Shown: piece after piece, positions 1 to 64,000 of the stretch | Position numbering within the stretch: the stretch's first letter is position 1 | Layout of the letters: each line of letters opens with the position of its first letter | Assembly: GCA_029265815.1 (NCBI GenBank) | Contig: JAJUGU010000002.1 | Coordinates: 124,001-188,000 of the forward strand | Direction: 5' to 3' | Length of the DNA: 64,000 nucleotides | From: Anaerolineaceae bacterium | GTDB taxonomy: Bacteria; Chloroflexota; Anaerolineae; Anaerolineales; Anaerolineaceae | Translations under genes and position numbers: made by a program | Notes under the pieces: generated by a model | What the model saw: the letters and a program-made list of their open reading frames with translations, nothing else | Database searches by the model: none | What the model was told of the DNA's origin: nothing

Positions 1-1158
1 TACCAGTTTTTCTGAATTTTCTAGGATCTTGTCGTATTGAAGAATTACTCCTTTGGCAAATGGCTGATTGTAATATGTACACAAGACAAGGTTTTCAGCA
101 ACAGGGAAGGGTAATACCAATCCATCTGCTTGGCGATCTTCTGGAACATGGGCAGCTCCCAGTTCTGTGATTGCTCTGGGAGATTTGTTGGTAATATCAT
201 TTCCCATGAAAGTAACATGACCAGAGACAGATTTCCGCAGACCAGTAATAGCTTCTACAAGCTCTGTTTGTCCATTTCCCTGAACGCCAGCAATTCCCAA
301 AATTTGTCCTGCATGTACATCAAAGGATACGTGGTCAACCACAACCTGTTTAAACTGGTCGGCAACGACTAGATCATTAACCGACAGCACAATATCGCCA
401 GGTTTTTTTACTTCCTTTTCAACAACAAGATTGACTTCGCGCCCAACCATCATTTCAGCAAGTTTGTTACGGTCTGCATCCTTGGGATTTGCCTCACCCA
501 CTACGGCACCTCTGCGGATAACCATGATGCGGTCAGCAACCTCAAGAACTTCACGCAGTTTATGTGTAATGAAAATTATAGATTTGCCCTGCTTTGTTAA
601 GGAACGCATAATAACGAATAATTCATCTGACTCTTGTGGAGTTAAGACGGCAGTGGGCTCATCAAAAATCAAGATTTCTGCTTGCCGGTAGAGTAATTTT
701 ATTATTTCAACACGCTGTTGAACACCTACCGAAAGATCTTTTATGTATTCATCAGGATTGACCTCAAGTTTATATTGTTTTGAGATCTCCATAATTTTTG
801 CAGCGGTTTTTTGGCGATCGAGAAAACATCCCGCTTTTACTGGTTCTGCACCGAGCATTACATTTTCTGTGACTGTAAAGACTGGAATAAGCATAAAATG
901 CTGGTGAACCATTCCAATACCCGCATTAATCGCATCGGTGGGAGATAACACAGTGATTCTCTGATCGTTTACAAGAATCTCACCCTCGTCAGGCTGATAT
1001 AAGCCATAAAGGATGTTCATTAACGTTGTCTTCCCGGCTCCATTTTCACCTAACAAGGCGAGAATTTCTCCCTTGTTGAGAGTCAGATTAATATGGTCAT
1101 TAGCTAGTACTCCAGGAAATTGCTTGGTGATACCCTTTAGTTGCAATATGGGAGACAT
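1..1158 (-). CDS. Bmp-type (nucleoside-like) ABC importer ATPase, two fused NBDs, 3' end cut off by window edge
   Basis: ATP-binding subunit of a basic-membrane-protein (Bmp/YufO) type importer. It begins at ATG 1158, with GGAG 8 nt upstream, and stays open to base 1, so 386 residues are visible and the C-terminus lies outside. The first NBD has Walker A GENGAGKTTL (about residue 36), Q-loop region GMVHQHF, signature LSVGVQQRVEI, Walker B ILIFDEPTAVLTP and H-loop ITHKL. A second, degenerate NBD starts near residue 280 with GVQGNGQTELVEA, followed by PEDRQADGL. A regular domain plus a degenerate one is the RbsA/YufO pattern. The Bmp lipoprotein gene lies just upstream on the same strand; permease genes are expected beyond the left edge. 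The family carries nucleosides or related compounds; the exact substrate is inferred only. Confidence 0.93.
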   Translation of the reverse strand, partial: MSPILQLKGITKQFPGVLANDHINLTLNKGEILALLGENGAGKTTLMNILYGLYQPDEGEILVNDQRITVLSPTDAINAGIGMVHQHFMLIPVFTVTENVMLGAEPVKAGCFLDRQKTAAKIMEISKQYKLEVNPDEYIKDLSVGVQQRVEIIKLLYRQAEILIFDEPTAVLTPQESDELFVIMRSLTKQGKSIIFITHKLREVLEVADRIMVIRRGAVVGEANPKDADRNKLAEMMVGREVNLVVEKEVKKPGDIVLSVNDLVVADQFKQVVVDHVSFDVHAGQILGIAGVQGNGQTELVEAITGLRKSVSGHVTFMGNDITNKSPRAITELGAAHVPEDRQADGLVLPFPVAENLVLCTYYNQPFAKGVILQYDKILENSEKLV

Positions 1159-1222
1159 AATTACTCCATTGAAACTATTAGTTTGATGCTAATTATTTTA
1201 TCATATAGAAGATCGTATTATT

Positions 1223-1270
1223 AAGTACAAAAACAGGCTGGAGTTTTTTTCCAACCTGTTTTTGTACTTT
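1223..1270 (-). terminator. intra-operon terminator hairpin between bmp lipoprotein and ATPase
   Basis: Near-perfect 20-bp inverted repeat (arms 1223-1242 and 1249-1270, one mismatch) around a short A/T loop, lying after the lipoprotein stop codon and before the ATPase start. U-rich bases in the distal arm on the minus strand fit an intrinsic terminator. It probably lets only part of transcription continue into the ATPase, so the binding protein is made in excess. Confidence 0.75.
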
Positions 1271-1285
1271 TAATGATGCAAAATA

Positions 1286-2398
1286 CTACTGCTGATATAC
1301 AGGGTTCAATTCAATTTCACCTGCGATGATCGCAGCCTTAACTGTTTCAAGTTCGGCTTTGAGTTCATCGGGAACGATGCTGGAAAGATCATGGAAATCA
1401 GCAAGGGCAACGCCGCCATTCTCAAGGGTACCGATGATTTTACCACCGGTATAAGTGCCATCAAGGGCTGACTTAATTACTGAGAAGGTTGTGCCGTCCA
1501 TCAATTTCATGACGGAGGTCAATTCGATAGCAGCATATTCAGGAGCGGTCAGATACCAGTCTGAGTCAACGCCAATGATATAGGCATTACCACGTTCCTG
1601 GATGGCAGCAGCAGCACCCAGTCCAACAGGTCCAGCGACGGGGAGAATGATGTCAGCGCCCTCATCCATCAGGGTGACGGCCATCTCACGACCCTTCTGT
1701 TGATCGCTGAAGTCATTGGTGAATAAGCCTTCTGCGGTCTCAGTATTCCAACCAAGAGTCTCGACTGCGGTACCGTGAACTTCATTATAGTAGGCAACGC
1801 CACGAGCGAAACCATCCATAAAGATGGAAACGGTCGGGATGTTCATTCCACCAAAAGTACCAACTTTGCCGGTCTTGGTTACGCCTGCGGACAAATAACC
1901 AGCAAGGAAGGCGGCTTCATCGGTTTGGAAAACCTGGCTGACAATGTTGGGATATACAGTGTCGTAGCCCTGGTCAACAATGGAGAATTTGACATCAGGA
2001 TTAGCTTCGGCTGCTGCAACGGTTGCATCGCTTAGAAGAAAACCAACAGTGATGATGATGTCACATTTTTCTTCAATGAAGGCGTTGATGTTCTTCTCGA
2101 AATCAGCGACTTCTTTTGACTCTAAGTACTTAGCCTCGATACCTAATTGTTCCTGGGCATCTGTGGCACCCTTCCATGCGGTTGCATTGAAAGATTTGTC
2201 ATCTACACCACCGGTATCGGTGACTTCGCAAGCTTTGAAGACAATGGCGGGTTCGGTTGGCGCTTCGGTGGTTGCAACAACGGGTGCTTCTGTTTCAACA
2301 ACTGGGGCTTCGGTTGGGGTTGCTGCGGGTGCGCATGCAGACAGCGCAAAGACAACAACCAACAATGCTGACAAAGCGACTAACAATTTCCTTGACAT
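1286..2398 (-). CDS. Bmp family ABC transporter substrate-binding lipoprotein
   Basis: 370-residue extracytoplasmic binding lipoprotein. A signal peptide ends in lipobox LSAC with the lipidated Cys at residue 22. A Pro/Thr/Glu-rich linker (about 23-50) precedes a Bmp (PF02608-type) domain that opens with the characteristic DTGGVDDKSFN segment and contains QVFQTDEAAFLAGY, GTFGGMNIPTV and IIGVDSDWY. GGAGGAG precedes the ATG. Relatives (PnrA/TmpC, BmpA, Med) bind purine nucleosides, so nucleoside uptake is likely but not proven here. It is the first gene of the importer, with its own promoter upstream, a hairpin behind it and the ATPase next. Confidence 0.93.
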   Translation of the reverse strand: MSRKLLVALSALLVVVFALSACAPAATPTEAPVVETEAPVVATTEAPTEPAIVFKACEVTDTGGVDDKSFNATAWKGATDAQEQLGIEAKYLESKEVADFEKNINAFIEEKCDIIITVGFLLSDATVAAAEANPDVKFSIVDQGYDTVYPNIVSQVFQTDEAAFLAGYLSAGVTKTGKVGTFGGMNIPTVSIFMDGFARGVAYYNEVHGTAVETLGWNTETAEGLFTNDFSDQQKGREMAVTLMDEGADIILPVAGPVGLGAAAAIQERGNAYIIGVDSDWYLTAPEYAAIELTSVMKLMDGTTFSVIKSALDGTYTGGKIIGTLENGGVALADFHDLSSIVPDELKAELETVKAAIIAGEIELNPVYQQ

Positions 2399-2457
2399 TT
2401 AGCTCCTCCTACAGAGTAATTAGGGATATCAGTGGGGGATTCCCATCTGATGCAAAT

Positions 2458-2486
2458 AGTATAACTTTTTTTATTTACTGTTGCAA
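2458..2486 (-). promoter_or_regulatory. promoter of the bmp importer operon
   Basis: On the minus strand, TTGCAA (2481-2486), a 17-nt spacer and TATACT (2458-2463) lie about 60 nt before the lipoprotein ATG. The leader between them can form a small hairpin (ATCAG...CTGAT arms, about 2428-2452) just before the Shine-Dalgarno. Confidence 0.7.
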
Positions 2487-2514
2487 GTAGAGACTTGGCC
2501 CTGTCAATCCTGGC

Positions 2515-3819
2515 TCAGGCTTTCTCAGCTGCTTCCAGACGCAGTTTTTCCTCATGAGCCTTATCTGTCACCTTAAGCATGGAGAGGAACGCCAGGAAGA
2601 AGAAGACAAGTCCGAAAATGAAGAGTATGCGGTAGTTGTAATTCATTTTCTCGACGATTAACCCACCCAGTGTTGGCCCAAGAACGGCAGCGGTTTGAGA
2701 GAAGAAATAGTACAACCCGGTGTAGGCACCGATGCGTTTTTCATCTCCGTGATCGTAGACAAGGGGCAGGCTATTGACATTCACCCAAGACCAAAAGAAG
2801 CCCACCAGAACCAGAACGATGATAAACGAAATGATTCCCCTGGTTAAGAAGAAACTGAATAGAAAAATGGGAATCATCGCCAGCAGGCCATAAATGATCG
2901 TCTTGCGGCGTCCAAGTTTGCCCGCAAGGATACCGGAGGGAATACAGAAGGCGAGGAACGACAGGTTTGCCACCGATGCAACGATGGAGGCTGTACCCGG
3001 TTTGATGTTGAGGTCAAAAACGGCAAAGGAAGAAAGCCCGGTTTCGATGGCGTTGAAACCGGTGAACCAACAAAAGATGGCCAACAGAATGAATAAAGCT
3101 GATTTATCAGGGTTCGAAAAAACGGCCTTGAGGTTAGGTATTAATCCTTTTATCTCGCCCTCGGTGCTCTTTTCATCAGCTGAAACGCCAAGGCGTTCCT
3201 TTGGTTCTTTGACATAGATCAAGACGACACCCAGAGCAACGATCATTGTGATTGCTCCGGCAATGAATGGGCCGTTACGACCGAAGGAGTTGTAGATCAT
3301 CCCGCCCAATACGTATGAAAGCACGCCTGCTGCTCCGCCCATCAGGTTGATCACACCGTTCGCCTTGCTGCGTTCCTGCGGTTTGAAGAGATCACCCAGC
3401 CATGCTACCACGGGTGAACGGAAGAGTGCCATGCCGAGGTTGGTAACCAGGATAAACACAGCCACTGCCAGCACGGATTGTGCGAGGGGGATCGATACGA
3501 ACCCAAGCAGGGCGATGGGTAATCCTAACAGGATCCAGGGCTTGCGTCGTCCGAAACGATTCCAGGTGTGGTCGCTGCGGTTGCCCACCCACGGCTGGAC
3601 AAATATGTTAATGATGTTATCCCAGGTCATGATGAACATCGCCAGTGCGGGGCCTAATCCAAACCCTTTGAAATTCGCAACTGACGTGCTGAATTCAGGA
3701 TTGCCGACCTGCAGGATAAGCGGGACCCATTGATTGAAGATTGGCCATAAGATGCTGATGCCAAAAAATCCAAAGCCGACCAGAAAGGTGCGTCCCCAGG
3801 GGAACTTTGTCTTTTCCAT
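2515..3819 (-). CDS. MFS transporter of the GPH/SLC45-like sugar type
   Basis: 434-residue inner-membrane protein with about 12 predicted membrane segments. Near residue 70 it has QPWVGNRSDHTWNRFGRRKP, the loop 2-3 motif of glycoside-pentoside-hexuronide and SLC45-like symporters, and KLGRRKTI at the equivalent place in the second half. GGAGG precedes the ATG. The family takes up sugars or glycosides by cation symport; the substrate cannot be read from sequence. The adjacent genes (bmp importer, trmD) give no functional hint, but GH13 and GH36 glycosidases elsewhere in the window fit sugar use. Confidence 0.85.
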   Translation of the reverse strand: MEKTKFPWGRTFLVGFGFFGISILWPIFNQWVPLILQVGNPEFSTSVANFKGFGLGPALAMFIMTWDNIINIFVQPWVGNRSDHTWNRFGRRKPWILLGLPIALLGFVSIPLAQSVLAVAVFILVTNLGMALFRSPVVAWLGDLFKPQERSKANGVINLMGGAAGVLSYVLGGMIYNSFGRNGPFIAGAITMIVALGVVLIYVKEPKERLGVSADEKSTEGEIKGLIPNLKAVFSNPDKSALFILLAIFCWFTGFNAIETGLSSFAVFDLNIKPGTASIVASVANLSFLAFCIPSGILAGKLGRRKTIIYGLLAMIPIFLFSFFLTRGIISFIIVLVLVGFFWSWVNVNSLPLVYDHGDEKRIGAYTGLYYFFSQTAAVLGPTLGGLIVEKMNYNYRILFIFGLVFFFLAFLSMLKVTDKAHEEKLRLEAAEKA

Positions 3820-3865
3820 GCGATGATTCCTCCTTATTCGAGATGATCTGAAAAAATTTCAAAAC

Positions 3866-3879
3866 AGCGGTATTCCGCT
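3866..3879 (-). terminator. small hairpin with T runs on both sides, end of trmD
   Basis: AGCGG-TATT-CCGCT flanked by A/T runs on both sides, overlapping the trmD stop codon. The stem is only 5-6 bp, so this is a modest terminator that could work in either direction. Confidence 0.5.
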
Positions 3880-4555
3880 ATTTTTTTAAAAGGTCTGGGC
3901 GTTTGGCTTTTGTTCGGGCCAGGGCTTGCTCTTTACGCCAACGGGCAATCAGAGCATGATTCCCCGAAAGGAGTTCGGGTGGAACACGCCAGCCGCGATA
4001 TTCTTCCGGTCTTGTGTAATGTGGGTATTCCAGCAAGCCATTTGTGAAAGAGTCGTTCATTGCCCCCTGTGGATCACCTAGAGCACCTGGAATAAAGCGT
4101 GTTACAGCATCAATAATGATCATGGCAGGCAATTCACCGCCGGTAACCACGAAATCACCAATAGAAATCTGATCGGTGACGAGATGTTCTATCACGCGTT
4201 CATCTACACCCTCGTATCGGCCGCACAGCAGGCCAATGCGGGGGAGTAAAGCCAGTTCTCGCGCAACTGCTGTGGTAAATGTCCTTCCCTGAGGTGAAAG
4301 ATAGATTAAAGGGCAGCATGGGGGAGCACCCAGCACAGCCTCAACCGCATTAAAAATTGGCGGTGCTTTCATAACCATTCCCCCGCCACCACCATATGGT
4401 GTATCATCGGTAATGTGGTGTTTGTCGGTTGTCCAATCGCGGATGTTATGCAGATCCACATGGATTAAACCATTCTCCCGTGCTCGCTGGAGGATAGATG
4501 AATCCAGATAGGGTTGAAACACCTCAGGGAACAGAGTAAAAACATCGAATTGCAT
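3878..4555 (-). CDS. trmD: tRNA (guanine37-N1)-methyltransferase TrmD
   Basis: 225-residue SPOUT methyltransferase that makes m1G37 in tRNAs reading CNN codons and so prevents frameshifting. Diagnostic segments are [19 protein letters not shown] (about 50-69), [20 protein letters not shown] and [16 protein letters not shown], which form the trefoil knot that binds SAM; the C-terminal [14 protein letters not shown] segment is also typical. Length is normal for the family. Here it is not in the usual rpsP-rimM-trmD-rplS operon but stands alone. The ATG has no Shine-Dalgarno; a good promoter ends 6 nt before it, so the mRNA is probably leaderless. Confidence 0.97.
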
Positions 4556-4561
4556 GTCATC

Positions 4562-4590
4562 ATTCTAGCGAAAAGCGGCGCATCTGGCAA
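4562..4590 (-). promoter_or_regulatory. trmD promoter placing the transcript start at the ATG
   Basis: Minus strand: TTGCCA (4585-4590), 17-nt spacer, TAGAAT (4562-4567), then only 6 nt to ATG 4555. Transcription would begin at or next to the start codon. Confidence 0.75.
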
Positions 4591-4642
4591 GAACGATCTT
4601 TATCGATACGGGTTAATCACGCAGGTTGCTTACAAAGTTACC

Positions 4643-4671
4643 TTGACGCTCAATAATTCCATTGGTAAGAT
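4643..4671 (+). promoter_or_regulatory. promoter of the TPR gene pair
   Basis: TTGACG (4643-4648), 17-nt spacer, TAAGAT (4666-4671). The expected transcript start near 4678 excludes the more upstream in-frame ATGs and supports the ATG at 4706. Confidence 0.65.
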
Positions 4672-4705
4672 GAATTCCATGTATATAAAAGGAAGTCGAT
4701 GGAGC

Positions 4706-5956
4706 ATGCAAAGGAAGCGCCGCCGTGCCAATCCGTGGCGGGTGATCGCTTTATTGCTCATTATCAGTGCTTTGATCTATTTTAACCAGATGGTAGTTCC
4801 AACGATGCCGGCTCTCTTCGAGCCGACCCCCACAGCCACACGCGCCCCGGAATCCATCATCACCGAAGCTCAGCAGTTAGAAGCCGAGGGTAAATACACC
4901 ATGGCGATTCTGGCATACAACAATGCTGTTGTGGCTGATCCACGAAACCCCACTAACTTCATTGCTCTCGCAAGGTTGAATATTTACACGGGTAATTATC
5001 AAGATGCGATTACCAATGCGGAAAATGCTCTGCTGTTAAATCCCAATAATTATGAGGCGATGTCGTTGCGTGGATGGGCGATCGGGCTCAGCGGAGATTA
5101 TTTACGCGCAGAGGGTATTCTAAATGACGCTATTGCTTTGAAGAGTAATGATGCAGCCGCTTATGGATATCTGGCTGAAATCTATACCTATATGTTGCAG
5201 GAAGGTCAGGGTGACCTGAATACTCTAGACAAAGCTGTGGCAGCATCCAGGACCGCGGTCGAGCTTGATCCAAATTCGATTGCCTCGCACCGCGGCAGAG
5301 GATTTGTGCTGGAATATACTGCAAACTTTGAAGAAGCGGTTTCAGAATTTGAAGCAGCGGTTGCGATCAATCCAAATATCGCTGACCTTCACCTTGCTCT
5401 GGGTAGAAATTACTTCAATATCCAGGAATACGATAAAGCCATCACGGAGTATGGAAAGGCAAATGCCTTGAATCCTAAAGATTACACTCCAGAAGCATTA
5501 ATTGCGCGTACATACGCGATGAACGGTGATTATCAAAAAGCCATTCAATATGCTGAAGCGGCAATCGCGGATGCTCCAACCAGAGCTTCGCTTTATGGAA
5601 ACCTGGGGACTATTTATTATCGAAATGAGCAATATCTGGATGCTATTGATGTGTTGCGCATAGCAATTAGGGGCGGGGTGACGAGCGACGGCCAGACGGT
5701 TGAAGGGCTGCCAATGGATTATGGTACGATTGCTCAATATTATTACACTTATGGTCTGGCACTTGCCAAACAAGGGCAATGCGGAGAAGCCTTGCAGCTT
5801 TCACAGGCTATCCAGGTTGGGCTGCGGAATGATGAAATTGCCGTTTATAATGCATTAGAAATGGTCAATATCTGCGAACGTCTGGCAAAGGAAGGTAAAT
5901 CTGACGTGACGGTAACGGTTACAGAAGAAAGTATTACTGCCACTGCTGAGCCTTAA
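4706..5956 (+). CDS. membrane-anchored TPR-repeat protein (first of a paralogous pair)
   Basis: 416 residues from ATG 4706, chosen because GGAAG lies 11 nt upstream and the predicted transcript start is at about 4678. The frame is open further upstream (to 4514), but that would run into trmD. A basic N-terminus (QRKRRRANPWR) and one membrane helix (about 12-30) are followed by a short Pro/Thr linker (PTPTAT) and then TPR units to about residue 350, for example AILAYNNAVVADPRNP, AITNAENALLLNPNNY and AVSEFEAAVAINPNIA. The bulk should sit outside the membrane and act as a protein-binding scaffold; no enzymatic domain is seen. The next gene, 30 nt downstream, is a paralogue. The binding partner is unknown. 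Confidence 0.88.
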   Translation: MQRKRRRANPWRVIALLLIISALIYFNQMVVPTMPALFEPTPTATRAPESIITEAQQLEAEGKYTMAILAYNNAVVADPRNPTNFIALARLNIYTGNYQDAITNAENALLLNPNNYEAMSLRGWAIGLSGDYLRAEGILNDAIALKSNDAAAYGYLAEIYTYMLQEGQGDLNTLDKAVAASRTAVELDPNSIASHRGRGFVLEYTANFEEAVSEFEAAVAINPNIADLHLALGRNYFNIQEYDKAITEYGKANALNPKDYTPEALIARTYAMNGDYQKAIQYAEAAIADAPTRASLYGNLGTIYYRNEQYLDAIDVLRIAIRGGVTSDGQTVEGLPMDYGTIAQYYYTYGLALAKQGQCGEALQLSQAIQVGLRNDEIAVYNALEMVNICERLAKEGKSDVTVTVTEESITATAEP

Positions 5957-5986
5957 TTTGAGTGAATTTTTCTCGATTCATTTAGA

Positions 5987-7357
5987 ATGATCGATTACAA
6001 CGGTAAGCGCAATATTTTTAGCAAGCCAACCAAGAAATCCAATCCACTGCGAATATTCTTTGGATTGTTAATCATTCTTGGACTGTTGTTTGTCAACCGG
6101 GCGGTAAAGATTGGCAAGATCACACCTCTGCTTGCACCAACGCCCACTCCAACGCGCACATTTAACTCCTATACCCAAGAAGGTGAGACACACTTCCAGG
6201 CCGGCAATCTTGAAAAGGCAATTGAAGCCTATCAAAGTGCCATCCGAATCAACCCGCACGACGCCGATTTACGTGCAGAATTGGCGCGCATACAGGTTTA
6301 CTCAACTTCACAGATCACAATTGATGCAGATAAGCAGAAAAGACTCGAAGAAGCCCTTGCAACAGTGGAGGAAGGATTGGAGATCAATCCACAAAGCAGT
6401 ATGCTTTACGCTGTGAAAGCCTTTGCATTGGATTGGTATGGGGCTTCAGGAGTTGCAGGAGATGCATGGGAAGAATACCTGGTTGAAGGTGAACAGGCAG
6501 CAACTGAAGCTCTGCAGTACGATAATACAAATGCCCTGGCACTGGCGTATTACGCCGAGCTGTTGATCGACCAGCAAAAATGGACACAAGCACAGCAATA
6601 CATTGCGCAAGCGCTTGAACGCGACCCCACATTGATGGATGTTCATCGAGTGAATGGGTATGTCCAGGAATCAATTTCTAATTATTCCCAGGCGATCGAA
6701 GAATACAAGAAGGCGATCGAAATTACTCCCAATCTCAACTTCCTCTACCTGTCATTAGGAGCAAATTACCGTCAGCTGGCCAACATGTCAGAACGCACTT
6801 CAGACCAGAATTATTATTTTGAATTAGCCCTTGAAGCTTTTGCCAAAGCTGTGGATATCAACGACCAGCAGGGGGTAAAAGATCCTACGCCATTATTGAG
6901 CATCGCGAACACTTATACCCAGATGGGTGAGCATTTTGCTGCCGCGCGTAATGTGCTGCGCGCGGTTCAATTTAGACCTGAAGACCCAACTGTTTATGGA
7001 CATCTGGGGATTATTTACTACAAGGCTCGAAATTATGAAGGATCTATTTTGCCATTGAGATGCGCTGTCAGAGGCTGTACCGCTGAAGAATCCTGTCTGG
7101 TGCGCAACGGCGGTGCTGAATGTGATCCTGAGGATATCCCGGATATTGTTATCGAACCTTTACCTTTGACTGCCAATTCAGTGGCTTATTATTACTACTA
7201 CGGGTCAGTTCTGGCCGGTCTGCATGAGACCAGGAATAATTACTGTGAAGAAGCCGTGAAGGTTTTTGATGAAATTACAGCTTCCTTTAGTAATGATGAT
7301 TCGATCATGGGAATTGTGCAGGAAGGTGAAGCGATCTGCGCCTACTACGGCTACTGA
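5987..7357 (+). CDS. membrane-anchored TPR-repeat protein (second of a paralogous pair)
   Basis: 456 residues with the same plan as the preceding gene: basic N-terminus, one membrane helix (about 22-41), Pro/Thr linker (LLAPTPTPTRT), then TPR units such as AIEAYQSAIRINPHDA, ALATVEEGLEINPQSS, AIEEYKKAIEITPNLN and ILPLRCAVRGC. A Cys-containing insert near residue 360-380 (CTAEESCLVRNGGAEC) has no counterpart of the same size in the neighbour. No clear Shine-Dalgarno; the 30-nt gap suggests cotranscription with the first TPR gene. Role unknown; a surface scaffold is an inference. Confidence 0.87.
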   Translation: MIDYNGKRNIFSKPTKKSNPLRIFFGLLIILGLLFVNRAVKIGKITPLLAPTPTPTRTFNSYTQEGETHFQAGNLEKAIEAYQSAIRINPHDADLRAELARIQVYSTSQITIDADKQKRLEEALATVEEGLEINPQSSMLYAVKAFALDWYGASGVAGDAWEEYLVEGEQAATEALQYDNTNALALAYYAELLIDQQKWTQAQQYIAQALERDPTLMDVHRVNGYVQESISNYSQAIEEYKKAIEITPNLNFLYLSLGANYRQLANMSERTSDQNYYFELALEAFAKAVDINDQQGVKDPTPLLSIANTYTQMGEHFAAARNVLRAVQFRPEDPTVYGHLGIIYYKARNYEGSILPLRCAVRGCTAEESCLVRNGGAECDPEDIPDIVIEPLPLTANSVAYYYYYGSVLAGLHETRNNYCEEAVKVFDEITASFSNDDSIMGIVQEGEAICAYYGY

Positions 7358-7405
7358 GATTGAGTCCCCATTTATCAGAAATTTGTATGAAAAATTGTTA
7401 ATCTC

Positions 7406-7434
7406 TTGACTTCAATTTCAAAGGAGGTTATTAT
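7406..7434 (+). promoter_or_regulatory. groESL promoter
   Basis: TTGACT (7406-7411), 17-nt spacer, TATTAT (7429-7434). The expected start near 7441 puts the CIRCE operator within the first transcribed bases. Confidence 0.85.
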
Positions 7435-7444
7435 TCAATTGTTT

Positions 7445-7471
7445 TTAGCACTCGCCCATCGTGAGTGCTAA
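7445..7471 (+). promoter_or_regulatory. CIRCE heat-shock operator (HrcA binding site)
   Basis: Perfect consensus TTAGCACTC-N9-GAGTGCTAA between the promoter and groES. Known role of the element: HrcA repressor binds here and releases on heat or protein-folding stress, with GroEL as the titrating partner. hrcA itself is not in the window. Confidence 0.97.
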
Positions 7472-7509
7472 AAAATCGAGAATAAGAAAATCCGAATCAG
7501 GAGGAAAGT

Positions 7510-7809
7510 ATGTCACTCAATTTGAAACCTTTGGGCAGCCGTGTTGTTGTCGAACCTGTGGAAGAAAATGAAGTCACCGCAGGCGGCATTATTTTACCTG
7601 ACACTGCCAAAGAAAAACCCCAGAAAGGTGTAGTTCTCTCTGTCGGTCCTGGAGACCGTGACGAAGATGGAAAACACATTCCGATGGATGTGCAGGTTGG
7701 CGATACTGTATTATTCCAAAAATACGGCGGTACCGAGATCAAGATCGACGGCAAAAAACTCTTGATCCTGCGTGAAAGCGACCTGCTCGCGATCGTTAGC
7801 ACCAAGTAA
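7510..7809 (+). CDS. groES: co-chaperonin GroES
   Basis: 99-residue heptameric lid of the chaperonin. It begins [21 protein letters not shown] and carries the mobile loop segment [20 protein letters not shown] (about 24-43) and the C-terminal [27 protein letters not shown] precedes the ATG. First gene of the HrcA/CIRCE-controlled groESL operon, 30 nt ahead of groEL. Confidence 0.98.
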
Positions 7810-7839
7810 GTAATCATTTTTTATAAGGAGTAATTTCTT

Positions 7840-9474
7840 ATGGCAGCTAAACAACTCGTTTTTTCTGAAGAAGCACGCCGCAAATTAAAGAACGGCATCG
7901 ATACTGTTGCGACAGCAGTTGTTACCACTCTTGGCCCCAAGGGCCGCAATGTCGCCATTGACCGCAAATTTGGTGCGCCGACCATCACTCACGATGGGGT
8001 CACTGTTGCTAAAGAGATTGAACTGGAAGATCCCTATGAAAATATGGGCGCCCAGTTGATCAAAGAAGCCGCCACCAAGACCAACGATATTGCTGGCGAT
8101 GGTACCACAACCTCCACTCTCCTGGCTCACACAATCGTGACCGAAGGTTTGAAAACCCTGGCTGCAGGCGGCAACCCCATGCTCCTGAAGCGCGGTATTG
8201 AAATCGCAGCCAAGAAAGTTTCTGAAGAGATTAAAAAGCAGGCTATTTCCATTTCTACCCGCGATGATATCGCCGCTGTTGCCACCACTTCAGCGCAGGA
8301 TTCGTCGATCGGTGAATTGATCGCCGATGTGATGGACAAAGTTGGAAAAGATGGCGTCATCACTGTGGAAGAATCCAAAGGCCTGGAATTTGAACAGGAA
8401 TACGTTGAGGGTATGCAGTTTGACCGCGGTTATATCTCACCGTATTTCGTCACCGATACCGAGCACATGGAATCGGTCATTTCTGAACCATACATCCTGA
8501 TCTACGATAAGAAGATTTCTGCAGCCAATGATCTCGTTCCCATTCTTGAGAAACTGGTTCAAACTGGCAAACGCGATCTGGTGATTATCGCCGAAGATAT
8601 CGACAGCGAAGCCCTTGCTATCCTGGTTGTCAACAAACTGCGTGGCATGGTAAATGTGCTGGCAGTTAAAGCCCCTGGTTTTGGTGATCGCCGCAAGGCC
8701 ATGCTGCAGGATATTGCCATTCTCACCGGTGCAACCGTGATTTCTGAAGAGACTGGCCGCAAACTCGAAACTGTTGTCATCGCTGACCTCGGCCGTGCTG
8801 AAAAGGTTGAAGCTGACAAAGACAATACCACCATCATTGGTGGCAAGGGTGACGATGCCGCGATCAAAGGCCGCATTGAACAGATTCGTGTTGAGATTGA
8901 AAAGACTACCAGCGATTATGATCGTGAAAAACTACAGGAACGCCTTGCCAAACTTTCTGGCGGTGTTGCCATCATCCGTGTTGGCGCTGCAACTGAAACC
9001 GAGTTGAAAGAAAAGAAACATCGTGTCGAAGATGCCCTTTCTGCAACCCGCGCGGCCGTTGAAGAAGGTATCGTTCCCGGTGGTGGTGTTGCCCTGATCA
9101 ATGCCATGTCTGCTCTTGACGATCTCAAACTCGCCAGTGAAGACGAACAGATTGGCGTCAAGATCGTGCGCAAAGCCCTTGAAATGCCTTTGAAGAAGAT
9201 CATTGAAAATGCCGGTCTTGACGGCGCAGTGATTCTTGAAAAGGTGCGCGAAGAACAGAAAGCCAAGAAGAACTCCAAGATCGGTTACGATATTATTCGC
9301 GAAGAGTATATCGATATGATCAAGGGCGGTCTGGGAGATCCTGCCAAGGTTACCCGTGGTGCGCTTGAGAACGCAGCTTCAATCGCTGCCATGATCCTCA
9401 CCACTGAGGCTTTGATTGCAGAAATTCCAGAGAAGAATCCTCCCGCTCCTGCGGCTCCCCCGATGGATTACTAA
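7840..9474 (+). CDS. groEL: chaperonin GroEL
   Basis: 544-residue ATP-dependent chaperonin subunit. Visible are [20 protein letters not shown], the ATP-binding [11 protein letters not shown] (about 86-96), [15 protein letters not shown], and the late [11 protein letters not shown] and [18 protein letters not shown] segments. AAGGAG precedes the ATG. The C-terminus ends in a Pro/Ala run ([11 protein letters not shown]) and not in the usual GGM repeats that line the folding chamber. Regulated with groES from the CIRCE promoter; a strong terminator follows. Confidence 0.98.
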
Positions 9475-9493
9475 AATCCCGGCATGAAGCAAA

Positions 9494-9524
9494 ACTGGCA
9501 GGCTGAAAAGCCTGCCAGTGTTTT
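9494..9524 (+). terminator. intrinsic terminator of groESL
   Basis: Perfect 11-bp stem (9494-9504 / 9509-9519) closed by a GAAA tetraloop and followed by GTTTTG. Confidence 0.88.
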
Positions 9525-9541
9525 GTGGAAGGGATATCGTG

Positions 9542-9547
9542 TATAAT
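9542..9547 (+). promoter_or_regulatory. -10 box of the foldase lipoprotein gene, 7 nt from its ATG
   Basis: Consensus TATAAT with 7 nt to ATG 9555 and no Shine-Dalgarno between. The -35 region is weak. The transcript probably starts at the ATG. Confidence 0.6.
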
Positions 9548-9554
9548 CTACCCG

Positions 9555-10439
9555 ATGAAAAAACTTAACTTTGTTTTCATAATCCTATTTCTGATGTTTT
9601 TAGGAAGCGGGTGTTCGAAAGCCACCCCCACCGAGATTCCCACGCAGGTTCCCGTGCAGAACACGATTGAACCCACAGCAACAATCGCGCCTCTGGCACT
9701 TCAGGTGAATGGTGAGGGAATCCTTCAATCTGAATATGACGCACAGATCGCGCGGTTGCAGATGGCATTGAGTGAAACAGGCAACGAAATGACGCCTGAG
9801 CAGCAAAAAGAACGAATTCTCAATAACCTGATCGACGAGCTGCTTTTATCACAGGCAGCGACAGCTGCAGGGTTTTCAATCAGTGATGCAGAATTGTCAC
9901 AGCGGATCAATGCGCTGATTAGTGATATTGGGGGGCAGGATAAATTTAATGAGTGGCTGTCTACCTATAACTATACTGAAGATTCCTTCCGCAATGAGTT
10001 AAGACGATCCATTTTGGCTGCCTGGCAGCGTGATCAGATCATCGAAAGCGTTCCTCAAACAGCAGATCAGGTGCACGCCTATCAGTTGCTCTATCAAGAT
10101 ATCGATAACGCTGTGGCAGCGTTGAATCAGATCAAGGCAGGAACAGAATTCTCAACACTGGCAAAAGCACAGGATCCTACACTTGGAGGTGATCTGGGCT
10201 GGTTCCCGCAGGGAACCCTCACGCAGCCAGAGGTTGAAGCCGCAGCTTTTACGCTTGACCCTGGAGAAATTTCGGATGTGATTCAAAGTAGTATCGGTTA
10301 TCATATTATCAAAGTCGCTGAACGCGATGCAGAACATCCCCTGTCAACCGAAGCCAGACGCAAACTTCAGGAATTAAAACTTGCTGAATGGCTGAAGACA
10401 AGCCGGGATGCGAGCACAATTGAGATTTTTGTTCAGTAA
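9555..10439 (+). CDS. SurA/PrsA-like parvulin peptidyl-prolyl isomerase lipoprotein
   Basis: 294 residues from ATG 9555. This start gives a proper signal peptide with lipobox GSGC (Cys20); an in-frame GTG at 9525 would overlap the groEL terminator. After a Pro/Thr linker comes a SurA_N-like helical chaperone domain (about 48-165, with QKERILNNLIDELLLSQAA) and a parvulin rotamase domain (about 170-265) with FSTLAKAQDPTLGGDLGWFP, LDPGEISDVIQSSIGYHIIK. It should help fold exported proteins at the outer face of the membrane. It lies downstream of groESL but has its own promoter. Confidence 0.9.
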   Translation: MKKLNFVFIILFLMFLGSGCSKATPTEIPTQVPVQNTIEPTATIAPLALQVNGEGILQSEYDAQIARLQMALSETGNEMTPEQQKERILNNLIDELLLSQAATAAGFSISDAELSQRINALISDIGGQDKFNEWLSTYNYTEDSFRNELRRSILAAWQRDQIIESVPQTADQVHAYQLLYQDIDNAVAALNQIKAGTEFSTLAKAQDPTLGGDLGWFPQGTLTQPEVEAAAFTLDPGEISDVIQSSIGYHIIKVAERDAEHPLSTEARRKLQELKLAEWLKTSRDASTIEIFVQ

Positions 10440-10477
10440 AATTGCTGCTTCACCATTGTTAGCAGGGAGGAACGGGC

Positions 10478-11227
10478 ATGCATTTTGCGGACCACGAAGA
10501 ACTGGCAAAGAGACAAAAACGGCGCGAACGTCAGCGCCGCGCAGACATTATCTGGAATGTTCTCACCGGCATTGTACTTCTGTGCACGGCTTTATTGGTG
10601 GGAGTGATGCTGATCATCTTCTCAAATCCACAGATTCCCTTAAACCCGTTCCCACCGCCAACGATGCCGGTGCTGGTGCAGCTTCCGACCAGCACTCCAA
10701 CGCAGGTGAAACTCCCTGCAACCTGGACGCCAACACCCAAACCAACCGAAATTGAAATCATTGTCGTCACTGAAACTCCGCAGCCGTCACCTACCCAGCA
10801 AATCGCGACATCTACTTCGTATCCAACCGTCAATAACGGCAATTACCCGTTCGCGGTGGAAGGCATTCCAGTAGCGATGGCCAATACAGTATTCCATACC
10901 AATGATGCCACCTGTGACTGGCAGGGAGTGGGTGGAAGGGTGGTCGATCTGCAGGGTAAACCTCTGGTGGGTATGTTGATCAAACTCACCGGCACTTACA
11001 ACGGCCGCACGATCGAAATGACGACTTTGAGCGGCGGGGCATCAGCCTGGTATGGTGAATCAGGATACGAGTTTGTGCTGGGAACCAAACCAATTGATTC
11101 CAGATCGACGTTGGCAGTACAGATGCTGGATCAAGCTCTGATGCCGATCTCGGCCAGGGTCGTAATCGATACTTACTCCACTTGTGATAAAAACCTGACC
11201 GTCGTGAATTTTAAACAGGTACGATAA
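10478..11227 (+). CDS. membrane-anchored surface protein with Pro/Thr linker and a small beta domain; unrecognised
   Basis: 249 residues. A charged cytoplasmic N-terminus (ELAKRQKRRERQRR) and one membrane helix (about 26-48) lead into a long Pro/Thr-rich stalk (about 60-125, TPTPKPTE). The C-terminal domain (about 130-245) has CDWQGVGGRVVDLQGKPLVG and later LTVVNFKQ, resembling the carboxypeptidase-regulatory-like beta fold, plus two cysteines (CDW and TCDK) that could pair. GGGAGG precedes the ATG; the gap to the foldase gene is 38 nt, so they may be cotranscribed. No enzymatic motif is seen. Confidence 0.8.
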   Translation: MHFADHEELAKRQKRRERQRRADIIWNVLTGIVLLCTALLVGVMLIIFSNPQIPLNPFPPPTMPVLVQLPTSTPTQVKLPATWTPTPKPTEIEIIVVTETPQPSPTQQIATSTSYPTVNNGNYPFAVEGIPVAMANTVFHTNDATCDWQGVGGRVVDLQGKPLVGMLIKLTGTYNGRTIEMTTLSGGASAWYGESGYEFVLGTKPIDSRSTLAVQMLDQALMPISARVVIDTYSTCDKNLTVVNFKQVR

Positions 11228-11248
11228 ATCTTTATTTGGTATCGATGA

Positions 11249-11277
11249 AATCCTCTCCCACTTCGGAGAGGATTTTT
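11249..11277. terminator. terminator between convergent genes
   Basis: 10-bp stem (11249-11258 / 11265-11274) with a 6-nt loop, flanked by AAA on the left and TTT on the right. It can serve both the plus-strand surface protein gene and the minus-strand methylase-like gene. Confidence 0.8.
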
Positions 11278-11321
11278 GATATGTCTTGGTATGGAAGAGA
11301 CCGAGCCATTGGGTATGAGAT

Positions 11322-13571
11322 TTATCCGAACATAGAAAGCTGGGTGGTCTCTTCAAGGCTGATGGGGTCCGATTCTATTAATACTTTCCACAATTCAAGG
11401 CTCAGGTCGGTGCGGGCAGCGATGCTGCGCAGAGTGCGGTATTTTAGAAAATGGCAATGATTGGTGATCTGTTCAGCCAGGTATGGATCGCGTTCAATCT
11501 TAAATTTCAAGAGCCTCGAACGGCTTCCAGGCAGGATGAAAACGATTTCACATCCATCAGGCAGGTTTGTTAAGAGGTCTCGATCAATCGCTGCAGTTCT
11601 TCCAACAACAAGCTGATAAAGGGGAAATTCTGGCCGGGCATGAAGCGTCCAGGTGACCGGATGATCACCTTCAATACGCACACCCAGTTTCTGCGCAATG
11701 ACTTTAATATTGGCAAACATCTCTTGCATGTTTTTCTCGCGTGCCGATGGCAAGTCCTTTTCTTTGATCATCCAAACCTGATGGCTCTGGTCGAATGAGG
11801 CATATGATTCGAGACAGTGCTGCAAAAGCGTATCTGACGGGGTCAGATACCCGGGGAAGCGCTGGTGAATATTCTGGAGCAATTCGCGGTAGAGGATTTC
11901 TCTTTTATTGATCAATAAATCTAGAATTTCAAGTTCCACGCGATCCGCGAGCGGGGTCTGAGTATTCTCAGGTTGAGCCAGCCACCAGAGACCGCTTTCA
12001 GGGTCTTTGGCAGTAGCGTCCATGCGCCTGAGAAAAAGACGATCTGCAAGCAGCGTTTGAATCACTGATTGGATTTCTGACGCTCTTTCAGTGGTCAATT
12101 GCTGGATCGAAGGTGGAAAGGCGTTTTCATCAGCCAGAGCACATATGGCGGCTGTGTACAGCTCGATATACTCTGTTGGTTCGCCGATCTCATTGAGCAT
12201 TTCTCGTAAGGCCTCACGAATAATTTTCTGCAGGTTCACAGGTTTATATTCACGATTCATCGAGCCGGTTTTCCATTCCATTTGCACCGGCTCAACGGCG
12301 TTGATTGTGGCAAAACCTGTGAGGTTCAATCGGCTCACAGACGCTGCACCAACGACCGCGTTGATCAAGCCCGGCGCTGGTTCAGGGATTACTCCGAACA
12401 TGCGTACTCCAGGCCCGCTTATGGCAGCTGCTGGTGAAAGGGCTGCGTGCAGAGCGCTGGTATGCCAGTTCCAGTCAAAGCGCTTGCGCTCCATCACTGC
12501 TGCAAACCTGCCAGCCTGCTCGCGGCCCCACAGCCACGACGCCCACAAGCCGCATAACGTCCAAAAAGCCTGGTTTGGCCGCGGGAAGATGGTGACGATG
12601 TGCCCTATCTTTGCCGTACCCGGTTCGCGTGCAAGGTCGCGCATTCTTCCACGATGGATGCAAATGCCAGCACCTTCCGGCATCTCAGGCCAGGTAGTCA
12701 CATCAACCCTTTGATTTAAAGCTGACCAGGAAGCAATAGCCGCTTCCAACTCCAACCATAGATTTTTCTCGATGTAATGCGGCGGCGTGCTTAACTGGCG
12801 TGGGCGTTCTCGTTCTTGAGGCCATGACCAGATCGTGTTTGCGGCATCCATAACGCTCAACAGCAGTGCTTGGAGCAGTTCTCGTTTGCGTTTGGTGAGG
12901 GACATACCTTCCAGTTTATTCAGGAGGGTGAAGATGACATAAAGCGGACGGGACGAATACACATCAAGAGCTTCTTCTATGGCTGAGCGGTCGTCGCTGC
13001 CGCTGTCGAGCACCCGTTCAAGCGCGCGTGAGCGGTGAAGCCGGTCGGCACGGTGTAATTGCTGTACTTTCATTACATCTTCGTCGGTGATGGGATGCTC
13101 GCCGGAATCACCGCAGATCGGGCAGGTGTAAATGCGGGCGTGAGGGAAAGGCTCTCCTCTCAACCAGAGATAGGCAGATGTTTGGATCGATTCTCCGCAG
13201 CTGGCACACGTAGTTTGATACAGGTCTTTAATGGCTGTTTCTAAGCGCTCTTCCCCCTTTTTCTGAGAGGCAAGTTCGACCAACGCTGCGGTCAGTTCAT
13301 CCCGAGTGGGTGCGCTGGCCAGCATACGCAATTCGAAGTCAACCACAGGATTATTGCATGCGGTCAACAGCCGGTACCCCGAGGTGGCTGCTTCCAGCGC
13401 CATGAGGGGGGATGCGCCGAAGGGATCCAGAATCAGGTCTGTACGCGAGGCGTTGCGATGCAGCCAGCAATGCACGATCCCTGGTGGATCAGCCGGCAAA
13501 AATCGTGCAAGGGGAATCACGGGAGAAGTCCCGTCTGGATTGATGTAGATGATCGATCTGACTGGACTCAT
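11322..13571 (-). CDS. DNA-methylase-like protein with zinc ribbon and degenerate catalytic motif
   Basis: 749 residues. Near residue 46 LILDPFGASPLMALEAA followed by ACNNPVVDFE resembles the SAM-binding motif of amino-DNA methyltransferases (DPFxGSGT type). A CxxC...CxxC zinc ribbon follows (CASCGES, then CPICGDSGEHP, about 119-160). This order matches COG1743/DUF1156 'adenine-specific methylase with Zn-ribbon' proteins. In those proteins a DPPY motif comes before an aromatic WL segment; here the matching stretch reads IFPRPNQAFWTL...WASWLWG, with no PPY/F/W. It may therefore lack methylation activity. The C-terminal 350 residues are unrecognised. No restriction enzyme gene is adjacent. A -10 box lies 8 nt before the ATG and no Shine-Dalgarno is seen. 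Confidence 0.7.
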   Translation of the reverse strand: MSPVRSIIYINPDGTSPVIPLARFLPADPPGIVHCWLHRNASRTDLILDPFGASPLMALEAATSGYRLLTACNNPVVDFELRMLASAPTRDELTAALVELASQKKGEERLETAIKDLYQTTCASCGESIQTSAYLWLRGEPFPHARIYTCPICGDSGEHPITDEDVMKVQQLHRADRLHRSRALERVLDSGSDDRSAIEEALDVYSSRPLYVIFTLLNKLEGMSLTKRKRELLQALLLSVMDAANTIWSWPQERERPRQLSTPPHYIEKNLWLELEAAIASWSALNQRVDVTTWPEMPEGAGICIHRGRMRDLAREPGTAKIGHIVTIFPRPNQAFWTLCGLWASWLWGREQAGRFAAVMERKRFDWNWHTSALHAALSPAAAISGPGVRMFGVIPEPAPGLINAVVGAASVSRLNLTGFATINAVEPVQMEWKTGSMNREYKPVNLQKIIREALREMLNEIGEPTEYIELYTAAICALADENAFPPSIQQLTTERASEIQSVIQTLLADRLFLRRMDATAKDPESGLWWLAQPENTQTPLADRVELEILDLLINKREILYRELLQNIHQRFPGYLTPSDTLLQHCLESYASFDQSHQVWMIKEKDLPSAREKNMQEMFANIKVIAQKLGVRIEGDHPVTWTLHARPEFPLYQLVVGRTAAIDRDLLTNLPDGCEIVFILPGSRSRLLKFKIERDPYLAEQITNHCHFLKYRTLRSIAARTDLSLELWKVLIESDPISLEETTQLSMFG

Positions 13572-13579
13572 TACTTAAT

Positions 13580-13607
13580 ATCATATCCGAAAACGGGCAG
13601 AATTCAA
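13580..13607 (-). promoter_or_regulatory. promoter of the methylase-like gene
   Basis: Minus strand: TTGAAT (13602-13607), 16-nt spacer, TATGAT (13580-13585), 8 nt to the ATG. Candidate leaderless start. Confidence 0.55.
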
Positions 13608-13625
13608 ACATTGAACGCTAAAACG

Positions 13626-13656
13626 ACGGGCAGTGTCTGATGTAGACACCGCCCGT
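13626..13656 (-). terminator. terminator of trpB2
   Basis: 13-bp stem with one mismatch (13626-13638 / 13644-13656), 5-nt loop, followed on the minus strand by CGTTTTAG. It lies about 30 nt after the trpB2 stop. Confidence 0.82.
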
Positions 13657-13686
13657 TTGAACTTGTGTTGCAGGAACTAAAAAAGA

Positions 13687-15069
13687 TTAACGGAGGAATG
13701 CGTTTTCTTTAATCGCCGGGATGTGCTGGCGGACGTGTTCAATGGCTTCGGTCGGGAGTGCGTAGTCTTCAAGCTCGCCGGAAAGGTAGCGGTTATAGGC
13801 GGTGAGGTCAAAATGCCCGTGACCTGAGAGGTTGAAAAGGATCACTTTCTTCTCGCCAGTCTGCTTTGCTAAAAGAGCCTCGTCGATGGCGCTGCGGATG
13901 GCGTGCGCTGATTCAGGGGCGGGAAGGATTCCCTCAGCCCGGGTGAATTGAATCGCCGCCTCAAATACGGATGTCTGATTCACAGCAGTAGCCTCGATTA
14001 GCCCCGCGTCGTAAAGAGCAGAGAGGGTGGGGGCCATGCCGTGGTAGCGCAGGCCGCCGGCGTGGATGGACGGGGGAATGAAATCGTGCCCCAGGGTGTG
14101 CATCTTGACCACCGGCGCCATGCAGGCGGAGTCGCCGTAATCGAAAGCATACAACCCCTTTGTTAATGAAGGAGTCGCTGTCGGTTCAACAGCCAGCAGG
14201 CGCGTGCGCTGGCCGTTCTTCAGATTCTCGCGCAGGAAGGGGAAGGCGATCCCGGCAAAGTTCGATCCACCGCCGACGCAGCCGATGACCACATCGGGGT
14301 ATTCACCGGCCATGTCCATCTGCTTCAATGCTTCCTCGCCGATGACCGACTGGTGCAACAGCACGTGGTGCAGCACAGAGCCCAGTCCGTATTTCTTCAT
14401 GCCGCCGGAACCCGCTGCCACTTCCACCGCTTCTGAGATGGCAATTCCCAGAGATCCGGGATGGTCAGGGTTTTCAGAAAGGAGCGTGCTGCCGCAGGTC
14501 GTGCGAGAGCTGGGGCTGGCGTAAACCTGCGCGCCGTAGGTTTCCATCAGGAAACGCTGGTAAGGTTTCTGGTCATAAGAGACGCGCACCATGTAGACCT
14601 CGAGGTCGAGATCATAGAACTTGCAAGACATGGCCAGCGCCGTACCCCACTGCCCGGCGCCGGTCTCGGTGGTCATGGCCTTGGTGCCGGCGATTTTGTT
14701 GTAGAAAGCCTGGGGGATGGCCGTGTTGGATTTATGGCTGCCGGATGGTGAAACGCCTTCGTATTTGAAATAGATATGCGCCGGGGTGCCCAGGGCCTTC
14801 TCGAGGCGGCGGGCGCGGATCAGCGGCGTGGGCCTCCACAGTTTGTAGGCCTCGCGCACTTCGTCAGGGATCTGGATGTAGCGGTCAGTGGCGACTTCCT
14901 GCTCGATCAGCCCCATGGGGAAGAGCGCAGAGAGATAATCCGGCGTGACTGGTTCCATCGTCGTGGGGTTGAGCACCGGTGCTGGGGCAACCGGGGAATC
15001 GGCGTTGATGTTGTACCAGAAGCGTGGGATGTCACTTTCATTGAGCAAATACCTGGTGGTTTCTTCCAT
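13687..15069 (-). CDS. trpB: tryptophan synthase beta chain, TrpB2 type
   Basis: 460-residue PLP enzyme that joins indole and serine into tryptophan. The PLP lysine lies in SPSGSHKSNTA (about 109-119), followed by TETGAGQWGTALA; the phosphate-binding loop is CVGGGSNFAGIAFPF and the C-terminal serine motif is NLSGHGHFD. The extended N-terminus and the RPTPLIRARRLEKAL segment place it in the TrpB2 group and not TrpB1. TrpB2 enzymes often work without a TrpA partner; no trpA is adjacent here. The gene stands alone behind a tryptophan T-box leader, which independently supports the function. AAGGAG precedes the ATG. Confidence 0.95.
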   Translation of the reverse strand: MEETTRYLLNESDIPRFWYNINADSPVAPAPVLNPTTMEPVTPDYLSALFPMGLIEQEVATDRYIQIPDEVREAYKLWRPTPLIRARRLEKALGTPAHIYFKYEGVSPSGSHKSNTAIPQAFYNKIAGTKAMTTETGAGQWGTALAMSCKFYDLDLEVYMVRVSYDQKPYQRFLMETYGAQVYASPSSRTTCGSTLLSENPDHPGSLGIAISEAVEVAAGSGGMKKYGLGSVLHHVLLHQSVIGEEALKQMDMAGEYPDVVIGCVGGGSNFAGIAFPFLRENLKNGQRTRLLAVEPTATPSLTKGLYAFDYGDSACMAPVVKMHTLGHDFIPPSIHAGGLRYHGMAPTLSALYDAGLIEATAVNQTSVFEAAIQFTRAEGILPAPESAHAIRSAIDEALLAKQTGEKKVILFNLSGHGHFDLTAYNRYLSGELEDYALPTEAIEHVRQHIPAIKENAFLR

Positions 15070-15114
15070 TTTGGTCTCCTTTTGTTTGATTTGTCTGCTT
15101 CTGGACGGGTCGTT

Positions 15115-15443
15115 AAAAACGAAGCCCGTCCCACTTGGGGACGGACTCTTGGGTCCGCGGTGCCACCCCGGTTAAGCGGCTCCCGATGAACAAAAAATCT
15201 CCGGAGATTGCTCCCGGAGATCGGAATTGCCAGCTTCACTCGTTCTGGGTACGGCAGAGAATCTGCTTATACCCTCGCCTGGTAACGGCGGCTCCCGGCG
15301 TCGGTTACTGGCTTGCGCGTTCACCCTGCGGCTCGGAGGTCCATTCAAAGTCACTGTGCGTGCGGGTTTTCACCGATTCCCGCTCTCTGTGCCGCCTGGA
15401 TGACGTCTACTCGTCCTCGTCATGGCCTTTTGTGATTCAATTT
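15115..15443 (-). promoter_or_regulatory. T-box leader, tryptophan-specific, controlling trpB2
   Basis: On the minus strand the antiterminator T-box core GGGGTGGCACCGCGG lies at 15155-15169. It is followed by a terminator (arms 15137-15145 / 15124-15132, GU-containing 9-bp stem) and a T-run at 15115-15119. Near the 5' end the specifier loop reads TTTGAATGGACC, giving a UGG codon (15341-15343) in the usual GAA-NNN-A setting, which is the codon for tryptophan. Known mechanism: uncharged tRNA-Trp pairs with both the specifier and the T-box bulge and lets transcription continue. This links trpB2 expression to tryptophan shortage. Confidence 0.94.
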
Positions 15444-15449
15444 CGCTTG

Positions 15450-15477
15450 ATTATAGGCCGAATAGGGAAAAAGTCAA
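15450..15477 (-). promoter_or_regulatory. promoter of the T-box/trpB2 unit
   Basis: Minus strand: TTGACT (15472-15477), 16-nt spacer, consensus TATAAT (15450-15455), directly ahead of the T-box leader. Confidence 0.85.
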
Positions 15478-15484
15478 GAGAGTA

Positions 15485-15915
15485 GAAAAGCCTATTAATC
15501 CCAATATACAGCAAATAATTAGACGCGGCGTGCAGGGCAGGGTCTTTGGCGAAGGTGTAGATAAGATTCACGCAGTACTCCCAGGCTTCACCCTGAAGGA
15601 GGTTTAGTTTATCCTCGTGATCGGTTGCAATTCCCTCCACGACCAGAACCTGCAGCGTGGTAAAACCCTCCGATTCCATTAACTGAATATTACGCTTTGG
15701 AAGCGATAAATTGGCGATGGGGAGACCTTGAGGGCGATGGCATACTTAACGGGTCCGACACCGATGTCAATGATGTTTCAATTCGCGGGAAGAAGATCAC
15801 TCCTCCAGTGCTTTCTCGGTTACAGTAAATTCAGTGCGCTGTTAATCGAGCCGCTGCCATTCCTGTTCAACATGAAGATGGTAATGCTTTTCCACCCCCG
15901 TTCTTTTCCATTGCC
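15485..15915 (-). pseudogene. remnant of a class I SAM-dependent methyltransferase gene
   Basis: Three pieces of one protein type follow each other in order but in different frames. The N-terminal piece reads HYHLHVEQEWQRLD, then an in-frame TAA, then QRTEFTVTEKALEE (about 15892-15800). A second piece, IIDIGVGPVKYAIAL (about 15770-15725), is the SAM-binding segment. The C-terminal piece starts at MESEGFTTLQVLVVEGIA (15679) and ends DPALHAASNYLLYIGINR (about 15488), the usual end of this small-molecule methyltransferase family. The central core is deleted, and a stop and at least one frameshift break the frame. The reading frame runs past the natural end into the trpB2 promoter. The original substrate is unknown. 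Confidence 0.8.
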
Positions 15916-15920
15916 GATCC

Positions 15921-16589
15921 TTAATTGACTCTATAATGCGTGACCCCCTGCACCTGGTCGAGCGCGGTGCGAATATCAGTCATAGGATCATTCTCAAGGG
16001 TTTTGATCACCATCGTAACCGTTTGATCCTCTTTTTGCGGGGAGGATTCGACACTGAGCGACAGTACCTTTTTGTGCAAGCGTTTGAACACGGCATACAG
16101 GTCATCCACCAGGTTGGGGTTGGCGTGAGCGGTGACCGCAACGCTGATGGTCTGGTAAGCGCGGATGAGGCGTTTTTCAAGAAAATTGAGAATGACCAGC
16201 ACGATAAGCAAGGCAGCGGTGGTGCCAATGGCGGAGAAGTAGTGCCCAGCGCCTACTGCCAGCCCTACGATAGCAATTGTCCACAGAGAAGTGGCGGTGG
16301 TTAGCCCTTTGACGTTGGTTCCATAGCGCAAGATGGCACCCGCGCCGAGGAAGCCAATGCCCGATACCACCTGGGCAGCAATGCGCCCCGGGTCGCCATT
16401 GGGTGCGCTGGGCGAGAATTGAATGGCGATGTTGATCGAAATGGTCATGGCCAGACACGAACCAATAGCCAGAATGGCGTGCGTGCGCAACCCGGCGGGC
16501 TGGTTTTGCCGTTCACGCTCATAACCAATGATCATACCCAGCAGGGAGGCCAATCCAAGGCGCAGCAGAATTTCACCTTCAGAGATCAT
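15921..16589 (-). CDS. MgtC/SapB family membrane protein
   Basis: 222 residues. The first 140 form about five membrane segments with the family hallmarks GYERERQNQPAGLRTHAILAIGS (residues about 22-44, given here in outline) and GIGFLGAGAILRYG, then KGLTTATSLW. A cytoplasmic, ACT-like C-terminal domain (about 145-222) ends MTDIRTALDQVQGVTHYRVN. MgtC proteins help bacteria cope with low magnesium or acid, by a mechanism that is still debated. GGAG precedes the ATG. It is the last gene behind ribF and the ThyX-like gene, 9 nt from the latter, so probably cotranscribed. Confidence 0.9.
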   Translation of the reverse strand: MISEGEILLRLGLASLLGMIIGYERERQNQPAGLRTHAILAIGSCLAMTISINIAIQFSPSAPNGDPGRIAAQVVSGIGFLGAGAILRYGTNVKGLTTATSLWTIAIVGLAVGAGHYFSAIGTTAALLIVLVILNFLEKRLIRAYQTISVAVTAHANPNLVDDLYAVFKRLHKKVLSLSVESSPQKEDQTVTMVIKTLENDPMTDIRTALDQVQGVTHYRVN

Positions 16590-16598
16590 TGTTCTCCA

Positions 16599-18020
16599 TT
16601 AAGTTCCGGTTTCAAAGAAATGTGTTTTTTCGATGGTGGGCGCAGTTTCGTTCTCGTTCCTTCCCAGATACGGCTGCAGTTCGGGGGTGACCTCTGCGAC
16701 CTGTTCGGCGATGCGCTGGGCGACACGCCGCACAGCGAAGTGGGCATTTGGTGCGGTGCGCAGACGAATGAAGTGGATCAGGCTGCGAAGGTTCGTTGTA
16801 AGCAGCACACGGCGGTTGAATCCGTTGGGTACCACATAAGATGCCAGCGCGGGATTGACCGACTCGAGTGCCAGGTAAGTTTCACGCGCGCCATCCATCG
16901 CTTCATTATATAGGTCTAAGGCACCAGCTGCCTGGATGATGCGCGGAACCGCGTATCCAAGGCTGGTGGTAAGACGCTGGGGGGTCTGGGTCATCATGCG
17001 GTGGCGTTTGACTTCGTAATAGGCGCCCTGGTCCATAACGATGTCAAAAGTAAAGGTAACGTACTCCAGCTCGCGCGCCGGGATGGTGTGCGCATCAAGG
17101 TCACCGAGCAGACAGTACAGCCATGCGCTTTTCTTTTTTGCCGGAGCCGCGCGCACCCAATCTAACGCTTGCGCATAGTTTATTTCAGTTTCGCGGTAAA
17201 TTGCCGCTGCCAGCAGGCGGTCGATTGCCTGCGTTTCATAATGCTGCAGGGTGCACCAGTCACTCGTCTTATCAGGTGGCGAATAGTTGACCTGTGAGAA
17301 TTCATTGCACACGTCCTGCAGGTAGGGGATTTCGGAAACGTATTTTAACAATGTTGGGATGGATTCACGGGCTGCGTCTCTGATTTGTGCGCCGCTTTCT
17401 CTTACTTCCTGCAGCGGGCTGGTGAGCATTTTGCTGATGGCGTGTTCCAACTCACGTGCGTTGATGGTCACGCCAACGTTGGCCAGCGAAGCAGCAGGCA
17501 ATAGATAGCGGCAGGCGTCGACTGCTCTTGAGCGCATGCGCCGGGCATACTGTGCTTCCGACTCGTTTTCTATAACCGCTTCTGTAGATTTCAAATGCTC
17601 CAGTATGGCTTTCAGGCAAGTCTGGTAGACCTCGAACAGGTGGGTGCAGGTTTGAACATAACGGTCTTTTAATGGTCCGTCAGTCAATTCAGGTGGAACA
17701 TAAAACGCATCCGCGTCCCAGGTCTGGTAGCGGGTGGATTTTTCGGTATATGAAGCCAGGCGGTTTGATTCGAGAGATTCTACCGCCAGGCGTGAGATGT
17801 TCTCGACGGCGATGTGCAGCACAGCGTGTTCGGCCACGCTGGAATGTCCGTATCCCACGACCCATTTTTCGTTGAATTCAGCACTGCGTGCTGCGTTGAG
17901 TTCTGCCGCGATTTGCCGGAAGGATTCTGGAGAGCGGGACGTTTTAGCAAAGGCTACTGCAATGGTCTCTGGTGAATATTGCTGGGGATCAAGCAGGTAA
18001 ATTTGCCGTTCATGCGCCAT
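16599..18020 (-). CDS. tandem ThyX-like protein (two FAD-dependent thymidylate synthase-like domains)
   Basis: 473 residues from ATG 18020. GGGAG lies 10 nt upstream; a start at 18050 would run deeper into ribF. Each half resembles one whole ThyX. N-half: GYGHSSVAEHAVLHI, then ESNRLASYTEKSTRY, then LLPAASLANVGVTINARELEHAI. C-half: EYVTFTFDIV, then KRHRMMTQTPQRLTTS, then VVPNGFNRRVLLTTNLRSLIHF. ThyX makes dTMP from dUMP with FAD and methylene-THF, and its signature is RHR...SYNExSxRY. The N-half keeps SYTEKSTRY but lost RHR; the C-half keeps RHR but lost the Ser/Glu part. Thymidylate synthesis is possible but unproven. The adjacent ribF supplies FAD. Confidence 0.82.
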   Translation of the reverse strand: MAHERQIYLLDPQQYSPETIAVAFAKTSRSPESFRQIAAELNAARSAEFNEKWVVGYGHSSVAEHAVLHIAVENISRLAVESLESNRLASYTEKSTRYQTWDADAFYVPPELTDGPLKDRYVQTCTHLFEVYQTCLKAILEHLKSTEAVIENESEAQYARRMRSRAVDACRYLLPAASLANVGVTINARELEHAISKMLTSPLQEVRESGAQIRDAARESIPTLLKYVSEIPYLQDVCNEFSQVNYSPPDKTSDWCTLQHYETQAIDRLLAAAIYRETEINYAQALDWVRAAPAKKKSAWLYCLLGDLDAHTIPARELEYVTFTFDIVMDQGAYYEVKRHRMMTQTPQRLTTSLGYAVPRIIQAAGALDLYNEAMDGARETYLALESVNPALASYVVPNGFNRRVLLTTNLRSLIHFIRLRTAPNAHFAVRRVAQRIAEQVAEVTPELQPYLGRNENETAPTIEKTHFFETGT

Positions 18021-18939
18021 CTGAGAATAACTCCCGAGTTTTTTGAACATCCTTTTTGATCTGCGCGATCAACGCATCTGCATCGGGATATTTCACTTCA
18101 GAACGCAAATATTCAAAAAATTCCAGACACAGCGTCTTGTCATAGAAGCGTTCTTCGGTATCCAGCAGATGTGGCTCGATGCGCGGCTTGGGCAGAGGGT
18201 TATCGAACGTGGGTCTGACACCAACGTTAGTCACCGCCAGATAGGTTTTGCCGTCAACGGTGGCTTTGCAGGCATAGACTCCGTTGGCCGGGATGAGGCG
18301 TTCAGCAGGGATGGCCAGGTTGGCAGTCGGAAAGCCCAGCTTTTCTCCGCGGTGCTCACCGTGCACGACCGGTCCGATCACATTGTAAGGCCGCCCTAAT
18401 AAGCGGTTCGCCTTTCTGATCTCTCCCAAACGCAGCAGGCGGCGGATGTTGCTGGAGGAAACGATGTCATCTCCATCTCTGACCGGTTCAACAACATCCA
18501 CTTCGTAACCCAACGATTTACCAAAATCGGCTAATTGTTGAACAGTGCCGCCGCGGTTTTTGCCAAGGGTGAAATTGAATCCAGCCAGCAGGTGCTCAAG
18601 CCCAATATTCTTTTTCAATGCGGTCATGAAACTGAGGGCATCGATTTCTGCCAGAGAATGATCGAAACGCATCACGATCACTTCATCCACTCCTGTGGCT
18701 TTAATCAGACTGATGCGTTCATCGAGAGTTGAAAGTTCACTGCCAGGTTCCATCCTTTTAAAGAAAATTCCTGGCAGTGGGTCGAATGTAATTACGACTG
18801 CCTTGCATCCGGAGCGGTGGGCACCGGTCACTAGCGTGGTAAACAATGCCTGGTGGCCTTTGTGCACACCGTCAAATGCGCCGATGGCCACCCATGAATG
18901 TTGAATATTCTTGCTTTGAAGTGTCTCTATGAATTCCAT
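18010..18939 (-). CDS. ribF: bifunctional riboflavin kinase / FAD synthetase
   Basis: 309 residues. The N-terminal FMN adenylyltransferase domain has the nucleotidyltransferase motif GAFDGVHKGHQALF (about 19-32) and SSNIRRLLRLGEI; the C-terminal flavokinase domain (about 180-305) has GEKLGFPTANLAI and NGVYACKATVDG, then VTNVGVRPTF. It converts riboflavin to FMN and FAD. The stop overlaps the ThyX-like gene by 11 nt, so the two are translationally linked. It follows truB but behind a strong terminator and with its own promoter, whose -10 box ends 6 nt before the ATG; no Shine-Dalgarno is present. Confidence 0.96.
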   Translation of the reverse strand: MEFIETLQSKNIQHSWVAIGAFDGVHKGHQALFTTLVTGAHRSGCKAVVITFDPLPGIFFKRMEPGSELSTLDERISLIKATGVDEVIVMRFDHSLAEIDALSFMTALKKNIGLEHLLAGFNFTLGKNRGGTVQQLADFGKSLGYEVDVVEPVRDGDDIVSSSNIRRLLRLGEIRKANRLLGRPYNVIGPVVHGEHRGEKLGFPTANLAIPAERLIPANGVYACKATVDGKTYLAVTNVGVRPTFDNPLPKPRIEPHLLDTEERFYDKTLCLEFFEYLRSEVKYPDADALIAQIKKDVQKTRELFSDGA

Positions 18940-18945
18940 GTCTCT

Positions 18946-18973
18946 ATTATATGGATATGTGCGGTTGCTTCAA
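18946..18973 (-). promoter_or_regulatory. ribF promoter adjoining the start codon
   Basis: Minus strand: TTGAAG (18968-18973), 16-nt spacer, consensus TATAAT (18946-18951), 6 nt to ATG 18939. Candidate leaderless transcript. It lies immediately behind the truB terminator. Confidence 0.78.
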
Positions 18974-18977
18974 GGTT

Positions 18978-19011
18978 GAAAATCCCCCTCGAAGGGGCGA
19001 GGGGGATTTTC
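18978..19011 (-). terminator. terminator of the nusA-truB operon
   Basis: Perfect 14-bp stem (18978-18991 / 18998-19011) with a 6-nt loop and TTTTC in the distal arm on the minus strand, beginning one base after the truB stop. Confidence 0.88.
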
Positions 19012-19012
19012 A

Positions 19013-19924
19013 TCAAGAGAAAAATACTTTCTTTGGCTGCCATTCATTGGTAGTTTCATCGAGTTCCATCAGCGCAACCAGTTCGCCCTGTTCACTGACA
19101 CCGCAGGCCTTTTTTTGTTCACTACTGGCTGCTGGAATGCGGTGACCATGGCGGAGAGCTTCAACCTGTTCGTGATTGAGTTCGATGGTCGGCCAATCGG
19201 TAAGGGCTTCTGCGGCAGGAATAAGGTATTGATACCAGGTTCCGTTGGCGAACGCCTCATTGAGTTTACGCAAAGGAACTGCATCACGCAGGGTAAAGCG
19301 CCCGCTCTTGGTGCGGCGCAAACCTGTCAGCGTGGCACCACAGCCCAGCCGTTCACCAAGATCATTGACCAGAGAGCGAACGTATGTACCGGAAGAACAA
19401 TTCACATCGATTACAACCTCAGGTGGTGCCCATTCCAGCAATTCAAGACTATATACGTTTATGGTGCGTGGTTCCAGCTCAACATCCTCACCTTTGCGAG
19501 CCATTTCGTAGGCTTTACGGCCCTGAACTTTCACGGCTGAGTAAGGGGGAGGAACCTGTTCGATCTGTCCCACAAATTTTTGCAATTCGGTGTTGAATTG
19601 TTCCTCAGTAACATTTACTGGTGATGATGAAGTTGTTTTTCCATCAGCATCGTACGTGTCTGTAGTTGTACCCAGCATAAGTACAGCCTGGTAGCGTTTA
19701 TCCGAAGCGGAGACGTACTCGCTGAGACGCACAGCTGGTCCTATCAATACGACCAGCACGCCAGAAGCGCGTGGGTCAAGTGTTCCTGTATGACCTGCTC
19801 TGCGGATATTTGACCCTTTCCGGATAACCTGGACGACATCGTGTGAAGTCATTCCAACCGGCTTGTCTACCACTAATACACCTGAGATGGCATTCTTAAC
19901 ATCAAAGTCGGGGTTCGTATCCAT
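19013..19924 (-). CDS. truB: tRNA pseudouridine(55) synthase TruB
   Basis: 303 residues. The N-terminal VVDKPVGMTSHDVVQVIRK and the catalytic GHTGTLDPRASGVLVV (Asp at about residue 47) are diagnostic, as are KRYQAVLMLGTTTDTYDADG and the later YVRSLVNDLG. It isomerises U55 in the T-loop of all tRNAs. GGAG lies 6 nt before the ATG. Last gene of the nusA-ylxR-infB-rbfA-nrnA-truB operon, 3 nt after nrnA. Confidence 0.97.
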   Translation of the reverse strand: MDTNPDFDVKNAISGVLVVDKPVGMTSHDVVQVIRKGSNIRRAGHTGTLDPRASGVLVVLIGPAVRLSEYVSASDKRYQAVLMLGTTTDTYDADGKTTSSSPVNVTEEQFNTELQKFVGQIEQVPPPYSAVKVQGRKAYEMARKGEDVELEPRTINVYSLELLEWAPPEVVIDVNCSSGTYVRSLVNDLGERLGCGATLTGLRRTKSGRFTLRDAVPLRKLNEAFANGTWYQYLIPAAEALTDWPTIELNHEQVEALRHGHRIPAASSEQKKACGVSEQGELVALMELDETTNEWQPKKVFFS

Positions 19925-19927
19925 TCA

Positions 19928-20911
19928 TTACTCCGTTCTGCCTTCTTCAATTGATTGAAGATCGCTCTCGAATCGTTCGAGATATTGACGTGTGCTTGAT
20001 AAAACTTTTTGTTTCACTTCTTCCATATTTCCCTGAATTTCGGCTCCAGCAGCAGCTGGGTGACCTCCGCCATTGAAATCTGCAGCGAGCTTTGCCACGT
20101 TGAGGCCGGGTCTTGCCCGCCAGCTTACTTTTACCTTATCCTGGCTTTGTTCAATAAATAAAACAGCGATATCAATTTCTTCGATACTGGAAAGGATGTT
20201 TGTGAGGTCAGCGTCATCGGATCCTGGGTATTGAGCTTTCATCCGATCTTCAAGAGTAAGCATGGTCCAAACTAAGCCATTCTGTCGGGTTAATCGTTCC
20301 AATCCGTATCCCCAGTAATTGGCAGCTTCAAACGATCGGCTGATCAGGGCTTTGTTATAAAGTGTACTGATATCTGCGCCTAAATCCATCAAGTCAGCAG
20401 CGATTCGTAATGATTTCGAAGTGGTATTGGATGTTCTAAAACCAATGGAATCGCTAATAATTCCACTAAGGAGAACTGAGGCTATCTTGGTGTCAATCTT
20501 AAATCCCCACAATGGAAGTCTTTCAGCTAAAATGGCACAGGTGGCGACTGCATCGGCATCCACCAGGTTGTGGATACCGAAACCTTCGTTGGTAATGTGA
20601 TGATCGATCACCAGGTCAAAGTTACGTCCTTCGAGTGTGAAGCCGATGCGGTCCAGGTCGGAACAATCCAGGGCGATATAGAGGTCACACTCTTCTTTGA
20701 AAGCGCGTTTGATAAGGTCAGCACCGGGTAAATGTTTAAAGGTGTGTGAGACGCCATCCCGCAGCACCATCTGAACTTCTTTTCCGGTATCGATCAATGC
20801 CAGCCCCAGACCCAATACAGATCCAATGGCATCACCGTCAGGGCGTTTGTGAGACGTCAGACCGACCTTTTTCGTTTTTTGTAACAAAGCCCGAATTTGG
20901 TGGTCGATCAT
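19928..20911 (-). CDS. nrnA: DHH/DHHA1 phosphoesterase, NrnA-type (nanoRNase / pAp phosphatase)
   Basis: 327 residues. DHH-family metal motifs are visible: SHKRPDGDAIGS (about 20-31), ALDCSDLDR and VIDHHITNEGFG (about 104). The C-terminal DHHA1 substrate domain ends GGGHPAAAGAEI. Members degrade 2-5-mer RNAs and dephosphorylate pAp. The position between rbfA and truB is the common one for bacterial nrnA. The ATG overlaps the rbfA stop (ATGA), so translation is coupled. Confidence 0.95.
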   Translation of the reverse strand: MIDHQIRALLQKTKKVGLTSHKRPDGDAIGSVLGLGLALIDTGKEVQMVLRDGVSHTFKHLPGADLIKRAFKEECDLYIALDCSDLDRIGFTLEGRNFDLVIDHHITNEGFGIHNLVDADAVATCAILAERLPLWGFKIDTKIASVLLSGIISDSIGFRTSNTTSKSLRIAADLMDLGADISTLYNKALISRSFEAANYWGYGLERLTRQNGLVWTMLTLEDRMKAQYPGSDDADLTNILSSIEEIDIAVLFIEQSQDKVKVSWRARPGLNVAKLAADFNGGGHPAAAGAEIQGNMEEVKQKVLSSTRQYLERFESDLQSIEEGRTE

Positions 20912-21282
20912 TTCTTTTTCTTTTGCCTCTCTTCCTCATCATGGATGAACGCCAGAAGTTGTTCAATACGGTCAGCACGTTCTGGGGTAACATCCCAGTG
21001 GAAGCGCAGCTTTGGAAAAGTGCGCAATTCAATTCGATCTGAAAGGGATTTGCGAATGAATCCGTTCGCGCTTTCCAAACCTTCTAAAACCTCTTTAGAT
21101 CGGGTTATACCTTCGATCGCAGAAACATAAATATCTGCATAGGCGAGTTCCCGATCTACTTTTACTTCGGTAATGGTAATACCATAAAGACGCGGGTCAC
21201 GAATCTCATCTCTGACCAGCATTTCAGAAAGTTCCTTAAGGAATCGGTCACTAATACGCGTTAATCTCAAAGAAGAGGGCAT
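20908..21282 (-). CDS. rbfA: ribosome-binding factor A
   Basis: 124 residues with the family pattern: RLTRISDRFLKELSEML at the start, then VRDEIRDPRLYGITITEVKV, DLAYADIY-like ELAYADIYVSAIEG, and RIELRTFPKLRFHWDVTPERA near the end. It binds the 30S subunit during late 16S rRNA maturation. The C-terminus is Lys-rich. It follows infB by 30 nt and overlaps nrnA. Confidence 0.96.
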   Translation of the reverse strand: MPSSLRLTRISDRFLKELSEMLVRDEIRDPRLYGITITEVKVDRELAYADIYVSAIEGITRSKEVLEGLESANGFIRKSLSDRIELRTFPKLRFHWDVTPERADRIEQLLAFIHDEEERQKKKK

Positions 21283-21312
21283 AATGGTTTCCCTTTCACT
21301 CCGCGCCCTTGG

Positions 21313-23088
21313 TTAGCCCAGTTTTTCGATGATGTAGCTTTCAAGCAGATCGCCTTCGCTGATATCATTATACCCTTTAAGTGATATTCCGCACTCAAAT
21401 CCCTGGCGAACTTCTTTAACATCATCCTTTTCGTGTTTCAAAGAAGCAATCTCACCATCAAACAACGCCGTGCCATTGCGGATCAGACGAATGCGCGTGT
21501 TGCGGCGTACTTCACCCTGAATGACACGGCAGCCTGCAATGGTTCCAACTTTATTGATCTTGAATACAGCACGTACCTGGGCTTGTCCGACCTGAACTTC
21601 TCTGGTCTCAGGTTCAAGCATACCCTTGAGTGCTTTCTCAATATCTTCCAACAAACGGTAAATGATATCGTACAGACGAATAGACACGCCTTCCTGTTCT
21701 GCCAGGTTGCGCGCAGCCTGGTCGGCTGAAACGTTAAATCCTAACACGATCGCTTTCGAAGCGGTTGCCAGCATGATATCGTTTTCACTGATATTGCCGG
21801 TTTCGGCGTGGATGACGTTGATTTTGATCTCACCCTTGCTGAGGTCATTTAACGAATTGATGATCGGTTCCAGAGAACCCTGCACGTCTACTTTGACAAT
21901 CAGCGGAAGTTCGCGCACTTCACCTGCCTGGAATTTTTCAAAAAGCTGTTCGAGCGTGGCTTTCCCTGCGACAGCGGGCGCGGCGGCTTTCTGAGCCTGG
22001 CGCTCTGCTAAAATTGCACGCGCTTCTTTTTCATTGGGAACAACCTGGAAGATCTCGCCTGCAGGTGGAACTGAAGCCAACCCCAATACCTGAACAGGAG
22101 TGGAAGGGCCAGCGGACTTAATCTTTTTTCCGTTGAAGTCAAACATCGCTCTGATCTTGCCGCAGGTTTCTCCAGTTAGAACCGTATCGCCTGTTTGAAG
22201 AGTGCCATTTTGAACCAATAAAGTGGCAATGACGCCACGGGCTTTATCCACCTGGGCTTCGATGACGGTGCCAATGACTTTGCCTTCTGGGTTAGCCCGG
22301 ATATCCAGGCTATCACTGACCAGCAAGATTGCTTCCAAAATATCTTCCAAACCTTTTTTCTGCTTGGCTGACACAGGAACAACGATTGTGTTGCCGTCCC
22401 ATTCGTCTGGAACCAGCCCATTTTCAGCCAACTGATGTTTCACAAAGTCGGGATTGGCATCTGCTTTATCAATTTTATTGAGAGCCACAATAATGGGAAC
22501 ACGGGCAGCCTTGGCATGAGCGATCGCTTCGCGTGTTTGAGGCATGACGCCGTCATCTGCTGCGACCACAAGGATGACAATATCTGCTCCTTGCGCTCCA
22601 CGAGCACGCATTGCCGTAAACGCGGCATGACCGGGAGTGTCAAGGAAGGTGATCAGGCGGCCTTTTTGCATCACCTGATAAGCGCCAATGTGCTGAGTGA
22701 TACCGCCGGCTTCGCCGCTGGCAACATTGGTATGCCGAATGGCATCCAGCAGGGTGGTCTTTCCATGGTCTACGTGTCCAAGTATAGTCACCACTGCTGG
22801 CCGGTTGATTAGTTTGGACGGATCTTCGTCCATGATTAACTTGCGCCATAAGGGTATCTCACCCTGTTCTTCTACGGCTGTTATATCTTTTGCTGATTCG
22901 GGCACAGCCTCAAAGCCAAGCTCAGATGCGACGATGGCAGCTGTATCGAAATCGACCATCTGATTGATATTGGCCATCACGCCGTTGGACATGAGGATTT
23001 TGATTACCTGAATTGGACTGGCCTGCGTACGCTGTGCCAGATCTCGAACGGTGATTTGCACCGGAAACTCAATTTGCTTCTCGCCCAT
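21313..23088 (-). CDS. infB: translation initiation factor IF-2
   Basis: 591 residues from ATG 23088, chosen because GGAGGTG precedes it; the open frame continues upstream to 23166 without an initiation signal. An IF2_N domain ([20 protein letters not shown], about 8-27) leads directly to the GTPase domain: G1 [10 protein letters not shown]3 DTPGHAAF, G4 NKID, followed by the IF2 C-terminal domains. The long charged N-terminal extension of many IF2 proteins is absent. It brings initiator tRNA to the 30S subunit. Confidence 0.97.
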
Positions 23089-23205
23089 ACTACACCTCCA
23101 AAAGTGTTCCCCCCTCTTAAACCTGTAATAGAATTTACAGGCTGCGATGCCAACAGGAACGATCAAGTGCCTCTGAGCAAGGAAAATTGATCAATCAGTC
23201 ATTTC

Positions 23206-23544
23206 TCAGTCCTTATTGCCCTTGCCATTCAGGCTTTCCTCCGGACTTGTGGGATTCTCACCTTTTGGCAGCCGGTCAGTGTAATCCTGTAATCTCTGAC
23301 GATCTACCGCGGTAATCTCCACACGCAGAGCATGATTGATTGGGCCTTTTAACGCTTGCTCCCAGCAAGAATGGATCTTGTGTATGTACGCGCCTCTACC
23401 AGCCATCTTCCCTGTGGGGTCTATCATGACTCCTTCAGGGGTGCGCACAACGCGGACCAACTCTTTTTTTGCGAGAGTCGTTCTGCAGCCGATGCACGTA
23501 CGCTGCGGCACATGCTTAATCCGTTTTTGCGGTTTCTTAACCAC
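23206..23544 (-). CDS. YlxR/RnpM family RNA-binding protein
   Basis: 112 residues. The YlxR (DUF448) core is clear: RTCIGCRTTLAKKELVRVVR (about 15-34), DPTGKMAGRGAYIH (about 42-55) and a Cys near 60. A polar C-terminal tail of about 30 residues is unusual in length. In Bacillus subtilis the orthologue (RnpM) binds the RNase P RNA and modulates it. It lies 17 nt behind nusA and 117 nt ahead of infB, the standard place for the family. Confidence 0.92.
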   Translation of the reverse strand: MVKKPQKRIKHVPQRTCIGCRTTLAKKELVRVVRTPEGVMIDPTGKMAGRGAYIHKIHSCWEQALKGPINHALRVEITAVDRQRLQDYTDRLPKGENPTSPEESLNGKGNKD

Positions 23545-23561
23545 CTGTCTTTCTTTCTACT

Positions 23562-25460
23562 TTATTCGTCCCATCCCCAATCGTCACCACCGCGTTTATG
23601 TTTCTTGCGGACAACCGTCATATCACGATCAGGGTCATAGGTTACAACGATATGTTTGTTCTTCTTACCCTTCTTTTTAACTCTACCTGTTTCATCCTCA
23701 TCTTCGTCAAGGATTGCGGACGTATCCAGAACCTCCGGACGCAGGGTAAACAATTCTTCTAGCGAAGGCTCTTTTTCAGGCTCGGCTTCTGGTTCCGGCA
23801 CTTCCGAAACTTCTGATTCTACAGGTTCAACCAACTCGGTTATCGTTTCATCAACCGTTGTTGTGACTTCTTCAACTATCGGCTTTTCAACTTCGACAGT
23901 ACTGACTGTTTCAGGAACCTCAGCTACTGGTGCGATCGCTGCAGCCTGTTCTGCAACTAATTGTTCATCGAGTGCGGTCATGAGATTGGTGATGGTTTCC
24001 ATCACGCGGTTCCCGATACCCGGTAGACGCAGGATTTGATCAGGATCGATCTTGAACTGCACCGCCAGGTCGCCAACCGTAAAGAATCCGGCTTCTTGCA
24101 GAATGTAGGCAACATGCTCTGGCAAGCTGCTGTCGAGGATGTTGGTAGTAAAAGCAGAAGCGGGGATACTCTTCTTGATTTCTTCAAGAAGTTCTTCTTC
24201 CTGCTTTTTCTGTTCTTCAGTCTTGGCGATGGCTTTACGTTCCACACGGTCTACGAACTTGGCCATAAAGTCAAACTCTTCTGGTGTCAGTGGTTTTCCT
24301 TCGGCTTTCTTTGCCAGTGATTCCTCGACCTTTACGGCGTTTGCTTTTTCGGCTTCAGCCAGAACAGAAAGGGTAGGATCATGCTGCAGTTTGTAAAGCG
24401 CATCGGTTGCTGCTTCAGTCAGACTCTTGATGTCGATCCGCCAGCCTGTCAGTTTAGCTGCAAGGCGCGCATTTTGTCCAACACGTCCGATAGCCAGGCT
24501 GAGTTGATCTTCAGGAACAACAACTGTGGCTGTCTTGCCGCCTTCAGTTTTTTGATCAGTTAGATAAACACCGCTGACACGGGCAGGGCTGATGGCTTTG
24601 GCGATGAAGATGGCAGGGTCAGGGCTCCACTCGATCACATCGATTTTTTCATCGTGAAGTTCTTTGACGATCGCCTGAATACGGACGCCGCGGATTCCAA
24701 CACAGGCTCCTACAGGATCGATACCCTGCTGAGTGGCAGAAACAGCAACCTTTGCCCGGTCACCCGGTTCACGTGCGATGGAACGAATTTCAACGATACC
24801 GTGGAAGATTTCTGGAACTTCATTTTCCAGCAGACGACGCAGAAAATCGCGGTGGGTGCGTGAAAGGATGATCTGAGGACCACGTTGATTGTCTTTTACT
24901 TCTGCTACCAGAGCGCGTACACGGTCGTGAATGTGGAAGCGTTCACCGTTGATCATTTCCTTGCGGGGCATGCTGGCTTCGGTTTTCATTTCGAGACCGA
25001 TGGTAAGTCCAGCGGCTCCAACTGCCTGGACGACGCCGCTGACCACTTCACCGAGCTGTTTTTCAAAGTAAGCAACCTGAGCTTTGCGTTCTGCATCGCG
25101 GATACGCTGTTGAATGACCTGGCGCGCAGTCTGTGCAGCAACTCGCCCAAAATCCTTCGGCGTGGATTCGACCATCACCAAATCACCTAATTGAGCTTCA
25201 GGGTTAACTTTTCTTGCCTCTTCAAGAGTGGTTTCAGTGATATCATTTTCGACTGAATCCACGACCTCTTTTTGAGCAAAAATTTTTACTTTACCCGTTT
25301 CGGTATCGATGACGGCTTCGATCTTCTGCTCTTTAGACGCATTCACTGAACGCTGATACGCGGAAACCATTGCAGACTGCAGGGCTTCGAGGATTATTTC
25401 CTTAGGCAGCCCCTTGTCTTCAAGGACCTCATTGAACGCGAGTGTAAATTCGTTCTTCAT
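23562..25460 (-). CDS. nusA: transcription elongation/termination factor NusA with long acidic C-terminal extension
   Basis: 632 residues. The NusA N-domain (about 1-130), S1 domain (about 135-200) and two KH domains ([18 protein letters not shown] and [19 protein letters not shown]) are in order. Then come a helical segment, a helix-hairpin-helix with [14 protein letters not shown] (about 480), a Glu/Val-rich acidic stretch, and a basic tail [15 protein letters not shown]. The tail after about residue 510 is longer than in typical NusA. NusA binds RNA polymerase and affects pausing and termination. First gene of the operon; no rimP lies ahead of it. GGAG precedes the ATG. Confidence 0.96.
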
Positions 25461-25510
25461 CTTTTTTCTCCACCTGGTATCGAACTGTCATATCAATGTC
25501 TATGATAAAA

Positions 25511-25535
25511 GAAAAGTGGGGGATGCCCACTTTTC
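25511..25535 (-). terminator. terminator-like hairpin in the nusA leader (possible attenuator)
   Basis: Perfect 10-bp stem (25511-25520 / 25526-25535) with a 5-nt loop, followed on the minus strand by TTTTAT. It stands between the predicted nusA promoter and the nusA ATG, where it would stop transcription before the gene. No upstream minus-strand gene exists for it to terminate, so attenuation is the natural reading. Confidence 0.65.
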
Positions 25536-25572
25536 GGTCTTGAAACCTCAAATGTCTTTCGAACCAAGACCT

Positions 25573-25600
25573 ATTTTATCATATTTCCAGTCCAGGTCAA
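25573..25600 (-). promoter_or_regulatory. promoter of the nusA operon
   Basis: Minus strand: TTGACC (25595-25600), 16-nt spacer, TAAAAT (25573-25578) with a TG one base upstream (extended -10). A 7-bp inverted repeat (25536-25542 / 25565-25571) flanks the expected start site and could be an operator. Confidence 0.75.
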
Positions 25601-25632
25601 GGGCATTCTGATTACACTGCTGATGGACAAAT

Positions 25633-25641
25633 TGCTATAAT
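25633..25641 (+). promoter_or_regulatory. extended -10 promoter of the GH13 gene
   Basis: TGC-TATAAT (25633-25641), a perfect extended -10; no good -35. About 33 nt upstream of the ATG, leaving room for the AAGGA ribosome site. Confidence 0.65.
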
Positions 25642-25673
25642 TTATCGAAATTAATAACATAAGGATTTGAACA

Positions 25674-27275
25674 ATGAGCGACTTTCTTTGGTGGCAAGAC
25701 GGAGTGATCTATCAAATCTATCCGCGTTCTTTTGCAGATAGTAACGGTGATGGAATTGGTGATCTTCAGGGCATTATCAGCAAGCTCGATTACCTTGCAG
25801 ATCTGGGGATTGATGGAATTTGGCTTTCACCCATTTATCCCTCACCTGATGCGGATTTTGGGTACGATATTACGGATTATAAGGATATCGATCCCAAATA
25901 CGGAACGATGGATGATTTTTTGAGTTTAGTTGAGCAGGCCCACTCACGCGGCATTCACATCATTATGGATATGGTCTTAAACCATACCTCTGAAGAACAT
26001 CCCTGGTTTGTCGAATCTCGCAGCTCTTTAGATAATCCCAAACGCGACTGGTATATCTGGCGCAGAAATCCCAAAGGGGATCGATTTCTTCCGAATAACT
26101 GGCACTCTGTTTTTGGCGGGAAGGGCTGGGAATTTGATGAACGCACCGGATATTACTATTACCACATGTTTACCAAACAGCAGCCAGATCTTAACTGGCG
26201 TAATCCTGAAGTTTATGCAGAAATGATGGACACATTCCGATTCTGGGCAGACCGGGGAGTGGATGGATTCCGCCTGGATGTGTTCAATGAATATTTTAAA
26301 GATGCGCAATTCCGTGACAACCCCCTAAAACTTGGTAGACGTCCCTTTGACTGCCAGATTCATCTTTACGATACCAATCAGCCCGAAATGATGAAAGTGG
26401 TTGCAGATATTCGCCAGATTCTGGATCGTTATCCAGAACGCTATGCGGTAGGTGAGACCTTTTTAGACAATCACGAAATCGCGGCTTCTTATTGCGGCCC
26501 GGGAAAACTGCATGCCACCTTTGATTTCAGTTTGATGAAGAAAAGATGGAATCCTGCTCAGTTTTTAGAATCTATACTGGAACGCGAGAAGATCACACCT
26601 GAAAATGCCTGGCCAAATAATGTTTTGAATAATCATGATGCTCCGCGTTCTGCAACACGCTTCCACGCAGCGGAGAATGATGAGCAATTGAAAGTGGCAG
26701 CTGCAATGCTGCTCACCCTTCGAGGAACACCGTTTCTATATCAGGGAGAAGAGATTGGGATGCGCGATATCCATGTTTCGCGCTCTGAAATACAAGACCC
26801 GTTAGGTAAACATTACTGGCCAATACCGGTTGGGCGTGATGGCTGTCGCTCTCCTATGCAGTGGGACGCCAGTGAGTATGGCGGTTTTTCAACTGGAAAA
26901 CCGTGGTTGAAATTGCATAAAAACACGCTCACGCGCAACGTGGAAGCACAAAAGGCTGATCCAAAATCACTGCTTAATTTTTATAAAACCTTGCTCAAAA
27001 TTCGCAAGGAGCATTCCGTCCTGCAAAAAGGCATGTTTATTCCGCTGCATCACAACCCGCAGCGAGTGCTGGCCTATCTGCGGCAGGATTCAGAGCATGT
27101 GATTCTGGTGGCGTTGAATTTTGCCCGCCGCCCTTCTAAGCTGGCCGTGGGTGGCGAACTGGTACGTAACCATTGGGAAGTCTTGCTTTCAAACTATGAT
27201 CGCGGCGGCAAAGTTTTCGAAAAAGGATGGCTAAAACTGCAGGGGTACGAAGCCTGCATCCTGATTCAGAAATAA
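25674..27275 (+). CDS. GH13 alpha-glucosidase (oligo-1,6-glucosidase type)
   Basis: 533-residue cytoplasmic-type enzyme (no signal peptide). Starts WWQDGVIYQIYPRSFADSNGDGIGD, typical of the oligo-1,6-glucosidase/alpha-glucosidase branch (shown in part). Catalytic landmarks are MDMVLNHTSEEHPWF (about 99), nucleophile Asp in DGFRLDVFN (about 199), acid/base Glu in AVGETF (about 261) and the third Asp in NNHDAPR (about 323). It releases glucose from the non-reducing end of small alpha-glucosides. No sugar regulator or transporter is adjacent; the MFS gene near 3 kb and the GH36 gene at 55.6 kb are possible functional partners. Confidence 0.95.
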   Translation: MSDFLWWQDGVIYQIYPRSFADSNGDGIGDLQGIISKLDYLADLGIDGIWLSPIYPSPDADFGYDITDYKDIDPKYGTMDDFLSLVEQAHSRGIHIIMDMVLNHTSEEHPWFVESRSSLDNPKRDWYIWRRNPKGDRFLPNNWHSVFGGKGWEFDERTGYYYYHMFTKQQPDLNWRNPEVYAEMMDTFRFWADRGVDGFRLDVFNEYFKDAQFRDNPLKLGRRPFDCQIHLYDTNQPEMMKVVADIRQILDRYPERYAVGETFLDNHEIAASYCGPGKLHATFDFSLMKKRWNPAQFLESILEREKITPENAWPNNVLNNHDAPRSATRFHAAENDEQLKVAAAMLLTLRGTPFLYQGEEIGMRDIHVSRSEIQDPLGKHYWPIPVGRDGCRSPMQWDASEYGGFSTGKPWLKLHKNTLTRNVEAQKADPKSLLNFYKTLLKIRKEHSVLQKGMFIPLHHNPQRVLAYLRQDSEHVILVALNFARRPSKLAVGGELVRNHWEVLLSNYDRGGKVFEKGWLKLQGYEACILIQK

Positions 27276-27285
27276 CGCTCTGCAA

Positions 27286-28368
27286 TTACTCGATTTTCAG
27301 GGGTCTCAGATCGAATGGGACCCCGTCTTCATTTCCAGCAGTCACGAGGATTTTCACTGTAACATCCGATAGGGCGATGCCTTCGATTGCAGCCAGTTCA
27401 GCTTTTTCGAATTCCTTTTCGCCGTGAATGTAGATGCGGTCTTCACCTTCTGCTTTGGGTGAATTTCTTAACCCGTTCAAAAGTTGATCCATGTCTCGTT
27501 TGAAAGCATTGATGTCTCGGAAGGCGTCGATCTTTATGGCTGCAAAGAAATGTCCGACACGCGTAGGGTGATTACCCGATGCGCTGAGGACTTCTTCGCC
27601 AAATCCTGACCCCGCCAGAACGCCAGAAAAGATGTCAACCAGCAGCCCAAGCCCGTATCCTTTGTAACCGCGCATTAATTCCGTTCCGCCAAGAGGCATG
27701 AGAGCGCCGCCTTCGAGCACTTTTGAAGGATCATCGGTGACCCTTCCACTCTGGTCGATTCCCCACCCGGGTGGTATCGATTTTTGATTCTTTTGATAAA
27801 CGGTAATTCTTCCGATGGGCACAATACTGGTCGCCATATCCAGAACATACGGCCGGCTAGCAGCAGAAGGCACGGCAACAGCGATTGGGTTGGTGCCGAG
27901 CATGGCTTTTCTGCCATGAGTGGGTGCCACAAATGGGCTGGAATTGGTGAAGCTGACGCCGATCATGTCTTCTGGCAGTGCCATCATGGCATAATAACCG
28001 GCAATGCCGTAGTGGTTGCTGTTGCGCACAGTTGCCAGGGAAACACCATTAAGCGCAGCTTTTTCAATACACAGGCGCATGGTTTTTACACCCGCAGGAT
28101 GCCCAAGACCGTTGTTTGCATCCAATGCCAGGGTGGTCTGGGTTTCTTTTACCACCGATAATGGAGCATGTGGATCTATTAGACCTTTCGCAAGGCGGGA
28201 GCCATAATAACTCTTCAGGCGAATGACACCGTGAGAATCGATGCCCCGCATGTCTGCACTGAGCAGTACATCTGCGGTCAGTCGGGCATCTTCAATGGTA
28301 ACATCCCAACGCTGCAGGTAGCGGACGATATAAGATTTCAGGTCATCGATTGCGTAAAAATGTGTCAT
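27286..28368 (-). CDS. malate/L-lactate dehydrogenase family (Ldh_2) NAD(P) oxidoreductase
   Basis: 360 residues from ATG 28368, which has GGAG 6 nt upstream; a TTG 12 nt earlier is less likely. Family landmarks are ADMRGIDSHGV (about 40-50), VRNSNHYGIAGYYAM (about 118), LGTNPIAVAVP and GYKGYGLGLLVD. Members reduce or oxidise 2-hydroxy/2-keto acids such as malate, lactate, ureidoglycolate or sulfolactate; the substrate is not readable here. Its gene ends 11 nt from the convergent GH13 gene. Confidence 0.9.
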   Translation of the reverse strand: MTHFYAIDDLKSYIVRYLQRWDVTIEDARLTADVLLSADMRGIDSHGVIRLKSYYGSRLAKGLIDPHAPLSVVKETQTTLALDANNGLGHPAGVKTMRLCIEKAALNGVSLATVRNSNHYGIAGYYAMMALPEDMIGVSFTNSSPFVAPTHGRKAMLGTNPIAVAVPSAASRPYVLDMATSIVPIGRITVYQKNQKSIPPGWGIDQSGRVTDDPSKVLEGGALMPLGGTELMRGYKGYGLGLLVDIFSGVLAGSGFGEEVLSASGNHPTRVGHFFAAIKIDAFRDINAFKRDMDQLLNGLRNSPKAEGEDRIYIHGEKEFEKAELAAIEGIALSDVTVKILVTAGNEDGVPFDLRPLKIE

Positions 28369-28437
28369 GGTGGACTCCAAAATTCGAATTCATTAATGCC
28401 TGAATTATACAGGAGGAAACTTATCTTTGTTTTTTGC

Positions 28438-28465
28438 TTGCGAATCGCTAGAAATCCTGTATGAT
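28438..28465 (+). promoter_or_regulatory. promoter of the lipoprotein pair
   Basis: TTGCGA (28438-28443), 16-nt spacer, TATGAT (28460-28465). About 40 nt of leader then carries AAAGGAT before ATG 28506. Confidence 0.6.
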
Positions 28466-28505
28466 GTATAAATACTATTTTTTTAAATTATTGAAAGGAT
28501 AAAAA

Positions 28506-29246
28506 ATGAAAAGAAGCATTATCACCGTAATTATTGGAATTGCCGTTGTTTTTGTGACGTTGGGATGTAACTTGATTGACACCATCACATCTGCGGTGAC
28601 TTCAAAATTAACTGAAGAGTTGGGAAATATTCAGGTTACTGCAGAACCAGAGGTGGTGGTTGTCCCTTATGGCGGTGAAGAGCTTCCAACTCAAACGGTA
28701 GATTATCTACTCTACGATGATTTCAGCGATCCGCAAAGCGGCTGGGAAATCTACGAGGGTGAGTATGGAACTGCCGGGTATCGTGATGGCGGTTATCTTG
28801 TGGAAGCAGTGGAAGAAAGCCAATACATGTGGGGCGTGGCTGGAAAAACCTTTTCGGATATCCAGATCGATGTGGATGCAACAGTTCTCGAGACGGTTGA
28901 GGCCGGGAATGATGCTTACGGCGTAGACTGCCGCGTTCAGGCCAATGGTGATGGTTATGGCTTCCGCATTTCTTCTGATGGCTGGGTGGCCATCAATAAG
29001 TATGTGGATATGGAAAGCGTTGCTCTAGTGGAATGGATTGAGAGCGATGCTATTTTCATGAACGGCGTCAATCATTTAACTGCGATTTGCGATGGCAATC
29101 AACTAACTTTTCTGGTTAATGGACAGGAAGTCGCCCAGGTTACTGATGATACTTATACCAGCGGCGACATCGCATTATCTGCCGTGGGATTGGCCGCCGG
29201 GAAAATCTCTGTATTGTTCGATAACGTCCTGGTTCAAAATCCATAA
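28506..29246 (+). CDS. lipoprotein with LamG/DUF1080-like beta-sandwich domain (first of tandem pair)
   Basis: 246 residues. Signal peptide with lipobox TLGC (Cys21). After a short linker, one domain of about 170 residues starts LLYDDFSDPQSGWEIYEGEY and continues with VDCRVQANGDGYGFRISSDGW, NHLTAICDGNQLTFLVNG and SGDIALSAVG...VLFDNVLVQ. This is the pattern of a concanavalin/LamG-type sandwich as in DUF1080 (3-keto-disaccharide hydrolase-like) proteins; carbohydrate binding is a guess. The next gene, 24 nt downstream, encodes a paralogue, so this is a local duplication. Confidence 0.85.
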   Translation: MKRSIITVIIGIAVVFVTLGCNLIDTITSAVTSKLTEELGNIQVTAEPEVVVVPYGGEELPTQTVDYLLYDDFSDPQSGWEIYEGEYGTAGYRDGGYLVEAVEESQYMWGVAGKTFSDIQIDVDATVLETVEAGNDAYGVDCRVQANGDGYGFRISSDGWVAINKYVDMESVALVEWIESDAIFMNGVNHLTAICDGNQLTFLVNGQEVAQVTDDTYTSGDIALSAVGLAAGKISVLFDNVLVQNP

Positions 29247-29270
29247 AGCATCATTGTCGGTGGTCTGCCG

Positions 29271-30032
29271 ATGCAAATTCGCATTGCCATACCTGCGGTT
29301 ATTTCACTGATCATGATAGTATCGATGCTGTCGGCATGTGACGAAAAGCCTTCATCAGTCTCATCGGTCAATCCATACGCTGGTGGTCGTGTGGCTACTT
29401 TATCTAGAACTTCTGGATCAGCAACCGCGACACCTGAACCTACTAAAGAACTTAGCCCCGGCATCCTGTTGCAGGACGATTTTAGTGATCCAAAAAGCGG
29501 TTGGGAGATCTCTTCCAGTGACTACGGACTGGTGGGATATGAAAATGGCCGTTACAGGGTTGAGTCCTACGTGGAAGATACATACAACTGGTGTGTGGCA
29601 GGTATTCATGCTGCTGATGTGCGCATCGATGTGGATGTAAGTGTTGCAGCGACTGTTGAAAACGGCAATGACGCATTTGGGGTCGATTGTCGGGTTCAGG
29701 AAAATGGCGATGGTTACGGGTTTCGGATCTCTTCTGATGGCTATATTGGAATCAGTAAGTATGTGGAAACCAAGGGAATAGAACTACAGGAATGGATCAC
29801 AAGCGATGTCGTGTATGTGGACGGGCGAACGAATCATCTAACTGCGATTTGCCAGGGTGACCACCTGCAATTTTTGGTCAATGATGTAATTGTCGCTGAG
29901 GTGATCGACGATACTTTCACCTCAGGAGATATCGGCTTTTCTGCGTTGACCTTTGAACCTGGCTCCATAACCGTGTTTTTTGATAATGTCATCGTGCAGG
30001 AGGTAGGGAACCCATACCTATACGGTGAATAA
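29271..30032 (+). CDS. lipoprotein with LamG/DUF1080-like beta-sandwich domain (second of tandem pair)
   Basis: 253 residues, paralogue of the gene before it. Lipobox LSAC (Cys23). Matching segments are LLQDDFSDPKSGWEISSSDY, VDCRVQENGDGYGFRISSDGY, NHLTAICQGDHLQFLVND and TSGDIGFSAL. The mature domain is closely similar to the first copy, while signal peptide and linker differ. No Shine-Dalgarno is obvious, suggesting translation depends on the upstream gene. A terminator follows. Confidence 0.84.
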   Translation: MQIRIAIPAVISLIMIVSMLSACDEKPSSVSSVNPYAGGRVATLSRTSGSATATPEPTKELSPGILLQDDFSDPKSGWEISSSDYGLVGYENGRYRVESYVEDTYNWCVAGIHAADVRIDVDVSVAATVENGNDAFGVDCRVQENGDGYGFRISSDGYIGISKYVETKGIELQEWITSDVVYVDGRTNHLTAICQGDHLQFLVNDVIVAEVIDDTFTSGDIGFSALTFEPGSITVFFDNVIVQEVGNPYLYGE

Positions 30033-30044
30033 ACCATTTCGAAT

Positions 30045-30083
30045 AAAACGACTCCTGACGAGTTTAGTGCCGGGAGTCGTTTT
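30045..30083. terminator. bidirectional terminator after the lipoprotein pair and fhs
   Basis: 11-bp perfect arms AAAACGACTCC / GGAGTCGTTTT (30045-30055 / 30073-30083) between convergent genes, with T- or A-rich flanks on both strands. Confidence 0.8.
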
Positions 30084-30107
30084 AAATTAAAATTCTAAAA
30101 TTCGTTT

Positions 30108-32039
30108 TTAACTTAATCCAATCACCTTGCCGGTATCCGGCTCAATGTCGATCTCCATAAACATTGGACGGGTGGGCAACCCGGGCATTGTTGACATGGT
30201 TCCGAGTAGCGGGTAAAGGAATCCTGCGCCAACTGAGGCGCGCACATCGCGGATCGGGATGCGAAATCCTTTGGGAACACCTTTGAGTGTGGCGTCGTGA
30301 GAGAGACTAAGATGGGTCTTAGCCATGCAGATGGGTAATTTATCGAAACCCAGGCGGGTGTAATTTTCGATGCGCTCTTCTGCTTCGGGGAGGTAATCTA
30401 CTCCGTCAGCTCCATAAACTTCGCGCGCGATCGTTTCGATCTTCTGTTTGATCGGCCATTCGAGGGGATAGAGGAACTTGAAAGTCGAAGGCTTGTCTGC
30501 TGCTTTGATCACAGCCCGGGCGAGGTCAAGCGCTCCTTCGCCGCCTTTTTCCCAGTGTTCGCAGATAACCGCATCTTCCGCGCCGCCTTCTTCAACCGCG
30601 GTTTTGCGGATCAATTCAAGTTCAACCGGAGTATCGGTCAGAAAACGGTTGATCGCTACCACCACTGGAACACCGAATTTGCGCACGGTTTTGATGTGGT
30701 GCAATAAGTTTTCGAGTCCTTTTTGGAGCAGATCGAGATTTTCTGCGGTATAGGCCACGTCTAATGGTTTGCCAGCTACCACTTTGGGGCCGCCGCCGTG
30801 CATCTTTAGCGCACGCACGGTTGCCACAAGCACAACCGCTGAAGGGATCAACCCCGAATAGCGGCATTTGATATCCATGAATTTCTCCATCCCCATGTCG
30901 GCCCCAAAGCCGCTTTCAGTGATCACGTAATCTGCCAGTTTGAGGGCGATCTTATCAGCAAGGATGGATGAATTTCCATGAGCAATATTGGCAAATGGCC
31001 CGGCATGGACGAAGACTGGCGTGCCCTCCACAGTTTGCATCAGGGTAGGTTTGATGGCATCGCGCATCAAAACGGTCATCGCGCCCGCAACTCCAAGGTC
31101 TTCAGCGGTGACGGCATCACCTGAGCGGCTGATGCCAATCACGATCTTACCGAAGCGTTCACGCATGTCTCTGAGGTCTCTTGTCAAGGCAAGGATGGCC
31201 ATGATCTCTGATGCCACAGAAATATCAAAGCCGGTATCGCGTGTAAACCCCTTTTCTTCAGGTCCTTTACCAATTGTGATCCCGCGCAGGAACCGATCTG
31301 AAGTGTCGAGCACACGTCGCCAGGTAATGGTATCCGGATCGATTTCCAGGCGGCATAATTTACGGCGCTGCTCAAGGGTGAGTTCTTCGGGGTCAGCGGT
31401 GGTGATACCTAGTTTTTCCAGTCTGACGACCATGCCATGCGTGAAGTGGCGCTTCCCTGTTTTATCAGGGGGAAGCAGGCGGTTGAACAGCTGTTCGTCA
31501 GTTGCTTCCGATTCGTGAAACATACGCGCGTCTATGGCAGCAGCCAGCAGGTTATTGGCAGCAGTAATGGCATGAATATCCCCTGTGAGATGCAGGTTGA
31601 ATTCTTCCATTGGGATTACCTGCGAATAACCACCACCCGCGGCTCCGCCTTTGATGCCAAAGGTTGGACCTTGAGATGGTTGGCGGATGCAGGTGACCAC
31701 ACTTTTGCCAAGGTGAGCACCAAGCGCCTGGCTGAGACCAACAGTTGTGGTGGTCTTACCTTCACCCAGAGGGGTGGGTGTAATCGCTGTCACATCAATA
31801 TATTTTCCGTCAGGTATATGTTTAAGACGCTGCAAGACTTCCAGACGAACTTTAGCTTTTGTGTTGCCATAAAGTTCGATCTCATCTGGCAGCAATCCGA
31901 GTTCTTCTGCAACGAGTGATATTGGCTTCAGATCAGCCTCCTGGGCGATCTCGATATCAGTTGGCACGGGAGTGCGGCGCTTGAGCGGGGTGGGGGTGAA
32001 TGCCTTTCGCCCCTGTAACTTTTCGGATGATGAGGTCAT
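30108..32039 (-). CDS. fhs: formate-tetrahydrofolate ligase
   Basis: 643 residues from ATG 32039, which has GGAG 7 nt upstream; two earlier in-frame ATGs (32063, 32045) lie on or before that site. The enzyme makes 10-formyl-THF from formate, THF and ATP. Diagnostic segments: [19 protein letters not shown] (ATP site, about 80), [38 protein letters not shown] and [18 protein letters not shown]. It is about 80 residues longer than the usual 557-residue bacterial form, with extra N-terminal residues and spacing like the longer synthetase type. No other Wood-Ljungdahl genes are next to it, so a one-carbon supply role for purines, thymidylate and methionine is more likely than acetogenesis. Confidence 0.96.
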
Positions 32040-32071
32040 TTGCATTCTCCTTTGGTATTTCATGTTTCATA

Positions 32072-32100
32072 ATTAAAGACTATTAATGTCTGAAATGCAA
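32072..32100 (-). promoter_or_regulatory. possible fhs promoter
   Basis: Minus strand: TTGCAT (32095-32100), 17-nt spacer, TTTAAT (32072-32077). The -35 match is poor, so this is tentative. Confidence 0.35.
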
Positions 32101-32221
32101 GTGGCGACTATGGTCTCAAAGCATTAAAAATTTGGTGTAAAATTGAGTGCTTTAACCGCTATAATGGTTTTATTGGTGGGTTTGTACTCAATCTGAAAGG
32201 CCAACTCAAAGGAGGTAACAA

Positions 32222-32368
32222 ATGGCAGAAGTAGCATATTGCATGAAGTGTAAGGAAAAACGTGAAATGAAGGATACGCAAGAAGTCACGATGAAGAATG
32301 GCCGAAAAGCCTTGAAAGGAAAATGTAACGTTTGTGGCACAGGGATGTACAAAATCCTGGGGAAATAA
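32222..32368 (+). CDS. 48-residue zinc-ribbon protein, DUF5679 type
   Basis: A very small gene with an excellent ribosome site (AAAGGAGG, 32209-32216) 5 nt ahead of the ATG and a consensus TATAAT at 32160-32165. The protein MAEVAYCMKCKEKREMKD... has two zinc knuckles, CMKC (residues 7-10) and CNVC (38-41), joined by a basic segment VTMKNGRKALKGK, then GTGMYKILGK. This matches the DUF5679 family known from Chloroflexi and Actinobacteria, whose role is not known. Binding to nucleic acid or ribosomes is a guess from size and charge. Its own terminator follows, so it is expressed as a single-gene unit. Confidence 0.9.
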   Translation: MAEVAYCMKCKEKREMKDTQEVTMKNGRKALKGKCNVCGTGMYKILGK

Positions 32369-32389
32369 GTTCTCATTTGCGAATGAAAA

Positions 32390-32420
32390 AAAACCGCGCT
32401 TTGTATCAAGCGCGGTTTTG
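32390..32420 (+). terminator. terminator of the mini zinc-ribbon gene
   Basis: Perfect 12-bp stem AAAACCGCGCTT / AAGCGCGGTTTT (32390-32401 / 32408-32419) with a 6-nt loop. Confidence 0.88.
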
Positions 32421-32522
32421 CTATATTTCGAGTTGATGGATTTTGGCTATCTCTTGCGTGAGGATAAAAATTCTGGAGAACCAATTCTTTGATAGTACAC
32501 ATATTCCATGCCAAGGAACCAT

Positions 32523-34367
32523 CTATTTTTTTAAATGATAAGGAACATCGATGATGATTCTTTGCAGCCCTTGATGATGGCGCTGAAATAACAAGGCTTT
32601 CTTGATCTCGTCTGCTGATTGGTTATGCAGTATTTCCTGCCAGCTTGATCCAGGTATGATTTCCGGGAGGACCAGTACAGCCTGTTGCCCATCATTGTGT
32701 TCTCTGTCGGTCTGGTCAAGATAGGTTAACAATGGTTCGACCAGAGATCGAAAAGGTGATGGGACAACCACAAAATTTACATCCGGGAACCAATCATTCC
32801 AGCTTTTTCTTAACTCGTCCTCATCTGGTCCAGGTTCAATATCAATAAAAACGGCTGTTACCCGTTCGGAAATAGACCGTGCAAAATTTACTGCATCGAC
32901 CATACCACGGTGTACACCGGATATGGGGATAACGACGCGAGGACTTGACCAGGGGCGTAGTGAAGGAGGCAGACCATGCATGGATAGTTGGGTGGATACT
33001 TGCTCATAATGCCTGTGAATCTTCCGGAATATTGCAACCAGTGCCGGGATCACAAAGATGGATATCCATGCTCCTTCAATAAATTTGCTTAATCCAATAA
33101 TGATCAGTGTGATCGCAGTAACCACCGCACCTAATGCGTTGATAATTGCCTTATAGTGCCAGCCCTTTTCCTTTAACCTAATCCAATGGAAAACCATACC
33201 CATTTGAGAGAGCGTAAAAGCTGTGAAGGCTCCAACAGCAAAGAGCGGTACCAAAGCATGAGAATCGCCGTTGAAAAGAATGATCAAACCAGCGGTCAGG
33301 ATAGATAATAAGATGATTCCGTTTTGAAATACAAGGCGGTCTCCAACGTTGAACAACTGGCGCGGCAAATACCTGTCTTTCGCCATGATTGCTGCAATGC
33401 GGGGAAATCCTGCAAAACTTGTATTGGCAGCAACAGCCAGAATAAACAACGTGGAAAATTGCACGAGGTAATAGAGCAGGTTTTTTCCTAGCAATTGCCG
33501 GGCAAGCGCGGAGAGGATTGTCTCTTGATCTAAAGGGATGATTGCGAAGAATTGGGTTAGTCCCATACTGCCCAGGAATAGAAATCCCATGATTCCAGCC
33601 ATGATGATCAATGTCTTCCTGGCATTGACCCATTCAGGTGGCATAAAGGCTGGTACTCCATTGCTGATGGCTTCAATTCCGGTTAGTGCAGTACACCCAG
33701 CTGAGAATGCGTGTAAAACAAGCAGTAACCCCAGAGGCTCGATCATTTGCGGTGCAGTATATGAGATCGGGGTTGGAGTACCCTGTATAATTGCGCGGAT
33801 GATCCCATAAAGAATCATGCCCCCGAATGTAAAGATAAATAAATAAACTGGTATCGATAAAACGGTACCAGATTCGCGTATTCCCCGCAAGTTCAACAAC
33901 GTGACGACTAATAATAAACCTAATGCAATCCACACCTTATATGGCCATAATTGCGGAAAGGCGGATGAAATTGCGGCGACACCTGCGGTAAGGCTGACTG
34001 CAGCAGTCAATACATAATCCAATAAAAGTGCTCCACCAGCTACAAGCCCTGGATATTCCCCCAGATTCTCTCGGGCAACGACGTAAGATCCTCCTCCATT
34101 TGGATACCCGCGGATCGTCTGGGCATATGATAGTGCTACGATTACCAGAAGTAGTGAGATTCCGGCAGCGATAGGGAATTGAAAAACCAATCCTGATGAT
34201 CCTGCAATCACCAAACCGAGGAAAATCTCCTGATTAGCGTAGGCAACTGAAGAAAGTGCATCTGGAGAAAAAGCTGCTAACGCTCTAATTTTATTTAGAC
34301 GCTTTTCTTTCAACATCTCACTTGGCAGGGGGGATCCAATTAGTAAAAATTTTATTTTATTCAGCAT
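32523..34367 (-). CDS. kimA: KimA-type potassium transporter (APC superfamily)
   Basis: 614 residues from ATG 34367; the protein then begins MLNKIKFLLIGSPLPSE, which fits the KimA N-terminus, whereas an upstream TTG at 34427 would add 20 unconserved residues. About 12 membrane segments (residues 35-450) carry FSPDALSSVAYANQEI and RGYPNGGGSYVVARENLG, typical of KimA (formerly YdaO of Bacillus). The last 150 residues form a soluble USP-like domain (VVIPISGVHRGMVDAVNFAR) that in KimA binds c-di-AMP and shuts the transporter. Potassium uptake by proton symport is the family function. No ydaO c-di-AMP riboswitch is present in the short leader. Confidence 0.85.
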   Translation of the reverse strand: MLNKIKFLLIGSPLPSEMLKEKRLNKIRALAAFSPDALSSVAYANQEIFLGLVIAGSSGLVFQFPIAAGISLLLVIVALSYAQTIRGYPNGGGSYVVARENLGEYPGLVAGGALLLDYVLTAAVSLTAGVAAISSAFPQLWPYKVWIALGLLLVVTLLNLRGIRESGTVLSIPVYLFIFTFGGMILYGIIRAIIQGTPTPISYTAPQMIEPLGLLLVLHAFSAGCTALTGIEAISNGVPAFMPPEWVNARKTLIIMAGIMGFLFLGSMGLTQFFAIIPLDQETILSALARQLLGKNLLYYLVQFSTLFILAVAANTSFAGFPRIAAIMAKDRYLPRQLFNVGDRLVFQNGIILLSILTAGLIILFNGDSHALVPLFAVGAFTAFTLSQMGMVFHWIRLKEKGWHYKAIINALGAVVTAITLIIIGLSKFIEGAWISIFVIPALVAIFRKIHRHYEQVSTQLSMHGLPPSLRPWSSPRVVIPISGVHRGMVDAVNFARSISERVTAVFIDIEPGPDEDELRKSWNDWFPDVNFVVVPSPFRSLVEPLLTYLDQTDREHNDGQQAVLVLPEIIPGSSWQEILHNQSADEIKKALLFQRHHQGLQRIIIDVPYHLKK

Positions 34368-34451
34368 AGTCTTTTTTTTGTAAAACCATTGAAAACGATC
34401 TGGGAAGGTTGTAAAGGTGTAATTCAATAAACCATCCCACTTTTATAATAG

Positions 34452-34495
34452 AGAATATATCGGCTCTTATGAAATGTCAAATGACAATACTGTCA
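34452..34495 (-). promoter_or_regulatory. kimA promoter with adjoining palindrome
   Basis: Minus strand: consensus TTGACA (34475-34480), 17-nt spacer, TATTCT (34452-34457). Just upstream lies the palindrome TGACA-N4-TGTCA (34482-34495), a candidate operator. Confidence 0.7.
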
Positions 34496-34529
34496 CAAGA
34501 GAATTGTATACTGATTAATTTATCCTGAT

Positions 34530-36476
34530 TCATTCCTGGTCGAAGACAGTCTTATACAGCGACGAGGGGTCATAACCGTATTCTTTAAAATGTTGACTGA
34601 GTAGTTCCAGTGCTTCCTGCATGCTTCCAGAATCTGTCTGGCAATCTCCGACATGGTCAACAATTTTTCCTTGTGTCATGACCAAAGCGGTTGTATCCAA
34701 TTCATACCAGGTGTCGCACAAAATTACTGACATCCTGCCAAATTGATAGAACGGTGCGGTTGATTCAGGGTAGGTCACCTTACCGGTGATCTTGTCTTTA
34801 ATCGACTTGGGAATTTTTGCTGTGAAAATTGGTCTGGTCTCAGATAATCCATTCAGTAGTGAATCACCTGCCATCCAAGACGGCTGGTTAATGTCGAGAT
34901 AATCCAGAATCGTGGGGGCAATATCGAGGTTTTGAACGTTCGGGATGATTGTTTGGGCATATTCGTTGCCAGGGAAGAGCATCATCAAGAGGATGCGGCC
35001 GTTGGTCCATTTTTGTGTGTGATCACTGGCAAGGATGATCACTGTATTGTTCAGGATTCCTTCCTCTTCCAGAATTGTATAAAGCTCCTCAAAGTGGCGG
35101 TCGAAATCCAGAATGCTGTCATAATAGAATTCGTTTTCGTATTTTTGCTGAGCCTCTAGGGATTCTCCAGCTGAGAATACCTGTTCATTGGGAAAATACT
35201 TGGGGCCGTGGGTACCCATCCAATGTATATGAATGAATGTGGGTTGTTCTGCTTCACGCAGGATAGCCAATGCCTCATCGATTTTTTGCTGTTCGGGGGC
35301 TTTAGTAATGCCTTCTTCTGTGACCTGTTTGTATGGATTGTCCATATCAAGAAGGAAAAAAAGATGCCCAAGACGGGTAAAAGGACGCTCGATGGCTTCC
35401 TGTAGAAATATCTTGAAATCCTCAGGAAAAATCGCGGTGATAGCTTGCATCAACCATCCGCCAGATGGATAAGTGCGGCCGCTGGCTATATCAAATGCTC
35501 CCTGAAGGTTGTGAGTGTAGGCATCTGCATAGTGAGAATAGGTCAATTGCACTGTGTTGTAGCCGTATTTTTTTAATAAACCAGGCAGATGTTGTGTTGC
35601 ATCGATGCCTTTGAGCACTTCGCTGGAGTAAAGAACGTGCAGATCGATGGGGTATTTTCCAGTAAGGAGAGATGAGATCGAACCGATGGTTCCCTGGGCG
35701 TTGGCAAAGGCGTTTTCAGCAAGCAGTGAAACCGGGGCCAATTTTTCGAGAAAAGGCGTGGTTTCCATTTCAAAACCATAAAGTGACATATTTGAAGCGT
35801 TGAGACCGTCTACGGTGATGAGCAGGATGTTAGGCATGACATCCAGTTCTGTTTGACCGTCAGTTTCGTAGGCTTCAATTTCTTCACTACGATTGAGTAA
35901 AAGTGGAACCATGATACCCAGAACCAACAGGAGGCTCAACATAATCGTGCCAAAACCCCAGGTTCCCGTTGGCCGGACGATATATACTTCGTCCACGAAG
36001 CGGATAAAGCCAATTACTGGCCTGTAAAGCGCAAAAAAAAGGAAGAGGTAAAGGGCAGTGTAGATCAGGCGGTAAAAACCGGAAGCCGAGATTATGCCAA
36101 AATTGAAAACAGTATAAGTAAAGTTGTCGATCAGCATTAACACCAGCGTGGCAAGCACAAAGGTGGGAACGGTGCTGAAGATGTTCAAAACAACAGGGTG
36201 AGGTTTCTTTTTAGAGATCAATGCATAAAGGGCAAGAGGTAGCAGCAGGATCAGACAGGCGAGCACCAGCAAAATTCCAAAATTAAAGAGAAGGAGTCCC
36301 TTTTCGTATCCGTGAATGGTGGTGAGCGCGGACGGTTTAGTGATGATGAAGATCCATTCCAACAGGGCGTAAGTAAAAGCGATCAAACCTGTTGCAAGCA
36401 ACAGGCTGAAAGTGGAAAAAGAGGATAGCTGTAAATATGAGCGAAGAGTATGTAGTTTTTGTTTAAGTGAGGGCAT
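34530..36476 (-). CDS. LtaS-like membrane phosphotransferase (alkaline phosphatase/sulfatase superfamily)
   Basis: 648 residues. Five membrane segments in the first 215 residues, then an extracellular sulfatase-fold domain. Metal and active-site landmarks: LITVDGLNASNMSLYG (about 222), FANAQGTIGSISSLLTGKYP (about 260), HIHWMGTHGPKYF (about 420) and ILASDHTQKW (about 483). At the place where sulfatases have CxPSR this protein has TIGSI, so Thr is the likely nucleophile, as in lipoteichoic-acid synthases and phosphoethanolamine transferases. The five-helix topology also fits LtaS. Likely role: transfer of a phospho-alcohol group to a surface polymer or lipid; substrate unknown. No clear Shine-Dalgarno. 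Confidence 0.8.
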   Translation of the reverse strand: MPSLKQKLHTLRSYLQLSSFSTFSLLLATGLIAFTYALLEWIFIITKPSALTTIHGYEKGLLLFNFGILLVLACLILLLPLALYALISKKKPHPVVLNIFSTVPTFVLATLVLMLIDNFTYTVFNFGIISASGFYRLIYTALYLFLFFALYRPVIGFIRFVDEVYIVRPTGTWGFGTIMLSLLLVLGIMVPLLLNRSEEIEAYETDGQTELDVMPNILLITVDGLNASNMSLYGFEMETTPFLEKLAPVSLLAENAFANAQGTIGSISSLLTGKYPIDLHVLYSSEVLKGIDATQHLPGLLKKYGYNTVQLTYSHYADAYTHNLQGAFDIASGRTYPSGGWLMQAITAIFPEDFKIFLQEAIERPFTRLGHLFFLLDMDNPYKQVTEEGITKAPEQQKIDEALAILREAEQPTFIHIHWMGTHGPKYFPNEQVFSAGESLEAQQKYENEFYYDSILDFDRHFEELYTILEEEGILNNTVIILASDHTQKWTNGRILLMMLFPGNEYAQTIIPNVQNLDIAPTILDYLDINQPSWMAGDSLLNGLSETRPIFTAKIPKSIKDKITGKVTYPESTAPFYQFGRMSVILCDTWYELDTTALVMTQGKIVDHVGDCQTDSGSMQEALELLSQHFKEYGYDPSSLYKTVFDQE

Positions 36477-36734
36477 AGGTCAAGGAGCGATTTCTTTGAT
36501 TAAGATGGCTCAATTCTAAATCAAATTTTCCGATCTGGATGGAAGGAGATTTTCAAAATTTTCTAATTTTATAAGCAAATTTATTGATCAACAGCTTTTC
36601 TAGTGCGTTTTGATCACCAAAGATAATTTTATTAAAATTCTTAAATCCATCTTTTCGATTAATTGATGATAAAAAATTTACTGATTACAAAATGGAACAC
36701 CTGACGATGATTGTGCAATAGTGAGATATCGTTT
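36477..36734. other. AT-rich intergenic stretch without a recognisable gene
   Basis: Low-GC sequence between the LtaS-like gene and the lipoprotein relic. No open frame, RNA structure or strong promoter could be supported. It may be eroded flank of the pseudogene downstream. Confidence 0.5.
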
Positions 36735-37088
36735 TTTAATCGTGAGGGAAATATTAAAAAACTTTTGATCATACTGTTATGTGTTCTTTTATCCGGGTGT
36801 TCTCCTTCTGATGAAGGAATTAAAAAAATAGTTTTTTTAACTCACACATCCAAATCATCGAATTATTCAGAAGTAACCCGGGCAATTCCTTGCTTCTCAG
36901 TAAGCTGGTGTTTAATTCGGACCTAGATGGGAATGTGGAAATCTATTTGATGAACGCTGATGACAACTGTCAAATCCGCTTGACCTAAAACCCGAGACGA
37001 TTACGGCGCCAGATGGCTGCCAGATGGCAGGCAAACCGTCTTTTCGTCCTTGTTAGGTGGAAACCCAGCTTTACAATATATTAGTTGA
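36735..37088 (+). pseudogene. remnant of a TolB-like beta-propeller lipoprotein gene
   Basis: Readable in three successive frames. First a lipoprotein signal, KKLLIILLCVLLSGC, then SPSDEGIKKIVFLTHTS. After a frameshift near 36890 comes LVFNSDLDGNVEIYLMNADD followed by CQIRLT and a TAA; this is a PD40 (TolB/WD40-like) propeller repeat. A second frameshift leads to DDYGARWLPDGRQTVFSS and GGNPALQYIS (ending 37088), again a propeller repeat. The remaining repeats are lost. An intact lipoprotein of similar plan lies at 50215-51588. Confidence 0.8.
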
Positions 37089-37245
37089 AAAATACATTTG
37101 GAAAGAAGTTTCCGAGATATTCACGATTAACCGGACTCGAAAATTTCTCACCCACAATAAGAAAAAGCATCCTGGATTCTGGTTTTTCTTTCTATGGAGC
37201 GAAAGGGGGTATGCCCCACAACACAGATATAAAATAATGTTAAAA

Positions 37246-37272
37246 AAAACATCCCGTGATTTGGGATGTTTT
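37246..37272 (-). terminator. terminator of tRNA-Leu
   Basis: Perfect 10-bp stem AAAACATCCC / GGGATGTTTT (37246-37255 / 37263-37272), 7-nt loop, followed on the minus strand by a run of T. It starts 4 nt after the tRNA end. Confidence 0.85.
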
Positions 37273-37276
37273 CAGT

Positions 37277-37359
37277 GGGGCGAGAGGGGGTCGAACCCTC
37301 ACGATGTCACCATCGACGGATTTTAAGTCCGTTGCGTCTGCCGATTCCGCCATCGCCCC
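37277..37359 (-). tRNA. tRNA-Leu (anticodon UAA)
   Basis: 83 nt on the minus strand. Acceptor GGGGCGA pairs with TCGCCCC. The anticodon arm ACGGA-CTTAAAA-TCCGT gives UAA. A long class II variable arm (CGATGGTGACATCG) and a T-arm with GGTTCGACC are present, as expected for leucine. CCA is not encoded. Confidence 0.97.
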
Positions 37360-37423
37360 GGGAACTTTATTATTTTATCTTAATTTTTAAAAACCGAGCA
37401 ATATTTTCTCTGTTTTTGGCTGA

Positions 37424-38071
37424 TCATTTTTCCACGCTTTTGACTATCCGCGCCCAGGCGGAATATAAATGTACTGCAGGGCAGGAGGACCGGCCGCAGT
37501 TTTGGGCGTTGACGACAGCGCGGCGCAGGCTTTCAGCATTGGAAAATTCCGGTATCAGTGAATAGACACGCCCAATCTCTGAAGGGTGGTGGCTGTCTGA
37601 TCCGGCTGTTCCGGGAAGGTGATGTGCCGCAGCGAATTTTTCTGCCTGAGTATTGTAATCTGGGCTAAATACCCTTGCGTTGCGGGTTTCGATGGCATCC
37701 ACCAGAGGGGCAAGTTGCTCCAGGGTTTCGAGCGTCCAACCGGAGCGCCGCGGGTCGAAGGGGTGTGAAATGCTGATGAACGCTCCCTGATCTTTCAGGC
37801 GCATCAGGGCTTCCATTGGTTCCAATCCGCGCGGCACTTCTTGTGTGACGAATGCCGCCAGGAATTCACCCTGCGTGGTTTGCACTTCCTCTCCGACGAT
37901 GATCAGATCCGGTGCTGAAGCATACGCCTCGAGTGCACCCTGAACGGAATTATGGTCGGTGACCACCAAACGATCCAGACCGCGTTTGCGCGCGGCTGAG
38001 ATCAAGCTTTCAATTGATGTGATGCTGTCTGCTGAATAGCGCGTGTGTGAATGAAAATCAACTTTGAGCAA
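37424..38071 (-). CDS. PHP-domain metal-dependent phosphoesterase
   Basis: 215 residues forming one PHP domain: VDFHSHTRYSADS at the start, LVVTDHNSVQGA (about 35), VGEEVQTTQGE, ISHPFDPRRSGW and GSDSHHPSEIG near the end supply the metal ligands. Free-standing members hydrolyse nucleoside 3',5'-bisphosphates, short RNAs or related phosphoesters (RNase AM-like); the substrate here is not known. The start overlaps the upstream membrane-protein gene by 14 nt, so the two are coupled. Confidence 0.9.
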   Translation of the reverse strand: MLKVDFHSHTRYSADSITSIESLISAARKRGLDRLVVTDHNSVQGALEAYASAPDLIIVGEEVQTTQGEFLAAFVTQEVPRGLEPMEALMRLKDQGAFISISHPFDPRRSGWTLETLEQLAPLVDAIETRNARVFSPDYNTQAEKFAAAHHLPGTAGSDSHHPSEIGRVYSLIPEFSNAESLRRAVVNAQNCGRSSCPAVHLYSAWARIVKSVEK

Positions 38072-39047
38072 TACGACCTGCTTCCTGGTTCAACCCATGT
38101 GATTTTGTGGTGACTGACCAGAAAAGTATACCAAAGAGCAGGTCGATCCAGAAGGTAGCGAGCCGGAAGAGGATAGTGGTGGTCACTGCGAGTTCGGGTC
38201 GGAAGTTGAGCAGAAGGGTCAGCAGCGCGGCCATCGCCAGTTCGATCACACCCAACCCTCCCGGAAGTTTCGAAATCAGACCCATCAGCATGGAGAAAGA
38301 GAGCACCAGGCAGGCAATCGCGACCAGGGTCAGGTTTGGTACCAAACCGAACCCCACCAGGATGAAGAGCAGTGAAGCACCCTGTGCCAGCCACGACATT
38401 ACCCCAAGCAGCAGGGTAACCGTCATATACGGGAGCGAGAAAGCGCCCGGATTATTCTCAACACATTTTTGTAATTGATGGGATAGATCTTTTAAATTGG
38501 TTTCCAGCCCGCCAGATTTTCTTGATCTGAACCCGGCGGTTTTAATTTGAACAGAGAGCGTGGAGCCGAGGAACAATATGAAAACGATCAGGAAGAACAG
38601 CCAAAAAGATGGAAAGGCCATTGTACCTGCGGCTGCCAGAACAAGAACACTCAGAATATCTGAGATGCGGTCTAGTAAATGCAGAGAATCGGCAACGTTG
38701 AGCGAAATGCCACTGGCCTGACTAAGCCATACGGATTTATATGACTCGCTAACCTTTAACGGGGTGGTGGATAAGGCTCCAGCGGAGAGAAACAGCTTAA
38801 GTTTGTGCCAGAAAGAAAGCCGCTTGACACCTGAGTGGGAGAGGTGATAACAGTGTTTTACGAAGCGCAGAACGTGATTGATAATATTTAATGCCAGTGC
38901 GAATGCAAAATACTGCCATCGAAAATTGGCAAAGTGGAGTGCCACCAGTGAGGTATCCCCTAGGATGATCATCACCAGCAAAGCAAGAACCCCGAGCAAC
39001 ACACCCGGGAATATGACACGATAAACGGGACGGGTGGCAGTAACCAT
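38058..39047 (-). CDS. lysylphosphatidylglycerol synthase TM-region family (UPF0104) membrane protein
   Basis: 329 residues with about eight membrane segments. HFANFRWQYFAFAL, LSAGALSTTPLKVSESYKSV (about 90-110) and SKLPGGLGVIELAMAALL (about 262-280) are the motifs of the flippase-like LPG_synthase_TM family (UPF0104/AglD-type). There is no soluble aminoacyltransferase domain, so it is a membrane part alone. AGGAAAGGA precedes the ATG. Overlap with the PHP gene suggests a joint unit; function is open, lipid or glycolipid handling is an inference. Confidence 0.85.
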   Translation of the reverse strand: MVTATRPVYRVIFPGVLLGVLALLVMIILGDTSLVALHFANFRWQYFAFALALNIINHVLRFVKHCYHLSHSGVKRLSFWHKLKLFLSAGALSTTPLKVSESYKSVWLSQASGISLNVADSLHLLDRISDILSVLVLAAAGTMAFPSFWLFFLIVFILFLGSTLSVQIKTAGFRSRKSGGLETNLKDLSHQLQKCVENNPGAFSLPYMTVTLLLGVMSWLAQGASLLFILVGFGLVPNLTLVAIACLVLSFSMLMGLISKLPGGLGVIELAMAALLTLLLNFRPELAVTTTILFRLATFWIDLLFGILFWSVTTKSHGLNQEAGRIAQS

Positions 39048-39202
39048 AAATAGATCCTTTCCTCACAAAACAATTATACAAAAACCATTCTCTTTGCCAA
39101 TTTACATGGTTGTAAGGTGTCCTTACAAATACTTTTCGCCAAAAGATGATGCGAGGTCACTCTATTCTGTTGACGAGGACTCCTTGAGTAATAAAAGGAA
39201 AA

Positions 39203-39288
39203 ATTGAATAAGGGATAATTCAATCTCTTAGTATTTCGCAACAAGTGACGAGAATAGAGTTGACATTTTTTTATTTCATCCTCATAAT
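39203..39288 (+). promoter_or_regulatory. amino-acid ABC operon promoter with inverted repeats
   Basis: In the 314-bp gap between divergent genes, consensus TTGACA (39260-39265), 17-nt spacer and CATAAT (39283-39288) make a strong promoter. CTCTATTCT (39161-39169) is repeated inverted as AGAATAGAG (39251-39259), touching the -35 box. A second inverted repeat, ATTGAAT-N8-ATTCAAT, lies at 39203-39224. Both could bind a regulator. Nothing else was seen in the gap. Confidence 0.65.
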
Positions 39289-39361
39289 TGTTAAGCACTA
39301 TCCTGAATTCGCTCATGTGGAAAAAGTCTAAAACTCATATTTCAAATCATGGAGAAGAAAA

Positions 39362-40099
39362 GTGAAAAGCAAAATCTTTGTGTTGCTCTCAGTACTGATG
39401 ATTGCGGCAGTGGTACTTTCAGCCTGCTCGCAAAAATCGGACGCAGTTGTTGTGGCTACTGATGCCACCTTCAATCCATTCGAGTATACGGATGAATCTG
39501 GCAATCTGATCGGTTTCGACATCGATCTGATGAATGCGATTGCTGAAAAGGCGGGCTTTGAAATTGAGTGGGCTAACGTCCCGTTCGATTCAGTGACAGC
39601 CGGGTTGGCTGAATGTCAGTATGATGCCGGTATCGCAGCCATCAGTATCACCGATGACCGCAAGAAAGATATGCTCTTCGCGACCCCGTATCTGGATGCG
39701 GGTCTGATCGTCGTCGTCAACAAGGAAACCACTGATATTAACAGCCTGGAAGATCTCAAGGGCAAAACTGTTGCGGCTCAGTTGGGTACCACCGGCGAGA
39801 TCGAAGCACAGAAGATCGAAGGCGTTACCTATAAGCCTTATGACTCCTATGAACTTGCTTTCCTTGAACTCGCTAACAAGGGTGTCGATGCTGTTATCGC
39901 TGACAACCCGGTGGCCATGGGATATGTTGCATCTAATCCTGATAAATTGATGACAGTGGGTGAGGTTTTCAACAGCGAGCAATACGGTATTGCAGTTTGC
40001 AAAGAGAATACCGAATTGCTTGAGAAAATTGATAAAGCCCTCAAGGAATTGCAAGAATCGGGATTCATCGCAGAATTGGCAGAGAAATATTTGAAGTAA
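39362..40099 (+). CDS. polar amino acid ABC transporter substrate-binding lipoprotein
   Basis: 245 residues, starting at GTG with GGAG 7 nt upstream. Lipobox LSAC (Cys22) follows the signal peptide. The mature part is a family 3 solute-binding protein: VATDATFNPFEYTDESG, GFDIDLMNAIAEKAGF, YDAGIAAISITDDRKKDM and LKGKTVAAQLGTTGEIEA. Such proteins bind glutamine, basic or other polar amino acids; specificity cannot be read. First gene of a three-gene importer; a terminator-like hairpin separates it from the permease gene. Confidence 0.94.
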   Translation: MKSKIFVLLSVLMIAAVVLSACSQKSDAVVVATDATFNPFEYTDESGNLIGFDIDLMNAIAEKAGFEIEWANVPFDSVTAGLAECQYDAGIAAISITDDRKKDMLFATPYLDAGLIVVVNKETTDINSLEDLKGKTVAAQLGTTGEIEAQKIEGVTYKPYDSYELAFLELANKGVDAVIADNPVAMGYVASNPDKLMTVGEVFNSEQYGIAVCKENTELLEKIDKALKELQESGFIAELAEKYLK

Positions 40100-40106
40100 A
40101 ACTTCA

Positions 40107-40140
40107 AAAACCTGCGGGATTGATCTCCCGCAGGTTTTTT
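40107..40140 (+). terminator. intra-operon terminator behind the binding-protein gene
   Basis: Perfect 13-bp stem AAAACCTGCGGGA / TCCCGCAGGTTTT (40107-40119 / 40126-40138) with a T-run. Partial read-through would yield more binding protein than permease. Confidence 0.85.
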
Positions 40141-40167
40141 ATTCCTGTTGATTAAGCGAGGGCATGA

Positions 40168-40968
40168 ATGACAATCACAACAAGCAAATCCAGCCAGGAA
40201 AAGAAGGTGACCAGATTCGATAACTGGTGGTTCCTGGTGATCGCAGTTATTGCGCTGCTATTAATTTTGATATTCCTTGTTCCAGATCCTTATCAACGAA
40301 TTTTTGTTTTTGTCCAAAACGGCATAGGAACGACAATTTCGATAACAGGCATCTCGTTCCTGCTGGTGCTCATTCTGGGTTTGCTGGTGGCTCTGGCACG
40401 GCTTTCAAAGAGCTGGATCATAAAGGGGATTTCAACGATATATGTAGAGGTCGTGCGCGGTATACCCATGATGGTCCAATTGATCTTCTGGTATTTCGCT
40501 TTTCCCTCCGTAATCCAGAGTGTAGGCAAGTGGCTCAATATTCAGGCGTTTGTTGATTACCGGGCTAATCCCGTCGCCATGGCTATCCTTGGATTGACCA
40601 TTGGATACGCAGCCTATATGAGCGAAGTATACCGCGCCGGTATTCAAAGCATTTCACGTGGCCAAATGGAGGCTGCGCGCAGTCTGGGAATGACCTATAT
40701 TCAGGCGATGCGTTATGTTATCCTTCCGCAGGCAATTCGAGTGATTCTGCCTCCTGTGGGAAATGAATTCATTACATTGCTCAAAGATTCTTCACTTGTG
40801 TCGGTAGTCGCTGTGGCGGATATGACCCGCCGCGGGCGTGAATTTCAAGCGGCTCACTTTCTACCCATCCAAACCTGGGTCATGATCGCCCTGCTCTACC
40901 TGGTGATGACCCTTTTTGCCACGCGGGTCGTTGCCTGGATGGAACGCAAGTTTAAGATGGAGAAATAG
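40168..40968 (+). CDS. polar amino acid ABC transporter permease
   Basis: 266 residues with five or six membrane segments. [19 protein letters not shown] and [20 protein letters not shown] (the EAA loop that contacts the ATPase, about 152-171) and [17 protein letters not shown] are typical of the HisMQ/GlnP permease family. The charged cytoplasmic N-terminus of about 25 residues is normal. Followed after 2 nt by the ATPase gene. It probably forms a homodimer, as no second permease is present. Confidence 0.95.
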
Positions 40969-40970
40969 CC

Positions 40971-41699
40971 ATGGAACCGATTATTCATATCGAAGAAGTA
41001 CACAAGCATTTTGGCGCGGTCCATGCATTACGCGGGGTTTCGCTTGACGTAGAAAAGGGTGAGGTTATCTTAATTATTGGTCCATCAGGTTCAGGAAAAT
41101 CCACTTTGCTGCGCTGTATCAATCGACTCGAAGAATTCGATGCAGGCAGAATTGTTGTGGATGGGATCCCGCTTGATACCGCAGAAAATATCAATGCAGT
41201 GCGCACCGAAGTGGGCATGGTATTCCAGCAGTTCAATCTTTTCCCGCATTTGACTGTGCTTGACAATATCACACTGGCTCAAAAACTCATCCGCAAGCGA
41301 TCAAAGGCTGAATCAGAAAGAATTGCCAGACAGCTTCTTGAAAAGGTGGGTATACCCGAAAAAGAGAGTTACTTCCCGGGGCAGCTATCTGGTGGTCAGC
41401 AACAACGCGTGGCAATTGCCCGTGCGCTGGCGATGAACCCCAAGATTATGCTTTTCGATGAGCCTACCAGTGCACTAGACCCTGAAATGATCCAGGAAGT
41501 GCTGGACGTAATGCTCAACCTTGCCAAAGAGGGAATGACGATGGTGGTGGTTTCACATGAGATCGGTTTTGCCAAAGCGGCGGCCGACCGCGTCATCTTG
41601 ATGGATGGGGGGCAGATTATCGAAATGGCTCCGCCTGAAGAATTATTTGACCATCCCAAGGAGGAGCGTACCAGACTATTCCTCAGTAAAGTTTTGTAA
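40971..41699 (+). CDS. polar amino acid ABC transporter ATPase
   Basis: 242 residues with a full NBD: Walker [16 protein letters not shown] (about 37), Q-loop [12 protein letters not shown], signature [16 protein letters not shown], Walker [15 protein letters not shown] and H-loop VVSHEIGFA. This is the GlnQ/HisP type that drives uptake by the preceding permease and binding protein. Last gene of the operon; a hairpin follows. Confidence 0.96.
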
Positions 41700-41707
41700 A
41701 AAAACAT

Positions 41708-41734
41708 ACCCGCTCCATCTTTTTTGGAGCGGGT
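41708..41734 (+). terminator. terminator of the amino-acid importer operon
   Basis: 9-bp stem ACCCGCTCC / GGAGCGGGT (41708-41716 / 41726-41734) with a T-rich loop. The T-tail is short. Confidence 0.65.
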
Positions 41735-41757
41735 TAACTTAATATTTCAGTAATTTT

Positions 41758-41786
41758 TTGACTTTTGATTTCAATTATGCTATGCT
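41758..41786 (+). promoter_or_regulatory. promoter of the MBL hydrolase gene
   Basis: TTGACT (41758-41763), 17-nt spacer, TATGCT (41781-41786), about 54 nt before the ATG. Confidence 0.6.
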
Positions 41787-41839
41787 ACACGATTGAACGC
41801 TTAAATATTTGAGAATTTTTAATTTAAGGAACGATTTGT

Positions 41840-42697
41840 ATGCATCATGAACGGGTGTCAGAAAATGTCTACTGGTTTCAAAGTGAAATCTATGCACAGG
41901 TAACAGCGGGCGCAATCACTGGTCCGCAATGGGCAGTGATGATCGATACGCTGGCGCTCCCTAAAGAAACTTTGGAAATGCGTGCCTACATTGAAGAACA
42001 GGTGGGCGTTCCTGTGCGCTATATTATTAATACCCACTATCATGCAGATCATTCCTGGGGAAACTGCCTGTTCCCTGGAGCAACTGTGATTGGTCATTCG
42101 TTGACCCGCCAGCTCTTGAGTGAAAAAGGTGAAGCCTCATTAGAGGTAATCAAGAAACAAAACGCAGAGTACAAGCAAACAAAAATCATCAGCCCGCATT
42201 TTACTTTTACCGATGGACAGCTAACCATGCGGGTGGGCAAGAAAACACTGGTACTGAGCCCGACTAAAGGTCATTCAATGGACGGGATATCGGTTTTAAT
42301 CGAAGAAGATCGGGTGTTGTTTGCGGGTGATGCTTACATGCCTCTGCCATATATGGTAGATGGAGACCCAGATGAATTAGCCGCGTCGATCAAACGCATT
42401 GGCAAGATGGGGCTCGAGAATATCATTCAGGGTCATGGGGATATCATCCTGCGCGGTGAGATTGAAGAAACTACACGGGAAAACCTGGCTTATATCAATG
42501 CTGTGAGAAAAGCCGTGCGCACTGCTGCAAAGCGCCGCAATCCCCTGGAAGCACTGGCTGAGATCGACATTGAATCATGTGGGAAGAGCCGGGTTACGCT
42601 GGGAGGTTTGGGGGTTGAATTACACAAACGCAATGTTGCTTATCTCTATAAGCATCTTTCTACTGAGGAAACCCTGGAAGACAAACAACCGGCCTGA
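41840..42697 (+). CDS. metallo-beta-lactamase fold hydrolase
   Basis: 285 residues. The metal site motif THYHADHSWGN (about 61-71, HxHxDH), a later Asp in LFAGDAYM (about 162) and IQGHGDI (about 203) are present. GHSMDGISVLIE supplies another metal His. The last 80 residues are an extra helical region (RKAVRTAAKRRNPLEAL). AAGGA precedes the ATG. The fold covers thioesterases, lactonases, RNases and others; no substrate can be named. Confidence 0.9.
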   Translation: MHHERVSENVYWFQSEIYAQVTAGAITGPQWAVMIDTLALPKETLEMRAYIEEQVGVPVRYIINTHYHADHSWGNCLFPGATVIGHSLTRQLLSEKGEASLEVIKKQNAEYKQTKIISPHFTFTDGQLTMRVGKKTLVLSPTKGHSMDGISVLIEEDRVLFAGDAYMPLPYMVDGDPDELAASIKRIGKMGLENIIQGHGDIILRGEIEETTRENLAYINAVRKAVRTAAKRRNPLEALAEIDIESCGKSRVTLGGLGVELHKRNVAYLYKHLSTEETLEDKQPA

Positions 42698-42715
42698 GCG
42701 GCCGGTTGATCTTTT
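42686..42715. terminator. terminator between convergent genes
   Basis: Perfect 9-bp stem CAACCGGCC / GGCCGGTTG (42686-42694 / 42700-42708) with a 5-nt loop spanning the MBL stop codon, followed by ATCTTTTT on the plus strand. Confidence 0.82.
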
Positions 42716-42717
42716 TA

Positions 42718-43530
42718 TTATTTAATGATGAATCCCAGGGCGATGAACACGGTTGACATAATAACCGGTTCGATCCACATCGTTTCAGGTGGGCGGTTGT
42801 CTTCGATTGAAAAGGAAATTGTGATCAAGGCGTACAAAAGGCTTAATAAGATCATGCTGAATTGGAGCGGGCGCAGCGGCAGATAAAAAAGGGCAGCAGT
42901 GAGTTGCGCGATGATCAGAGTGATTCCACCAGCCCAGGCAAGCCTCCAGTTCCCTCTCAAACGTAGAAAAAGCGTTCTGGCCGTGATCAAAAAAACCGTT
43001 GGTACCACAGCCACCAGCAGTGTGTATAACCTGAATCCGGCGCTGGTAATGGCGAATACCAGGATCAGGAAAAGAGCGTAACTGACTGCACTCAACCCGA
43101 TGACAGCAAAAGAGTAGCGTATATCAAGAAAATCGACTGAAATATATTCAGCCACGAATACACCGATTAAGAGCAAAGCACCAAGGCCAAAAACGATCCA
43201 CCAGGCTGGGCCGACTTCGATGGTTCCAAGGGGGATGCCAATTGCTACGGCGGTTAGTGAAGGAACCAACCAGTGATGCCAGCGTATCGTGCCTGATTGG
43301 TGCGGGTGACCGGAAATCAGCCAATCCGTTCCTGCTGCAGCTAAAATCGCGACAACAATGGATACTATGGTCAAGAAGTTGATGTTTACGACCAGAAGGA
43401 ACCCTGGCAGTTGTAATTCAAACGTCTGAGTGGGGAATGAAATGACCACTGTTGAAGCATATGCCAGCAGGATGAGAGCGTTGACCACGCTGAGCCGATC
43501 TAGATCTGGGTTATGCCTGTGTTCGTTCAC
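42718..43530 (-). CDS. conserved-type integral membrane protein, unrecognised
   Basis: 270 residues starting at GTG 43530, with about eight membrane segments and short loops. No catalytic motif is visible. After the charged start (NEHRHNPDLDR) a loop has SGHPHQSGTIRWHHW, rich in His and Trp. The GTG has no ribosome site; TAAAAT lies 6 nt before it, so the mRNA may be leaderless. The divergent neighbour also encodes a membrane protein and has its own close-set -10 box. Confidence 0.75.
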   Translation of the reverse strand: MNEHRHNPDLDRLSVVNALILLAYASTVVISFPTQTFELQLPGFLLVVNINFLTIVSIVVAILAAAGTDWLISGHPHQSGTIRWHHWLVPSLTAVAIGIPLGTIEVGPAWWIVFGLGALLLIGVFVAEYISVDFLDIRYSFAVIGLSAVSYALFLILVFAITSAGFRLYTLLVAVVPTVFLITARTLFLRLRGNWRLAWAGGITLIIAQLTAALFYLPLRPLQFSMILLSLLYALITISFSIEDNRPPETMWIEPVIMSTVFIALGFIIK

Positions 43531-43536
43531 CCTTGT

Positions 43537-43542
43537 ATTTTA
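43537..43542 (-). promoter_or_regulatory. -10 box 6 nt from the GTG of the membrane protein gene
   Basis: TAAAAT on the minus strand; GTGACT 16 nt further upstream is a fair -35. Candidate leaderless start. Confidence 0.5.
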
Positions 43543-43601
43543 CCTTATCCCGTTATCGAGTCACGAATTTTGATCGAACCATCTAAGGTAATATATCGGT
43601 A

Positions 43602-43610
43602 TGGTAAAAT
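43602..43610 (+). promoter_or_regulatory. extended -10 promoter of the gyrB-linked membrane protein gene
   Basis: TGG-TAAAAT (43602-43610), 10 nt before ATG 43621, without Shine-Dalgarno. The leader would be only a few nucleotides, or about 15 nt if ATG 43633 is used. Confidence 0.5.
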
Positions 43611-43620
43611 TATCATTCGT

Positions 43621-44646
43621 ATGAAAACCGATATGAATATCTTATCCGAAAGACCGCCAAGATTGTTTGCTACCCTGGTAAAAGGTTTTAACCTGGTAGC
43701 CTCAAAGGTATACCTGATCTTGATCCCTGTTGTAGTGGATCTTGTTCTCTGGTTGGGGCCAAAGCTGCGTGTCAGAGACCTCTTTTTGCCATATCTAAAC
43801 GCATTTACAGCAAATATGTTAAAAATCAGCCCCAAAGAACTGGTTGAGACTGTAAAAGCCTCGAATACATTGTGGAATACGTTGTTAGAGCAATTTAACC
43901 TGTTCACCACTATCCGAACACTTCCGATTGGAGTCCCCAGCTTGATCGCGCGCGAATCACCGATTACTACGCCTTTTGGTAATCCCTGGTTGATAGAGAC
44001 TCCATCCTTGCGAATCGGGATTGCCATTTTTGGTGTTTTGTTGATGATAGGGTTTTTCTTAGGAACCGTGTATTTCAATGCGCTTTCACGGAGTTCAAAT
44101 CCTGAACTGGAAAAATTTGAGTGGAAACGTTTGTTTACCCAATATGCTCAAACGCTGCTACTTTTTGCGATTTTAATCGCAGTGATGATCATGATTGCTA
44201 TTCCAGTATTTGTTTTGATTTCCATCTTCACTTTGATCAACGCGGCCATTGGGCAATTCTTTTTGATGGTGCTTATCTTTATTGGTTTATGGATCCTTGT
44301 TCCGCTGGTGTTTTCACCGCACGGTATCTTCGCGCTTGACCAGAAAGCTTTTCCATCGATGCTGCTTTCGATGAGAATGGTCAGGTTCTTTCTGCCTGGA
44401 ACTGGCATGTTTGTTGTGGTATGTGCTTTAATCAGTGAAGGTCTGAATTTCCTTTGGACTGTTCCACCCTCCACCTCATGGCTAACACTGCTGGGAATTG
44501 GTGGGCACGCTTTCATCGTCACCGCATTGATCGCTTCAAGTTTCCTGTATTTTCGTGAAGGGCTAGGCTGGATGAAGTTCAACATCCAAAAAATGGCTGA
44601 AGCAAAAAGCAAGTATGAAAATGGAGGTAATCCCGTTGAACAATAA
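43621..44646 (+). CDS. integral membrane protein upstream of gyrB, unrecognised
   Basis: 341 residues from ATG 43621 (ATG 43633 is possible). The frame is open back to 43513 but that part overlaps the divergent gene. About six membrane segments: one near 30-48 after [17 protein letters not shown], then a soluble stretch (about 50-130), and clustered segments to residue 320. [21 protein letters not shown] suggests distant similarity to DUF4013-like or YihY-like multi-pass proteins, but this is not secure. Its last codons overlap the start of gyrB. Confidence 0.75.
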
Positions 44647-46555
44647 CTTATCCAGTTATAGTGCAAAAGATATCCAGGTTCTGGAAGGATTGGAAGCAGT
44701 CCGCAGGCGTCCGGGCATGTACGTAGGTGGTACGGACCTTAAAGCGCTTCACCACCTGGTGTATGAAGTGGTGGATAACTCCATCGATGAAGCGTTAGCC
44801 GGTGCCTGCACTCGCATTGATATCACCATTCATCCAGACAGCAGTGTTACCGTGATGGATAATGGCCGCGGGATTCCGGTAGATATCCATCCTGAAAAAC
44901 AAAAATCAGCCCTCGAAGTGGTGATGACCGTTCTGCACGCAGGCGGAAAGTTTGGTCATACGTCTTACAAGGTGTCAGGCGGACTTCACGGTGTGGGTGT
45001 TTCAGCAGTAAACGCGCTCTCTGAATGGTGCGAGGTGCGGGTCTGCCATGACGGGCAGGAATATTTTCAACGTTACCAGAGGGGCATTCCACAGGAGCCG
45101 GTGAAGGCGATTGGTAAATGCCCGCCTAATAAAACAGGCACGACCACTACTTTCAAATTTGACCGTGAAATCTTCAAAGGCGATATTGATTTCAAATTCG
45201 AAACTCTCACCCAGCGCCTGCGTGAAATGGCGTTTGTTACCCGCAATGTTTTGATCAAGCTCATTGATGAACGCCCGCCTGAAAAAGAAACCAGTTTTCT
45301 TTTTGAAGGTGGTATCAATTCATTCGTACGCTATATCAACCGAAACCGCGAAGTGCTTCACCCGGTTTATTACGCTGAGAAAGAGATCGATAATATTGGG
45401 ATCGAAGTTGCGGTTCAATTCACTGATTCTTACAACGAGTCGGTCTTTTCTTTTGCCAATACGATCAATACCATAGATGGCGGCACACACCTCACCGGTC
45501 TGCGCACGGCGATCACCCGCGTGATCAATGATTATGCCCGGCGCACCAACCTTCTCAAAGACGTCGACCCCAACTTCACAGGTGACGACACCCGCGAAGG
45601 CATGACCGCTATTGTCAGCATCAAGCACCCTGATCCTCAGTTCGAAAGCCAGACCAAAGTCAAGTTGATGAACCCCGAGGTGCAGACTTACGTGCAACAG
45701 GTTGTGGGCGAGTCTTTCACAGCCTTTCTCGAAGAGAACCCTGCCGCGGCGAAAGCCATCGTTCAAAAATGTCTGACATCAGCGCGCGCCCGCGACGCAG
45801 CCCGCAAGGCGCGTGATCTAGTCATTCGAAAGTCTGCGCTCGAATCGCTTACGCTACCAGGCAAGCTGGCCGACTGCTCTGACAAAGACAACAATAAAAC
45901 GGAGATGTTCATCGTAGAAGGTAACTCGGCAGGCGGATCAGCCAAACAGGGACGCGATCGCCACTTTCAGGCAATTCTTCCGCTGCGAGGAAAGATCCTC
46001 AATACCGAACGCGCCAGGCTGGATAAAATCCTGGGCAACGAAGAGATCAAAGCCATGATTTCCGCGCTTGGTACAGGCATCGGTGACAATTTTGACATCA
46101 AGAACCTGCGCTATGGCAAGGTGATCATCATGACGGATGCGGATGTTGATGGCAGCCATATCCGCACACTTCTGCTGACCTTCTTCTTCCGATACATGGT
46201 CCAGTTGATCGAGAACGGACATGTGTTCATTGCCCAGCCGCCGCTTTATAAAGTGTCTCACAAGGGGCAAGTCCATTACGCTTACACTGATGCTGATAAG
46301 GATGCTTACTTGAAGGAACTGGGTCCAGCAGCCGAGAAAGCAACCCTGCAGCGCTATAAAGGTCTGGGTGAGATGAACCCATCGCAGTTGTGGGAGACGA
46401 CGATGAACCCCGAAACCCGCACCCTGCTTCAAGTATCTGTGGAAGACGGAGCGGCAGCAGACCGAACCTTTGATATGTTAATGGGCTCAGCCGTTCCACC
46501 ACGAACGAGATTCATCACCACCCATGCCCACGCAGTGAAAAATCTGGATATCTAA
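44636..46555 (+). CDS. gyrB: DNA gyrase subunit B
   Basis: 639 residues. The start is taken as TTG 44636: GGAGG (44623-44627) lies 8 nt upstream and the protein then begins with the usual [20 protein letters not shown]. An ATG at 44615 is in frame but precedes that site. GHKL ATPase landmarks: [25 protein letters not shown] and [21 protein letters not shown] landmarks: [17 protein letters not shown] (about 428) and [17 protein letters not shown] (about 503). The C-terminal [19 protein letters not shown] closes it. The first TOPRIM motif has Asn where nearly all gyrases have Asp (EGDSAGG). gyrA is not adjacent. Confidence 0.95.
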
Positions 46556-46559
46556 TGTA

Positions 46560-46588
46560 AAAACTCCCGAACCAGGTTCGGGAGTTTT
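46560..46588 (+). terminator. gyrB terminator
   Basis: Perfect 13-bp stem AAAACTCCCGAAC / GTTCGGGAGTTTT (46560-46572 / 46576-46588) with a 3-nt loop, immediately after the gyrB stop. Confidence 0.88.
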
Positions 46589-46823
46589 CGACTGAGCGGG
46601 TAAGGGTGCAGCAAAACATCCTATACATAAACACTGCTGCAAGTAACCATAAATCATCGATTGATCGATATATGCAGTGCTTACCACTAAACGCATCTTT
46701 TTGTGGCATCAATGCATTTTTATAAGCCGTTTGGCGAGTTTTGAAATATTATTTATACTTGTATTGAAACGGGTATAAAGGTTTTTGATCTTCGTTGATG
46801 CTGGGTAATCACTGGTGTGGGAT

Positions 46824-47675
46824 ATGGGAGAAAAACGGATTAGACCGGTTATAAAAGTAATTGAACCCTTACGGATGTCCGACGGAGTAGGGGTCAAAGT
46901 GCGGCGCAGCATTGGTACGCCGAGTTTGAGTTATCTGGACCCTTTTTTACAGTTTGATCATTTTGGATCACGGAACCCTGAAGAATATCAGCGAGGGTTC
47001 CCCATGCACCCGCACCGCGGTCTTGAAACGATCACATACGTGCTGGCGGGAAAGGTGAAATATAAAGACAACCTGGGGAAAAAGGAAGAAATCATAACCG
47101 GTGATGTACAATGGATAACAGCCGGGCGCGGCGTCATCCACGAAGAGATGCCGCAGGGAATCGGGAATCACATGGAAGCATTTCACTTGTGGGTGAACCT
47201 GCCAGCCAGCTTAAAGATGTGCCCTCCTCGGTTTCAGGAGATCAAGGATGCAAAGATTCCGTGGATGAATCCCATGAAAGGAGTTACTGTGCGCCTCATC
47301 GCTGGGCAAATTGGCGATGTTGTTGGCCCGGGGACTGGGATGGCAGGCAACCTTCTGCTGATGGATATTACAGTTGATTGTGATCATGTGTTTCATTATG
47401 AAATTCAGCATGACCTTACAGCCTTCGCTTATATTTTCAAAGGCAGCGGTGAATATTGCGGAACGAATATTGAACCTCTACGCATGGTGGTTTTTGGTGA
47501 AGGGGATTATGTATCAATAAAGGGCGGGCTGCAGAGAACGCGTTCTTTACTTGTTGCCGGAAAACCTCTTGGCGAACCGGTGGCCAGATTTGGGCCACTG
47601 GTGATGAATACCAATGAAGAGATCGAGCAAACACTTCGCGAAATCCGAAATCAAACATTCCCAAATTCAAAATGA
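46824..47675 (+). CDS. pirin family protein (quercetinase-like cupin)
   Basis: 283 residues from ATG 46824; a GTG at 46815 is an alternative, and neither has a good ribosome site. The bicupin pirin pattern is clear: FDHFGSRNPEEYQRGFPMHP with HPHRGLETITYVLAG (metal His), then VQWITAGRGVIHEEMP (third His and Glu), and HLWVNLPASLKMCPPRFQE. Pirins bind iron; some cleave quercetin with oxygen, others act as redox or transcription cofactors. The true role here cannot be told. The next gene is 16 nt away. Confidence 0.92.
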   Translation: MGEKRIRPVIKVIEPLRMSDGVGVKVRRSIGTPSLSYLDPFLQFDHFGSRNPEEYQRGFPMHPHRGLETITYVLAGKVKYKDNLGKKEEIITGDVQWITAGRGVIHEEMPQGIGNHMEAFHLWVNLPASLKMCPPRFQEIKDAKIPWMNPMKGVTVRLIAGQIGDVVGPGTGMAGNLLLMDITVDCDHVFHYEIQHDLTAFAYIFKGSGEYCGTNIEPLRMVVFGEGDYVSIKGGLQRTRSLLVAGKPLGEPVARFGPLVMNTNEEIEQTLREIRNQTFPNSK

Positions 47676-47691
47676 AGAAAGGTAACTGGAT

Positions 47692-48795
47692 ATGACTGAT
47701 GAGCGAATTACAAAGCTGGCTGATGTTCTGGTAAATTATTCTACCAGAGTAAAACCAGGCGATTGGGTGCATGTAGAAGCTGAAGTTCCAGGTCTACCCC
47801 TTGCTGTTGAAGTAGTGGCCTCTGCCACCAAAGCAGGTGCACGGGTAACCTACAACCTGAGCAGTCAATCTATCCTTCAGGCTTTTTTGAGAAATGCTAA
47901 CGATGACCAGCTGGCTTTTGGCAATCCGCTGGCGTTGAAAATGATCAGCGAAGCAGATGTGGCCATTTTTATCATGGCACCAGAAAATACCCGCAGTCTC
48001 AAGGGGATCGACCCTGCAAAGTTGCAGGCGTTTAGCAGAGGCAGAAGAGAGTGGCATGAAGTTTATATGCAGCGCTCTGCCAGCGGCGATCTGCGCTGGA
48101 CGCTGACGAATTTCCCTACCCAGGCATTGGCTCAAGATGCCGACATGAGTTTAGAGGATTATGAAGATTTCGTCTATGGTGCGACATTTGTAGATACCAA
48201 TGATCCAATCGCTGAATGGGAAAAGATTCGCATTGATCAAGAGCGGCTGGTGCAATGGTTGAGCGGAAAAAAAGATATTATCATCCGCGGGCCGAACGTG
48301 GATATCAAGATGTCAGTGGATGGCCGAAAGTTTATTAATTCATACGGTGACCTGAACATGCCCAGCGGTGAGGTTTACACCAGCCCCGTTGAAGATTCTG
48401 TCAATGGTTGGGTGAAGTTCACTTACCCCGCTATTTACCAGGGTCGTGAGGTGGATGGAGTTTATCTCGAATTCAAAGACGGCAAGGTAGTGAAAGCCAC
48501 TGCCGAGAAAGATGAAGAATTTTTAATCAAGATGCTCGATACTGACGAAGGAGCGCGTAGACTGGGTGAACTCGGAATAGGGACGAACTACGGGATCCGA
48601 CAGTTCACGCGCGATATTCTGTTTGATGAGAAGATCGGTGGCACTTTCCATCTGGCCGTGGGAAGCGGATTTGAGGAAGCGGGAGGCAAGAATACATCGG
48701 CTATACACTGGGATTTGATCTGCGATGCACGAACTGACACTAAGATGCTGATCGACGGAGAAGTGTTTTATAAAAATGGTAAGATTCTGATCTGA
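47692..48795 (+). CDS. M29 family aminopeptidase (AmpS/thermophilic aminopeptidase type)
   Basis: 367 residues, the usual length for M29. RITKLADVLVNYSTRVKPGDWVHV opens the protein in family fashion (given in part). Metal-ligand segments toward the C-terminus are NMPSGEVYTSP (Glu), the LGELGIGTN stretch with a following DEKIGGTFHLAVGSGF (His) and NTSAIHWDLICD (His, Asp). It removes N-terminal residues from peptides with two Co/Zn ions, and would help use peptides as food. GAAAGG precedes the ATG; it probably shares a transcript with the pirin gene. Confidence 0.92.
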   Translation: MTDERITKLADVLVNYSTRVKPGDWVHVEAEVPGLPLAVEVVASATKAGARVTYNLSSQSILQAFLRNANDDQLAFGNPLALKMISEADVAIFIMAPENTRSLKGIDPAKLQAFSRGRREWHEVYMQRSASGDLRWTLTNFPTQALAQDADMSLEDYEDFVYGATFVDTNDPIAEWEKIRIDQERLVQWLSGKKDIIIRGPNVDIKMSVDGRKFINSYGDLNMPSGEVYTSPVEDSVNGWVKFTYPAIYQGREVDGVYLEFKDGKVVKATAEKDEEFLIKMLDTDEGARRLGELGIGTNYGIRQFTRDILFDEKIGGTFHLAVGSGFEEAGGKNTSAIHWDLICDARTDTKMLIDGEVFYKNGKILI

Positions 48796-48832
48796 GTTTC
48801 CTGTTTCTAATTCTTTACTTGGGTTCTAAGAA

Positions 48833-48874
48833 AGAAAAGACCGGGTTCACAATTTATTGAAGCCGGTCTTTTCT
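48833..48874. terminator. bidirectional terminator between convergent genes
   Basis: Perfect 12-bp arms AGAAAAGACCGG / CCGGTCTTTTCT (48833-48844 / 48863-48874) around an 18-nt loop between the aminopeptidase and the DUF3048 gene. Confidence 0.8.
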
Positions 48875-48893
48875 AATTAGGACAATTTTCAGA

Positions 48894-50105
48894 TCAAGGA
48901 ACTCCTAATACGACGCGCCAAACACCGTTGCCTTCATCTTTAATCGCTGAATTCAAACCGGTGATGTGGATCCAGGTGTTGCCTGGCTGCAATTCGAAGG
49001 GGTTGCCCTCTTTAACAAAGAACTGGATGGGGGTTTCGTATTCTGATTTAAAGGTAGCTTCATACATTTGACCATCTCTGAAGATCAACGCGCTGCCTTT
49101 CTTACCGGCAATGTGAATTTCGTGTAAGGTATCTGTATCGCTAAGCGATTCGATCTCGGCGAAGATTACAATGATATTCGAAAATTCCAATTGCTTTTCA
49201 GTCAGGCGATCGGTCAATGGAACCAGGATCACATCGCCGTCAGGTTCGACATCTTCGATCCAGCGCAGGTATTTTCGAGTATCTGGATTATATTTCCAAT
49301 TCGCCAGATTCTTACTGCTGAACTGCATGGTGAATTCGGTACCTTGTTCTCCACCAGATGGCGCGATGGTATTGAATGCCATGCCATCAAGGTTCTGTCG
49401 GGTGTTATCTGAGTTGTTTCTTGCAGCATAATACTTGGACATTTCTGCTGTATTGGCAAAAACGCTGGTGACAGTTTGAGGTTCGGTAATGCTGCAGATC
49501 GCCGGGCAGGTATTGGGGCCGCCCGAGATGGTGCGGCTGTAGCCCAGGTAACTCAGGATTTCTGAATAAACTGGCGGCCAGGCATATTCCAAACCAAGGA
49601 TACCCTGATACATAGGCACCAGCCAGCGGTCAATCAGGCGACCCGAACGGATCGGCCCTACCTGAGAGGCGTCTTGTCCATAGAATAAGGCGATAAAGCG
49701 ATTGCCGCCTTCACCGGTGTAATAATCAAAGACGATATCGGCGAATGAAAGCCCGGCGTGTGGGCGGCCTTCTCGTGGGTAATTGGATACTTTGATCATT
49801 ACCGGCCGACGGTTGAGGATGGCTGGATCATCTACGGTGAGGCCAGTTAAGGGGTTGACGTTATCTGGAAAGTTGGTTGGCCCGTATTGAACTATCACCT
49901 GGGTAGGTGTCATAGTTGGCTGCGGTGTGGGGGTTTTTGAGGGTGTAGGTGTAGCGGTTGGAGCAGCGGTTAGCGTTTGTGCAACGGCTCTTTCCAACGC
50001 TGACTGCTGGTCTTCCGGTGAGTTCGAACCCTGACAACCTGACAGTGCAAGCGCCAGTAACAAACCCGCAGCAAGCAGTATGATGAATTTGGATTGTTTG
50101 ATCAT
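48894..50105 (-). CDS. DUF3048 lipoprotein (YerB-like)
   Basis: 403 residues from ATG 50105, with GGGAG upstream and a compact signal peptide ending LSGC (Cys24); an earlier ATG at 50156 would add 17 residues before the signal. A Thr/Pro linker (TPTPSKTPTPQPT) follows. The DUF3048 domain shows NPLTGLTVDDPAILNRRPVM, KVSNYPREGRPHAGLSFADI, YYTGEGGNRFIALFYG and VGPIRSGRLID. The family is surface-exposed in Gram-positive bacteria and Chloroflexi; no enzyme activity is known to me. A WD40-like lipoprotein gene lies just upstream on the same strand. Confidence 0.9.
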   Translation of the reverse strand: MIKQSKFIILLAAGLLLALALSGCQGSNSPEDQQSALERAVAQTLTAAPTATPTPSKTPTPQPTMTPTQVIVQYGPTNFPDNVNPLTGLTVDDPAILNRRPVMIKVSNYPREGRPHAGLSFADIVFDYYTGEGGNRFIALFYGQDASQVGPIRSGRLIDRWLVPMYQGILGLEYAWPPVYSEILSYLGYSRTISGGPNTCPAICSITEPQTVTSVFANTAEMSKYYAARNNSDNTRQNLDGMAFNTIAPSGGEQGTEFTMQFSSKNLANWKYNPDTRKYLRWIEDVEPDGDVILVPLTDRLTEKQLEFSNIIVIFAEIESLSDTDTLHEIHIAGKKGSALIFRDGQMYEATFKSEYETPIQFFVKEGNPFELQPGNTWIHITGLNSAIKDEGNGVWRVVLGVP

Positions 50106-50214
50106 TTTCAATTTACTCCCTATCTTACTCATATCGATACCGATAATCTTGCGCATGTGAAAAAATTATACTGTCATTATCAACTTTATTAATATCTGAT
50201 TTATGATCATGTTG

Positions 50215-51588
50215 CTATCGATTGATGGTGAATACAATTGATCCACTGGTGATGAGTGTTGAATAGATCACGCCAGTAGGGCTATCCACTGTTCCCAACA
50301 ATAACTTCCATCCTCCTTCAGGGCCAGATACGCCAATGAAGCGGCTGTCATCTATCCATTCCACGGTTCGCACATTGGAGAAATCAGGCAATAATTGCGG
50401 AGCCTGCCCTTGCTGGCCGATGTATGCGCCAGAATCGCTGTCATAATAATAAAATTTTGTGCTATCTGTTGACCATGCGACAGGGCCGGCAAAGAAGCTT
50501 CCGACTGCATACTCAATAGCATCCGTGCCATCGAGATTTGACAGGTTGAGGGCATATTGGCCGTTAGCAAGAGGATCGGGCTGAGTCAGGTAGAGGATCT
50601 TGCTCAAATCTGGGGATATGAAGGCAAAACCACCAGGCGAATATGTCATTTTATGGCTAAAGGTCATTTCACCTGAGAGACCATCAGCTGATACCCGCCA
50701 TACAGTGGAGTCTTCCACACTATCTGTAAAAGGATCTTTTGGAGGTACGGCTGCAGCTAGCGTTTGACTGTCAGCAGACCAGACCGGAGAGGCTACCCAG
50801 GCATATTCTGAAGCTGTGTTGACAAATTCGTATGCCAGAACCTTACGTTTTAGTGTACTGCCGTTGAGGTTGAAGATCTCAATCCCTTCAGGTAGTGAAA
50901 TCGCTACCATGCTGCCATCAGGTGAGATGGTGTATCTGAAAGACCATGTATCAGCAATGGTGATGGGCGCGGAGACAGAACCATCATCTGCATTAATGAG
51001 ATAAAGGTTTTCACCTGTGGCATAACCTGGACCTTCGAAAACAATGCGTGTATTCATAACAATTACATGAGAGTTGGGAAGCCACTCAACCTGGTTGGGG
51101 ATCGAAGATAAGGCATCAACGGGCCTCGGAAAAGCGGCAAATTCTTCGGCAGTGATAAGAGTGCGCAAGCCCGTTCCGTCAGAATTGACTACATCCAGTG
51201 AATAAGTGGTTTCGTCAGCAGACCGCGCGAGCGCTACCAGTGTACCGTCAGGAGAGACATACGCAGCATGCACGTCACCGGTGGTTGTAAGTTGGCTGGG
51301 CGTATTGAGGTATTCGTTCCAATAATACGCGTTACCGTCGGGGGCAACGAACGCCACACTCAGAGGCGCAGCCTCTGGAATAGCAGAGGGCTTAATGAAT
51401 TCGGGTGTCGGGGTTGGAAATCCTTCAGTGCCTGAATTGGCTGCCATGGCGGTGAGAGATGCAACGGTAAACGAGGCCACGGTTTCAGCTGAAGGTTCGC
51501 TGTTGATGAAGGGTAGATTACAGGCAGTTGCTGCTGTTGCGAGGAAAACCAGGGTGATCAAGATGGGTGCAAGCCTTCGAGTGGACAT
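50215..51588 (-). CDS. lipoprotein with TolB/WD40-like beta-propeller repeats
   Basis: 457 residues. Signal peptide with lipobox TATAC (Cys23). From about residue 75 to the end are repeated propeller blades of the PD40 kind: AYVSPDGTLVALARSADETT, YTISPDGSMVAISLPEGIEI, PVWSADSQTLAAAVP, AFISPDLSKILYLTQP and VAWSTDSTKFYYYDSDSGAY. GGAG precedes the ATG. Such proteins bind proteins or glycans at the cell surface; no catalytic residues were found. The gap to the DUF3048 gene is about 110 nt. Confidence 0.87.
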   Translation of the reverse strand: MSTRRLAPILITLVFLATAATACNLPFINSEPSAETVASFTVASLTAMAANSGTEGFPTPTPEFIKPSAIPEAAPLSVAFVAPDGNAYYWNEYLNTPSQLTTTGDVHAAYVSPDGTLVALARSADETTYSLDVVNSDGTGLRTLITAEEFAAFPRPVDALSSIPNQVEWLPNSHVIVMNTRIVFEGPGYATGENLYLINADDGSVSAPITIADTWSFRYTISPDGSMVAISLPEGIEIFNLNGSTLKRKVLAYEFVNTASEYAWVASPVWSADSQTLAAAVPPKDPFTDSVEDSTVWRVSADGLSGEMTFSHKMTYSPGGFAFISPDLSKILYLTQPDPLANGQYALNLSNLDGTDAIEYAVGSFFAGPVAWSTDSTKFYYYDSDSGAYIGQQGQAPQLLPDFSNVRTVEWIDDSRFIGVSGPEGGWKLLLGTVDSPTGVIYSTLITSGSIVFTINR

Positions 51589-51757
51589 ATCCGTTTCTCC
51601 TGAAAATTTCCAAATTAGACTTAAATACTCCTAAAATTATAACCAATGATATTAAAATTTCAAACAACCTGTTCGAAGGTATTTACGCTGATGAATCAAA
51701 AAAGCAGGACCGAACTTAATTTCAGCCCTGCTTCGATCATTGATCTTAAGTCAATAA

Positions 51758-52642
51758 TTACCCGATCAAAAAACCGATGCCCATCAGTAAGGGTGTGATC
51801 AGGTTAAGCATCACATTTTGTCCCAGCGAGGGCAGCAGTTTTGGCAGATCATTTGCGTTTTTCAGAGCTCCCTTAACGGCGGGTATGGCGAACACCAGGG
51901 TAACCAATCCCAGCAGCGTCCAGAGCGGGGCAAACCCGAGAAGTACAGCCAGGATCAATGTCAGGTAAGTTCCCACGACAAACAACGTAAAGATCACTGC
52001 ACTGGCTTTTCTGCCGATCAGAATTGGATAATGCTTACGCCCGAATTCCTTGTCGACATCCGCGTCGGGGAACTGGTTGAGGAGCAGCAGGTTGCTGACC
52101 AGGAAAAAGGGGACAAATGATGCTATGAGGGCAGCCCAGGAGAAATGACCGGTCAGTGCAAAATACGTTCCGTTGACCATCAGGGTGCCAAATCCAATCC
52201 CCGGCGACACCAGGCAGAGGGCTGGAACTTTGTTCAGCCAGGGAGTGTAGACGACGATAATCAACAACCCGATCAAACCGAGAAGAAGGATTGGCCAGCC
52301 ATGAATCGTATAAAAAAAGATACCGATCGCAGTGCATATTACCGCAGTGGCAATACCGGTCCACAGGGCGATCTTGGCCTTCGATGGAACCGGTACCAGT
52401 GTGCCGCTGCCGCCGCTGAAGGGAGTGCGGTTGGTTTTCATATCCAGGCCGCTTTTTACGTCTTCGTATTCGTTAAACGCATTGACTCCTCCGTGAGCAA
52501 GGATTCCACCCACGAAGCAAAGGACGGCATACCAGACATTGATGTTGCCATCTGTCCAAATAGCCACAGACATTCCGAGGAAAACGCAAACCACAGCCAG
52601 GGGCAGGAACGGGGGGCGCATCACGCCAATAACATATTTCAT
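51758..52642 (-). CDS. UbiA family prenyltransferase (MenA-like)
   Basis: 294 residues from ATG 52642, which has GGAG 7 nt upstream; the open frame to 52687 lacks such a site. About eight to nine membrane segments. The two Asp-rich motifs are NAFNEYEDVKSGLD (about 66-79) and NQFPDADVDKEFGRKH (about 188-203), which bind prenyl diphosphate and Mg. RTPFSGGSGTLVP between them is typical of the 1,4-dihydroxy-2-naphthoate branch (MenA), suggesting menaquinone synthesis, but other quinone or lipid acceptors are possible. It follows the dinG-like gene by 57 nt. Confidence 0.87.
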   Translation of the reverse strand: MKYVIGVMRPPFLPLAVVCVFLGMSVAIWTDGNINVWYAVLCFVGGILAHGGVNAFNEYEDVKSGLDMKTNRTPFSGGSGTLVPVPSKAKIALWTGIATAVICTAIGIFFYTIHGWPILLLGLIGLLIIVVYTPWLNKVPALCLVSPGIGFGTLMVNGTYFALTGHFSWAALIASFVPFFLVSNLLLLNQFPDADVDKEFGRKHYPILIGRKASAVIFTLFVVGTYLTLILAVLLGFAPLWTLLGLVTLVFAIPAVKGALKNANDLPKLLPSLGQNVMLNLITPLLMGIGFLIG

Positions 52643-52699
52643 AGACTCACTCCTGTCGATAAATTTGTTCTGTGAAGATAATAACACCTGTCAAGTAGA

Positions 52700-55492
52700 T
52701 CAGATGTTTAACCACTTTGTGGCTGACGCAGGTAAATCGAGGCTTGATCCAACTTTCTTTGTGCATTCAGGCAGTGATTCAATAAACTGTCGGCCGTATT
52801 TTTTCGTTAACACCCGTTTGTCGAGAATGACCACCACGCCACGGTCAGACTGGGTGCGGATCAAGCGGCCAAAACCCTGCCTGAAGCGCAGGATTGCTTC
52901 GGGCAGATTATACTCGTTAAAAGGATCTTCAAAAGTTTCGGATCGGGCGGCAATAACCGGGTCGGATGGAACGTCAAAAGGCAGTTTGACAATCACCAAG
53001 ACTGAAAGGGCTTCGCCAGGAATGTCGACACCTTCCCAGAAGGCTCGGGTACCCAGCAGAACTGCCTTGTCGGCTTCGCGAAAAGTTTCAAGCAATGTAT
53101 TCGTAGAAGCGCCTTCTCCCTGCTCGTAGACCTGGATTCCAGAATCTGCCAGTGCAGGGGAGATTGCTTGTGAAGTGCGCTTCAGTTGGGCATAAGAGGT
53201 AAACAGAGCCAGCATACGGCCGCCGGTGGCTTTGGCCAGGCGGATGAGGGCACTTTCTACATCGCGCTGGTACGCATTGGCTTCTGCTGGTTCGGGTATG
53301 TCGTTGACCATATAGAGCAGGGTAGAGTTCTCGAAATCAAACGGCGAGCCAAGAACCAGTTCATCGGCTTCGTCCGCGTTTAGTCGGCTGCGGATATAGT
53401 CAAAATCATTATTGGTGGTCAGTGTGGCAGAGGTGAGAATGACGGAAGATTTCTCGTGCCACAGGTATTTTTCCATGAGGGGGCCGATATGCAGTGGAGC
53501 GGCCTGCATGGCAAGGCGGTAGGTATTGGGAAGGATCTCCACCCAATACACATAACCGGCATCTGGCTTATTGACCAGCTGGTCAAGGTATGTCTCGGTT
53601 TCTGAAAGACGGCGGTAAACATTGGCGAGCGATCCCAGTGTATCTTCTACCTCATCGGGAATTTCCTCAAGCCCATCGCTGATGGCTTTCTGAAATTCAG
53701 CCAGCTGGCTCAAAATCGATTTCACTCCTTCCTGAGTGTTGTCCCAGGCTATTTCTACATCTGACCAGGCGGGGAGGGTACGAGTTGCGGGGAGAATACG
53801 GGTTTGCTGTCCGTAACCGCTGACAGGCTGTCCGTCGCGTTGTTCTTCCATAAAAACTTCAAGGCTGTGAACGAATTCACCAAAATTGTTCTCAAGCATG
53901 AAGAGGGTATCGGTTATCTTGTGTACAGCCATGTTCAGCGCTGCGAAGTCTGATGGCGGCAGGGAATGTGAAAGCAGAGTAAGCATGCGTCCGAGTAATC
54001 CGGTGGAGGTTCCGCCAATCTCGCGCAGCATACGAACGAAATCCATTTGCGTTGTGCGGAAAGAAAGCGCGCTGGTGGTTGCGGATTCGAGGTGATGTGC
54101 CTCATCTACGATCAGATAATTGTATTCAGGGAGTACTTTGTTGCCAGTGACCACGTCTGCCAGCAGCAGGGCGTGGTTAACCACCAGAATGTGAGACGAT
54201 TGGGCAGCCATGCGCGTCTTGTAGAACGGGCAGGCGCCGCCGGTGCGTGAAATACAGACCTCGGTCTTACATCCCTCATCTTCTGCTGAAAGTCTGATCC
54301 AGACATCACGTTCAATCGGGCCATTCAGGTTGATCTCACCGCGGTCGCCGCTGCCTCCCTGGTGAAGCCAGACAAGGGTTTTCGCCAGAACGCGCAGTTC
54401 ATCCGCGGTCTCAGGCCCATTCTTGCGCATGGAGCTGAAACGTCGTGGACAAAGATAGTTTGCCCGTCCTTTGACAACTGTGGCGCGTACTTCTGAACCA
54501 AGAGCTGCAGCCAGGTCGGGGATATCCTTCTTGATTAACTGATCCTGTAGAGTGATGGTATTGGTGGAGATGACCACACGCATGGAATTTTTGACTGCCC
54601 ATTCCACAGCGGGGATCAGGTAAGCAAATGATTTTCCAGTACCGGTTCCGGCTTCCACCATTAAATGGCGGCTGTTCGAAAGCGCATTTGCCACGTTGCG
54701 CAGCATTTCAATCTGCTGCGGGCGGCTTTCGAAATTTTCGAAATATCTGGAGAATGGGCCGCCGTGCTCGATCGATGAGGCGATCTCATCAATATCGAGG
54801 GGTTCAGGGGTTTCAACCGGCACAAGGGGAGGGTAGGTTTTAATTCCACCAAACAGAAGCCCGTAATCGTCCTGGACAGCTTTCTTCGCCTCGACAGGCA
54901 TTTGCCCCTTTTCGCGAAGTGCCTGTTGAAACATCAACGCGCCATCCCACTCAATTCCTTCAGCCATGCGTACGGTTTCAGCCAGGATTTCGAGCGGGAG
55001 TTCAAGTAGTTTCTGATAAAGAGAAATCAGAACAGCCTGACAAAGCCTCGCGTCATCCAATGCTCTGTGTGAGTTGGGGATCATGATCCCCAAAGTTAAG
55101 CCCAGTGTGCCGAGGTTGTAGCGGCTGTTGCCTGGGAGTACGATGGCGGCCAGCTCGTAGGTATCTACAGGTTGGTTGAAGCGCAAGACGCCCTGTTTTT
55201 GAATGAAGGACAGATCGAAACGAACATTGTGCCCGACTACCGGATTATCACCAACAAAATCAGCCAGTTCCTGAATGACTGCGCGTACCGGTGGAGCGTT
55301 ACGCACCATCTCGTCGGTGATGCCGGTGAGCTGGGTGATCATCCGCGGAATCGGACGTCCAGGATTGATCAGTTTTGACCACTCAGATTCGATCCGTTTG
55401 CCGTTGAAACGGACGGCAGCGATTTCAATGATAGCGTCTTTCTGGGGATCAAGTCCTGTGGTTTCGATATCAATTGCGACCATGGAGGGCAT
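52700..55492 (-). CDS. dinG: DinG-family helicase fused to a DnaQ-like 3'-5' exonuclease
   Basis: 930 residues. N-terminal DEDDh exonuclease (about 1-170): VAIDIETTGLDP, VVGHNVRFDLSFI and NSHRALDDARLCQ keep all catalytic acids and the His. The SF2/XPD-like helicase follows: Walker A MVEAGTGTGKSFAYLIPAVE (about 277), DEAH box VDEAHHLE, and late QGFGRLIRTQSDRGVVVILD. Four cysteines between (YLCPRR, EGCKTEVC, GACPF) form the iron-sulfur cluster site. This DnaQ-DinG plan is that of the Firmicutes-type DinG. Role: DNA repair or replication of structured DNA, by family. The -10 box ends 6 nt before the ATG. Confidence 0.94.
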   Translation of the reverse strand: MPSMVAIDIETTGLDPQKDAIIEIAAVRFNGKRIESEWSKLINPGRPIPRMITQLTGITDEMVRNAPPVRAVIQELADFVGDNPVVGHNVRFDLSFIQKQGVLRFNQPVDTYELAAIVLPGNSRYNLGTLGLTLGIMIPNSHRALDDARLCQAVLISLYQKLLELPLEILAETVRMAEGIEWDGALMFQQALREKGQMPVEAKKAVQDDYGLLFGGIKTYPPLVPVETPEPLDIDEIASSIEHGGPFSRYFENFESRPQQIEMLRNVANALSNSRHLMVEAGTGTGKSFAYLIPAVEWAVKNSMRVVISTNTITLQDQLIKKDIPDLAAALGSEVRATVVKGRANYLCPRRFSSMRKNGPETADELRVLAKTLVWLHQGGSGDRGEINLNGPIERDVWIRLSAEDEGCKTEVCISRTGGACPFYKTRMAAQSSHILVVNHALLLADVVTGNKVLPEYNYLIVDEAHHLESATTSALSFRTTQMDFVRMLREIGGTSTGLLGRMLTLLSHSLPPSDFAALNMAVHKITDTLFMLENNFGEFVHSLEVFMEEQRDGQPVSGYGQQTRILPATRTLPAWSDVEIAWDNTQEGVKSILSQLAEFQKAISDGLEEIPDEVEDTLGSLANVYRRLSETETYLDQLVNKPDAGYVYWVEILPNTYRLAMQAAPLHIGPLMEKYLWHEKSSVILTSATLTTNNDFDYIRSRLNADEADELVLGSPFDFENSTLLYMVNDIPEPAEANAYQRDVESALIRLAKATGGRMLALFTSYAQLKRTSQAISPALADSGIQVYEQGEGASTNTLLETFREADKAVLLGTRAFWEGVDIPGEALSVLVIVKLPFDVPSDPVIAARSETFEDPFNEYNLPEAILRFRQGFGRLIRTQSDRGVVVILDKRVLTKKYGRQFIESLPECTKKVGSSLDLPASATKWLNI

Positions 55493-55498
55493 GGGCAG

Positions 55499-55507
55499 AT
55501 TATATCA
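55499..55507 (-). promoter_or_regulatory. extended -10 promoter of dinG adjoining the ATG
   Basis: Minus strand TGA-TATAAT (extended -10, 55499-55507), then 6 nt to ATG 55492. No Shine-Dalgarno. Strong candidate for a leaderless mRNA. Confidence 0.75.
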
Positions 55508-55551
55508 TGCGCTTGGTCACTCTTGCTACGACTGAGGTTTTTCAAGGTCTG

Positions 55552-55560
55552 TGATAAGAT
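55552..55560 (+). promoter_or_regulatory. extended -10 promoter of the GH36 gene
   Basis: TGA-TAAGAT (55552-55560), 33 nt before the ATG. It lies back to back with the dinG promoter about 45 bp away. Confidence 0.5.
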
Positions 55561-55593
55561 TTAATCTATCCCAACATATTATGGAGTTCGATC

Positions 55594-57954
55594 ATGTATC
55601 AAATCCAGAATGCCATCTTCACAGTTGAAATTGATCCAAAACAGGGAAATTTCTCAATTTACCCCCGTGAGGATAATCTACCTGCACTGCAAAAAATCCG
55701 TCTGGGCTGCGCTTATCATCTCCATGGTTCTATGGAACAGGCGATTTCAAAGGCGTGGCTGGGCATTGAACCCGAGCGAAAATTTGTTGAATCCATCGAG
55801 CATGGCAGCATCGAAACGCTGTCTTTTCATCTCAATACAGATTCCAATGGGATTGAAACGCATTTAATTGTTGGGATTGTGGCGGAGTATCCTCTGGTAT
55901 TGTGGCGGGTGGAAGTAAACAACAAGGGAAAAAATCCGGTTGAGTTACATAGAATCGATTTACTTCATCTACACCAGACAGAAGAAGGTGAGGTCAGGTA
56001 TCCAATAGCAAAAACCAGTGATGATCTGGGAATTTTCATCAACGGCTGGCAATCGTGGTCTGCAGCACGCTGGTATGCAGCATCGTCAAAAATGTCGGTC
56101 AGCCAGCCTCTTCTGAAAGCGTTTCAACATCCGATGATCTACAACGCCAGTACACCGCTTCCACGAAAACAGGGTGAATTTTCAAGCGATATGTTTGCGG
56201 TGATTGGTGACCGCAAAGCGCGAACCGGTTTTCTGCTTGGTTTTCTTTCGCAAACCCGGCATTTTGGTTCAATTTATGCTGATTTTAACCGGAGCAATTT
56301 CGAAATGTGGGCAAACGGTGATGATGCCCGTCTTGATCCAGGAAAATCCATTTCAACCGATTGGGCAGTATTTAATCCTGTTTTGCTGGATCACCGCGAT
56401 CCTCTTGACAAGTACCTGGATGCGGTGGCACGCGAGAATCATGTGCAGCTTCCTGATGAGACACCGGTAGGGTGGTGTTCGTGGTATCACTTTTATCGCA
56501 ATGTAACAGCAAAAAATATCGAAGACAACCTTGAAGCTATTCTGAAACAGCAAAACCAGTTGCCCATCCAATTGCTGCAGATTGACGATGGTTTCGAAAG
56601 TGAAGTGGGCGATTGGTTTTCTTTTAATAAAACCTTCCCTGATGGTGTGGCTCCGCTGGCAAAGGAGATCGAACAGGAAGGACTGGTTCCAGGCCTTTGG
56701 CTCGCTCCTTTTGCCGTGCACAAGCGGTCTCAACTGTTCAAACAACACCCCGATTGGATCCTTCGCAGCGAAGGGGGGAAGCCGGTCAACGCTGGTTTTG
56801 GATGGGATTCCTTTTTCACCGGTCTTGATTTAACCATTCCAGAGGCTTTGGAATATGCCTGCAGTGTTGTTCGCACTGCTGCTATTGACTGGGGGTATCG
56901 GTATCTGAAACTGGATTTCTTGTATGTAGCAGCATTGAAGGGGCGCTACCATGACCCCACGCAGAACCGGGCGCAGGTGATGCGCAAAGGGATGGAAGCG
57001 ATCAGATCAGCAGTCGGCCCGCAGGTGACCCTTTTAGGCTGCGGAGCTCCCCTTGGCTCGATGCTTGGACTGGTGGATGCCATGCGCATTGGTCCGGATG
57101 TAAGCGGTTACTGGAAGCCACATTTTGGCAATATCGGCATGCTCCTGCAAAATGAGCCTTCTGTTCCATCAGCCCGTAATTCGATTTATAACGTTCTCAC
57201 ACGCGCTAACCTGCACCAACGCTGGTGGATCAATGATCCCGATTGCCTATTAATTCGAGAGGACACGAAGCTGTCGATCGATGAAATTCAGAGTCTGGCC
57301 ACTTCGATTGCGATAACAGGTGGTTCAATGCTGCTTTCTGATGATCTGCCAAAATTATCGCAGGCACGGATGGAAATTGCCGAAGGTTTGATCCCCATCT
57401 TGAAAGATCGTCCGCGGGTGATCGACTGGTTTGATTCTGAGGTGCCCTCCAGGCTGAGGCTGGATCTGGTAAATGAGACAGGAGAGTGGCACGTGTTGGG
57501 AGTTTTTAACTGGAATGAACAGCCGGTTGATATATCGATCACTACTCGTGATTTTCAGCTTGCCGACGGGAATTACATAATACGCGAATTCTGGACAGGT
57601 AAGATCGGTAGATTAACAACAGAGGCTGGTTTCATCTTCAAAGACGTTCCTTCTCATGGCTGCCTTTTACTGGCCGTTCGTCGTCTTACCGATGAAATGC
57701 CAGGATATTTAGGCAGCACATTCCATTTTTCGCAGGGAATGGAAATAGCAGAATGGAAGGTTGACAGTAACACGATACAGGCAACGTTAAGGTTACCGCG
57801 AACTGCAGCAGGTGAAATATTCCTTCAGATTCCGGGAAGCAATCCAGGAGCCGAAGTAAACCATCAACCTGCTGAGTTGAAAGAACTGGAAAGCGGAATT
57901 TACAGCCTGCCTGTGAAAGGTGATGGTTTTGCACATATCAAATTAGCTTTATAA
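55594..57954 (+). CDS. GH36 alpha-galactosidase
   Basis: 786 residues, no signal peptide, so probably cytoplasmic. An N-terminal beta-sandwich (about 1-275) precedes the TIM barrel: ETPVGWCSWYHFYRNV (about 289), QLLQIDDGFESEVGDW, PGLWLAPFAVHKRS, nucleophile Asp in YRYLKLDFLY (about 443) and acid/base Asp in RIGPDVSGYWKP (about 506). It removes alpha-galactosyl groups from melibiose, raffinose or plant galactosides. GGAG precedes the ATG. No transporter or regulator is adjacent. The C-terminal 150 residues form a beta domain. Confidence 0.93.
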   Translation: MYQIQNAIFTVEIDPKQGNFSIYPREDNLPALQKIRLGCAYHLHGSMEQAISKAWLGIEPERKFVESIEHGSIETLSFHLNTDSNGIETHLIVGIVAEYPLVLWRVEVNNKGKNPVELHRIDLLHLHQTEEGEVRYPIAKTSDDLGIFINGWQSWSAARWYAASSKMSVSQPLLKAFQHPMIYNASTPLPRKQGEFSSDMFAVIGDRKARTGFLLGFLSQTRHFGSIYADFNRSNFEMWANGDDARLDPGKSISTDWAVFNPVLLDHRDPLDKYLDAVARENHVQLPDETPVGWCSWYHFYRNVTAKNIEDNLEAILKQQNQLPIQLLQIDDGFESEVGDWFSFNKTFPDGVAPLAKEIEQEGLVPGLWLAPFAVHKRSQLFKQHPDWILRSEGGKPVNAGFGWDSFFTGLDLTIPEALEYACSVVRTAAIDWGYRYLKLDFLYVAALKGRYHDPTQNRAQVMRKGMEAIRSAVGPQVTLLGCGAPLGSMLGLVDAMRIGPDVSGYWKPHFGNIGMLLQNEPSVPSARNSIYNVLTRANLHQRWWINDPDCLLIREDTKLSIDEIQSLATSIAITGGSMLLSDDLPKLSQARMEIAEGLIPILKDRPRVIDWFDSEVPSRLRLDLVNETGEWHVLGVFNWNEQPVDISITTRDFQLADGNYIIREFWTGKIGRLTTEAGFIFKDVPSHGCLLLAVRRLTDEMPGYLGSTFHFSQGMEIAEWKVDSNTIQATLRLPRTAAGEIFLQIPGSNPGAEVNHQPAELKELESGIYSLPVKGDGFAHIKLAL

Positions 57955-57959
57955 AAAAA

Positions 57960-57990
57960 AGAGCGGAGATCAATGCTCCGCTCTCCTTTT
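57960..57990. terminator. bidirectional terminator between GH36 and the DUF4349 gene
   Basis: Perfect 9-bp stem AGAGCGGAG / CTCCGCTCT (57960-57968 / 57976-57984), 7-nt loop, with an A-run before and T-run after. Confidence 0.85.
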
Positions 57991-58001
57991 TGAATATCAG
58001 T

Positions 58002-59006
58002 TTACATCGGGGGTAGTGGGGGCTTGCCGCTCGAAGACGAATCCTTGGAATGGACGGGAACCGTTGCCTGTGGCCGATTTAATTGTGCCCGGCGGTTACG
58101 GCGAACAAGCCAGCGCACGAAGAAGTAAATGGGTAAACCAATGACCACCAGGATCGGGAGGATCAGAACCCCAACCCAGATCAAGACGTTGACCAATCCT
58201 TTACCAAAATCAATCAGAGCCTGCAGAGCGTCGCGTGCCACGCCTGAAGGTTTCCAACCGGCAACTGTCACCGGTGCTATGGTTTCTTTGGCCTGGATGT
58301 GAATGCTGATAGCAGATTTCGCAGCAGCCTGTTCGTAGTATTGAATCTGTCCTTTGAGCACTTCGATCTGTTCAGTCACCTGCATTTTCTGATTGTAGAT
58401 CGCCAGGGCATCTTCGGTTTCGGTGGCTTTCTCATAGAATTCAGAAAGCTTGGCATCTGCCTCTTCAAGGTTGCGTAATCGCGATTGGAGATCAGTGTAT
58501 TCCTGAGTCACGTCCTGGCCAGAAATCGTCTCAGATAACACATAATCCTCAGGATCGCCGGTGAGTGCTTTAATTTTTTCAAGCGCCTCATCCAGGTCTT
58601 CAGCCGGAACGCGGATGGTCACATAAGCTTCAGGAACTTCCTTGCCTGAAATTGTCTGGGTTTTATATAAATTGGAACTAACCGTGAACCCACCCATCTC
58701 AGTAGCCATCTTTTGAATGGCGGCCAGTGATTCGGCTGGGTCATCCACCGCGATTGAAAGATCGGCGTTCATGATGACCATCTGAGTGACCTCGGTTTCA
58801 GTTAATGCGAGGCCGCCTGTAGTTTTGCTGTTGTCCATTGAGAAACTTTCAGCTGGCGCGGGCGCTTCCATTGCAGGCGCTTCTTCCATACCATAATAGT
58901 CTGCTGAATCCATGGATGTCTGGGATTCACGTTCGGCTTTAGCTGCGCAGCCGCTGATCGTCAAAGCCAGAATTAAAACTCCTATGAGAATGCTTTTTAT
59001 TTTCAT
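58002..59006 (-). CDS. DUF4349 lipoprotein
   Basis: 334 residues from ATG 59006, which follows AAGGAGGAG; the open frame to 59102 overlaps the next gene and lacks a start signal. Lipobox ISGC (Cys20). The DUF4349 core has VIMNADLSIAVDDPAESLAA, GGFTVSSNLYKTQTISGKEV and AYVTIRVPAEDLDEAL, then a coiled coil (about 165-225, QSRLRNLEEADAKLSEFYEK). One membrane helix near 275-300 and a basic, Pro-rich cytoplasmic tail end the protein. A lipid anchor and a C-terminal helix would clamp it to the membrane. Function unknown. Confidence 0.88.
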   Translation of the reverse strand: MKIKSILIGVLILALTISGCAAKAERESQTSMDSADYYGMEEAPAMEAPAPAESFSMDNSKTTGGLALTETEVTQMVIMNADLSIAVDDPAESLAAIQKMATEMGGFTVSSNLYKTQTISGKEVPEAYVTIRVPAEDLDEALEKIKALTGDPEDYVLSETISGQDVTQEYTDLQSRLRNLEEADAKLSEFYEKATETEDALAIYNQKMQVTEQIEVLKGQIQYYEQAAAKSAISIHIQAKETIAPVTVAGWKPSGVARDALQALIDFGKGLVNVLIWVGVLILPILVVIGLPIYFFVRWLVRRNRRAQLNRPQATVPVHSKDSSSSGKPPLPPM

Positions 59007-59088
59007 TAACTTCTCCTCCTTGGAAAAAGGGTACTCGTTGATTTCTTCTCTGCATCTTTGACGATGATTTATGCAAGAAAGTTCCGTT

Positions 59089-59817
59089 TTACCAGCCTTC
59101 ACTGAGCCGTAGGGCGTGTTTCTCTGGTAAACCGACGTTTACGATGCGTTTTTGCACGGCTTGGAAATCGTAATCGATCCGGTGATATTCCCAGGTCATA
59201 GCTTCAGGGTTGAAAATTGCGTATGAAGCGCGCGGATCATAATCTCGTGGTTGACCGACTGAACCCGGATTAAGAATTGTTTTCATCGTAATGGGGAATA
59301 AGAAATTGGGCTTGAAAGTGCGGCGATGGACTTTCCCACTCTTATCATCCTTGATAAATGCCACTGGCAAGTGCGTATGTCCTACCAGCGCGACAGGGGT
59401 TTCGAAGAACGGAAAATTACCCTGAGCTGCATCCGAATCAATTATATATTCCCAAATCGGATGACGTAAACTGCCGTGAGCCAGAGTGGCTGCTTCCATT
59501 GTTAACACCTCGGGGAGTCCTTTGAGGTATTTAATATTTGCAGGGGTCATTAATTCTCTGGTGATCAGAATGGCGCTTCCGGCTTCGTCGTTGAAATACT
59601 CCACATCTCCTTCACCGGTAACTGCCGCATCATGATTCCCTTTGACGCAGTATACATTCGGCAGTGAAGAGATGCGCTCAACACATTCATTTGGGTCTGG
59701 TCCGTAACCTACGAGATCGCCCAGGCACCAAATGGCATCAACCTCTCCGGCAGCCTGCAGCACAGCTTCGAGTGCTGTCAGGTTGGCGTGGACATCAGAG
59801 ATGATTAATACTTTCAT
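59089..59817 (-). CDS. YfcE/MJ0936-type metallophosphoesterase
   Basis: 242 residues from ATG 59817, where the family begins (MKVLIISDVHANLTALEAVL) and GGAAGA lies upstream; an ATG at 59850 would add 11 residues. Metal motifs: ISDVHAN (Asp, His), WCLGDLVGYGPDPNECVE (Asp), CVKGNHDAAVTG (Asn, His), TLAHGSLRHP (His) and LVGHTHLPVAF (His pair). These phosphodiesterases act on small phosphoesters; the natural substrate is unknown. It sits between the DUF4349 gene and the methionine genes but shows no link to either. Confidence 0.9.
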   Translation of the reverse strand: MKVLIISDVHANLTALEAVLQAAGEVDAIWCLGDLVGYGPDPNECVERISSLPNVYCVKGNHDAAVTGEGDVEYFNDEAGSAILITRELMTPANIKYLKGLPEVLTMEAATLAHGSLRHPIWEYIIDSDAAQGNFPFFETPVALVGHTHLPVAFIKDDKSGKVHRRTFKPNFLFPITMKTILNPGSVGQPRDYDPRASYAIFNPEAMTWEYHRIDYDFQAVQKRIVNVGLPEKHALRLSEGW

Positions 59818-59990
59818 AGTTCTTCCGAGTTTTCTGGTATAAAGCTGCATCTCAATCTTGATGGCAGTTTGATTTCACTTCAAGGGCTTCACTCATAGAT
59901 TATTGTACTCCCCTAAACGTTCATTGACCTAATGAAATCGATGATGAGATTGATCATGCTCATCATTTGATAATTAATTCCAATAAAACA

Positions 59991-61859
59991 TTATTTCCTC
60001 GCGCCTTCGATTATCTCTGCCGCATAGTCATATCGCTGAAAGGCTGGCATCAGGTAAATACCCTGAACAGACGACTTGATCTGCTGGATCAGATCAATGG
60101 TTAAGTTGATTCCCACGCGCGCACCTTGATCACCGCTTTTGTTCATCAGGTCGCGGGTAGCCTGGGGGATCTCGATGCCGGGTACTTCGGATTGCAGGAA
60201 CGCAGCGTGACGGGCACTGGCGAGCGGGAGCAAGCCAACGATCAGCGGGATGTTCAGCTTGCCGTTCTCAAGTTCATAGGTTCTGAGAAAATCGGAAACG
60301 AGATGAGCATCGTAAATCGGCTGGGTGAGGATGAAATCTGCGCCTGCTTTCAACTTTCGTTTCAGGTTCTTGATTTCATCAGCGATGTTCGCAGGCCGAA
60401 GATTGAGCGCGCAGCCAACGAAAAAACTGGTGGGCTGCCCAATATCACTGCCAGAATGATCGAGACCCAGGTTAAGCCCCTGCTTGATGAGTTTAATTAA
60501 TCCCGAAGGCACCAGGTCATAATTATCCATGGCATCGGGATATTCGCCAATGGAGGTGGGGTCGCCCATCACCACAAAAACGTTTCTGACGTTCAGAGCG
60601 TGTGCTGCCAGCAGGTCGCCCTGCACCCGCAGCACGTTCCTTCCGCGAGTTGGAAAATGCAGCACGGTATCAATGCCCACTTTTTGCTGAATCAAGCTGC
60701 ATACCGCCCACGGACTCATGCGCATGCGCGCCATCGGGCTATCGGCGACATCAATCACATCAGCCCCGGAATCGGCGAGCAAACTGGCACCGGCCAGGAT
60801 CTTTTGTGTGGCCAACCCGCGTGGAGGGTCCATCTCAACCGCGATCACGAATCTGCCATCCTGCAGCTTTTGAGCAAGCGGGGTTGGCGGTAGTGCTTCG
60901 GGTTTGATGTCTTTTGTTTCTAATTGGATTGTGCTTTGTTCCACTTTTTCTCTTTCGAGGGTAGAAATATTGATCAGGGCGCGAGACATTGCAGCAATGT
61001 GGACCGGGGTGGTGCCGCAGCAGCCGCCAATGATACTGGCGCCTGCCTGCCAGAAGGTGGGCGCGTAGCCGCCGAAATATTCCGGGATTGCCGGGTACAT
61101 GATGCGACCCTCCACCTGTTCTGGCCAGCCGGCGTTTGGCATAACGGAATAATGGGCATCTGGAAGAGCTCGGCGCATCTGCCGCAGGATATTCAGCACC
61201 TGGTTTGGCCCGCCAGAGCAGTTGACGCCAATGATATCGGCTCCTGCTTCTTTAAGGCGGCGAGCGACCCTGGCGGGAGGGTCGCCTAACAGAGTGCGGT
61301 TGTCGCGGGTGTAGGTCATCGAAGCAATGACCGGCAAATCTGGGGCGACCTGTTTCGAAGCAGATACTGCCTCGACGATTTCATATAGATCTGCCATAGT
61401 TTCGATAATGATCAAATCCACACCAGTTTTTGTGAGCTCTGAAATTTGTTGCGCAAAAGCCTCGCGGGCTTCGGCTAACTGCACTCGGCCAAAAGGAGCC
61501 AGACGCACCCCCAATGGACCCACATCACCAGCGATCAACACTTTTCTACCTGAGCTTTCAACCGCATGACGGGCAATTGCCACACCTGCTTTATTAATCT
61601 CGGCGAGCTTGTTTTTTTCTCCATGCCGGGCAAGTTTAAAACTGTTTGCGCCAAAAGTATTGGTTTGAATGATATCAGAGCCCGCTTCGATATAGTCGCG
61701 GTGTATGCTTTCGATCACATCTGGATTTGTCAGGTTCAGGCTGTCGTAACTCTCACTGCCGATGGTAATGCGTTGATGCAAAACAGTACCCATTGCCCCA
61801 TCAGAGAGGAGCACACGTTTCTTTTCGAGCAGACTTAACAGGTCGTTAATCGAGGTCAT
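59991..61859 (-). CDS. bifunctional homocysteine S-methyltransferase / methylenetetrahydrofolate reductase
   Basis: 622 residues. N-terminal Hcy-binding domain (about 1-285) with LLSDGAMGTVLHQRI, TNTFGANSFKLARHG, VNCSGGPNQ and GGCCGTTPVHI, the last two giving the three zinc cysteines. C-terminal MTHFR domain (about 325-620) with FVIAVEMDPPRGLATQK, RNVLRVQGDLLAAHALNVRNVF and ADFILTQPIYDAHLVSDFL. Similar to the YitJ-type fusion. It makes 5-methyl-THF and can methylate homocysteine. It starts 9 nt after the metH stop, so it is cotranscribed and the two together regenerate methionine. Confidence 0.95.
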   Translation of the reverse strand: MTSINDLLSLLEKKRVLLSDGAMGTVLHQRITIGSESYDSLNLTNPDVIESIHRDYIEAGSDIIQTNTFGANSFKLARHGEKNKLAEINKAGVAIARHAVESSGRKVLIAGDVGPLGVRLAPFGRVQLAEAREAFAQQISELTKTGVDLIIIETMADLYEIVEAVSASKQVAPDLPVIASMTYTRDNRTLLGDPPARVARRLKEAGADIIGVNCSGGPNQVLNILRQMRRALPDAHYSVMPNAGWPEQVEGRIMYPAIPEYFGGYAPTFWQAGASIIGGCCGTTPVHIAAMSRALINISTLEREKVEQSTIQLETKDIKPEALPPTPLAQKLQDGRFVIAVEMDPPRGLATQKILAGASLLADSGADVIDVADSPMARMRMSPWAVCSLIQQKVGIDTVLHFPTRGRNVLRVQGDLLAAHALNVRNVFVVMGDPTSIGEYPDAMDNYDLVPSGLIKLIKQGLNLGLDHSGSDIGQPTSFFVGCALNLRPANIADEIKNLKRKLKAGADFILTQPIYDAHLVSDFLRTYELENGKLNIPLIVGLLPLASARHAAFLQSEVPGIEIPQATRDLMNKSGDQGARVGINLTIDLIQQIKSSVQGIYLMPAFQRYDYAAEIIEGARK

Positions 61860-61868
61860 TTATGGCTC

Positions 61869-64000
61869 TTACTTCATTAATTGTTCGACTCGCGTCTCAC
61901 CCGTGTTGTAATATTTGGCTTCAGGGTGGTGCAGAACGATCGCAGCGGTGGATTGTTCAGGCACGAGCTGGAAGGCAGCAGTGAGGCTCATTCCCAGTTC
62001 TTTTTCTGCGGGCAGCAGGTCGAACACACGTCGGTGATCAACCAGGTCAGGGATCGCAGGGTACCCCCAGGAGTAGCGCTTTCCCTGGCCATCGCCAAGC
62101 CCCAGTTCACGGCGAATATGGCGGTGGAGATACTCGGCAGCTGCTTCTGCTGTTTGTACAGCCAAGCCGTGAGTAAAATACGCTTCGGTGTAATTACTGG
62201 CGGCCTGCAGCTGATCAAACCGGTCAGTGGCTTTTTGCCCGACGGTGACCACCTGAAAAGCAGCAACATCCATGATCCCCGAATCGACCGATGCAAAATA
62301 ATCAGCCAGGCAAAGAAATTCGCCGGATGACTGGCGTGGAAAATGGAAGCGGGTTAATTCTTTTGGTGAACCCTGGTCTATTGAGGAGGGGTCAAAGATG
62401 ATCAGGTCGTCGCCATCCGACTGGGCTGGCCAGTAACCGTATACCCCCTGAGGATTCAACCAGCGTTCCTCGATTGCCTGCTTGCGCATGGCTGCCAATC
62501 GGATTTCAAATTCTCGGCTGAGCTTTTCCCACTCTTTGCCGTGGGCGTTCTTCGCCCCCCATGAAAGCCGGAAGAGTTCATTTTTTGCCAGGTGTTCGAA
62601 AACAATTTCGAGGGGCATGCTGCGAACCACACGGGCTCCCCAGGAGGGAACCTGTGGAATTTTTTCTGCAGGTTTGATCGCTGAGCGCCGCAGCGTTTTG
62701 CTGTCGTCTCCTTTGCCCTGATTCATTGAAAATTCAAACTCGGACTCTTTTACGATGCGGGATTTTATTTCTGCACGGGTTTCTTCTTGCGCGAGAGCGT
62801 CCATTGTCGCGAGCCCCTCGAAGGCATCCTTGCAGTAATAAACACCCGGGACATATATTGAGCCGTCTTCCGTACGCAGAATCCGCCGGCCAAAGCGCTG
62901 ATTGATGGCGGCGCCGCCAATCAAGACCGGGATTTCCAATCCACGGCGCTTGAGTTCATTTACAATCAGCGGCATTTGCTTGCTGGTGCTCACCAGCAAT
63001 GCACTTAACCCAATGGCGTCAGCTTTCTCTTCAATCGCCTTTGAGATGATCGTTTCTGCTGGCACCTGTTTTCCGAGGTCAATCACGGTGTATCCGTTGT
63101 TGGAAAGGATGGTTTTCACCAGGTTTTTCCCAATGTCATGAACATCGCCGTATACGGTAGCCAGCACTAGCTTCCCTTTGCTGACGCCTTCTTTGCGTTC
63201 GAGAAAATTCTCAAGGTATGAGACTGATTTTTTCATCACTTCGGCGGATTGGAGCACAAAAGGTAGTATTAATTCGCCGCTACCGAATTTGTCGCCCACT
63301 TCTTTCATTGCAGGCAGTAATACTCGATTGAGAATTTGAACAGCCCGATCGCTGCGTGTGCTGCCCAGGGTCGACTCTTCGAGCAGCATATCTATATCAG
63401 ATTCCAGACCTTCTTTGTAGCGGTGGATGATCTTCCACTGCAGACGCGCATCGGGCTTAAGCTGCCGCAGCTCCTCTTCCTGTGCGCTCTTGCGTACCTC
63501 TCCGGGGACGGCAGCCTGAAAATGCTCGATTAATCTGGGCAGTGCATCAGCCCGGCGATTGAAGATCAGATCTTCAGCGAGTTCTTTTTCTTCTGCGGAA
63601 ATATCTGCGTAAGGGGTGATCGCAGCAGGATTGACAATTGCCATATCCAACCCGGCCTGCACCGCGTGATGCAGCATGATGCTATTGATGATTCCACGTG
63701 CGTTAGGGGCCAGACCAAAAGAAACGTTGCTCACACCAAGAGAGGTAAGCACGCCAGGCAAGGTTTCTTTGATCAGGCGGATTCCGTTGAGTGTTTCGAC
63801 AGCAGAATTCAAGAATTCATCTGACCCTGTTGCCAGGGTAAAAGTAAGATCATCAAAAACCAGGTCTTGAGGGGAAAGCCTGTGTTCGTTAACTGCAATA
63901 TTGTAAATGCGTTTAGAGACTTCAAGTTTACGCTCTGCCGTCCTGGCCATGCCCTTTTCATCAATGGTGAGCACAATGACGGCTGCGTTGTACTTTCGTG
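61869..64000 (-). CDS. metH: cobalamin-dependent methionine synthase MetH, 5' part beyond window edge
   Basis: The frame runs open through the right edge, so about 710 C-terminal residues are seen; the GTG at 63974 is internal, not the start. Order: end of the methyl-THF (pterin) domain (VSNVSFGLAPNARG), the helical cap with MKEVGDKFGSGELILPFVLQ, the B12 domain with GDVHDIGKNLVKTILSNNGY (cobalt-binding His), and the AdoMet activation domain with YSWGYPAIPDLVDHRRVF and ending NTGETRVEQLMK. In the last motif Ile stands where many MetH have Cys (YPACPD). The reaction moves the methyl group from methyl-THF via B12 to homocysteine. Whether a Hcy-binding domain precedes cannot be seen; the downstream fusion gene carries one. 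Confidence 0.94.
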   Translation of the reverse strand, partial: RKYNAAVIVLTIDEKGMARTAERKLEVSKRIYNIAVNEHRLSPQDLVFDDLTFTLATGSDEFLNSAVETLNGIRLIKETLPGVLTSLGVSNVSFGLAPNARGIINSIMLHHAVQAGLDMAIVNPAAITPYADISAEEKELAEDLIFNRRADALPRLIEHFQAAVPGEVRKSAQEEELRQLKPDARLQWKIIHRYKEGLESDIDMLLEESTLGSTRSDRAVQILNRVLLPAMKEVGDKFGSGELILPFVLQSAEVMKKSVSYLENFLERKEGVSKGKLVLATVYGDVHDIGKNLVKTILSNNGYTVIDLGKQVPAETIISKAIEEKADAIGLSALLVSTSKQMPLIVNELKRRGLEIPVLIGGAAINQRFGRRILRTEDGSIYVPGVYYCKDAFEGLATMDALAQEETRAEIKSRIVKESEFEFSMNQGKGDDSKTLRRSAIKPAEKIPQVPSWGARVVRSMPLEIVFEHLAKNELFRLSWGAKNAHGKEWEKLSREFEIRLAAMRKQAIEERWLNPQGVYGYWPAQSDGDDLIIFDPSSIDQGSPKELTRFHFPRQSSGEFLCLADYFASVDSGIMDVAAFQVVTVGQKATDRFDQLQAASNYTEAYFTHGLAVQTAEAAAEYLHRHIRRELGLGDGQGKRYSWGYPAIPDLVDHRRVFDLLPAEKELGMSLTAAFQLVPEQSTAAIVLHHPEAKYYNTGETRVEQLMK

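Follow-up and report, generated by a model that had tools for sequence, protein, structure and literature searches.

Can a protein whose two halves have each lost part of a catalytic site still make one complete enzyme, and if so, how would the remaining parts be brought together? The question is raised by a gene in the window, the 64,000-nucleotide stretch of Anaerolineaceae DNA analysed here, which encodes a single chain with two ThyX (Thy1) domains on the minus strand. The active site of canonical ThyX is assembled from three subunits (PMC6514825), and the first-pass annotation had proposed that an internal duplication divided the labour between the halves of the present protein. The reading frame, both Thy1 domains and all the motifs quoted in that annotation are present (Table 1). 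The start adopted there, ATG 18020, has GGGAG 10 bases upstream and lies within an 11-base overlap with the ribF stop; an alternative in-frame ATG at 18050 is also open. Over its whole length the protein scores 183.5 bits against PF02511, in two stretches, and 99.7 bits against the NCBIfam equivalog TIGR02170 (thyX; cut-off 87.9), and a BLAST comparison of its N-half with its C-half gave nothing significant (best E 0.36).

Table 1. Features of the tandem ThyX locus, in window coordinates; Mtb, M. tuberculosis; Tm, T. maritima.
Feature	Position	Strand	Remarks
Tandem ThyX gene	16599..18020	-	473 aa from ATG 18020; 483 aa from ATG 18050; open reading frame and two Thy1 stretches
ribF (riboflavin kinase/FAD synthetase)	18010..18939	-	PF06574 and PF01687; directly upstream, overlapping
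N-half Thy1 domain	17355..17975	-	PF02511 8-190 of 191, E 6.0e-30
GHSSVAEH, N-half	17826..17849	-	Ser equivalent to S71 kept; FAD-phosphate side, role B
SNR replacing RHR, N-half	17760..17768	-	flavin-contacting Arg95 and His96 lost
SYTEKSTRY, N-half	17727..17753	-	dUMP-binding (substrate recognition) loop kept, role C
Arg of CRYLLP (Mtb R172), N-half only	17508..17510	-	dUMP-phosphate side, role C; equivalence to PolB Arg166' by residue spacing
C-half Thy1 domain (Pfam extent)	16680..17138	-	PF02511 36-191 of 191, E 3.8e-24
DQGAYYEVKRHR including RHR (16998-17006), C-half	16998..17033	-	RHR kept, role A (FAD); own motif precedes
MMTQTPQRLTTS, C-half	16962..16997	-	degenerate substrate loop
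LRTAPNAHF, C-half	16737..16763	-	Mtb R199 / Tm R174 equivalent kept, role A

The motifs lie where the first-pass annotation had placed them: the N-half has SYTEKSTRY but SNR instead of RHR, and the C-half has RHR but a degenerate loop. One assignment has to be revised. GHSSVAEH had been put on the dUMP side of the site, but its second Ser (Mtb S71) contacts the FAD phosphates from another subunit (PMC6514825), and its first His (T. maritima H53) stacks on flavin or folate (PMC11940539). The contiguous signature of RHR followed by S.R is absent from either half alone (N-half SNRLASYTEKSTRY, C-half RHRMMTQTPQRLTT) and is satisfied only by the two halves jointly; we therefore file the protein as a split-site variant and not as a canonical ThyX. 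The C-half has, around its degenerate loop, a motif of its own (D.GAY...KRHRMMTQTPQ, spanning the two adjacent C-half motif rows of Table 1) that is conserved despite the loss of the canonical loop.

The residues are divided in the same way among relatives of the window protein. Tandem loci were sampled as best matches together with stretches picked for spread, and represent part of those detected; from 140 reading frames, 22 near-duplicates (some being the same gene sampled twice) and one protein with a truncated N-half were removed, and the remaining 117 tandems were aligned with single ThyX and with the M. tuberculosis and T. maritima enzyme stretches. Of 31 aligned singles 30 were scored, L139 being excluded as a tandem N-half cut at a contig end; these 30 are mostly top-scoring Thy1 matches and hence biased toward canonical ThyX. 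With M. tuberculosis numbering, and counts in the order N-halves of 117, C-halves of 117 and singles of 30, one group of residues belongs to the C-half: R95 (1, 117, 30), H96 (6, 114, 29) and R199 (21, 117, 30). Another belongs to the N-half: S or T71 (117, 9, 30), H69 (85, 0, 30, with Asp in 31 N-halves), E or Q103 (117, 3, 30), S105 (117, 5, 30), R107 (117, 1, 30), Y or F108 (117, 0, 30) and R172 (117, 0, 30). All 117 non-redundant tandems, bacterial and archaeal, are thus complementary between halves: every N-half has S105, R107, Y/F108 and R172 with RHR broken, every C-half has R95, R97 and R199 and never S105 and R107 both, and RHR, dUMP loop and R172 occur together in no half, while all 30 singles have both residue sets. 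Since all 117 relatives agree, the complementary motif loss is more than chance. Six further tandems (L181, L182, L184, L187, L188 and L192, of which L181 and L182 belong to the genus of L114) were checked for RHR and the loop and have the same pattern. A tandem with two complete sites was met neither among the 117 nor, for RHR and loop only, among these six.

Other positions are less clean. In the same order of counts, R97 is found in 103, 117 and 30 sequences, R190 in 100, 103 and 27, R87 in 62, 0 and 28 (Ile in T. maritima), E74 in 88, 103 and 30, and N188 in 88, 102 and 29; the division is thus incomplete, most N-halves still having R97 and most halves of either kind R190. Position 199 of the N-halves is Lys in 85 and Arg in 21 of 117, beside a one-residue deletion, and the N-half loss of R199 is therefore not clean either. 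The site of S71 in the C-halves, which an insertion adjoins, depends on the alignment, most rows having R in one alignment and D or H in another; the window's own C-half is among the nine scored as S or T, and the other alignment placed R there. Furthermore, six single ThyX of the Chloroflexota family f58, outside the 30 scored, have KYR for RHR, so that a missing RHR by itself does not mark a tandem. These singles (L183, L185, L186, L189, L190 and L191) are frames of about 300-390 aa with, by eye, an insertion of about 40 residues before an EASRRY loop; six f58 genomes with two Thy1 matches had been considered as tandem carriers, and in each the two matches turned out to be one ThyX matched in two pieces. 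Among the tandems themselves, L104 (genome G033, family f32), on the deepest branch of the main tandem group, has an N-half QHR that keeps H96 and R97, as if the loss were less advanced, and the divergent tandems L114, L115, L117 and L118 (families f54, f76 and f5) carry RHR in the C-half, with HHH or HSH at the corresponding place in the N-half.

How these residue sets could meet is suggested by the published subunit roles. In ThyX, two subunits hold the FAD of subunit A, with RHR contributed by A itself and S71 and R190 by B, and dUMP is contacted by R95 and R199 of A and by R87, S105 and R107 of C, with Y108 of C as a lid (PMC6514825). PolB, a UMP/dUMP methylase with the ThyX fold (PDB 4p5a, 4p5b), offers an independent account of the dUMP contacts monomer by monomer, one monomer supplying Ser96', Arg98' and Arg166' and the second Arg86 and Arg193 (PMC5003785); by residue spacing these would correspond to Mtb S105, R107 and R172, and to R95 and R199, respectively. 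T. maritima H53, equivalent to Mtb H69, is on 'monomer-3' (PMC11940539), which we take to be role B. The ThyX tetramer has 222 symmetry (PMC3498832), by which its four sites would be made up of A+B+C, B+A+D, C+D+A and D+C+B. Judged by the residues that each half retains, the C-half would take role A and the N-half both B and C, in agreement with the published roles. If A and D are C-halves and B and C are N-halves, A+B+C and D+C+B would be complete sites, and neither of the remaining two would have any of the three roles.

We therefore consider the following scenario, which starts from a tandem gene duplication and fusion long ago, after which the halves would have lost complementary parts of the active site. 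Two tandem chains would come together in the manner of the ThyX tetramer. The C-half of each live site would hold FAD via RHR and contact dUMP through R95 and R199, a first N-half would contribute S71 and in most cases also H69, and a second N-half would contribute the dUMP loop (S105, R107 and lid Y108) together with R172. For the second live site the two N-halves would exchange jobs, and the remaining two positions, without any of the three contributions, would be dead. The earlier expectation of one or two composite sites per dimer would thereby be sharpened to two live sites per dimer of tandem chains, each made of one C-half and two N-halves, and two dead ones; with such a site composition a single chain could not complete a site. 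That the protein is a composite-site flavin-dependent thymidylate synthase, split between its fused halves, appears to us very likely; the exact arrangement of halves as laid out above is probably right, a claim we make with somewhat less assurance. From the family and the genome context, the reaction would presumably be conversion of dUMP to dTMP with methylene-tetrahydrofolate, FAD and a reductant.

Let us consider, then, the same split of labour with a different pairing, in which like halves face each other across the FAD-facing interface and a live site is made of two C-halves and one N-half. The presence of R190, a role B residue, in 103 of 117 C-halves is what such a pairing would predict. 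S71, also of role B, is present in 117/117 N-halves and mostly replaced in C-halves, and H69 is in none of the 117 C-halves; if A and B were alike, the live sites would be without S71 and H69. We consider this pairing unlikely compared with the one proposed above. As an extension of the two-live, two-dead arrangement, one may imagine an ancient class of half-of-the-sites thymidylate synthases, in which the two dead sites have been remodelled and may serve to bind some other ligand or to regulate the live sites. The motif of the type D.GAY/F...RHR..TQ..Q in the C-halves of most groups, and position 199, which is Lys or Arg in 106 of 117 N-halves, would be the remodelled features in question, and we offer this extension tentatively, as something that could be so but that we would not expect.

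In predicted structures both halves are modelled with the ThyX fold. AlphaFold2, given 27 sequences of the tandem, returned a best model with pLDDT 88.1 and pTM 0.84 (pLDDT of the five models, 88.1 to 70.2), in which the C-half (residues 262-468) fits T. maritima ThyX 3g4a_B with Z 14.2 and rmsd 2.3 over 191 residues. The whole-chain VIA-align list was filled by C-half matches, and the N-half was also modelled alone (14 sequences; pLDDT 83.7, pTM 0.80). This model matches M. tuberculosis ThyX 3hzg_A in VIA-align with Z 13.1 and rmsd 4.0 over 171 residues, the first non-ThyX structure following at Z 6.5. Foldseek also listed ThyX chains for the N-half model, but at an rmsd of about 13 to 18 when all columns are counted, and because these values are so large the fit quoted is that of VIA-align.

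The genome context bears on what the protein does. The window's genome (26 contigs, 99.43% complete) has the tandem ThyX as its sole Thy1 gene and no match to ThyA (PF00303) or to DHFR (PF00186); a second thymidylate synthase, sought with the Thy1 and PF00303 searches, was not found elsewhere in it. Among relatives, ThyA was found in 0 of 28 genomes (whose completeness is not given), and exactly two Thy1 matches, the two halves, in 28 of 28, so that in the 29 tandem-bearing genomes tested for ThyA the tandem is the only thymidylate synthase found. The proposed division of labour has thus held up on three counts, namely complementarity in 117/117 tandems, agreement with the published subunit roles and lack of any other thyX or thyA match in the genome, a canonical copy of either being half of what the first-pass annotation had said would speak against it. 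A thymidine kinase match is present, however, so salvage could supply dTMP. A genome of the same family as the window's (G176, one contig, 99% complete) has no Thy1 match, unlike the other listed genomes of that family.

The gene lies directly behind ribF, as the first-pass annotation had it, with the overlap described above. Among 21 named Chloroflexota loci (L033-L050, L054, L057 and L058), ribF is upstream on the same strand, within about 310 bases, in 17; it was not seen at L043, L045 and L050, and L044 covers only 335 upstream bases. Loci that extend further upstream usually show rbfA, a DHH/recJ-like gene and truB ahead of ribF, the arrangement of the window. Of these neighbours, mgtC and ribF are assigned by Pfam, while trpB, truB, the DHH/recJ-like gene and rbfA are named by our own reading; the same order is found in relatives. 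Adjacency to a gene for FAD supply is no evidence for the split site.

These observations allow the possibility to be weighed that the protein is a ThyX relative with another substrate, for instance UMP as in PolB of polyoxin biosynthesis, in cells that live on thymidine salvage. PolB demonstrates that the ThyX fold can methylate UMP (PMC5003785), and the thymidine kinase would permit salvage. Against this, the tandem is the sole Thy1 gene, with no ThyA match in the window's genome or in any of the 28 relatives, and the neighbours are ribF, mgtC and what we read as housekeeping genes, with no nucleoside-antibiotic cluster of the PolB type met at the locus. We regard a change of substrate as improbable by a wide measure. 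A decaying duplicated ThyX, made dispensable by thymidine uptake, would account for the loss of active-site residues in each half and sits well with the thymidine kinase, but the retained residues hardly vary, if at all, across 117 divergent bacterial and archaeal proteins and no role is missing from both halves, which makes decay very hard to credit. Many duplicated enzymes evolve into an active half and a regulatory pseudoenzyme. That common route would make one half of the present protein a working homotypic site and the other a regulator, an idea as hard to credit as decay given that no half of the 117 proteins keeps RHR, dUMP loop and R172.

We return to the composite-site reading to ask how far it extends. 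A scan of named genome contigs gave 28 tandem loci, including one of Leptolinea tardivitalis YMTK-2, in Anaerolineae, other Chloroflexota, Micrarchaeota, other small archaea and one Falkowbacteria genome, the most similar named relatives of the window protein being from Anaerolineaceae. Falkowbacteria are part of Patescibacteria, and Micrarchaeota are DPANN archaea. A tandem profile built on the window protein and on all of these loci but L054 and L059 (26 of the 28) was run over whole-genome samples, and matches with both halves in one stretch over at least 350 of 466 positions were counted by eye. Such matches occur in at least 84 of 301 Chloroflexota genomes, the window's included, with at least 15 more matching as two stretches of one frame, in at least 71 of 196 from the phylum to which the Micrarchaeota genome G319 belongs, and in at least 49 of 379 from that of the Falkowbacteria genome G324. 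Identity to the window protein is 39-64% across Anaerolineae, small archaea and the Falkowbacterium, and a presence in such hosts suggests gene transfer between distant lineages. The tandems of small archaea and the one Falkowbacterium (L051-L053, L055, L056 and L060) share 39-46% identity with the window protein.

A FastTree calculated from the 117 tandems plus the singles puts all 117 C-halves in a single group (0.947); a second group (0.998) comprises 114 N-halves together with L139. In a 64-row tree, 19 chosen N-halves group together (100/99), as do their 19 C-halves (100/94), and L114, L117 and L118 join the C-halves, not the N-halves. The AU test does not reject one clade of all N-halves (0.451), of all halves (0.38), or L114, L117 and L118 as a group of their own (0.158). 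One ancient duplication would be the simplest reading of these trees, and the odd tandems may have arisen a second time, convergently and with the same polarity. The complementary losses imply that neither half could be dropped, and this is perhaps the reason that these enzymes stay duplicated.

The duplication itself has been known since 2009, when Chloroflexi except Dehalococcoides were described as having only ThyX with a domain duplication, found in a few other species too and uncharacterised (Valas and Bourne 2009, PMC3224940). The window protein likewise combines two ThyX domains in a single chain and comes from a Chloroflexi genome with no ThyA match, and it is almost surely of the same family. 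Complementary loss, a composite site and occurrence in small archaea or Falkowbacteria are not mentioned in the accessible part of that paper, and no account of a duplicated or split ThyX was found in those of PMC3655853, PMC9931769, PMC5954106, PMC9894754 and PMC10733785. Our literature search, with most subscription journals outside its reach, returned no account of complementary motif loss in tandem ThyX, and as far as it shows this loss is the new part. The thymidylate supply of the 29 genomes would then rest on a form of the enzyme for which that search found no bench study, and labour is split between the halves in this way in further bacteria and in some archaea as well.

In comparison with the canonical ThyX of M. 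tuberculosis and T. maritima (TM0449), the tandem enzyme has the same fold in both halves, according to the predicted models, and the same overall set of residues. Canonical ThyX is one chain of about 220-250 aa with every residue and four equal sites, whereas in the tandem the residues are split over two fused domains and two sites per assembly are expected. PolB shares the fold but is a single-domain homotetramer. Some enzymes have a degenerate duplicated partner and build their sites solely between unlike halves, complementary loss after duplication having fixed an obligate unlike pair. The tandem ThyX would work in a like manner; it would differ from them in the covalent fusion of its halves and in sites that each draw on three domains. 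As every subunit of canonical ThyX has every residue, the three roles can be separated there only by mixing mutants. The tandem ThyX would be a natural separation of these roles, each fixed to one half, by which the three-subunit model of the ThyX site becomes testable residue by residue.
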